Part shown: positions 1 through 34,633 of the stretch, one piece after another
Numbering within the stretch: position 1 is the stretch's first letter
How the letters are laid out: each line of letters begins with the position of its first letter
The notes under the pieces: model-generated
The model's input: only the letters and a program-made list of their open reading frames with translations
What the model was told of the DNA's origin: nothing
Database searches by the model: none
Made by a program: the position numbers and the translations under genes
Assembly (NCBI GenBank): GCA_015068865.1
Contig: SVJT01000004.1
Coordinates: 1-34,633 of the forward strand
DNA: 34,633 nucleotides
DNA from: Oscillospiraceae bacterium
GTDB taxonomy: Bacteria > Bacillota > Clostridia > UBA1381 > UBA9506
Direction of reading: 5' to 3'

Positions 1-2
1 AA

Positions 3-248
3 AACGGCTACAAAGACAGCTATGTATACGGTCCCTGCCACGGAACCGGTATGATCGAGGTTGAGCCCCCATGGATGGAAACCGACTCCAACTACAAGCT
101 GGAAGAAAATATGACCTTCCAGGTTGACACCTTTATTATGGGTAAAGGCTTCGGTTGCCGTTGGGAAATCGGTGCTGCTATCACAAAAGATGGCTGCAAG
201 AAGATGACCGACTACTTAAAGAAGGGCATCATCGAGCTGGAATTCTAA
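3..248 (+). CDS. M24 family metallopeptidase / creatinase-fold protein, C-terminal part (5' end outside window)
   Basis: Frame open from base 3 (NGYKDSYVYGPCHGTGMIEVEPPWME...GFGCRWEIGAAITKDGCKKMTDYL); GHGxG...E and late E-G-x-x-x-T motifs typical of the M24 pita-bread fold; stop at 246-248. Confidence 0.75.
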   Translation, partial: NGYKDSYVYGPCHGTGMIEVEPPWMETDSNYKLEENMTFQVDTFIMGKGFGCRWEIGAAITKDGCKKMTDYLKKGIIELEF

Positions 249-264
249 TTGAAAATGTACTTAC

Positions 265-309
265 AATCGTCAGGGCTATGGCAGGCTTTCGCCTGCCTGC
301 CTGACGATT
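265..309 (+). other. Two-tier intergenic stem-loop: AATCGTCAGG ... GGCAGGC tttc GCCTGCC ... CCTGACGATT
   Basis: Perfect 10-bp outer arms (265-274/300-309) and perfect 7-bp inner arms (280-286/291-297); no T-run follows. Confidence 0.8.
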
Positions 310-349
310 TCTGCAATTTATGTTAATTTTATGTAAGGAGACATACACT

Positions 350-1084
350 ATGGAACTGAATATGAGCTTTCCTAAAGAAGTAAAATATGTACAAGAAAAC
401 CGTATTCCTGTTGTACTGTGCGGCGGTACAGTTGAATATCATGGTCCTCACTGCTCCTACGGTTGTGATACCTTAGTAGCAGAAGGCTTAATTAAAAAAC
501 TGGCTGAAAAGAAGGAAATTATGATTGCGCCCACCATCTACTACAGTCCTTCAAGCTATGCTGTTGCCGATGAAACCAGCGGCACCGTTCATATTGAAGA
601 AGATGTGTTCGAAGCATATCTGTTTCAGATTTTCACTAGTATGCTATACGCTGGTCACCGCAACGTATATGTGGTGATTCACCACCAGTTTGAACAGGAA
701 AATCTGAAACCCATGACTCTTTCCTATATGAAAGCATCACAACGTGCTATCATGAGATATTTAGAAAATACGCAAGGCAAAGGCTGGTGGGGCAGTGAAA
801 ACTATGCTTCCTACTATGACAATTTAGACGGCAGCGATGACCCCTTCTCCTGGATTAAGGTTATCCCCACTATGAGCACCGAAGTACAGAACGCCACCGG
901 CTACGACCATGCCGGCAAATATGAGTGCTCTATCCTAATGTCTTTATACCCCGATGCTGTTAAATTAGAGCGTTTAGGCGATATTAAGCATTGGTTTACC
1001 GAAAGCGCAGCCGAAGCATCCAAAGAAATTGGCGATGAAATGGTTGCTAAATCTTTAGAATACTTAGAAAAGAAAATTGTTTAA
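350..1084 (+). CDS. Creatininase family protein
   Basis: VEYHGPHCSYGCDT (E-x-H-G ... D ligand motif), IHHQFEQEN, and DHAGKYECSILMSLYPD resembling the creatininase EHGGVFETS region; AAGGAG upstream of ATG at 350. Confidence 0.8.
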   Translation: MELNMSFPKEVKYVQENRIPVVLCGGTVEYHGPHCSYGCDTLVAEGLIKKLAEKKEIMIAPTIYYSPSSYAVADETSGTVHIEEDVFEAYLFQIFTSMLYAGHRNVYVVIHHQFEQENLKPMTLSYMKASQRAIMRYLENTQGKGWWGSENYASYYDNLDGSDDPFSWIKVIPTMSTEVQNATGYDHAGKYECSILMSLYPDAVKLERLGDIKHWFTESAAEASKEIGDEMVAKSLEYLEKKIV

Positions 1085-1114
1085 TAGGAGACTGTCTCAA
1101 AATGTACAGACCGC

Positions 1115-1138
1115 ATGAAGCAAACGGTTGTGCTTCAT
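1115..1138. other. Intergenic hairpin ATGAAGCA-aacggttg-TGCTTCAT
   Basis: Perfect 8-bp inverted repeat. Confidence 0.6.
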
Positions 1139-1230
1139 CCTATGAACAAACTTCACCATCGCAGTATCCGTACACAGCTTTGGTTCAGTTTGTCCATTCT
1201 GCATCATTTTGATTTCGGTCTACGGAATAC

Positions 1231-1253
1231 GGGGCTGTTTCAATCACAGCCCC
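1231..1253. other. Intergenic hairpin GGGGCTGT-ttcaatc-ACAGCCCC just upstream of RBS
   Basis: Perfect 8-bp GC-rich inverted repeat; followed by AAAGGAGG RBS at about 1263-1270. Confidence 0.65.
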
Positions 1254-1277
1254 TACTTATTTAAAGGAGGTCATATT

Positions 1278-2330
1278 ATGAAACTCAACTTACAAAAAAG
1301 CTTCTTTACCGACACCAAACAGGAACTGGTTACCCACGGTCAGTTTACCGTCACCGCTTTTCGCTATGCCTCCGGTGTGGAAGCGCTGGAAGTTCAGAAC
1401 GAAAAATGTTCCTTTATTTTTACACCCTTTAAAGGTCAACAAATCTGGCATTTTATCGTAGATGGCAAAGAAATCTCTATGGATACCCCCGTCAAAGAGC
1501 CCCAGAACACCATGACATATCTGAAAAACTACGGCGGCTTTTTATATCACTGCGGCGTGATTTCCTTTGGTGCTCCCGATGCTGAGCATCCTCACCACGG
1601 CGAAATCCCCAACGAAGAATATAGCAGCGCTTATATCTGCTGTGACGAAGATGAAAATGGAAAATACATCTGCTTAGGCGGCGATTTGTTCCATAACACC
1701 GCCTTTGTCAGAAAATATAAATTCTCTCCCGAGCTCAAGCTGTATGAAAACAGCTCTGTGTTTAAAATTACCGTGCGCTTAGAAAATCAGCGCAGCTATC
1801 CTATGGAATATATGTACTTGTGCCACATCAACTTCCGCCCCATGGATGGTGCCAAGTTAATTTACAGCGCCAAACGTGATGCTGAGCATATTAAGCTCTA
1901 CCGTGCTGTTGGCGACAAAGCTTTGGATGATTATATGGATGCTTTGGAAAAAGATTTCTCCTTAATGGATGAAGTGGGTGCTCCCGGCCAGTGCTACGAC
2001 CCTGAAATCTGCTTCGGTATCAAATATGAAGCAGATGAAACCGGCAGAGCATACACCATGCAGTATACCGATGAGGGTGCCTGCTATGTATCTCACCCCA
2101 CCGATGTTCTTTCTAACGGTGTCCGCTGGATTTCACGCACAAATAACGAACAGGCAATGGGTATGGTACTCCCTGCTACTGCTGAACACATCGGCTATGA
2201 AAACGCCAAAAACAACGATCAGCTGAAGGTGCTGGGTGCAAACGAAACCTTAGAATTCTATATGGAAGCCGGCTTTATCGAAGCAGAAAAAGCCAAAACC
2301 GTAAAAGAAAAAATTGAAAAAATGCTGTAA
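1278..2330 (+). CDS. DUF4432 / aldose 1-epimerase-like protein
   Basis: 351 aa from ATG 1278 with AAAGGAGG RBS; LYHCGVISFGAPDAEHPHHGEIPNEEY and MYLCHINFRPMDGA resemble DUF4432/galactose-mutarotase-like proteins. Confidence 0.65.
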   Translation: MKLNLQKSFFTDTKQELVTHGQFTVTAFRYASGVEALEVQNEKCSFIFTPFKGQQIWHFIVDGKEISMDTPVKEPQNTMTYLKNYGGFLYHCGVISFGAPDAEHPHHGEIPNEEYSSAYICCDEDENGKYICLGGDLFHNTAFVRKYKFSPELKLYENSSVFKITVRLENQRSYPMEYMYLCHINFRPMDGAKLIYSAKRDAEHIKLYRAVGDKALDDYMDALEKDFSLMDEVGAPGQCYDPEICFGIKYEADETGRAYTMQYTDEGACYVSHPTDVLSNGVRWISRTNNEQAMGMVLPATAEHIGYENAKNNDQLKVLGANETLEFYMEAGFIEAEKAKTVKEKIEKML

Positions 2331-2380
2331 TTGTGATACAATAGTGGAAAACAGAACCAAACAGAAAGGAAAATACGATT

Positions 2381-3544
2381 ATGTCTTTGGAAAAAATGAA
2401 TTTTAAAGCAGAATTTGATACTGATAAAGCCGTTGCTTTATCCCTCGCCATCCGTATGCTGACAAAACCCGTTGTCACCTTCATCCCCGGCAAGGACATT
2501 GCAAACGAATCAGCTCTTTCCTCCGCTCTCTTCATTGAAGCAAAAGAGGACTTAGAAGAACAGTTTGCTGTTTTGGAAAATGCACTGAAAGGTGCTGCGC
2601 CTGAACTGATTGCTGTAGAAGGCTTAGGTGTGTATGCTATCGGCAACACAAAAGCAGAAGCCGATAACAAAAAAGCAGCTTTAACAAACGGCAAAACAGT
2701 TGACGCCCCTGCTCCCTGCGGCCGTGTAGCTGAAAAAATCATCATCGTAACCGGTAGTGCTCAGGGCTTTGGTCTGGGTATTGCCGAAGAACTGATGAAA
2801 GACGGTGCAAACGTTGTCATCGCTGACTTAAACGTAGAACTGGCAAAGAAAAATGCCGATGAACTCTCAGCAAAATACGGTGCCGGCAAAGCCTTTGCCG
2901 TTTCCGTTAACGTTTCCGATGCCGATTCTGTCAAAGCAATGATTGACCAGACCGTATTAACCTTCGGTGGTCTGGATGCCTTCATCAGCAATGCAGGTAT
3001 CGTTCGTGCCGGAAGCTTGGATGAAATGACCTTGGAAAACTTTGACTTAGTCACCAAGGTAAACTACAATGCTTATTTCATCTGCGCTAAATATGCTTCT
3101 AAGGTGATGAAAATTCAGAACCGTTTCAACCCCGAATATTTTATGGATATTATCCAGATTAACTCAAAATCCGGCTTAACCGGCAGCAACAAAAACTTTG
3201 CTTATGCCGGCAGTAAGTTCGGTGGTATTGGTTTAACCCAGAGTTTTGCTTTAGAACTGGTTCCCTTTAACATTAAGGTGAACTCCGTTTGTCCCGGTAA
3301 CTTCTTGGATGGTCCCCTGTGGTGCGACCCTGAAAAAGGTCTGTTTAAACAGTACTTAGATGCCGGCAAGGTTCCCGGTGCCAAAACCGTTGCTGATGTG
3401 AAGAAGTTCTACGAAGCCAAGGTGCCCATGAACCGAGGTTGCCGTCCGGAAGACGTTATGAAAGCTATTTACTACTGCATGGAACAGATGTATGAAACCG
3501 GTCAGGCTATTCCTGTTACCGGCGGTCAGAATATGCTGAAATAA
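2381..3544 (+). CDS. SDR family NAD(P)-dependent oxidoreductase with short N-terminal class II aldolase-like remnant
   Basis: Cofactor motif VTGSAQGFGLG, NAG motif (ISNAGIV), catalytic YAGSK; SrlD/sorbitol-6-P dehydrogenase-like C-terminal region; about 115 aa N-terminal extension with GLGVYAIGNTKAEA. Confidence 0.85.
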   Translation: MSLEKMNFKAEFDTDKAVALSLAIRMLTKPVVTFIPGKDIANESALSSALFIEAKEDLEEQFAVLENALKGAAPELIAVEGLGVYAIGNTKAEADNKKAALTNGKTVDAPAPCGRVAEKIIIVTGSAQGFGLGIAEELMKDGANVVIADLNVELAKKNADELSAKYGAGKAFAVSVNVSDADSVKAMIDQTVLTFGGLDAFISNAGIVRAGSLDEMTLENFDLVTKVNYNAYFICAKYASKVMKIQNRFNPEYFMDIIQINSKSGLTGSNKNFAYAGSKFGGIGLTQSFALELVPFNIKVNSVCPGNFLDGPLWCDPEKGLFKQYLDAGKVPGAKTVADVKKFYEAKVPMNRGCRPEDVMKAIYYCMEQMYETGQAIPVTGGQNMLK

Positions 3545-3557
3545 GGAGAAACAACCC

Positions 3558-4679
3558 ATGGAAAGATTAAACCATAGCGATGTAACCGTTCGTTTAGCCG
3601 CTTTAGAGGAATTAGTGAAAGACCTGCCGAAGCAGGAACCCTCCGGCAATGTGAATAACCACATTCACACCTTTTATTCCTTTTCTCCCTATTCCCCCAC
3701 CAAAGCGGTTTATATGGCAAAAAAAGCAGGGCTTGACACTGCAGGCATTATGGACCACGATTCTGTGTCCGGCTGCCGTGAATTTATCCGTGCCGGTGAA
3801 ATTGCCGACCTGCCTACCACAGTTGGTTGCGAATGCCGTGTCAGCTTTGACGGTACCCGTCTTGCCGGCAAGCGGATTAACAACCCCGACCAATGCGGCG
3901 TGGCATATGTAACCATTCACTCCATTCCTCACAAGAACATTGAGCGTGTGGCTGCGTTCTTTGCGCCTTATAACGAAAAGCGCAACCAGCGTAACCGGAA
4001 GATGGTAGATAAAATCAACACCTTAACCGATGTGACCATCGACTTTGATACTGATGTTCTCCCCCTCTCCAAACACAAAGAGGGCGGCAGTGTCACCGAG
4101 CGTCATATTCTCTTTGCTCTGGCGGGTAAACTCCTTGAAGCGCATCCGGATATCGTTGCCTACTTAGAAAGCATCAACATCCCCGTGTCCGACAAGGTGA
4201 GAGCAATGCTTACTGACCCTGCAAATGATGTGAAACAGTATGACCTCTTAGGCGTTTTAAAAGGTCATTTTGTGAAAGACTTTTACATTGATGCCACCGA
4301 TGAATGTCCCCACGTTTCTGAGTATATCAAATTAGCTGACGAGGTGGGCGGCATTTCTGCTTATGCTTATTTGGGCGATGTGGGCGACAGTGTCACCGGT
4401 GATAAGAGGGCACAAAAATTTGAAGATGACTACCTGCCCCTTTTGTTTGAAGAAATTTCTTCCTTAGGCTTTAAGGCCGTTACCTATATGCCCACCCGCA
4501 ACACCATGGATCAGCTGATGCGCGTGAGAGACCTTTGTGCACAATATAACCTGATGGAAATCTGCGGTGAGGATATTAACTCCCCCCGCCAGTCCTTCAT
4601 TTGCGAAGCACTGAAAAATCCCACCTTTGCTAATTTAGTACAAGCAGCTTGGGACTTAATCAAGCACGAAAGAATGTAA
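3558..4679 (+). CDS. PHP domain-containing protein (putative metal-dependent phosphoesterase)
   Basis: NNHIHTFYSFSP ... GIMDHDSVSG: PHP HxH and DHD motifs; RBS AAGGAG upstream. Confidence 0.8.
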   Translation: MERLNHSDVTVRLAALEELVKDLPKQEPSGNVNNHIHTFYSFSPYSPTKAVYMAKKAGLDTAGIMDHDSVSGCREFIRAGEIADLPTTVGCECRVSFDGTRLAGKRINNPDQCGVAYVTIHSIPHKNIERVAAFFAPYNEKRNQRNRKMVDKINTLTDVTIDFDTDVLPLSKHKEGGSVTERHILFALAGKLLEAHPDIVAYLESINIPVSDKVRAMLTDPANDVKQYDLLGVLKGHFVKDFYIDATDECPHVSEYIKLADEVGGISAYAYLGDVGDSVTGDKRAQKFEDDYLPLLFEEISSLGFKAVTYMPTRNTMDQLMRVRDLCAQYNLMEICGEDINSPRQSFICEALKNPTFANLVQAAWDLIKHERM

Positions 4680-4741
4680 CATAGGCTGTAGCAAAAGGCA
4701 CAGAACGCACAAAGAATACATAACTAAAATTCAAATTGTAT

Positions 4742-4778
4742 GTAGGCATTCACTTTTATTGTAAATGCCTACTTTTGT
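4742..4778 (+). terminator. Rho-independent terminator of the + strand operon
   Basis: GTAGGCATT (4742-4750) / AATGCCTAC (4764-4772) followed by TTTTGTGT. Confidence 0.65.
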
Positions 4779-4784
4779 GTAACG

Positions 4785-4819
4785 AAAAGACTGTAGAAAA
4801 ATATTCTTCTACAGTCTTT
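4785..4819 (-). terminator. Rho-independent terminator of the BlaI/M56-LCP/SLH unit
   Basis: AAAGACTGTAGAA (4786-4798) / TTCTACAGTCTTT (4807-4819); on - strand followed by TTTTCG. Confidence 0.7.
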
Positions 4820-4823
4820 AAAT

Positions 4824-5459
4824 TTATCTTCCTATATTCATCCTCAATGTTCTTAACGGCAATCCATTTTTTCCATTGTTAATTACATAAATACCTTCCT
4901 CTTCCATCACCATCAAAGGCACATCCAAAGCCTGATAAATCATCACCGCCACATCGTGTCTCACCGCCGGCACATTTACCGCAAACTGCATTCCGTTTGT
5001 AATGCCCAAAACACCGGCTTGTGCCGTATAGCCGGCCGGATAACCTCCTCTCGCCATCGCCAACTCACTATATCCCAACAATGCCACAATCATTTTCACA
5101 ATTTCTTCGTTGGTAATTTCATTTTCAGGATTAAACTGTCCGTTTTCATCTCCATTCACAATGCCTGCTTCTTTTAATGCACAAACATAAGGAAACGCCC
5201 AATGAACAGCACTCACATCAGCAAACCCATCTGCCTCTGAAAACTCTGTTTGCGGTGTAATATTGCCTGCCACACATATCATTTTTGCTGCTTCTGCCCT
5301 TGTAATCGTGCGTTCTAAGTGCAATTTTCCAGTTTCATCACCAACCATAATACCCAAATCATATAACGTTTCCTTTTGTATGTCCTCTAACGCGAAAGTC
5401 CCTGCCATAGTCACCCACAGCATACTAAATACTAATAATAAAGCCATTATTTTTTTCAT
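4824..5459 (-). CDS. Secreted SLH-domain-only protein (signal peptide + about three SLH repeats)
   Basis: N-terminal MKKIMALLLVFSMLWVTMAGTFAL signal; repeats YDLGIMVGDETGKLHLERTITRAEAAKMI, FADVSAVHWAFPYVCALKEAGIVNGDENGQFNPENEITNEEIVKMI, AGVLGITNG...VRHDVAVMI; AAGGAG 8 nt before ATG at 5459. Confidence 0.85.
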   Translation of the reverse strand: MKKIMALLLVFSMLWVTMAGTFALEDIQKETLYDLGIMVGDETGKLHLERTITRAEAAKMICVAGNITPQTEFSEADGFADVSAVHWAFPYVCALKEAGIVNGDENGQFNPENEITNEEIVKMIVALLGYSELAMARGGYPAGYTAQAGVLGITNGMQFAVNVPAVRHDVAVMIYQALDVPLMVMEEEGIYVINNGKNGLPLRTLRMNIGR

Positions 5460-5471
5460 TATCTTCACTCC

Positions 5472-7808
5472 TTAATAAATTAAATATTGTCCGTCAATTT
5501 GCCAGGTTCCCTGTGTTTTTCCCTGAATATTGATGTCATAGGTTTTATTCCGGTCAAAACCTAAAAAGGAATAGGCATTTTGGTTATTGGCAAGCACAAG
5601 GTACGAACCAACATTTTCTTTTGTTGCCGAATCAAAGAAAGAAATCTCCACCAAATTATCGCTATTCACTGTAAAGTATACGGATATATTTCCATTTTCA
5701 TCACAGCTAATTTTTGAATTTTCATAATGTAAATCGTTCTCATAACTATAGTCATTAACAATATAACTCTCGCTTAGCTTCGTAACATGCTGTTCTCCCT
5801 CCACAGAACCCTTCCGCTTCAGTAGTTCCTGCATTGTTTCTATATTGGCATTTTCTAAAATTAAATGCTGAAATCCTCCGTAAGGCATCTCAGATTGTTC
5901 ATTAGACTTGATGGGAGTGATAATTTCTTCTTCCGTAACGGGATGTACTCTCTTTTGTGTTTTTATTACGCTTTGCGGCGGTGTCATCCCCTTTACATTG
6001 TTTTCAGCCGGTTTTTTTTCTGTTAATTGGTTCTCATTTGTTTTGCATTGAAAAAACTGCAATACTTCTTTTGCTGCTTCCATATCAATTTGATACTCAA
6101 ACAGTCCCTCTTCTGTCACAACATTCTGCCCGGGTATCTCCTTAAAGGTCATATGATTTATATCAATTTTTCGCAGGTTTTCTATATCAGATACTAAATC
6201 ATCCAGCTGATAATTCGTCGCAATTCCATCCGTCAGAAATTCATATAGCTGTTCCGCATTTTTTAGCTTATTTTCTGCAATAACTTGTGCAAAAAATTCT
6301 TTCATAACAGAAAACCACATATTTCTTCGGCCTGACTCACCGTTACTTCCGCCCCGATACCGTAACAGATTCATGACCTGCTTACCGTTTAACCGTTGCT
6401 TTCCTTTTAATAATTCAATATGTAAGTCCTTATATGGGTCATCATAAACCATATCATAGGGAATATCAAACTCCAGTCCGCCAACGCTGTCAATCAGCAT
6501 TTCTACTGCCTGCATCTTGACTTTTGCGTAGTAATGAACGGGTATTCCAAGACTGCGTACTGCATCTACAGCCAAACTGTCACCATTTTCTTTTACTAAA
6601 AGTTCCGACATTCTGCCACTATGTTCTTGGCTTACAAAGTTCACATTTCTGGGAATGGAGAGTACGTTTACTTTCTCGTCGTCAGAACGAACGACCAAAA
6701 TAGCATCGGCACGACCGTTTTCATCAACACCAAGCAGCAAAATATTAAATTCTTCTCCCTGCCTTGCATCCGCCCCTACTGAAATACTATTTTCTGTTGA
6801 AACACGAACTTTTCCGTTAAGCATACCGCTGATAAAAAAGGCGCTGATTACAAAAACAATTCCTAATCCAATAGCACAAAACAGCTTTTTTCTACTAAAA
6901 TTCGCTTTGTTCTTCATATTTTGAAAACGCCTTGCCAAAGTCTTTTTATCCCCTGACATTCCTGTTGTAAAAGAAATTTCTCTTGTCTTTTCGGCAGTTA
7001 ATAAGGCTAAAATTGTCTCCATATACCCCTTTGTTTCAGCTCGACTCATATTTTTTACTACCGCCATATCGCAAGAGCTTTCACAATCCAAATGAACCTT
7101 TTTTGCTACAACATAAACAATGGGATTGAACCAATGAACACATTTAACAAAACTCAAAAACCATTTATACAAAATGTCTTGCCGTTTAAGATGGGTACAT
7201 TCATGAGCTAAAACATAGTGCAGCTGTTCTTCCGTCAACTTTTTTTCCGGAAGTAAAATCACCGGCTTATAAATACCAACCATTAACGGCGACGTAATGA
7301 AATTGCACAAACGCACCGCAACATTTCGCTTTGTATATTCTCCCATAGCAGGACAATCCACCAATTTAGAATGTAACTGAATCCGTATCTTAAAAACCAT
7401 ATAGCCAATCACTTTAAAAAACAGTAATATTACGATTCCTATGAACCATATATAAGCAAATAGTTTATAATCAACTGCAGGCATCATATATTCTTCTTTG
7501 GGTGCAGCCGGAGCCTCCGTTACTTCCTGAATCGTTTTCTCTCCTTCAGGAACCGGCAGTGTGTTTTGAATTCCTTCCGTTTCCGACACCGTCACTCTTT
7601 CTGTTACAGGAATCGTCTTTTCTATATTTGCAGCCGGCAGTTCAAAGGCAATCGGCAAAACCATAACCGCTAACACTGCCAGCCACATATAATAATGCCA
7701 TCCCGGAGAAAAAATTTTTTTCGTAATGGGTCGCAACAGTAATAAAATAACTGCCAGTACTGTCCCAACACAAGATGTTACAAGAAAGCTTTTAAAAATT
7801 TCAGCCAT
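5472..7808 (-). CDS. M56 (BlaR1-type) membrane metallopeptidase fused to extracellular LytR-CpsA-Psr (LCP) domain
   Basis: Four hydrophobic segments (about aa 8-28, 38-57, 117-138, 308-331); zinc motif HECTH at aa 202-206; LCP motifs NILLLGVDENGRADAILVV, VLSIPRN, MLIDSVGGLEFDIPYDM, LLKGKQRLNGKQVMNLLRYR, SGRRNMW; start 4 nt after BlaI stop. Confidence 0.9.
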   Translation of the reverse strand: MAEIFKSFLVTSCVGTVLAVILLLLRPITKKIFSPGWHYYMWLAVLAVMVLPIAFELPAANIEKTIPVTERVTVSETEGIQNTLPVPEGEKTIQEVTEAPAAPKEEYMMPAVDYKLFAYIWFIGIVILLFFKVIGYMVFKIRIQLHSKLVDCPAMGEYTKRNVAVRLCNFITSPLMVGIYKPVILLPEKKLTEEQLHYVLAHECTHLKRQDILYKWFLSFVKCVHWFNPIVYVVAKKVHLDCESSCDMAVVKNMSRAETKGYMETILALLTAEKTREISFTTGMSGDKKTLARRFQNMKNKANFSRKKLFCAIGLGIVFVISAFFISGMLNGKVRVSTENSISVGADARQGEEFNILLLGVDENGRADAILVVRSDDEKVNVLSIPRNVNFVSQEHSGRMSELLVKENGDSLAVDAVRSLGIPVHYYAKVKMQAVEMLIDSVGGLEFDIPYDMVYDDPYKDLHIELLKGKQRLNGKQVMNLLRYRGGSNGESGRRNMWFSVMKEFFAQVIAENKLKNAEQLYEFLTDGIATNYQLDDLVSDIENLRKIDINHMTFKEIPGQNVVTEEGLFEYQIDMEAAKEVLQFFQCKTNENQLTEKKPAENNVKGMTPPQSVIKTQKRVHPVTEEEIITPIKSNEQSEMPYGGFQHLILENANIETMQELLKRKGSVEGEQHVTKLSESYIVNDYSYENDLHYENSKISCDENGNISVYFTVNSDNLVEISFFDSATKENVGSYLVLANNQNAYSFLGFDRNKTYDINIQGKTQGTWQIDGQYLIY

Positions 7809-7811
7809 ACA

Positions 7812-8183
7812 CTATTCCTCCATTTCGTCAAGCATGGCTCTGAGTTCCTGTATATCTTTATCTGTAAATGTCTGTTCTTCAAAAAAAGCTGCTGTAAATT
7901 CCCGAACCGAACCATTATATAAGCTTTGAATCAAATTCTTTGTTTGCGATTGACGATATTCTTTTTCCGTAATCATCGATGTGTAATAATATAATTTTCC
8001 TTGTTTTTCCGCCTTCAGTGCTCCTTTTTCCACCAACCTGGTAAGAAACGTGGCAATGGTCGTTTTCTTCCATCCCTTCGACTCCACTGCTCTGCCTATT
8101 TCTAAGGATGTTATCGGCTCCTTTGCCTTCCATATCACCTTCATAATTTCCAGTTCTGCCTCACCAATACTAATATGCTTCAT
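7812..8183 (-). CDS. BlaI/MecI/CopY family transcriptional repressor
   Basis: ISIGEAELEIMKVIWKAKEPITSLEI...GWKKTTIATFLTRLVEKGALKAEKQGKLYYYTSMITEKEY: BlaI winged-helix family; RBS GGAGGG. Confidence 0.92.
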   Translation of the reverse strand: MKHISIGEAELEIMKVIWKAKEPITSLEIGRAVESKGWKKTTIATFLTRLVEKGALKAEKQGKLYYYTSMITEKEYRQSQTKNLIQSLYNGSVREFTAAFFEEQTFTDKDIQELRAMLDEMEE

Positions 8184-8204
8184 TTTCTAACCCTCCAATT
8201 CATT

Positions 8205-8216
8205 CTACACGTGTAG
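8205..8216. promoter_or_regulatory. Candidate BlaI-type operator 1: CTACACGTGTAG
   Basis: Perfect 12-bp palindrome of the TACAnnTGTA-like BlaI/MecI type between promoter and BlaI start codon. Confidence 0.7.
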
Positions 8217-8220
8217 TTTA

Positions 8221-8246
8221 TTATATTCTACCATTGTAGAATATAA
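8221..8246. promoter_or_regulatory. Candidate BlaI-type operator 2: TTATATTCTAC-catt-GTAGAATATAA
   Basis: Perfect 11-bp arms with CTACnnnnGTAG core, overlapping -10 and spacer of the promoter. Confidence 0.75.
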
Positions 8247-8253
8247 ATGTCAA
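8225..8253 (-). promoter_or_regulatory. SigA-type promoter for the BlaI/M56-LCP/SLH unit
   Basis: On - strand TTGACA (8253-8248), 17-nt spacer, TAGAAT (8230-8225). Confidence 0.8.
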
Positions 8254-8280
8254 CCTATTTTTTAAATTTTACACAAAAAA

Positions 8281-8312
8281 AATCGGTTGGACACTATCCA
8301 ACCGATTTTTAA
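8281..8312 (-). terminator. Terminator downstream of rhamnulokinase
   Basis: AATCGGTTGGA-cacta-TCCAACCGATT flanked by A-run and T-run, usable on both strands; lies 3' of the rhamnulokinase stop. Confidence 0.85.
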
Positions 8313-8319
8313 CTGTATC

Positions 8320-9624
8320 TTATAATGCTTTTAACTGTGTCTTCAGATTGCCAATGGCTGTTGCCTCGATGGGACCGGTTCGTACAGGCTTACCTGTATA
8401 TTCCTCTGTCAGTTGATTCAAGTATTTATCCTGACAGCCACCACCCACAATGTTAATACCGTCTACTGCTTCGCCGGTAACCTTTTCAATTTCCTCCACC
8501 ACTCTCTTGTAAGAAGCCGCCAGAGAATGATATACACTGGCAAGTACATCCGCAATGGGTAAATCCTTTTCACCTAAGCAATCCCGCACTGCTTCAATCA
8601 TATTCTCCGGTGCCACAAGGCGCTCATCATTAGGGTCAAATGTCTTTTTATAGCTGCTGTCCATAGCCATAAACATCATTTCATCGTATGTATATTTCTT
8701 ATCCAAATTCTTTCTGATGTTCTGGAACAGCCACATACCCATAATATTTTTCAGAAAACGATAGGTATTATTCACGCCACCCTCGTTCGCAAAGTTAGCT
8801 TCCATTGCCTCTTTTGTCAGCACAGGATACTTATTTTCCGCACCAACCAAACTCCATGTGCCGGAAGAAATAAACACACCATGGTTAGAGAAGGTGCAGG
8901 CAGCCACAGCAGAAGCCGTATCGTGAGCCGGTGCAAACACCACTTTAGCATCAAAGCCTACATAGTCCTTAATTTCATCCTTTAAGTTACCCACAACGCT
9001 ACCCGGAGGGCAAATAGGAGCGAAAATTTCAGGATTTATGCCCAGACTTTTAATAATCTCTGCATCCCAGTCTCTTGTTTCAGCATTGACCAAAGAAGAA
9101 GTGGACGCAATGGTATATTCATTCTTAATCACGCCGGTTAAACGATAGGAAAGATATGCCGGCATCATCAGAAGATATGCCGCCTTCTCTATCTTGCCGG
9201 ACTGTACATCACAGTAAAGCTGATAAATGGTATTGTAATTTGCTCTTTGAATGCCGGTTTTGGCATATAAATCTTCGCGACTGATGATGGCATCCACCTT
9301 TTCAGGCACACCCACAGTTCTGTCATCGCGGTAAGCAACCGCCGGCAGAATTTCTTTTTTATTTTCATCTAAGAGCACATAGTCAACACCCCAGGTGTCA
9401 ATGGCAATACTTTTGGGGATAATGCCTACATCATTACACTTTTTAATGCCTTCAACAATGGAACTCATCAAAGCTTCCACATTCCAGGCAAAGGTGCCGT
9501 CAACTGTTTCAAAACCGTTTTCAAAGCGGTAAATTTCCTGTGTTTTAATTTCACCATTTTCCATACAGCCCAAAATATGACGACCGCTGGATGCGCCAAT
9601 ATCTATGGCTAAACAATAATCCAT
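8320..9624 (-). CDS. rhaB: Rhamnulokinase (FGGY family carbohydrate kinase)
   Basis: MDYCLAIDIGASSGRHILG, AIDTWGVDYVLLD, YRDDRTVG, HDTASAVAA, SSGTWSLVG, NIVGGGCQDKYLNQLTA-like region; GGAGG RBS places start at ATG 9624. Confidence 0.88.
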   Translation of the reverse strand: MDYCLAIDIGASSGRHILGCMENGEIKTQEIYRFENGFETVDGTFAWNVEALMSSIVEGIKKCNDVGIIPKSIAIDTWGVDYVLLDENKKEILPAVAYRDDRTVGVPEKVDAIISREDLYAKTGIQRANYNTIYQLYCDVQSGKIEKAAYLLMMPAYLSYRLTGVIKNEYTIASTSSLVNAETRDWDAEIIKSLGINPEIFAPICPPGSVVGNLKDEIKDYVGFDAKVVFAPAHDTASAVAACTFSNHGVFISSGTWSLVGAENKYPVLTKEAMEANFANEGGVNNTYRFLKNIMGMWLFQNIRKNLDKKYTYDEMMFMAMDSSYKKTFDPNDERLVAPENMIEAVRDCLGEKDLPIADVLASVYHSLAASYKRVVEEIEKVTGEAVDGINIVGGGCQDKYLNQLTEEYTGKPVRTGPIEATAIGNLKTQLKAL

Positions 9625-9657
9625 GTAAATTCCTCCCAAGCTTTTTTCATTGCTTTA

Positions 9658-9686
9658 ATTGTACCGCATTTTCCCGTTTTTGTCAA
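9658..9686 (-). promoter_or_regulatory. SigA-type promoter for rhamnulokinase
   Basis: On - strand TTGACA-17 nt-TACAAT. Confidence 0.7.
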
Positions 9687-9716
9687 TGCGTTACACGAAA
9701 CACAATCGCTTTTTAC

Positions 9717-9745
9717 TTGAATTAAAAGCTAAAATATGTTAAAAT
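9717..9745 (+). promoter_or_regulatory. Putative promoter for acyl-ACP thioesterase
   Basis: TTGAAT-17 nt-TAAAAT upstream of GTG start at 9777. Confidence 0.5.
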
Positions 9746-9776
9746 ATTATTATTCTCAAGAAATGGAGTTTTCAAC

Positions 9777-10487
9777 GTGAAGCATACCTTCTCTTTCAGA
9801 CTAACTGCAGAAGATTTTGATGTTCAGGGCAATCTGATCCCCCGTCAGGTATTGAACATATTCCAAAAAGCTGCTGACAGTCATGCTATTCTCTTAGGAG
9901 TCGATCACGATGTTGTCGTGACTCACCATCTTCTCTGGGTGGTTACCCAAACCCGCTATCAGGTAATTTCTCTGCCCAAACCGGACGAAACCCTCACCAT
10001 CACCACCTGGCCCACGCCCCCCAACCGTTTAGGCAGCAAGCGTGAATATTTGATACAAAACGAGAACAATGAAATCTTAATCAAGGGTTCCTCTAATTGG
10101 GTGCTGATGGATATGGAAAGCCGCCGTCTTGCATCCTTTGCAGATATTTTCCCTGAAAACAGCTTCGTGGATGAATCTGTTTTCTCCGAAAAGGCACCAA
10201 GACTCCGCAACTTTGAAACCGACAACCAGCCTTATACTCTCTGTCCCGATGAATCCACTATAGATGTGAACGGTCATGTGAACAACACGTTTTATGCTGA
10301 TTTTGCCCTATCTGCTCTCGGAGATTTTAATGGCATCATTAGCACCCTTCAAATTGATTATCTCCATGAAGTACTCTGTCATGAACCATTAACTCTTTAT
10401 CATAAAATCGAAGAAAAAACAGCTTTTATTAAGGGCTTATCCGCCGATAATACACTAATGTTCACCTGTACGGTAAACGTAAAATAA
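9777..10487 (+). CDS. Acyl-ACP thioesterase family protein
   Basis: Two hotdog-type halves; FRLTAEDFDVQGNL..., SSNWVLMDMESRRLA, DVNGHVNNTFYADF (DxNxHVNN motif); GTG start. Confidence 0.88.
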   Translation: MKHTFSFRLTAEDFDVQGNLIPRQVLNIFQKAADSHAILLGVDHDVVVTHHLLWVVTQTRYQVISLPKPDETLTITTWPTPPNRLGSKREYLIQNENNEILIKGSSNWVLMDMESRRLASFADIFPENSFVDESVFSEKAPRLRNFETDNQPYTLCPDESTIDVNGHVNNTFYADFALSALGDFNGIISTLQIDYLHEVLCHEPLTLYHKIEEKTAFIKGLSADNTLMFTCTVNVK

Positions 10488-10531
10488 AGAAACTGCAGCA
10501 GGACAAAGTTCTGCTGCAGTTTCTTTATTTT
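10481..10531. terminator. Bidirectional terminator shared by convergent thioesterase and mltG
   Basis: About 20-bp perfect stem AAATAAAGAAACTGCAGCAG-gacaaagtt-CTGCTGCAGTTTCTTTATTT with A/T tails on both sides. Confidence 0.9.
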
Positions 10532-11538
10532 TTCATATTTTGTTGATGCTCTTCATAGGTTTTTGCAAAACGATGTACACCGGTAGAATCCAGCACAAAG
10601 AACAAATACTCTGTCTCCGCCGGGTATAATGCTGCTTCTATTGCCGCCTTCCCCGGTGACGCAATCGGTCCCACCGGCAGCCCGGGATTCCGATAAGTAT
10701 TATAGGGCGAATCAATTTTCGTATCTGCAACCGAGAGCACCGCTTTTCTTTCTTTTAAAATATACTGTACTGTCGCACAGGATTCAAGATAAGGATATTG
10801 TTTATTCTTTAACCGGTTATGGAACACACTGGCCACCTTGTCCCGATCTTCATCCCCCATAGCTTCCCGTTCAATAACCGAAGCCAGAATAATAATTTCA
10901 TCGTCGGTCATCGAAAGTGCTTTCGCTCGCTTTCTATATTCTTCCATATAGATTTGGTCAAATCTTGAAAGCATTGTATTGATAATATTTTCTTCCGTAT
11001 CTCCCTTTTTAAACATATAGGTATCCGGGAATAAATATCCCTCCAACCGATTTTCCCGTTTGGGTAAATCTTTTAAAAACCAATAATCAAATTCAGTTTT
11101 TTCTGCCACTTTAAAAAAGCGTTCTCTATCTATTAAACCTTGTTCTTCCAAACGGTCTGCAATTTGTCTGAGTTCAAATCCTTCAGGAATTGTTACGCGA
11201 ACCAACACATTCTCCGGATTCATTAACCCCTTAAACACCGTTTCATAACCTGCTTTTTGGCTGAAGACAAAGCTTCCTTGTTGAAATTGTCCGTCATAGC
11301 CATTCTTTTTTGACGCCAAGCGAAACCAAAACGGATATTTTATGACTCCGTTTTCCTTTAAAACTTCTGCAATTTCTGCTGTTCCGCTGCCTTCTTCGAT
11401 TGTGACTGTCACCAGTTTATCACCGGGATTTCCCTTGTAATCGCTAATCACCGATGAAATATACCAACCAAACACAATTAAAAGCAGCACGAGAATCATC
11501 ATCAGCACTTTAAAACCTATGCTTTTTTTTCTTTTCAT
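10525..11538 (-). CDS. mltG: Endolytic murein transglycosylase MltG (YceG-like)
   Basis: N-terminal TM; VTIPEGFELRQIADRLEEQGLI, GYLFPDTYMF, ASVIEREAMGDEDRDKVASVFHNRL, YNTYRNPGLPVGPIASPG. Confidence 0.93.
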   Translation of the reverse strand: MKRKKSIGFKVLMMILVLLLIVFGWYISSVISDYKGNPGDKLVTVTIEEGSGTAEIAEVLKENGVIKYPFWFRLASKKNGYDGQFQQGSFVFSQKAGYETVFKGLMNPENVLVRVTIPEGFELRQIADRLEEQGLIDRERFFKVAEKTEFDYWFLKDLPKRENRLEGYLFPDTYMFKKGDTEENIINTMLSRFDQIYMEEYRKRAKALSMTDDEIIILASVIEREAMGDEDRDKVASVFHNRLKNKQYPYLESCATVQYILKERKAVLSVADTKIDSPYNTYRNPGLPVGPIASPGKAAIEAALYPAETEYLFFVLDSTGVHRFAKTYEEHQQNMKK

Positions 11539-11559
11539 CGGTAACCCCCGCTTTCCATT

Positions 11560-12567
11560 TTATAATTTCAGATTTGGAACAGCATTCAATGTACTGTCTG
11601 CAAAAATGCCCTGCTTGAATAAGTAATATCCTGCGCAACCAATCATCGCCGCATTGTCTGTGCATAGAATCAAAGGCGGATAATATAACGTTAACTTATT
11701 CTTCCGGGCTGCATCATCAAAGGCTTTTCTCAAAGCGCCGTTAGCGCTGACACCGCCGGCAAGTGTAACAACTTTGCAGTTTTTCTCACGAGCCGCCGCC
11801 ATGGTGTGTTCAACCAGCGCCTCTCCTACTGCACGCTGGAAGGATGCCGCCAAATCAGCCTTGCAAATCTCCTCACCCTTCTGCTCCTGCTTGTGTACAT
11901 AGTTAATCACAGCCGTTTTCACACCGCTGAAGCTAAAATCATAGCATCCGTCACCAAAGCAGACCCTTGGAAATTGAATCGCTTCGCTATTTCCTTCCTG
12001 AGCCAGTTTCTCCAATTTGGGTCCGCCGGGGTAGCCCAAGCCAAGCACTCGGGCAATTTTATCAAAAGCCTCTCCCGCCGCATCGTCACGGGTACGACCT
12101 AAAATTTCAAATTCTGTATAATCCTTCACATACACAATGTGACTGTGTCCACCGGAAGCCACCAGACATACAAAGGGCGGCTCCAGTTCAGGATGGGCAA
12201 TATAGTTTGCCGCAATGTGCCCATGAATGTGGTTCACACCCACAAGGGGCAAATTTCGAGCTGATGCAATGGCTTTTGCCGCCGAAACACCGGTGAGCAA
12301 GGCACCCACTAAGCCCGGACCGTAAGTCACCGCCACAGCCGATATATCTTCAAAGCCACAACTGGCTTCTTTTAAGGCTCTGCCAATCACATCCGGCAAA
12401 TTCAAAACATGGTTACGGGAAGCAATTTCCGGCACCACACCCCCATACCGCTCGTGTATAGGAATCTGTGATGAAATGATGTTAGAAAGCACGTCTCTGC
12501 CATCTTTTAAAACAGCCGCTGCCGTTTCATCGCAGGAAGATTCGATTGCTAAAATTAATTCACTCAA
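11560..12567 (-). CDS. tsaD: tRNA N6-adenosine threonylcarbamoyltransferase TsaD
   Basis: [67 protein letters not shown]. Confidence 0.96.
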
Positions 12568-12588
12568 GTTATTTCTCTCCTTTGTGCC

Positions 12589-13038
12589 CTACTGCTGTTC
12601 TGACAGAAATAATGTCATCAGCAAGGCATCCTCTTTGCCTTCATAGTATCCTTTGCGGCATCCGACTAAGCAAAACCCCATTGTTTCATACAAAGAAATG
12701 GCTGCCTCATTATGCTTTCGCACTTCTAAGGTCAAAGAGATTAACTGCTTTTCTTTTGCTATTGCAATCAAGGCTTCTATCAACTGTTTGGCAAGACCTT
12801 TGCGACGATAATCGGGATGCACCGCCACATTGGTGATCTGTCCTTCATCTGCCACACACCACATACCCATATAAGCAACCAGCTTATCCTCTGAAAAAAT
12901 CCCTCGGTATACAGTCAAAGGGCTTTCCAAATCCCCTCGAAACATAGCTTCCGTCCAGGGATGCGTGAAGCAAATCTTTTCTAACGCAGCCAAAGAAGGA
13001 ACCATTTCTTTCGTTAATTCTTTTATTATGTATCCCAT
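12589..13038 (-). CDS. rimI: Ribosomal protein S18-alanine N-acetyltransferase RimI
   Basis: GNAT fold: GQITNVAVHPDYRRKGLAKQLI, LEVRKHNEAAISLYETMGF; adjacent to tsaD. Confidence 0.9.
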   Translation of the reverse strand: MGYIIKELTKEMVPSLAALEKICFTHPWTEAMFRGDLESPLTVYRGIFSEDKLVAYMGMWCVADEGQITNVAVHPDYRRKGLAKQLIEALIAIAKEKQLISLTLEVRKHNEAAISLYETMGFCLVGCRKGYYEGKEDALLMTLFLSEQQ

Positions 13039-13048
13039 ACTTATACCT

Positions 13049-14086
13049 TTAAATCCGTTCTGTTTTTACTGCCACACCATCAGAGAGCACCTGACCGCCT
13101 GCCGCTTTTAATAAGCGATTTTTGAGTGCCGGCACAATGCCGCCACAGTCCGTGGGCAGTTCTGCTAAAATCACATTAGCTCCCAGCTCATCCATCCTCC
13201 GTAGCATATCAAACAGATTTCTGGCATAGTCCTCAGCATTTCGTCCGCAATCTAACAGAATATCTGCCTCATAGTGACCGCCACAGCTAAGCACACCGGA
13301 TTTTTTCCCTTCCTGCCGATACACAGCAAGATATTTTTCAATTAACTCTCTGTCACTTGCATCAACCAAAAACAGCTCCGCTTTGGGGGCATAGTGCCGA
13401 TATTTCATACCGGGGCTTTTGGGCACCTGCCGGCTATCCTTTAAAGCCGGTTCATAACGCACCTCACCCAAAACAGCCTGCAACGCTTCTATACCAACGC
13501 CGCCGGGGCGCAAAATCTGCGGCACCTCTCCGGTTAAATCTAACACCGTAGATTCAAGACCTACCCGACAGGCTCCGCCATCTATAATATAGTCCACCTT
13601 GCCGGATAAATCCGCTATCACATGCTCTGCCTTGGTGGTACTGGGACTACCGGACAAATTGGCGCTGGGGGCTGCTACAGGCACTCCGCTTTTTTCAATC
13701 AGCGAAAGGGCTACGGGATGAGACGGCATTCGCACCGCCACTGTATCAAGTCCGGCTGTTACCGTTTTAGAAATCAAGTTCGATTTTTCAAAAATAATGG
13801 TGAGAGGTCCCGGCCAAAAGGCTTCCATTAAGCGCTCTGCCTGCTCCGGAATAGACCGAACCACTTTTTGAAGCATCTCTCTGTCGCTAATGTGCACAAT
13901 CAGAGGATTATCCTGGGGTCTGCCTTTGGCAACAAAAATATTGGCAACCGCTGTTTCATTCAAAGCATTGGCACCCAAACCGTAAACAGTTTCTGTGGGG
14001 AATGCCACCAAACCGCCTGCAGCCAGTTTTTCTGCTGCTTCTTTGAGCACCTTGCTGTCTTCTTTCACTGTAATTACCTTTGTCAT
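13049..14086 (-). CDS. tsaC: L-threonylcarbamoyladenylate synthase (TsaC/Sua5 type, with C-terminal Sua5 domain)
   Basis: GGLVAFPTETVYGLGANA, KGRPQDNPLIVHI, FWPGPLT, PSANLSGSPSTT, KSPGMKYRHYAPKAELFLVD. Confidence 0.95.
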   Translation of the reverse strand: MTKVITVKEDSKVLKEAAEKLAAGGLVAFPTETVYGLGANALNETAVANIFVAKGRPQDNPLIVHISDREMLQKVVRSIPEQAERLMEAFWPGPLTIIFEKSNLISKTVTAGLDTVAVRMPSHPVALSLIEKSGVPVAAPSANLSGSPSTTKAEHVIADLSGKVDYIIDGGACRVGLESTVLDLTGEVPQILRPGGVGIEALQAVLGEVRYEPALKDSRQVPKSPGMKYRHYAPKAELFLVDASDRELIEKYLAVYRQEGKKSGVLSCGGHYEADILLDCGRNAEDYARNLFDMLRRMDELGANVILAELPTDCGGIVPALKNRLLKAAGGQVLSDGVAVKTERI

Positions 14087-14110
14087 AATCTTCCCTCAAA
14101 TACAACATAT

Positions 14111-14152
14111 GGGGCTGTACGAAATAAACCCTTTCGCCAGCCCCTTTTTTTT
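14111..14152 (+). terminator. Hairpin with T8 tract on the + strand, in the pfkA-tsaC gap
   Basis: GGGGCTG-ta-CGAAA-taaaccc-TTTCG-c-CAGCCCC followed by TTTTTTTT on + strand only. Confidence 0.5.
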
Positions 14153-14153
14153 G

Positions 14154-15116
14154 TTATAAGCTCAAGATTTTTGCCATGTTCATAATGTCCTGCGGCATAG
14201 TTTTTTTCATGTCAAGACCTTCCAGAATATCATAATCCACAATCACATCATTTTTAATTGCCACGGTGCGGTTGCCAATACCCTCGCTCAAAAGTTTAAC
14301 CGCATGAATACCCATTCGGCTGGCAAGCATACGATCGTTAACTGTGGGGCTGCCGCCGCGCTGAATATGTCCTAAAATCGTGGCACGGGTTTCAATGCCT
14401 GTTGCCTGTTCAATATGCTCGGCTAATTCTACAGAGCCACCAACACCCTCTGCCACAACAATTAAGTTATTCTCTTTGCCACGCTTTTTGCCGTCTACAA
14501 TCGGTTTAATAATATCCTTTTCAAAATCGTATGGATTCTCCGGAATAATGGCAGCTTCAGCACCGCAGGCAATGGCAACATAAGCCGCAATATATCCTGC
14601 ATCTCTGCCCATCACTTCAATCACAGAGCAGCGCTCGTGGGATTGTGCCGTATCGCGAATTTTGTCAATGGCATCTTTAACGGTATTGAGCGCCGTATCA
14701 AAGCCGATGGTAAGTTCCGTACAACCGATGTCATTATCAATAGTAGCAGGGATGCCGATGGTAGGCATACCGGCTAAAGACAAATCACGGGCACCACGGA
14801 AAGAACCGTCACCACCAATGACCACAATACCTTCAATACCGGCTTTTTGTGCCATTGCCACACCCTTTAAAACACCTGCCTGCGTGCAAAACTCAGGGCA
14901 GCGAGAGGATTGCAAAATGGTACCGCCTCGATGGAGAATATCAGACACACTACGAGCCGTCATCGTTTCAAACTGGCCGGTAATCAAACCGGTATATCCT
15001 TTGCGGATTCCGCAAACTTCCATATTGTTGGAAAGAGCCATACGCACAACGGAACGAATAGCCGCATTCATACCGGGCGCATCGCCACCGCTTGTTAAAA
15101 CACCAATTTTCTTCAT
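14154..15116 (-). CDS. pfkA: ATP-dependent 6-phosphofructokinase
   Basis: MKKIGVLTSGGDAPGMNAAIR, GGDGSFRGA, IPATIDNDI, GFDTALNTV, EVMGRDAGYIA, LGHIQRGGSP; RBS AAGGGTG before ATG 15116. Confidence 0.96.
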   Translation of the reverse strand: MKKIGVLTSGGDAPGMNAAIRSVVRMALSNNMEVCGIRKGYTGLITGQFETMTARSVSDILHRGGTILQSSRCPEFCTQAGVLKGVAMAQKAGIEGIVVIGGDGSFRGARDLSLAGMPTIGIPATIDNDIGCTELTIGFDTALNTVKDAIDKIRDTAQSHERCSVIEVMGRDAGYIAAYVAIACGAEAAIIPENPYDFEKDIIKPIVDGKKRGKENNLIVVAEGVGGSVELAEHIEQATGIETRATILGHIQRGGSPTVNDRMLASRMGIHAVKLLSEGIGNRTVAIKNDVIVDYDILEGLDMKKTMPQDIMNMAKILSL

Positions 15117-15135
15117 GGCACTCACCCTTTCTTTT

Positions 15136-15333
15136 TTACAGTACTTTATCAATAATCACACTGTGAGCCTCAGAAAGCTCTGCTTCCGGCACTAAAACCT
15201 CATAGCAACCAAACTGATCATTACCGCTTTGATTCACACTGCGAATTTTAACCGGTAAGCCGGCTTCCTGTAAAAGCGTTCTGATTTTCTCAGCTGATTC
15301 TTTACTTTGTGTCACATAAACAACCATCCACAT
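15136..15333 (-). CDS. Small conserved protein, DUF2007-like (putative signal transducing protein)
   Basis: 65 aa; VVYVTQSKESAEKIRTLLQEAGLPVKIR...YEVLVPEAELSEAHSVI, one alpha/beta unit. Confidence 0.6.
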   Translation of the reverse strand: MWMVVYVTQSKESAEKIRTLLQEAGLPVKIRSVNQSGNDQFGCYEVLVPEAELSEAHSVIIDKVL

Positions 15334-15366
15334 AGAATATCGACCGCCTTTTTCTGTTAAAATTAA

Positions 15367-17307
15367 TTAGTCATTCTTTTTTGTCTTTATTTCTTCTAAG
15401 AGCATTTCACAGAATGCTTCCTTGGTCATAGCGCCCATATCGGTCGCGCGGCGTGCACGAACGGAAACAGTTCCTTCTTCGCACTCTTTACCGCCGACAA
15501 CCAGCATATAAGGTACTTTATCCATCTGCGCTTCACGGATTTTGTAACCGATTTTTTCATTACGGCTATCCACTTCCACGCGAACACCCTGTTCCATTAG
15601 CATATCGCGGACTGCATACGCATAATCGTGATGCGCATCGGCGATGGGCAGAATTTTAACCTGAGTGGGTGCCAGCCATGTAGGCAGCGCACCGGCATAT
15701 TTCTCTAACAAAAGTGCCAGGGTACGTTCATAGCAACCAATGGAGGTTCTGTGGATAACGTAAGGATATTTCTTTGTGCCGTCAGAATCTACATATTCCA
15801 TACCAAAACGTTCAGCCAGCTGGAAGTCAATCTGCACGGTAACCAAAGTATCTTCTTTACCGTGAACATTCTTAATCTGAATATCCAGTTTCGGACCGTA
15901 GAAGGCAGCTTCGCCTTCTTCTTCGGTGTAGTCAATCTTTAAGTCATTCAAAATTTCACGCATACGGTTCTGAACGGTTTCCCATTCTTCTTCAGAGCCG
16001 ATGTATTTTTCCTTATTGTTGGGGTCCCACTTAGAGAAACGGTAAGAAACATCATCGCCCAAGCCTAAGGTTGTGAGCATATATTTTGCCAGTTCAACAC
16101 ACTGTGCAAATTCGCCCTCTAACTGATCCGGTGTACAAGCTAAATGACCTTCGGAAATGGTGAACTGACGAACACGAATTAAGCCGTGCATTTCGCCGGA
16201 AGCCTCATTACGGAACAGAGTGGAAGTTTCTGCATAACGAAGGGGCAGGTCTCTGTAAGAGCGCATTTCGGTCAGATATGCCTGGAACTGGAAGGGGCAA
16301 GTCATGGGACGCAGAGCAAATACTTCACCCTCAGCATCCGGATCGCCCATAATAAACATACCATCTCTATAATGATCCCAATGTCCGGAGATTTTATACA
16401 AATCACGTTTTGCCATAAAGGGTGTTTTGGTCAGCAAATAGCCTCTCTTTTGTTCTTCATCTTCAACAAAGCGCTGCATCAGCTGAATCACACGGGCACC
16501 CTTGGGAAGCAGAATGGGCAAACCCTGACCAATCAGTTCGGAAGTGGTAAAGTAACCCAGCTCACGACCAATTTTATTATGGTCACGTTTCTTTGCTTCT
16601 TCAATGGCTTCTAAATGAGCTTCCAATTCGCTCTTCTTCGGGAATGCTGTACCGTAAATACGCTGCAGCATTTTGTTCTTTTCATCACCGCGCCAATAAG
16701 CACCGGCAACCTGTGTCAGCTTAAACGCCTTCACCTTACCGGTTGAGGGTAAATGGGGACCGGCACATAAATCAGTGAAATCACCTTGTTTATAGAAGGA
16801 AATTTCTTCCCCTTCCGGCAGGTCTTCAACCAATTCCTTTTTATAGGGTTCCCCTTTTTCTTCAAAATATTGAACGGCTTCTTCACGGCTCATGGTAAAC
16901 CGTTCCAGCGCCACGTCTTCTTTTACAATTTTCTGCATTTCAGCTTCTATTTTTTCTAAAATTTCAGCTGTGAAAGAAACGTCACAGTCAAAATCATAGT
17001 AAAAACCGTTTTCAATGGCCGGACCAATGGCTAATTTTGCCTGGGGATACAGCCGTTTAACCGCCTGTGCCAGAATATGAGATGCTGTGTGGCGGAAGGT
17101 ATCCTTACCCTTCTGGTCGTCAAAGGTCAGAAAGCTGACGGAAGCGTCAGCGTCAATAGTTCGGGTGAGCTCGGTAACTGTACCATTCACCTCCGCTGCC
17201 AGTGCTGCACGCTGCAGACCACCACTAATGTCGCCGGCCAGTTCAAACAGAGTTTTTGCATTTTCTACTGTTAACTGACTTCCATCCTTTAACGTAACTT
17301 TAAACAT
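15367..17307 (-). CDS. thrS: Threonine--tRNA ligase
   Basis: TGS domain, RHTASHILAQAVKRLYP, GPAIENGFYYDFD, GPHLPSTGKV, class II core MTCPFQFQAY/RYAETSTLFRNEASGEMHGLIRVRQFT; AGGAGG RBS before ATG 17307. Confidence 0.97.
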   Translation of the reverse strand: MFKVTLKDGSQLTVENAKTLFELAGDISGGLQRAALAAEVNGTVTELTRTIDADASVSFLTFDDQKGKDTFRHTASHILAQAVKRLYPQAKLAIGPAIENGFYYDFDCDVSFTAEILEKIEAEMQKIVKEDVALERFTMSREEAVQYFEEKGEPYKKELVEDLPEGEEISFYKQGDFTDLCAGPHLPSTGKVKAFKLTQVAGAYWRGDEKNKMLQRIYGTAFPKKSELEAHLEAIEEAKKRDHNKIGRELGYFTTSELIGQGLPILLPKGARVIQLMQRFVEDEEQKRGYLLTKTPFMAKRDLYKISGHWDHYRDGMFIMGDPDAEGEVFALRPMTCPFQFQAYLTEMRSYRDLPLRYAETSTLFRNEASGEMHGLIRVRQFTISEGHLACTPDQLEGEFAQCVELAKYMLTTLGLGDDVSYRFSKWDPNNKEKYIGSEEEWETVQNRMREILNDLKIDYTEEEGEAAFYGPKLDIQIKNVHGKEDTLVTVQIDFQLAERFGMEYVDSDGTKKYPYVIHRTSIGCYERTLALLLEKYAGALPTWLAPTQVKILPIADAHHDYAYAVRDMLMEQGVRVEVDSRNEKIGYKIREAQMDKVPYMLVVGGKECEEGTVSVRARRATDMGAMTKEAFCEMLLEEIKTKKND

Positions 17308-18955
17308 TTGCTGTTTCCTCCTGTTCAATTTCCGTTGTTACATCCACCGTAAGCCCGTGTTCATAGTCAAAGGCAATCACACGGTTTCCAATGGGCACAA
17401 AACGGATTTTCTTATATAATACAACCGGTTTCACACCGGCATAGTATTCAAAATAATGTGTCACACGTTCAGGTTTTTTCAAAAACTCAAACGCCTTGCT
17501 TTTTAATGTTTCATCAGCCTGCATAAACGATAACGCATCCCGATGAACGCAGCAATAATCATAAATTAATCTGTTTTTAATTTCTGCATCGCCAAATTTT
17601 TGCTCTGCAAACAAAAATAACAGTTCATACATTGCCTTTTGGCTCTTTGGCTCTTTTTCCAAAAGAACAAAATCACCGATTTCTTTAAAAAAGTCAAATT
17701 CTCGACCGGCATAATATGTCGAAAGCAAATAGTCCAGGGTTTGACTAAATGCACCGCTGTTGTAATACCGCTCCAGCATTTCCTCCACGTCATGGAGCAT
17801 TAACAGCTCACCATAGGTCATAGCATCGCTGTGAATGACTTCATAGGGAGCAAAATTCCAAAAGGCACTCCCCGGTGCTTCCAATGTTGACCCTTTTAAT
17901 TTTTTCAAAAATCCCAACTGTAGGTTATGGGGCTTTAAAGCCATCAGTTGATTAAAAGAACTGATAAACTGTTCTAAGGTTTCGCCCGGCAAGCCGGCAA
18001 TTAAGTCCAGATGCAGGTGCATATTGTTATTTTTTGCAAGCTGACGCACAACGTTACAAAGCCTTTCAAAATCCGGCTTCCGGTTAATTTTCTTCAATGT
18101 TTCAGGATGCACACTCTGTACACCAATTTCCAACTGAAACATTCCTTTGGGAGCCTTTTGCAGGCTCTCAATCAATACCTCTGTCATAGTCTCTGCGCGG
18201 ATTTCAAAATGATAGGTCGTCCCGCTATTTTTTTCCTTAATAGCTTCAACAATAGCAAGAGCACGCTTTGGGTCTGCATTAAAGGTTCTGTCCACCAATT
18301 TTACCAGCGGCACCTTATGTTCTGCAAAAAAGTCAATAGCGTTCTGCACCTTAGCAAGAGACATAAACCTGAGGCTACCTGCTCCGCCGGATAAACAAAA
18401 GGCACAGCGATAGGGACAACCTCTTGAGGTTTCAAAATACAGAATTCTGTTTTTTAGTTTCTGTACATCCTCTTTGGTGTAAGGGAAAGGCAAAGCATCC
18501 ATATCAGCTTCCAATGCCGACACAGAGCTTTGACAAATTGCTCCATTTTCGCGGTACCAAAGGCCCGGCACACCATCAAATTCCAAGGAATCCAGACTGT
18601 CGGCAAACAAGCCTATGGCCGGTTCACCCTCACCGCAGAAAATAAAATCCACCACCGGATTCTCTTCAAGATATTCTTTGGCATTAAAGCTGACTTCCGG
18701 TCCGCCTAATCCTATCCGTATATGACAATCTGCCTGTTTTAAGATGTTGCATACTTTCAGTATATGCTCTACATTCCAGATGTAGCAGGAAAATAAAAAC
18801 ACCTGCTCTCCGGTTTTGTATAGTTTTGCCGCAATCTGCTCCGGTCGGTCCTGCACGGTAAACTCGCAAAAAGAACACCGTTCTTCCAATAATGAAAGAT
18901 ACCGTATGGCAAGATTACTGTGAATAAATTTCGCATTAACCCCCACCAAAAGCAC
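17300..18955 (-). CDS. B12-binding domain radical SAM protein (DUF4080 family)
   Basis: N-terminal LLVGVNAKFIHSNLAIRYL B12-binding-like; radical SAM cluster motif CPYRCAFC; DUF4080-like C-terminus; GTG start at 18955 preceded by AAGGAG. Confidence 0.88.
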   Translation of the reverse strand: MLLVGVNAKFIHSNLAIRYLSLLEERCSFCEFTVQDRPEQIAAKLYKTGEQVFLFSCYIWNVEHILKVCNILKQADCHIRIGLGGPEVSFNAKEYLEENPVVDFIFCGEGEPAIGLFADSLDSLEFDGVPGLWYRENGAICQSSVSALEADMDALPFPYTKEDVQKLKNRILYFETSRGCPYRCAFCLSGGAGSLRFMSLAKVQNAIDFFAEHKVPLVKLVDRTFNADPKRALAIVEAIKEKNSGTTYHFEIRAETMTEVLIESLQKAPKGMFQLEIGVQSVHPETLKKINRKPDFERLCNVVRQLAKNNNMHLHLDLIAGLPGETLEQFISSFNQLMALKPHNLQLGFLKKLKGSTLEAPGSAFWNFAPYEVIHSDAMTYGELLMLHDVEEMLERYYNSGAFSQTLDYLLSTYYAGREFDFFKEIGDFVLLEKEPKSQKAMYELLFLFAEQKFGDAEIKNRLIYDYCCVHRDALSFMQADETLKSKAFEFLKKPERVTHYFEYYAGVKPVVLYKKIRFVPIGNRVIAFDYEHGLTVDVTTEIEQEETANV

Positions 18956-18980
18956 TTGCGCCAACTCCTTGTCATTTGTA

Positions 18981-19017
18981 AGAAAATGCGGCGGATGGGA
19001 AACCCCGGCCGCCGCAT
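18981..19017 (-). terminator. Terminator downstream of pnp
   Basis: ATGCGGCGG / CCGCCGCAT arms (18986-18994 / 19009-19017), followed on - strand by TTTTCTT. Confidence 0.7.
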
Positions 19018-19026
19018 CATCATTTT

Positions 19027-21126
19027 TTACCAGAGATTCAGTTCGTTCATCGCATCTTTACGGGAAAGATTGATGCGGCCCTGTCTGTCAATTTCGATAA
19101 CTTTAACCATAATTTCGTCACCGATATTCACTTCATCTTCAACCTTTTCAACACGCTTGTTGGCAAGCTTTGAGATGTGTACCATACCATCTTTGCCGGG
19201 CAGGAATTCAACAAACGCACCAAAGGGCAGAATGTTGACAACTTTACCCTTGTAGATGGAACCGATTTCGATGTTACCGGTTAAGCCCTTGATGATTTCC
19301 ATAGCCTTGTTGGCCATTTCTTCATCAGCTGTAGCAATATACACCTTACCGTCATCTTCAATATCAATTTTAACGCCGGTTTCAGCAATAATCTTCTGAA
19401 TGGTCTTACCTCCGGAGCCGATGACGTCACGAATCTTATCTGTATCAATGGTCATTGTGAAGATCTTGGGAGCATACTGAGAAAGGGATGCTCTAGGGGC
19501 TTCAATAGCCTTTAAGAGAACTTCATCAATAATCTTGAAGCGGGCATCTTTGGTCTGAGCCAGAGCCTGCTTGATGATGGCGGGTGTTAAACCGTCAATC
19601 TTAATATCCATCTGAATAGCTGTGATACCTTCTTTGGTACCGGCTACCTTAAAGTCCATATCGCCGTAAAAGTCTTCAAGGCCCTGAATGTCAACCATGG
19701 TAATAAAGCGTTCGCCTTCGGTAACAAGACCTACAGAAATGCCGGCAACAGGCGCTTTAATGGGCACGCCTGCATCCATCAATGCCAGAGTGCTGGCACA
19801 AACACTACCCTGAGAGGTACTGCCGTTAGAACTTAACACTTCAGAAACCAGACGGATTGCATAGGGGAATTCATCCTCTGAAGGAATAACGGGCTCTAAT
19901 GCTCGTTCAGCCAATGCACCGTGACCGATTTCACGACGTCCCGGTCCTCTGGAAGGACGGGTTTCACCAACGGAATATGAGGGGAAGTTATAATGATGCA
20001 TATAGCGTTTCTGATCGTCTAAATCAATGCCGTCAAGGGCCTGAGCATCACCCATAGCACCTAAGGTAGCAACGGTGAGCACCTGGGTCTGACCACGCTT
20101 GAACATACCGGAACCGTGGGTTCTGGGCAGAAGGGCAACATCAGCAGAAAGAGGACGAATATCTAAAATACCACGACCGTCAACACGCTTGCCTTCGTCT
20201 AAAATCCAACGACGAACGATGGTCTTCTGCAGTTTTTCCATTGCTTCATAAATAGCTGTGCCGTGTTCTTCTTCAGTGTATTTATCAGCATAATGAGCAT
20301 AGAGTTCATCGTAAATAACCTTCAGGTTCTTTTCACGAACAGTCTTGTCATCAGTGTCTAAAGCAATCTTCAGCTTGTCCTCAGCAAAGGCTTTCACATC
20401 CTCATACATTTCAGGATCAACCACGTGAGGCTCATAAGCGAACTTTTCTTTACCGATTTCAGCCTGAATACCGGAAATGAAATCACAAATCTTCTTGATT
20501 TCTTCATGAGCCAGCTGAATACCGTCAAATACAACATCTTCAGATACTTCTTTAGCGCCGGCTTCAATCATAACAACCTTTTCTTTCGTGCCGGCAACGG
20601 TTAAGTGCATTAAGCTCTTTTCACGCTGTGCCGCGGTGGGGTTAATGACAAACTCACCGTCAACATAGCCAACAATAACGCCGCCGATGGGACCGTTAAA
20701 GGGAATGTCAGAAATGCTGATGGCACAGGATGTACCAATCATAGCAGCAATTTCAGGAGAATTGTCCTGTTCAACAGACATAACGGTGTTTACAACAGAA
20801 ACATCGTTTCGCAGATCCTTCGGGAACAAAGGACGAATGGGACGGTCAATTACACGGGAAGTTAAAATTGCCTTCTCAGTAGGACGACCTTCACGTTTGA
20901 TAAAACCGCCGGGGATTTTACCAACGGAATAGAGTTTTTCTTCATAGTCAACACTCAAGGGGAAGAAATCAATTCCTTCTCTGGGCTTGGCAGAAGCCGT
21001 TGCTGTTGACAAAATAGCTGTATCACCATAGCGAACCATAACGGCACCACCGGCAAGTTCAGCATATCTGCCTGTTTCGATAACCAACGGACGACCCGCC
21101 AGTTCCATTTCATAGGTTTTAAACAT
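19027..21126 (-). CDS. pnp: Polyribonucleotide nucleotidyltransferase (PNPase)
   Basis: Duplicated RNase PH cores, KH domain ([20 protein letters not shown]), S1 domain ([31 protein letters not shown]); GGAGG RBS before ATG 21126. Confidence 0.97.
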
Positions 21127-21135
21127 AGCTAACCT

Positions 21136-21237
21136 CCAAAAATTTATTTTTTGGTAAGCTAAAAGCAAGAGATAAGAAATAAACCGTCAAAAAACAGCTC
21201 GGCAGCTTATTTCTTACATCTTACCTTTTAGCTTACC
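21136..21237 (-). promoter_or_regulatory. Structured pnp 5' leader: long imperfect inverted repeat plus RBS-proximal hairpin
   Basis: GGTAAGCTAAAAG...AGATAAGAAATAA (21153-21182) pairs with TTATTTCTTA...CTTTTAGCTTACC (21207-21237); CCAAAAA/TTTTTGG (21136-21142/21148-21154) abuts the RBS. Confidence 0.75.
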
Positions 21238-21604
21238 TATACTTGGCAGCTCGCAGCTGCACAAATATACCTTTTTATATTATACCACATATTTTCCATA
21301 AAATAAATAGGAAACAAAAAAGAAATTCTATATAATAATTACTAAAGTTTTGCTTTATCTTTGTGCATTTTTACCATTCTCCTCCATTGTCCTCAAAAAA
21401 TTACTTTTTTCAGATTTTTTTATATTTTTCGTCAATATTCTGCCACTTTTTCCATAAAACAAGTTTTGGATTGTTTCTTTATCTTTTTTTGACACTTTTC
21501 GTGTCTATTGTTTCCAAAAATGTTAATTTTTATGACTATATCTGCTCCTTTTTGAAACAATTTTATCAACTTCCATAATTATACAATTATTGGCAAAAAT
21601 TAGC

Positions 21605-21634
21605 TTGCTTTTTGTGTTTTGATGATGTTATAAT
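21605..21634 (+). promoter_or_regulatory. Putative promoter for spo0A
   Basis: TTGCTT-18 nt-TATAAT upstream of AAGGAGG and ATG 21694. Confidence 0.45.
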
Positions 21635-21693
21635 ATCAGCAACGAAGCTAAATTGTAAAAAAATGGAATTTACTACACAAGGAGGATCCTCAC

Positions 21694-22536
21694 ATGGAAA
21701 AAATCGCCGTTGTTATCATTGACGATAACAAAACCTTATGTCAATCCCTTCAAAAAGATATTAACGCAACCGAAGATTTAGAAGTTGTCGGTGTTGCATA
21801 CGATGGTATAGACGGTTTAGACCTCATCAACGAAAAGTTACCCGATGTGGTCGTCTTGGATATGGTTATGCCCCGTATGGACGGTTTGGAGCTTTTAGAG
21901 CAGTTGCAGAGCAATCCGCCGGATAAAAAACCTGTCTGCATTATGATTTCTGCCGTTTATCACGATAACATCACTTGCAAAGCTCTTCAACTGGGCGCTC
22001 AGTATTACATCGTTAAGCCCATACAAAGCTCCGATGTTATATGCAAGCGTATTCGTCAGGTTATGCAGCATCCGGCACCTTCTCCCGTAAGCAGTGCAGA
22101 GCTTTTTGCTACGACAGAGGTTTTCTCTTTAACTAATCCGTCTTCTTCCGTAAAGAATTCTTCTCTGCGCCCGGATCATTTAGAGTCTATTATTACCGAT
22201 GTCATTCATGAAATCGGTGTGCCGGCTCACATCAAAGGATACAACTATCTGCGCGAAGCTATTACGCTTTGTATTCAGGATAAAGAATTTATCAATTCCA
22301 TCACCAAATTATTATACCCCACTGTGGCGCGCAACTACCAGACCACTTCCTCCCGGGTAGAGCGCGCCATACGCCACGCCATTGAGGTTGCCTGGAATCG
22401 CGGTCGCGAAGAAATTTTAAACAGCATTTTCGGTTATACCATTGATACGAACAAAGGCAAACCCACCAACGGCGAATTTATTGCTATGATTTCAGACTCC
22501 ATCCGATTAAAAATGAAAAACGCTGTCAATTCCTGA
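21694..22536 (+). CDS. spo0A: Sporulation transcription factor Spo0A
   Basis: Receiver domain ([10 protein letters not shown]...[19 protein letters not shown]...YYIVKP) plus C-terminal Spo0A DNA-binding domain ([39 protein letters not shown]). Confidence 0.97.
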
Positions 22537-22574
22537 ATATATAACGGCAGTTAAACCACTACCGCTATATAAAT

Positions 22575-22620
22575 AAAGGTGCTGTTTTTAGCCCCCCAAA
22601 AACAGCACCTTTTCTTTTTT
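22575..22620 (+). terminator. Terminator between convergent spo0A and dCMP deaminase genes
   Basis: AAAGGTGCTGTTTTT-agcccccc-AAAAACAGCACCTTT, then TCTTTTTT. Confidence 0.9.
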
Positions 22621-23134
22621 ATTTATTCGATTCAATCATATCCTGGGCTTTGTCTTCTTCAAACAAACTGTCATCATTAGAGATCCAACGAGCAACAGGA
22701 ATGATACGGTATTCATCCTTAGTATCCCGCACAATCACTTCTTTAATGCCGGCATTAATGATCAACCGTTTGCACATACTGCAGCTGTTGGTTCCTTCCA
22801 TCAGCTCACCGGTTTTTGCGTTCCGGCAGGCAAGGTATAAAGTCGAACCAATCATATCCCGACGGGATGCACTGATAATACAGTTCGCTTCCGCGTGAAC
22901 AGACCGGCAAAGCTCATACCGTTCTCCCGATGGAATCTGTAATTTTTCCCGGAGACAATGCCCCATATCGATACAATTCTTTCTTGATCTGGGTGCCCCT
23001 GTATATCCGGTGGAAATAATCTCATCATTCTTGACCAAAATAGCACCATAGTTTCTGCGCAGACACGTGCCGCGCTCTGATACTGTTTGTGCAATATCCA
23101 AATAATAATTGATTTTATCCCGTCTTTCAACCAT
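22619..23134 (-). CDS. dCMP deaminase family protein (ComEB-like)
   Basis: Zinc motifs HAEANCI and CSMC; GYTGAPR; next to rpiB. Confidence 0.9.
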   Translation of the reverse strand: MVERRDKINYYLDIAQTVSERGTCLRRNYGAILVKNDEIISTGYTGAPRSRKNCIDMGHCLREKLQIPSGERYELCRSVHAEANCIISASRRDMIGSTLYLACRNAKTGELMEGTNSCSMCKRLIINAGIKEVIVRDTKDEYRIIPVARWISNDDSLFEEDKAQDMIESNK

Positions 23135-23166
23135 ACGATTGCCCCCACTCTCCGCTTGTGCGGTTT

Positions 23167-23601
23167 TTATTTTTCCAGTGCGTGAATCTTATCAATGCGG
23201 TTTTGATGACGACCGCCTTCAAAAGACGCGTTCATAAACGCATCCAAAATATTTTTAGCAAGGTCGGGACCCAGCACACGACCACCCATAGCAATCACAT
23301 TGGCATTGTTATGCTGCTTTGCTTTTTCAGCAGAATACTCATTATTCACCAAAGCACAGCGAATTCCGTCGATTTTATTAGCGGCAATGGAAATACCAAT
23401 ACCGGTACCACACAGCAAAATACCAAATTCAAACTGACCGCTTTTTACCTTTTCGCATACTTTTTCGGCAATGTCAGGATAGTCTACACTACTGCCGTCA
23501 AAGGTGCCGCAATCTTCCACTTCAATTCCTTTAGCTGCCAAATGTTCTTTTAACACTGCTTTCAGTTCGAAAGCACCATGGTCACTACCAATTACAATCA
23601 T
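23167..23601 (-). CDS. rpiB: Ribose 5-phosphate isomerase B
   Basis: IGSDHGAFELK, LLCGTGIGISIAANKIDGIRCAL, HNNANVIAMGGRVLG. Confidence 0.96.
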   Translation of the reverse strand: MIVIGSDHGAFELKAVLKEHLAAKGIEVEDCGTFDGSSVDYPDIAEKVCEKVKSGQFEFGILLCGTGIGISIAANKIDGIRCALVNNEYSAEKAKQHNNANVIAMGGRVLGPDLAKNILDAFMNASFEGGRHQNRIDKIHALEK

Positions 23602-23618
23602 TCTGATAACTCCTTATA

Positions 23619-24308
23619 TTATTTATTTTTTTGTTTTTCTGCATATTCCCGTTCTGCCTGAGAAACCCGCAGATAGGCAGGTTCCATTTTTTCTAAAGGC
23701 ATCGTTTCTCCGGTCACCGCCAAGCGGTATCCCAATTCTGCGGTCGCACCGCCGTTTATAATATGTACTTTTCCATCCGGCACTACTGCCTTTGGAAGTT
23801 TTTCTGCAAATACATCACGGTATTTTAACGCACCGTCACCCAATAGCATACATTCTTTATCCTGTAAAAAGCTTAATACTTCTTCTAAGGTCATCACGCA
23901 AGGCGCTAAAACCTCGTTTCCTTCTGCATCATAAGCACCACAGAAAAGTTCATCTGCCCGGGCATATATCAGGCTGACCCGTAAGCCATCATAGCCGCAG
24001 ACATTCTCAGCCAGAATTCGCAGACTGGACATCGACACTACCGGCTTATCCCAGCTTTGAGCAAATCCTTTGACCGTTGCCACTCCAATGCGCACACCGG
24101 TAAAAGAGCCGGGACCTACACCGCAGGCATATACATCAATTTCTGAAAAAGATACACCGGCCTGTAACAATACTGCCTCAATCATAGGCAACACTTTAAC
24201 AGAATGATTCTTTCCGTTGTTGACTGTATATTCACACAGCAAGATTCCGTCTGCCACAAGACCGACGGCTGCCGCATCTGACGATGTATCTATTCCTAAA
24301 ACGATCAT
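23619..24308 (-). CDS. tsaB: tRNA threonylcarbamoyladenosine biosynthesis protein TsaB
   Basis: VLGIDTSSDAAAVGLV, GVGPGSFTGVRIGVATVKGFAQ; downstream of tsaE. Confidence 0.94.
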   Translation of the reverse strand: MIVLGIDTSSDAAAVGLVADGILLCEYTVNNGKNHSVKVLPMIEAVLLQAGVSFSEIDVYACGVGPGSFTGVRIGVATVKGFAQSWDKPVVSMSSLRILAENVCGYDGLRVSLIYARADELFCGAYDAEGNEVLAPCVMTLEEVLSFLQDKECMLLGDGALKYRDVFAEKLPKAVVPDGKVHIINGGATAELGYRLAVTGETMPLEKMEPAYLRVSQAEREYAEKQKNK

Positions 24309-24321
24309 TCCTGTAACTCCT

Positions 24322-24762
24322 CTACGATAACTCTTTCACCGTAATTTTCCGTTCTTCTTCTCCCACCCGTTCCAGCAAAATTTCCATACGGCAGGCAGGC
24401 ATAAGTTCCCCTGCACGTTCCGGCCACTCTATAATCACAATGGCACGACCGTCCACAAATTCCTCAAATCCAATAGCATACAGCTCTTCCGGCTCTTCAA
24501 TTCTGTATAAATCAAAATGATACACCGGACAGTCTTTGCCTTCATATTCATTCACCAACGTGAAGGTGGGGCTGCTGACATGTTCTGTTACCCCTAAAGC
24601 CGAACAAAGTCCTTTGGCAAATATGGTTTTTCCGACTCCCATTTCACCGTCTAAACAGATAATCTGCCCTTTTTGCAGTGCCCGGGCGATGGTTCCTGCC
24701 AATTCCTTTGTTTCTGCTTCGCTGCGGGTTATATAACTGCTTTCTTTCATACTGTCACTCAC
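24322..24762 (-). CDS. tsaE: tRNA threonylcarbamoyladenosine biosynthesis ATPase TsaE
   Basis: Walker A GEMGVGKTIFAKGLC, SSPTFTLVNEY, VYHFDLYRIEEPEELYAIGFEEF; start may be ATG at 24750 rather than GTG 24762. Confidence 0.95.
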   Translation of the reverse strand: MSDSMKESSYITRSEAETKELAGTIARALQKGQIICLDGEMGVGKTIFAKGLCSALGVTEHVSSPTFTLVNEYEGKDCPVYHFDLYRIEEPEELYAIGFEEFVDGRAIVIIEWPERAGELMPACRMEILLERVGEEERKITVKELS

Positions 24763-25251
24763 TTACTGTAATCCCGGCGGCAAAATCTGAACCGGCGGAT
24801 TTGTCGGTGCCGCTGTGGGCGCCGCTGTGGGCGCTGCCGTGGGTGCTGCTGAAGGTGCAGCAGACGGTCTTGCCGAAGGTGCGGCAGATGGTCTGGCCGA
24901 AGATGTGGCAGAGGGTGCCGGCGTTTGTGACGCTCTTGGCGGTACAGTTGTTATCGGTACCGGTGTTGCCGAGGGTCTTGGTGTACCGGGACGATAGTTC
25001 GCCAATTCCTGTTCCAGTTCTTGTATTCTTTTATTCTGTTCAATCACTGTCTTTTCCAATTGTTCATACGTTGGCTTCGGTGTTGGTGATACAACTGCAT
25101 CGCCACCTTGCGGCAAACCCGGATTTTGACCGGATTTCAGCACCATTCCCGTAATCCAGAACGAAAGGAAAAACAGCAAAATCAGCAACGCAATGACACC
25201 GGCCGCTAATAAGAATTTTCTTCCAATAGCAGATTTATATTGTTTTCTCAT
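24763..25251 (-). CDS. Single-pass membrane protein with coiled coil and Pro/Ala/Ser/Thr-rich repeat tail, function unknown
   Basis: TM FLLAAGVIALLILLFFLSFWITGMVL; coiled coil YEQLEKTVIEQNKRIQELEQELANY; tail (PSAR/PSAAPSAR/PTAAPTAAPTAAP). Confidence 0.75.
   Translation of the reverse strand: MRKQYKSAIGRKFLLAAGVIALLILLFFLSFWITGMVLKSGQNPGLPQGGDAVVSPTPKPTYEQLEKTVIEQNKRIQELEQELANYRPGTPRPSATPVPITTVPPRASQTPAPSATSSARPSAAPSARPSAAPSAAPTAAPTAAPTAAPTNPPVQILPPGLQ
24805..24920. repeat. Imperfect in-frame tandem repeat (12-bp periodicity, PTAA/PSAA/PSAR units)
   Basis: gccgctgtgggc-type units repeated, degenerating into gcagcagacggtcttgccgaaggt units. Confidence 0.8.
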
Positions 25252-25354
25252 AACCTTTTCCTCTTTTTCATATTTTTAGGTCATAAACCTCAATATACCT
25301 ATGTTTTCATTGTATCACAAATGCTTCTTAAAGTAAAGAACATTTTACAGGCGA

Positions 25355-26419
25355 TCATTTTTCAGCATCAATGTGTTTTATTACTGCTGTTAAAAACGGT
25401 TTCATTGCCGTAGGTAATGCCAAACGACCAATCAGCTCATTTAAATCGAACCAATAGAATTCCTCCGGCATAGCATCTGCAATAACATAATAACTCTTCA
25501 TATCCCAAATCAAATGGGTAAACACATGGCGACTTTCCACAAATTTTTCTGCTTTTGCATTGATGCCCCAAGCTGTTAACTGTTCCTCTGCGTCGTTTTT
25601 TGTTAAATGTCCCTCCGCAGCAGGAAATTCCCACATTCCTGCCAAAACACCCTTTTCGGGACGTTTCACCAGAGCAACTTTATCTTCGCACCGCAACATA
25701 AACACCGTTCGTTTTTCTAATTTTTTCTCTTTTTTCACTTCACGCACAGGCAACGATTGTTCCCTGCCTGCCTTGCGCGCCACACACAGTTCTGCCAAAG
25801 GACAAAATTCGCATTTCGGCACACCGGGCACACAAATTAATGCCCCCAGTTCCATTAGTCCCTGGGTTAAGTCGCTGACATTTTCAGCCTCCGGATAGAC
25901 TGTTTCCAAATCTGCCTTTACCCGGCGCTTTGTCTGAGGCAGCATAATATCGGTATCATCATTGCAGAGTCTCGCCGCCACCCGAAGGACATTGCCGTCC
26001 ACCGCCGGTGTCGGTAACCCAAAGGCAATAGAGCCGATAGCGCCTGCCGTATAATCCCCTATGCCGGGCAATTTTTCAAGAAGTTTTGCATCTGCAGGAA
26101 ACCTGCCGCCATACTGCTCTACCACCGTCATAGCCGCCTTTTGCATATTTTTCACGCGGCTGTAATACCCAAGCCCTTCCCACAGCTTCATCAGTTGTTC
26201 CAAAGGAGCCTGCGCCAATGCTTCTACCGTGGGCAGAGCCTCTAAAAACCGGTGATAATACGGTATCGCCGCTTCTACCCTGGTTTGCTGCAGCATAATT
26301 TCCGATACCCAGATACGATAGGGGTCTTTGTTTTCCCGCCAGGGCAAAATCCGTTGATTTTTTCTGTACCACGAACAAAGCGGCGAAATAATCGCCGCTA
26401 AAATATCTTTATGTTCCAT
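25355..26419 (-). CDS. mutY: A/G-specific adenine glycosylase
   Basis: WYRKNQRILPWRENKDPYRIWVSEIMLQQTRVE, LPGIGDYTAGAI, AVDGNVLRV, 4Fe-4S cysteines CVPGVPKCEFCPLAELC, C-terminal NUDIX-like domain. Confidence 0.96.
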   Translation of the reverse strand: MEHKDILAAIISPLCSWYRKNQRILPWRENKDPYRIWVSEIMLQQTRVEAAIPYYHRFLEALPTVEALAQAPLEQLMKLWEGLGYYSRVKNMQKAAMTVVEQYGGRFPADAKLLEKLPGIGDYTAGAIGSIAFGLPTPAVDGNVLRVAARLCNDDTDIMLPQTKRRVKADLETVYPEAENVSDLTQGLMELGALICVPGVPKCEFCPLAELCVARKAGREQSLPVREVKKEKKLEKRTVFMLRCEDKVALVKRPEKGVLAGMWEFPAAEGHLTKNDAEEQLTAWGINAKAEKFVESRHVFTHLIWDMKSYYVIADAMPEEFYWFDLNELIGRLALPTAMKPFLTAVIKHIDAEK

Positions 26420-26428
26420 ACTGCGCTC

Positions 26429-27220
26429 CTATTCCGAAAGACCGAGCAATCGGTAAGCATTTTTCCATAAAATTTGTTCTTTTTCTTCCTCTGTCAGCTC
26501 AAGCTTGTCAAAAACTGCCAGCTCAGGCACGTGGAGCGATAAAGGATAATCCGTGCCAAACAGCACCCTGTCAACACCGTGAGCATAAACCAGCTCCGTT
26601 GCTTCTTCCGGCTCCATAAAGCGAATTGAGCTGGAGGTATCCACATATACGTTCTCTCTGCCGATGATATATTCCCTGGCTGCCTCCCATTCGCTGAAGC
26701 CACCCATATGAGCCGCGATTGTAACCAGCTTCGGGAACTTATCCAACACCCGTGCCAATCGTCGGGGCGTGGCACCGTCGCTGTTTTTGTCCCCTACGTG
26801 AATCAGCATAGGATACTTGCCCTCTAAGGCTTCATAGATAGGAAACATAGATTCATCATCAATGTTAAACCCCTGAAAAATAGGATGAAATTTAATGCCG
26901 TGCAAGCCTAAAGCCGGAAATTTATCCAATTCACTTTTCCAATCGGCATAATCGGGATGCAAGGTACCGAACCCGATTATATTATCTCCTATCAAACCAG
27001 AAACATACTGATTAATCACCGGCACCTGCTCCGGCTTTGTGGCTGTTGCGTGAATGACCAGCTTATCAATTTTGTTCTCCTGCATGCTCTCTAACAAATA
27101 TCGGAACATACCGTTGCCGGCTAAGGGAATATCATAATATTCTGTTAAATTTTTCGCCGCTTTTTCCGCTATTTTATCATGAAAAGCATGGGCGTGAAAA
27201 TCCACTATTTTTCTATACAA
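26429..27220 (-). CDS. Amidohydrolase family (amidohydrolase-2-like) protein
   Basis: VDFHAHAFHDK, GIKFHPIFQGF, LIHVGD, AAHMGG, VYVDTSS, DRVLFGTDYPL. Confidence 0.88.
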   Translation of the reverse strand: MYRKIVDFHAHAFHDKIAEKAAKNLTEYYDIPLAGNGMFRYLLESMQENKIDKLVIHATATKPEQVPVINQYVSGLIGDNIIGFGTLHPDYADWKSELDKFPALGLHGIKFHPIFQGFNIDDESMFPIYEALEGKYPMLIHVGDKNSDGATPRRLARVLDKFPKLVTIAAHMGGFSEWEAAREYIIGRENVYVDTSSSIRFMEPEEATELVYAHGVDRVLFGTDYPLSLHVPELAVFDKLELTEEEKEQILWKNAYRLLGLSE

Positions 27221-27237
27221 TGTTTTGTGCCTTCTTC

Positions 27238-28509
27238 CTATATGCTTTCCTTTTTTCTGCCAATGTCAGTACGGTAATGCACATTGTCAAAATGGATTTT
27301 CTTCACGCCTTCATAGGCCTTTAAAATAGCCGCTTCCAAATCATCGCCAACAGCCGTAACGCCCAAAACGCGACCGCCATTGGTTAAGAAGGTTTCACCG
27401 TCAAGCTTGGTGCCGGCGTGGAATACGGTAATCGCCTCATCGGCTTCAGCTTCTTCCAATCCGCTGATAGGCAGACCTTTTTTATATTCCTTGGGATAAC
27501 CGCCGGATGCCATAACAACGCAAACTGCCGCGTTATCTGCCCATTCAACAGTCATATCCCCTAAACGTTCTTCTGCAACAGCTAAAAAGATTTCCAACAA
27601 ATCCGTCTTTAAACGGGGCAGAACAACCTGGGTTTCCGGATCGCCGAAACGAGCGTTATATTCAATGACCTTCACGCCGTTTTTAGTCATAATCAAGCCA
27701 AAATACAGAACGCCTTTAAAGGTGCGACCTTCCTGATTCATTGCCTTCATAGTCGGCATAAAAATGTTTTCCATACACTCGTTGTGAATGGCTTCTGTAT
27801 ATAACCGGCTGGGTGAAAATGTGCCCATACCGCCAGTATTTAAGCCTTCATCGTTATCATAGGCGCGCTTGTGATCCTGTGCACTCACCATAGGATACAG
27901 GGTTTTACCATCAGTAAAGGCAAGAACCGAAACTTCCTGACCGGTTAAAAATTCTTCAATGACAACACGGCTGCCGGCATCGCCGAACACCTTGTCGCAC
28001 ATAATATCTTCAACAGCCGCCTTTGCTTCTTCAAAATTTGCCGCAATGATAACACCCTTACCCAACGCCAGACCTTCAGCCTTAACAACGGTTGGATAAG
28101 AAACACCCTCTAAATAGCTGATGGCTTTTGCACTGTCATCAAACACTTCATAAGCCGCTGTGGGAATGCCGTATTTTTTCATTAAGTCTTTAGAAAAAAC
28201 CTTGCTGCCCTCAATAATTGCCGCATTCTGACGGGGACCAAAGGCCTTCAAGCCTTCTTCCTCCAGGCGATCTACCATACCCAGCATCAAGGGGTCATCC
28301 GGTGCAACCACAGTTAAATCAATCTGGTTTTCCTTGGCAAACTTTACAACACCCTCAACATCCGTGGCTTTAATATCCACACATTTAGCAAGTTTTGCAA
28401 TGCCACCATTACCCGGCGCTGCAAAAAGCTCCGGCTTCATAGGACTCTGTGCCAGTTTCCATAAAATTGTATGTTCACGGCCACCGCCGCCAACTACCAA
28501 TACTTTCAT
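27238..28509 (-). CDS. purD: Phosphoribosylamine--glycine ligase
   Basis: MKVLVVGGGGREHTILWKLAQSP, KAEGLALGKGVIIA, NTGGMGTFSPSRLYTE, EYNARFGDPETQV. Confidence 0.97.
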   Translation of the reverse strand: MKVLVVGGGGREHTILWKLAQSPMKPELFAAPGNGGIAKLAKCVDIKATDVEGVVKFAKENQIDLTVVAPDDPLMLGMVDRLEEEGLKAFGPRQNAAIIEGSKVFSKDLMKKYGIPTAAYEVFDDSAKAISYLEGVSYPTVVKAEGLALGKGVIIAANFEEAKAAVEDIMCDKVFGDAGSRVVIEEFLTGQEVSVLAFTDGKTLYPMVSAQDHKRAYDNDEGLNTGGMGTFSPSRLYTEAIHNECMENIFMPTMKAMNQEGRTFKGVLYFGLIMTKNGVKVIEYNARFGDPETQVVLPRLKTDLLEIFLAVAEERLGDMTVEWADNAAVCVVMASGGYPKEYKKGLPISGLEEAEADEAITVFHAGTKLDGETFLTNGGRVLGVTAVGDDLEAAILKAYEGVKKIHFDNVHYRTDIGRKKESI

Positions 28510-28538
28510 TGTCAGTATCTCCTTTTTAAAGTGAAATA

Positions 28539-28571
28539 ATTGCCGCCGCGGAAAATCACGCAGGCGGCAAT
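28539..28571. other. Hairpin in purH-purD gap
   Basis: ATTGCCGCC (28539-28547) / GGCGGCAAT (28563-28571); no clear U-tract. Confidence 0.55.
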
Positions 28572-28585
28572 ATCATTCTCATATT

Positions 28586-30130
28586 TTAGTGTTTAAAATG
28601 ACGCTGACCAACAAACACCATTGCAATGCCGTATTTATCACAAGCATCAATGGATTCCTGGTCTTTCTTGGAGCCACCGGGCTGAATAATTGCTTTGATA
28701 CCGGCTTTTGCAGCCGTTTCAACCGTATCTGGGAAGGGGAAGAAAGCATCAGAAGCTAAGCTTGCGCCCTGTGCACGTTCACCGGCATAATCCAAAGCAA
28801 TTCTTGCCGCCATAACGCGGTTTGTCTGACCGGGTCCAACACCTAAGGACATATTGTCCTTTGCAACTGCAATAGCGTTAGATTTTGCGTGTTTAACAAC
28901 CTTCCAGGCAAACTTTAAGTCCTGAATCTGCTCGGCTGTAGGCTGTGTTTTGGTTACAACCTGCCAGTTTTCTTCGTCATAAAGTTCAGCGTCGCGCTGC
29001 TGAACCAACAAGCCGCCCATAACCTTTTTCATATCAAAATCGTTTACATCTGCTTTTTTAGCAATACTGGGCAGTTCCAGAAGACGAATGTTCTGCTTCT
29101 GAGTTAAAATTTCCATTGCTTCTTTAGAGAAAGAAGGAGCAACGATGATTTCTAAGAAAATTTTGCTCATAGCCTCAGCGGTGGGACCGTCAATCTCTCT
29201 GTTGGCCGCAATAATGCCACCAAAGATGGAAACCGGATCGCCTTCATAAGCACGGGTATAAGCTTCAAAAATATCCTTACCGGTACCAACACCGCAGGGA
29301 TTAGCGTGCTTGCAGGCAACAACGGTAGGCTCGGTAAATTCTTTTACCAGATCCAGTGCGCCGTTGGTATCATTAATGTTATTATAAGAAAGTTCTTTAC
29401 CATGAAGCTGTTTTACAGCAGAGAGTGTGCCGGCGCAAGGGCCAACTTCCTTATAGAACACAGCCTGCTGATGGGGATTTTCACCATAGCGCATATCCTG
29501 CACCTTTTCAAAGGTGAGTGACAGGTTCTTGGGGAACAGTTCCTTGCCGATGGTCTTTCTTAAGTATGTAGAAATCAAAGTATCATAAGCTGCTGTATGC
29601 TCAAATACTTTATAAGCCAAATAGAATTTAGTGTCACGACTTACAGAACCGTTCTGCTTATATTCAGAAAGAACGGTTTCATAGTCTGCCGGGTCAACCA
29701 CAACAGCCACGTCCTGATAGTTTTTAGCAGCTGCACGAATCATAGTCGGGCCACCAATATCAATGTTTTCAATGGCATCCTCTAAGGTTACATTTTCTTT
29801 CTGAATGGTTTCTTTAAAGGGGTACAGGTTAATGGCAACCACATCAATGGTGTCAACCCCTAATTCAGAAAGCTGTTCCATATGTTCAGGATTGGAACGC
29901 ATAGCTAAAATACCGGCATGAATTTTCGGATGCAGGGTCTTCACACGACCGTCTAAACATTCGGGAAAACCGGTAATTTCAGAAACACCGGTTACAGGCA
30001 GACCTGCTTCCGTCAAGGCTCTTTTGGTACCACCTGTGGATACAATTTCAAATCCTAAATCAATTAAACCTTTTGCAAATTCAACGATTCCGCTTTTATC
30101 GGATACGCTCAGTAATGCTCTTTTTGCCAT
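28586..30130 (-). CDS. purH: Bifunctional AICAR formyltransferase/IMP cyclohydrolase
   Basis: [72 protein letters not shown]. Confidence 0.97.
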
Positions 30131-30154
30131 TTCAATCTACCCCTTTATTTATTT

Positions 30155-30790
30155 TTATTCAGTAATTAAAACTCGTCGTCCGTCCCGTTTCAGCTTGCCG
30201 GCACATAACAGTTCCACCGCCTGTGGGAGCAGAATATGCTCTGCCTCTTTCATCACAAGCTGCTGCAAATCTTCTGCCGAAATGCCCTCGGGAATGGGCA
30301 CAGCCTTTTGCAGAATAATGGCACCGCCATCGGTGATTTCATTCACAAAATGAACCGTTGCGCCGGTGACCTTAACGCCATATTCCAAGGCACGCTCGTG
30401 CACATGCAAGCCGTAAAACCCATCACCGCAAAATGAAGGAATTAAAGCCGGATGCACATTCACAATTTTATCGGGAAAACTCTTAATAAAGTTTTCGCTT
30501 AAAACCAGCATAAAGCCTGCCAGCACCAATACATCAATCTTTCGTGCAGAAAGTTCGGAAAGCAAAGCTTTTTCAAAGCTCTCTTTATCTGCAAATGCTT
30601 TTCGTTCCACACAAATGCCTTCTATACCGGCCTTTGCCGCCCGTTCTAAGGCGAACACGCCGGGTTTGCTGGCAATCACAACTGCAATTTCACCGCTTGT
30701 GAGTTTTCCGGCTTTCTCAGCATCAATCAGCGCCTGCAGATTGGTGCCACCTCCGGAAACCAACACAGCGATTCTTTTTTTCTCACTCAT
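30155..30790 (-). CDS. purN: Phosphoribosylglycinamide formyltransferase
   Basis: IAVLVSGGGTNLQALIDA, VNVHPALIPSFCG, VTGATVHFVNEITDGGAII. Confidence 0.96.
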   Translation of the reverse strand: MSEKKRIAVLVSGGGTNLQALIDAEKAGKLTSGEIAVVIASKPGVFALERAAKAGIEGICVERKAFADKESFEKALLSELSARKIDVLVLAGFMLVLSENFIKSFPDKIVNVHPALIPSFCGDGFYGLHVHERALEYGVKVTGATVHFVNEITDGGAIILQKAVPIPEGISAEDLQQLVMKEAEHILLPQAVELLCAGKLKRDGRRVLITE

Positions 30791-30801
30791 ATGTATGCCC
30801 C

Positions 30802-31836
30802 TTACACCAGTTCAACTTCGCCGGCACCTTCTGCCACTTCACCAATCACCCAGGCTTTTTCGCCTAAGGATGCAAGATGGCTTACAATAGCATCGGCTTC
30901 TGATTGATCCACAGCCATAATGAGACCAATACCCATATTAAAGGTGTTATAAAGGTCACGCTCTGAAAGACCTGCTCTTTCTTCCATCAGGCGGAAAATC
31001 GCCGGTGTTTCAAAGCTGTCTTTAACAACTTTCGCGTGCATGCCATCCGGCAGCATACGGGGAATATTTTCATAAAAACCACCGCCTGTAATGTGAGAAA
31101 CAGCGTGTACATCAAACTTCTCCATAACAGAAAGCAAGGGTTTTACATAAATTTTGGTGGGTGTTAAAAGAGCTTCACCCAATGTGCACCCCAAACCGGC
31201 AGGGGTTTCCATTAAACGTTCTTTGGCACCCTCACCGTCTAAATTAAACACCTTGCGAACCAAAGAATAACCGTTACTGTGAATACCGGAGGATGCAATA
31301 CCAACCAGCACATCACCCACTTTAGTTTTGGAACCGTCGATGATTTTATCTTTATCAATCACGCCCACGCAAAAACCAGCTAAATCATATTCTTCCGGAT
31401 CATAAAAGCCGGGCATTTCAGCGGTTTCACCACCGATTAAAGCGGCACCTGCCAAAACGCAACCATCGGCTACACCTTTCACGATTTCCGCAATGCGGGT
31501 GGGCACATTTTTACCAACTGCCAGATAGTCTAAAAAGAACAAGGGCTTAGCACCAGAGCAGGCAATGTCGTTAGCACACATTGCCACGCAGTCCTGGCCA
31601 ATGGTATCGTGCTTGTCCATTAAAAAGGCAAGGCGCAGCTTGGTGCCAACGCCATCGGTACCAGAAACCAAAACCGGATTTTTATAGCCTTCGCCTAATT
31701 CAAACAAACCGCCAAAACCGCCAATACCACTTAAAACACCGGGAATTACGGTTTTGTTTACGTGTTCTTTCATCAGCTTAACAGCCTCGTAACCGGCCTC
31801 AACATCAACGCCGGCAGCTTTATACGCTGTACTCAT
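30802..31836 (-). CDS. purM: Phosphoribosylformylglycinamidine cyclo-ligase
   Basis: [56 protein letters not shown]. Confidence 0.97.
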
Positions 31837-31855
31837 ATCATAAACCTCCCTGTTT

Positions 31856-33280
31856 TTACTTCAATTCATCTTTAATAGGCGGCACATCCATAGGGTATTC
31901 ACCATTAAAACAAGCCTGACAGTAATCGCAGTTTAATGCTTTGGTTGCATTTTTCAAACCGTCAATGCTTAAATATCCCAAACTGTCTGCACCAATTTTT
32001 TGCCGGATTTCTTCCACGCTATATTTCACAGCCATCAAGCAGTCCCGCGAAGGAATATCTGTTCCAAAGAAGCAGGGCCATAAAAACGGCGGGGAACTGA
32101 CGCGCATATGCACCTCTTTCGCGCCGGCTTCCTTTAAAGCACGAATAATGTTGGCACAAGTGGTGCCGCGGACAATGGAGTCATCCACCATCACCACGCG
32201 TTTTCCTTCCACACTGCTCTTTAACACATTCAATTTAATATTCACAGCCGCTTCACGCTGCGCCTGTGTGGGCAGAATGAAGGTACGGCCAATATATTTA
32301 TTTTTTATAAATCCTTTACCGTAAGGCAGTCCTGATTCTTCGGCATAACCGATGGCTGCACACAGACCGGAATCCGGCACACCAAACACAAGGTCAGCCT
32401 CTACAGGATGTTCTTTTGCAAGCTCGTGACCCATGGCTTTTCTCACTTCATATACACTGGCACCCTGCACCACACTGTCCGGACGGGCTGTATAAACATA
32501 TTCAAATACGCAGATTTTAGCTTTTTCCAACGCATCCTCATGGCGAATGGAATGAAGTCCGTCTTTATCAATCCACACCACTTCACCGGGCTCAACATCA
32601 CGGATAAATTCTGCGCCAATGTTATCAAATACACAGGTTTCAGAAGATAAAACATAAGAATTATCAATTTTACCAATGGAAAGAGGACGCAGACCGTGAG
32701 GGTCTCTGGCTCCCAACAGTTTGCGGGGACTCATCATAACCAGAGAATAGCCACCCTTGGTATAATCCATTGTATTAAGAACCGCTTTTTCAATGGAATG
32801 GGTTTTAATCCGTTCCTTTGCAATGCGGTACATAATGGCTTCACCATCAATTTGGGTATGGAAAATGGCGCCTTCTTTCATGAACTCTTCGCGCAAATCA
32901 TCAGCATTAAACACATTGCCATTATAAGCCAAAGCTAACGTTCCTTTCACATAATTGTAAGAAAGGGGCTGTGCGTTGGCACGGGAGTTACCACCCTTAG
33001 CAGAAGCACGAACATGCCCCACCGCTATGGTACCGGGCAGATTGTTTAAAATCCGTTCACTAAAAATTTCAGGCACCAGTCCCAAATCTTTATAAGTATG
33101 AAAAACGCCGTCATCATTGACCACAATACCGGCACTCTGCTGACCTCTGTGTTGCAGACCATACAAGGCATAATAAGTAAGATGTGCCACATCAAAGCCA
33201 TCGTTATCGTAAATACCGAAAATACCACATTCTTCTTTTGCTTTATCATTTTCCAGCACAACAGATTCATGTAATTTCAT
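31856..33280 (-). CDS. purF: Amidophosphoribosyltransferase
   Basis: [81 protein letters not shown] before ATG 33280, so the 33349 ORF start is an over-extension. Confidence 0.96.
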
Positions 33281-33316
33281 AAACTTTGCTCCTAAAACAA
33301 GATTTTGTGCGAAAGC

Positions 33317-33348
33317 GCGACGCGACTGACTACTCGTCAGCCGCGCCA
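33317..33348 (-). other. GC-rich hairpin in the kdgK-purF gap
   Basis: ACGCGACTGAC-tactc-GTCAGCCGCGC (33320-33346), 11-13 bp on the - strand RNA counting G-U pairs; no U-tract follows. Confidence 0.65.
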
Positions 33349-33355
33349 TCTATTA

Positions 33356-34378
33356 TTATCTTTGTACGCGACCGGAGCCGTCGCCCCCTGCCAACTTTTC
33401 GACCTCGCTTACAGATACACGATTATAGTCGCCCTCAACAGAATGTTTGAGCGCAGATGCTGCAACAGCAAATTCAATTGCTTCTGCAGATGTTTTGCCT
33501 GATAGAATTGAATAAATCAAACCACCGCCAAAGGAATCGCCGCCGCCAACACGGTCAACAATGTGAAGATGATATGACTTGGAGAAGTAATAATCCTCAC
33601 CGTCATAGAGCATACCTGCCCAGTCATTATCGCTTGCAGAAATGGATGTACGAAGTGTGATAGCAACCTTTTCAAAGCCAAACTTGTCGGCAAGCTGTTT
33701 TGCAACACTCTTATATCCCTCATGGTTCAGTTTTCCGCCATAAATATCAGTTCCTTCAGCCTCAATACCAAATACGTCCTTTGCATCTTCTTCGTTTGAA
33801 ATGCAAACGTCAACGTACTGACAAAGCTCTGTCATAGCTTTTCTTGCCTCGTCTCTTGTCCAGAGCTTGCCACGGTAGTTTAAGTCGCAGGAAATTTTGA
33901 CGCCCTTTGCCTTTGCTGCCTTGCAGGCATCAATGCAAATATCAACAACATTGGGTCCCAAAGCGGGAGTAATCCCTGTGAAATGGAACCAGTCAGCACC
34001 TTCAAAAATAGCATCCCAGTCAAAGTCTGCACGTTCAGCCTGCTGAATTGCAGAATACTTTCTATCATAAATACAAACACTGCCGCGCTGAGAAGCACCT
34101 TTTTCAAGGAAGTAAATACCCACTCTGTCGCCGCCGCGAACAATCTTAGATGTGTCAACACCAAAATACCGTAAGCTGTCAACAGCTGCCTGACCGATTG
34201 CGTGCTTGGGGAGCTTGGTTACATAGCTTGATTCCAAACCGTAGTTTGCAAGGGAAACAGCCACATTTGCTTCGCCACCGCCAAAGGTTGCCTGCATCTG
34301 ATCATTCTGAAAAAATCTGTAATATCCGTTTGGTGCCAGTCTGAGCATAATTTCACCAAAAGTAACAACTTTAGCCAT
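33356..34378 (-). CDS. kdgK: PfkB-family sugar kinase, 2-dehydro-3-deoxygluconokinase-like
   Basis: VVTFGEIMLRLAP, GGGEANVAVSLANYG, CDLNYRGKLW, DRVGGGDSFGGGLIY; directly downstream of a KDPG aldolase. Confidence 0.87.
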   Translation of the reverse strand: MAKVVTFGEIMLRLAPNGYYRFFQNDQMQATFGGGEANVAVSLANYGLESSYVTKLPKHAIGQAAVDSLRYFGVDTSKIVRGGDRVGIYFLEKGASQRGSVCIYDRKYSAIQQAERADFDWDAIFEGADWFHFTGITPALGPNVVDICIDACKAAKAKGVKISCDLNYRGKLWTRDEARKAMTELCQYVDVCISNEEDAKDVFGIEAEGTDIYGGKLNHEGYKSVAKQLADKFGFEKVAITLRTSISASDNDWAGMLYDGEDYYFSKSYHLHIVDRVGGGDSFGGGLIYSILSGKTSAEAIEFAVAASALKHSVEGDYNRVSVSEVEKLAGGDGSGRVQR

Positions 34379-34459
34379 TTTTAATCCATAACCTTTCTGC
34401 CCGAAAAATATATAATTCAAGCAAGCTGCCCCGGGCAAGCAGCCACATTGAAAAATTGT

Positions 34460-34633
34460 TTACAGTCCTCTTGCTTCGCGAATCTTCTTCACGAATTCAC
34501 GGCCCATAGCGGTAATAGCTGCATAGTCACCGGTCTTAGCGCCGGCAGTCAAGGAGCTGCCTGCACCAACGGCAACAGCACCTGCTTTAATCCATTCTGC
34601 CACATTGTTAACATCCACACCGCCGGTGGGCAT
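34460..34633 (-). CDS. KDPG/KHG aldolase, C-terminal 57 aa (5' end outside window)
   Basis: Reverse complement reads MPTGGVDVNNVAEWIKAGAVAVGAGSSLTAGAKTGDYAAITAMGREFVKKIREARGL*, matching the C-terminus of class I KDPG aldolases. Confidence 0.88.
   Translation of the reverse strand: MPTGGVDVNNVAEWIKAGAVAVGAGSSLTAGAKTGDYAAITAMGREFVKKIREARGL

Follow-up and report, generated by a model that had tools for sequence, protein, structure and literature searches.

The window, by which we mean the whole stretch of 34,633 nucleotides analysed here, carries on its minus strand a tightly packed unit of three genes. From upstream to downstream these encode a BlaI/MecI-type repressor of 123 amino acids (7812..8183), a membrane receptor protease of 778 amino acids with an ATG start that joins an M56 domain, an LCP domain and a C-terminal domain (5472..7808), and a secreted tri-SLH protein of 211 amino acids including its signal peptide, also with an ATG start (4824..5459). 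For the SLH gene there is an alternative in-frame GTG at 5468, but the ATG is favoured because a ribosome-binding site, AAGGAG (5468..5473, minus strand), lies upstream of it, overlapping the stop codon of the receptor gene. ORFs, Pfam assignments and coordinates all match the preliminary description of this three-gene unit, the ORF coordinates exactly, and the single promoter 5' and terminator 3' that it had placed were both found, the latter as a terminator-like hairpin (4786..4819) between the operon and a convergent PHP gene. Two operator dyads and a third part of the receptor ectodomain, the C-terminal domain, were absent from that description.

The promoter (TTGACA-17-TAGAAT; 8225..8253, minus strand) matches the consensus at 11 of 12 positions and has a TG-extended -10, and other promoter-like sites in the region do not exceed chance (9 found vs 14.7 expected in shuffles). 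At this promoter lie two 16-bp inverted-repeat dyads, both read on the minus strand; dyad 1, TTCTACAATGGTAGAA (8226..8241), covers the spacer and the -10 box, and dyad 2, AACTACACGTGTAGAA, occupies 8203..8218. Related operons that were examined keep the -35 box and dyad 1 over the -10 in a similar geometry, and in most of them a recognisable dyad 2 follows ~24 bp further on, with half-sites that vary by BlaI clade among the operons compared. When the host's own draft genome was searched with the operator patterns CTACANNNGTAGAAT and WCTACNNNNGTAGWA, no site was found outside this promoter, although further sites may be missed as this genome is only 81% complete. A wider BlaI regulon in this genome was accordingly rejected; BlaI seems to control no more than its own operon, which in this incomplete genome apparently leaves the SLH protein as the single non-regulatory output. 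In a second system genome (G001) there are two additional matches to the operator pattern, both within ORFs.

The C-terminal domain (residues ~638-778; 5475..5897, minus strand) was delimited by domain searches and lies within the ~270 residues by which the receptor continues past its LytR_cpsA_psr region. It is modelled by AF2 as a β-sandwich of ~140 amino acids (pLDDT 82.7), and a Foldseek search of the PDB with this good model gave nothing at E <= 0.001. A search with this domain alone hit 6 of the order's 95 genomes and, at the level of the class, 21 of 392 sampled genomes; combined with a scan for the SLH protein it yielded 25 distinct systems in Clostridia genomes, matches in G179 and G358 being left out as weak or as a rearranged variant. 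The latter (L096:3444-8796) consists of BlaI, an M56 protein with an end like the C-terminal domain, a secreted protein that resembles this domain alone and a secreted SLH-like protein of 757 amino acids, flanked by near-duplicate segments. No further match to the C-terminal domain was found in a phylum-wide sample of ~398 other genomes, on which basis the domain appears to be confined to Clostridia. The hosts are metagenome-assembled genomes labelled as Clostridia, Oscillospiraceae or Ruminococcus; where a source is stated, it is mostly the gut of ruminants or other animals. For a GTDB-wide scan the SLH alignment was used, since alignment patterns of the C-terminal domain proved too variable, and 80 loci were returned; SLH proteins at least 44% identical to that of the window all stand behind BlaI and an M56 gene with the C-terminal domain (17/17), and the more distant ones never do (0/63). 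Among these 63 is a separate M56-SLH pairing (L124:3988-6558), with BlaI, a short M56 protein (444 amino acids) and an SLH protein (223 amino acids), in which the C-terminal domain is not detectable, a case that speaks against the model favoured below. We found no description of a BlaI-M56-SLH system in the open-access literature, most subscription journals being outside this search.

In all 25 systems an SLH gene lies directly downstream of the C-terminal domain and BlaI upstream, a recurrence which argues that the arrangement is not due to chance and supports the view of a compact unit that apparently regulates itself and keeps SLH as its third gene. M56 genes without the C-terminal domain had an SLH gene within 100 nt in none of ~44 cases, the SLH gene at one such locus (L223) being 362 nt away; with 40 controls the Fisher value for this coupling is ~1e-18, which overstates the evidence because related lineages are not independent. 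M56-LCP and SLH genes do co-occur in the genomes surveyed (G000, G001, G005, G284 and L101), so their never doing so is clearly contradicted, but the partner proposed for SLH, M56-LCP, has to be exchanged for the C-terminal domain. Most systems with the C-terminal domain have no LCP domain, and M56-LCP receptors without it (G087, G040) have no SLH neighbour; in G015 the contig ends before this can be judged. The LCP domain was thus ruled out as the link to SLH. Tree distances among 24 systems gave correlations of 0.79 for BlaI with M56 and 0.68 for the C-terminal domain with SLH, the cross pairs lying at 0.2-0.36, and there are therefore two evolutionary units, BlaI with M56 and the C-terminal domain with SLH. 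One system (L101) shows a swap between these units, in which BlaI and M56 are close to those of the window and the C-terminal domain groups with G022/G029. Its 977-amino acid M56-LCP receptor (L101:1564-4497) also carries an apparent tandem copy of the C-terminal domain.

An explanation that we regard as unlikely, although it is the most likely of the alternatives, is that the SLH protein is an output only, a wall cap or protectant induced by some other wall signal, and that the C-terminal domain and SLH are merely adjacent DNA. This would fit an SLH protein that is the sole non-regulatory product in its own draft genome, and the C-terminal domain, at the 3' end of its gene, does adjoin the SLH gene in the operon, so that cassette transfer may explain part of their joint inheritance. 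However, the coupling is complete to one domain and not to M56 as such, and once M56 and BlaI are controlled for, SLH keeps a partial correlation of 0.64 with the C-terminal domain (permutation p 0.0005), vs 0.04 for SLH with M56. Moreover, in a split variant (G194) the C-terminal domain has a gene of its own, the second one downstream of the M56 core, and SLH again follows it directly.

As first described, the SLH protein consists of a signal peptide and about three SLH repeats only. Two of these are called by Pfam (PF00395; 4e-18) and the third is supported by the AF2 model (pLDDT 91.6), which superposes on the SLH trimers of Sap and SpaA. Foldseek matches at E <= 0.001 are SLH trimers only, with 3pyw and SpaA-SLH at E 1e-6 to 2e-8; the match to Sap (3pyw) has TM values of 0.66/0.70, and the SpaA matches are complexes with pyruvylated ligands. 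Using published groove rules, which define a Trp13/Gly29/Arg43 triad (PMC6081394), groove 1 has all of its residues (SLH1 Gly, SLH2 Trp and SLH3 Arg) in 18 of 18 proteins. Groove 2 keeps its Arg and Gly in every one of them (18/18), and in 17/18 a Tyr stands close to where Trp is expected; groove 3 is lost, Asn replacing Arg throughout (18/18). In the model the protein is thus a true SLH trimer, two of whose pyruvyl-polymer grooves are intact. In predicted fold and in its two pyruvyl-ManNAc grooves it is like Sap and SpaA, but unlike them it anchors little or nothing (in the window, signal peptide and SLH only) and its gene is locked to that of a receptor. The pyruvyl transferase gene csaB (TIGR03609) scores above the cut-off in all 17 system genomes examined, and the system genomes are all rich in SLH repeats (62 matches in the window's own genome). 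Judged by the modelled grooves, csaB and this abundance of repeats, the SLH protein very likely attaches to the polymer that the cell requires for SLH display, which narrows the earlier choice of cap, ligand or competitor to a predicted polymer-binding receptor partner.

The repressor matches Penicillinase_R (PF03965; 1.2e-32) along its full length, with a winged helix and a dimerisation domain, and aligns to the MecI/BlaI structures 1okr and 1sd4. At the known Asn-Phe cleavage site the P1' Phe is kept and the P1 Asn is replaced by Ala. In the receptor, the M56 domain (PF05569, 1e-57; residues 10-297; 6918..7781, minus strand) was compared with the sequence of the BlaR1 cryo-EM structure 8exp, for which the roles of catalytic and accessory residues have been described (PMC9834060). 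The HECTH motif (7205-7191, minus strand), ESSCD and the equivalents of Asp210, Tyr261 and Arg293/294 are all present, and because the zinc site (HEXXH, ExxxD) and accessory residues are kept the protease is predicted to be active. Against the NCBIfam blaR1 model the receptor scores 128 bits, far under the 400-bit cut-off.

The homology of BlaI and M56 might suggest an ordinary response to β-lactams or other wall antibiotics, with wall stress leading to BlaI cleavage, and small autoregulated BlaI regulons occur in C. thermocellum, where the BlaI_0696 and BlaI_1845 operons likewise hold M56 (BlaR1) genes and hypothetical outputs, no SLH pairing being mentioned in the consulted part of that report (PMC8457756). 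We consider this response improbable, as Pfam found no penicillin-binding (class D-like) sensor in the receptor, whose ectodomain is occupied by the LCP and C-terminal domains, and there is no β-lactamase or PBP gene among the operon ORFs. The system shares with BlaI/BlaR1 and MecI/MecR1 of staphylococci and Bacillus licheniformis a dyad-operator repressor, an M56 gluzincin membrane protease with its catalytic residues, an extracytoplasmic C-terminal sensor and an autoregulated operon, but unlike them has an ectodomain of LCP-like and unassigned β-sandwich parts and a secreted SLH protein as apparently its only output. We class it with the BlaI/M56 kind, and neither as a β-lactam sensor nor as an LCP transferase.

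The LCP domain (residues 366-508; 6282..6713, minus strand) is extracytoplasmic, scores above the gathering threshold for PF03816 (6.8e-19) and matches TagU/TagV structures. In Cps2A, Arg267, Arg362 and Arg374 contact phosphate with Asp371 and Gln378 in support, Asp234 and Asp246 hold magnesium, and Lys135 and Asn137 of S. aureus LcpA lie near a proposed peptidoglycan site (PMC7831098); by our reading the latter two constitute the KIN motif. We set eight M56-LCP domains against 37 other LCP sequences, and residues equivalent to Asp234, Asp246, Arg267 and Arg374 are present in 8/8. However, the Gln378-type pocket residue is replaced by Trp, His or Gly in all eight, vs its presence in 36/36 other LCPs, the Asp following the SIPR Arg is altered in 7/8, and KIN is missing from its place in 8/8, a KVN match in G000 sitting elsewhere in the domain. 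Compared with TagTUV and Cps2A, the eight thus share the LCP fold and most of the Asp/Arg lipid-pyrophosphate residues, but lack KIN and the Gln378-type residue and are fused to a protease. This pattern suggests that donor binding has been retained and acceptor use lost, and the domain looks like a sensor rather than a transferase, although the two losses are no proof of lost enzyme activity. We see a parallel with BlaR1, whose sensor is a repurposed β-lactam-binding domain. That the domain is an active glycopolymer transferase, in a circuit tying polymer attachment to SLH display, is very improbable despite its metal and phosphate residues and the LCP-SLH co-occurrences listed above, given the acceptor motif and pocket Gln gone in 8/8, a normal LCP paralogue (L229) in the same genome and the lack of any link between LCP and SLH where the C-terminal domain is missing. 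The closed circuit originally proposed consequently survives as a conserved, apparently autoregulated three-gene unit, from which attachment of a wall glycopolymer by LCP should be dropped as unlikely.

We hypothesise that this unit is a one-operon switch of the BlaI/BlaR1 type which monitors the SLH-binding (pyruvylated) wall polymer through a secreted co-sensor, a reading that we favour with modest confidence. By homology, and from the dyads, BlaI bound to the two operators would keep the operon shut, and, as in BlaR1, the activated cytosolic zinc protease of M56 would cleave BlaI. Outside the membrane the degenerate LCP domain is a likely binder of lipid-linked wall polymer, while the C-terminal domain would pair with the co-encoded SLH protein and read whether or not this is bound to wall polymer, so that the SLH protein would serve in feedback as well as in co-sensing outside the cell. 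A titration gauge is the logic that we consider most likely: free polymer sites would take up SLH protein and keep the switch on, and once the polymer is saturated SLH protein would go back to the receptor and switch it off. The conserved operon with its dual operators, the coupling of the C-terminal domain to SLH, the degenerate LCP site and the intact SLH grooves are computational results; BlaI cleavage, contact between receptor and SLH protein, the direction of the feedback and the ligand are inferred. More tentatively, and on balance with some doubt, the receptor may not bind its ligand unaided, the secreted SLH protein being a soluble co-receptor that docks on an ectodomain reserved for it and a pseudo-enzyme LCP domain sensing lipid-linked precursors. 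The whole would then be an autonomous, homeostatic gauge of how much wall polymer is supplied.

To our knowledge there is no explanation of how Gram-positive bacteria keep SLH display in step with the quantity of pyruvylated wall polymer. If our hypothesis is true, these gut Clostridia would possess a dedicated sensor of that polymer, arising from a domain swap that equipped the BlaR1 protease with wall-binding parts, and BlaI/M56 would be a general wall-sensing chassis of which antibiotic sensing is one special case. What the system appears to gauge, in a self-contained manner, is the bacterium's own wall polymer and not an antibiotic, and the C-terminal domain and SLH protein provide a directly testable receptor-ligand pair.

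The ectodomains of sister M56 receptors are also wall-related, and include M56-LCP-M23 (G040) and M56-CuAO_N-M23-Cterm (G197) architectures. In the same order four loci encode direct M56-SLH fusions (L012/L050, L022/L051, L052:9269-11143 and L198:4606-6459), possible one-piece wall-polymer receptors, and this use of SLH modules as a receptor ectodomain lends weight to the idea that the detached SLH protein, too, takes part in sensing. An M56-LCP-M23 triple fusion at L049:967-3177 has a BlaI gene ahead of it, and an M56-CuAO_N-M23-Cterm receptor at L080:6984-9545 has an SLH gene downstream. Split receptors, in which M56 core and ectodomain are successive separate genes, are common here (L082:3181-7985; L212-L227), and a 299-amino acid M56 match that adjoins a 303-amino acid LCP match (G029:C42:102131-103607) is possibly another split M56/LCP pair. 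Within the linker of the window's receptor (5800-6040), QKRVHPVTEEE is similar to the sequence with which the M23 domain of G040 begins (GKRVHPITNEV), and at the same linker position G001 and G015 have an extra domain of ~150 amino acids that the window lacks.

Follow-up and report, generated by a model that had tools for sequence, protein, structure and literature searches.

A BlaR1-type M56 protease fused to an LCP domain in Clostridia: a candidate receptor for lipid-linked wall polymers

To our knowledge, BlaR1 has been characterized only as an antibiotic receptor. One gene in the 34,633-nucleotide stretch of DNA analyzed here (the window; contig SVJT01000004.1 of the Oscillospiraceae assembly GCA_015068865.1) joins a BlaR1-type M56 protease to a LytR-CpsA-Psr (LCP) domain, and raises the question of what such a protein senses and whether its LCP domain still works as an enzyme. 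The first-pass annotation of the locus offered two readings: a sensor of undecaprenyl-linked wall-polymer intermediates, or an LCP enzyme itself tied to signalling. The receptor gene and its parts are:

5472..7808, minus strand: M56-LCP fusion receptor, 778 aa, uninterrupted ORF
6918..7781, minus strand: M56 domain (aa 10-297)
6957..6962, minus strand: G283-M284, putative autocleavage bond
6828..6884, minus strand: TM4 (aa 309-327), in the place of the single TM of a stand-alone LCP protein
6033..6755, minus strand: LCP domain (aa 352-592; Pfam core aa 366-508)
5475..5828, minus strand: C-terminal beta-rich module (aa ~661-778)

The single 778-aa ORF reported in the first-pass annotation is borne out, on the minus strand, which had been left unstated, and Pfam places both domains in it above the cut-offs: Peptidase_M56 (PF05569) at aa 10-297 (E 1.2e-57) and LytR_cpsA_psr at aa 366-508 (E 6.8e-19). 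PDB sequence searches give BlaR1 as the solved relative of aa 9-328 (E 2e-19), and the LCP enzymes Lin1025, Lmo1026, TagU, TagV, and MsrR as those of aa ~350-585. Hydropathy yields four TM segments (7-25, 41-59, 116-134, and 309-327), and the charge bias resembles that of BlaR1 (N-out, C-out, by charge and hydropathy only); the LCP domain is therefore predicted to be extracytoplasmic, as previously annotated. An assembly chimera or a frameshift is ruled out because the identical architecture recurs in six other genomes. The C-terminal beta module belongs to no Pfam family and gave just two weak lipocalin-like matches (E 0.28 and 0.54). The linker that precedes it (window ~5840-5890) contains KRVHPVTEE, similar to the GKRVHPITNE that starts the M23 domain in genome G040 and in the split sensors described below, and may be what remains of an M23 domain since lost.

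The fusion was found in seven genomes of three families within one class, with PF03816 (LytR_cpsA_psr) above the cut-off in all seven. It occurs in 6 of the 101 nearest genomes, own genome included, and in 3 of 10 genomes of the window's genus. A class-wide draw of 391 genomes adds a single one, G284, from another order, where the fusion is present in 1 of 16 genomes; a profile of the seven fusions run on this draw recovers G284 and the own genome alone, and 17 more genomes match just the M56 part. In a phylum-wide draw of 398 genomes, only the own genome is retrieved at E <= 1e-70. Because these large draws scored no more than two candidates from each genome, they may miss divergent fusions. 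No fusion was found on viral contigs. In the own genome (81% complete), the window receptor is the sole M56 match, the adjoining BlaI is the sole BlaI match, and one further LCP protein, a canonical one, is present.

The protease part is intact in sequence. The motif roles of HEXXH, ExxxD, and D210/Y261/R294 are described for BlaR1 in PMC9834060, and the equivalents of these active-site residues are all intact in 7/7 fusions: HECTH (aa 202-206, at the position annotated earlier), E243xxxD247, D211, Y262, and R294 are invariant. The G283-M284 bond matches the BlaR1 autocleavage bond S283-F284 in the phmmer register, and M284 is likewise invariant (7/7). For most of the M56 core, a full-length model built with five M56 relatives reached pLDDT ~70-87; its LCP part was uninformative, and the ectodomain modelled alone gave pLDDT 35. 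The only PDB matches of the model in Foldseek were to BlaR1 (6 chains, E <= 0.001), its M56 part fitting 8ext/8exr.

In BlaR1, the first extracellular loop occupies the empty sensor site, according to PMC9834060. The net charge of this loop ranges from -12 to -4 in the fusions (n=7) and from -7 to +2 in M56 proteins with other ectodomains (n=26); the fusions are more acidic (p 3e-4; p 4e-4 with 24 distinct comparators), a p value that overstates the case because the proteins are related. It is attractive to suppose that the acidic loop would lie in the arginine pocket of the LCP domain as a mimic of pyrophosphate. In the M56 tree the fusions do not form a clade because G321, which has no LCP domain, nests inside them; the single-clade hypothesis still stands at AU p 0.085. 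The tree set left out L031, L034, L055, and L050, which a motif filter had passed over, and the loop-charge test additionally L049.

The receptor belongs to a small operon with the following features:

8278..8310, minus strand: terminator-like hairpin parting the operon from the upstream FGGY kinase
8225..8253, minus strand: promoter TTGACA-17-TAGAAT (11/12 in a consensus scan), its -10 inside operator 1
8225..8242: BlaI operator 1, perfect palindrome ATTCTAC-N4-GTAGAAT, 0 mismatches
8202..8219: BlaI operator 2, CTACACGTGTAGAAT, 23 bp downstream of operator 1
7812..8183, minus strand: BlaI/MecI-type repressor, 123 aa (PF03965, E 1.2e-32)
4824..5468, minus strand: secreted protein of 214 aa with an SLH domain (PF00395, E 4e-18), encoded by the final gene of the operon
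4786..4819: terminator-like hairpin, scored on the plus strand, where the SLH and PHP genes converge

The locus has both features of a two-gene BlaI-BlaR1 system, an adjoining blaI gene and an operator at its promoter. In the window blaI lies 3 nt upstream of the receptor, and in 7/7 fusions it directly precedes it (<=10 nt upstream or overlapping). In a PDB alignment with BlaI (1sd4) and MecI (1okr), residues A99-F100 of the window BlaI align with the scissile N101-F102 of S. aureus BlaI. Operator 1, the sole 0-mismatch site in the window, covers the -10 element of the blaI promoter and is followed 23 bp on by a second box, CTACANNTGTAG; six relatives have the same tandem layout over the -10 upstream of blaI, with small changes in single boxes. 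A strict 15-mer pattern matches the own genome at this promoter only. Across the seven genomes it gave 18 matches (palindromic boxes counting on both strands), 17 of them at the blaI promoter, and the reversed control pattern gave 3. The remaining match, in G284, lies where a ribosomal protein gene begins and was taken as chance; with the strict pattern, the seven genomes showed no further operator targets. Since the tandem boxes occur by the strict pattern only on the operon's own promoter, the regulon essentially comprises BlaI, the receptor, and the SLH-domain wall protein, and in two genomes nothing beyond the first two.

The SLH gene starts 3 nt past the receptor in the window. Such a gene follows 6/6 of the beta-module receptors examined; it is absent behind the three judgeable receptors without a beta module (G072, G040, and G321), the G015 receptor, which ends at a contig edge, being outside this count. 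SLH domains bind pyruvylated secondary cell wall polymer (SCWP), as described in PMC6030368 and PMC10435577. The SCWP pyruvyl transferase gene csaB is present in 14/14 genomes, including all seven with the fusion, and does not discriminate because genomes without the fusion have it as well; SCWP is plausibly available as a ligand.

Comparison of the loci revealed several signs of module exchange: (i) the M56 cores of G015, G072, and G321, from three families, are 83-86% identical, whereas the LCP domains of G015 and G072 are only 36% alike and G321 bears a stalk domain (PF07833) instead of LCP on nearly the same core; (ii) the LCP domain of G072 is nearest to that of G040 (57%), yet their M56 cores are 49% alike; and (iii) the beta module ends M56 proteins without LCP in G022 and G029, with BlaI before and SLH after, and is missing in the fusions of G040 and G072 and in the sequenced part of the G015 fusion. 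Around the operon, gene order is conserved between the window and G001, a member of the same genus, and the flanking proteins compared are 79-99% identical. Within the operon, identity is 77% for BlaI, 85% for the SLH protein, and 83% for the beta module, versus 52-53% for M56 and LCP; DNA identity, 83-94% up to a point inside blaI (near 8040), is 45-74% beyond it and returns to 76-96% near 5900, between LCP and the beta module. This looks like a cassette, made up of the C-terminal half of BlaI, the protease, and the sensor, that was either exchanged or is diverging very fast. To judge from these sequences, loci exchange their M56, LCP, and C-terminal beta modules by recombination. We conclude that the M56-LCP receptor is real, conserved, and modular, and that it belongs to the M56/BlaI kind of signalling system, with a new sensor.

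The M56 proteins of the window's order, of which a genome may have up to ten or more matches, carry by eye many ectodomains (stalk, SLH, and unnamed ones, e.g. L018, L011, L013, and L020), and the C-terminal position can for this reason be regarded as a sensor slot. In G040 the fusion has an extra C-terminal LytM-type peptidase domain (M56-LCP-M23, L046:967-3174; PF01551, E 2.6e-26). A split BlaR1 was observed in relatives of the window's genus and family (G002, G017, and G008; L051:4914-8863, L052:5483-9222, and L053:5314-9323): the M56 core, 276-281 aa long, ends before TM4 and is followed by two or three separate genes, most with their own Shine-Dalgarno sequence. Each starts with M(L/F)(E/D)N.YTTKMS...LQNRF, just ahead of the equivalent of the autocleavage site, and encodes a TM segment plus an ectodomain that differs from gene to gene (stalk, M23, DUF4829, or Ig-like); the arrangement suggests a single protease served by interchangeable sensor subunits.

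The seven fused LCP domains form one clade (support 100/99) on a long stem, apart from 38 distinct stand-alone LCPs (41 rows minus 3 duplicates). Residue roles were taken from the accounts in PMC6381275 and PMC7831098. The pyrophosphate/metal-binding and catalytic residues, equivalents of TagT D82, R118, R219, and R227 and of Cps2A D246, are all present (5/5) in 7/7 fusions; in the window receptor the kept residues are D362, D368, R387, R485, and R494. They are invariant although the fused domains are only 29-57% identical overall. Other positions are lost, in the window receptor PRD (N388), KIN (R399-M400-S401), and Gln (W498). The position of Cps2A Q378, which according to the same two sources stabilizes the phosphate-binding arginines, is Gln in 38/38 stand-alone LCPs and in 0/7 fusions (W, W, H, W, G, G, and H). 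The Asp following the catalytic Arg (D388) is found in 1/7 fusions versus 36/38 stand-alone LCPs, and of the KIN motif K399 is kept in 1/7 and N401 in 0/7, versus 36/38 each. The first-pass annotation had described an altered R-x-R... region, which holds for the Gln but not for the intact catalytic Arg and Asp, and had overlooked the loss of PRD and KIN. In S. aureus LcpA, residues D123, K135, and N137 are linked to peptidoglycan binding in PMC7831098; we take these, from spacing rather than from an alignment, to be the PRD and KIN positions.

Of the 42 columns conserved in stand-alone LCPs, 22 are retained by every fusion and 8 are lost. Every one of the five donor residues falls in a retained column (p 0.03), and each of the four acceptor/pocket residues in a lost one (p 6e-4), in residue sets partly picked after the data were seen; since the seven domains are one clade, these are not independent cases, and Gln and KIN may have disappeared in a single event. 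Such a pattern would be expected of a domain that still holds a lipid-pyrophosphate donor but has ceased to handle the peptidoglycan acceptor. An LCP enzyme that is simply destroyed was rejected as stated, the catalytic Arg and Asp being invariant.

We propose that the receptor is a sensor of lipid-linked wall polymer, an enzyme turned sensor, and consider this reading evenly poised between right and wrong. It would be a BlaR1-type one-membrane signalling system with a repurposed LCP ligase domain, whose pocket outside the membrane would bind a polyprenyl-pyrophosphate-linked wall polymer, most likely the SCWP to which SLH proteins attach. Because the peptidoglycan-acceptor residues are lost, the donor would be bound without transfer, or with slow transfer only; the BlaR1 sensor is described in PMC7593790 as a beta-lactamase-like domain with slow deacylation. 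Binding would push the acidic first extracellular loop out of the pocket, the signal would pass via TM4 to the cytosolic M56 protease, and cleavage of BlaI would free the promoter at the tandem operators, giving more receptor and SLH wall protein. What the sequences establish is the architecture, the operon and its operators, the conservation pattern, the single LCP clade, and the module swapping; the ligand, the lack of transfer, the loop displacement, the BlaI cleavage, and the physiological role are what we infer. Between the two readings of the first-pass annotation, that of a sensor of undecaprenyl-linked intermediates is favored because BlaI adjoins the receptor in 7/7 fusions under an autoregulatory operator, the fused domains are a separate clade, donor residues are retained while acceptor/pocket residues are lost, and the modules swap with non-enzymatic ectodomains; the other, an LCP enzyme tied to signalling, keeps the catalytic arginines on its side.

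That second reading survives best among the alternatives, and we regard it as possible but rather doubtful: the LCP domain would be a working ligase whose amount alone is set by M56/BlaI, its own catalysis being the signal. Ligase activity may persist, since all catalytic Arg and Asp residues are retained; the strict operator is essentially confined to the receptor's own promoter, which leaves G072 and G040 with no evident product other than BlaI and the receptor; and in G040 (91% complete) no stand-alone LCP was found beside the fusion. However, a Gln universal in stand-alone LCPs is lost together with PRD and KIN, the own genome and 5/6 other fusion genomes carry separate canonical LCPs, and in G321 a closely similar M56 core bears a stalk domain.

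A gene for BacA/UppP (PF02673) lies beside the operon in 2/7 fusion loci, of unrelated families (L047:4330-5154 and L043:6680-7489): ~147 nt upstream on the same strand in G284, and divergent, with one gene between, in G005. This neighborhood, suggestive only, fits a receptor that detects drugs or peptides trapping the lipid carrier (bacitracin-like or lantibiotic-like), or carrier shortage, instead of the polymer, with UppP/BacA as part of the response. We consider this unlikely: the two cases were spotted after the fact, bacA has no operator by the strict pattern, and by eye no bacA gene adjoins the operon in the window or in G001, G015, G072, or G040.

Slightly less probable still is an LCP domain that is a mere wall anchor or spacer without ligand, the beta module and its SLH partner being the real sensor. 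The presence of the beta module on M56 proteins without LCP and next to an SLH gene, and its higher conservation between the window (G000) and G001, agree with this; on the other hand, G072, G040, and G015 as sequenced keep LCP without the beta module, and the donor-pocket residues are invariant in otherwise divergent domains. A beta-lactam receptor like BlaR1 is, despite the same core and repressor, highly improbable and contradicted by the domain content, by which the protein is not such a receptor: Pfam detects no penicillin-binding/transpeptidase domain in it, NCBIfam blaR1_generic scores 128 bits against a cut-off of 400, and the operon contains no beta-lactamase.

A fuller version of the lipid-linked polymer sensor can be put forward tentatively, as a scenario that we find on balance doubtful. 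The former ligase domain would read the pool of undecaprenyl-PP-linked SCWP, gated by the pyrophosphate-mimicking acidic loop, and would switch the BlaI operon that encodes the SLH protein, so that S-layer-type display would be coupled back to the supply of polymer; the sensor cassette would be swapped between bacteria like a cartridge. A BlaR1 relative with an LCP sensor would make the M56/BlaI chassis a general plug-in envelope receptor, would offer a candidate route by which Gram-positive bacteria monitor lipid-linked wall polymers, and would add a second example of an envelope enzyme that came to serve as its own sensor. Residues R387, R485, R494, N388, S401, and W498 are suggested for testing.

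No description of an M56-LCP protein was found in the open-access literature searched; the architecture may be listed, without study, in protein databases or subscription journals. Among known systems, BlaR1/MecR1-BlaI/MecI of S. aureus, as described in PMC9834060, shares with the window system the M56 core with HEXXH and ExxxD and four TM segments in an N-out/C-out topology; the autocleavage-like bond, adjacent BlaI, palindromic operators, and an enzyme-derived C-terminal sensor are common to both as well. The sensor of BlaR1/MecR1, however, is a class D beta-lactamase/PBP domain, whereas that of the window receptor is LCP, followed by an extra C-terminal beta module, and the output is BlaZ/PBP2a in the former and an SLH protein or nothing further in the fusion systems. 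The LCP ligases TagT/U/V, S. aureus LcpA, and Cps2A, as presented in PMC7831098 and PMC6381275, resemble the fused domain in fold family, donor-site Arg and Asp, extracytoplasmic location, and membrane tethering; in contrast, the fused domain is tethered by TM4 of the protease, has lost the Gln378-type residue, the PRD Asp, and KIN, and is a putative enzyme only. The BlaI regulons of C. thermocellum in PMC8457756 are likewise very small and autoregulated, with a BlaI-BlaR1 operon that controls mainly itself and ordered pairs of operator sites for four protomers; they are read there as beta-lactam systems, and the passages describing them mention no LCP domain.
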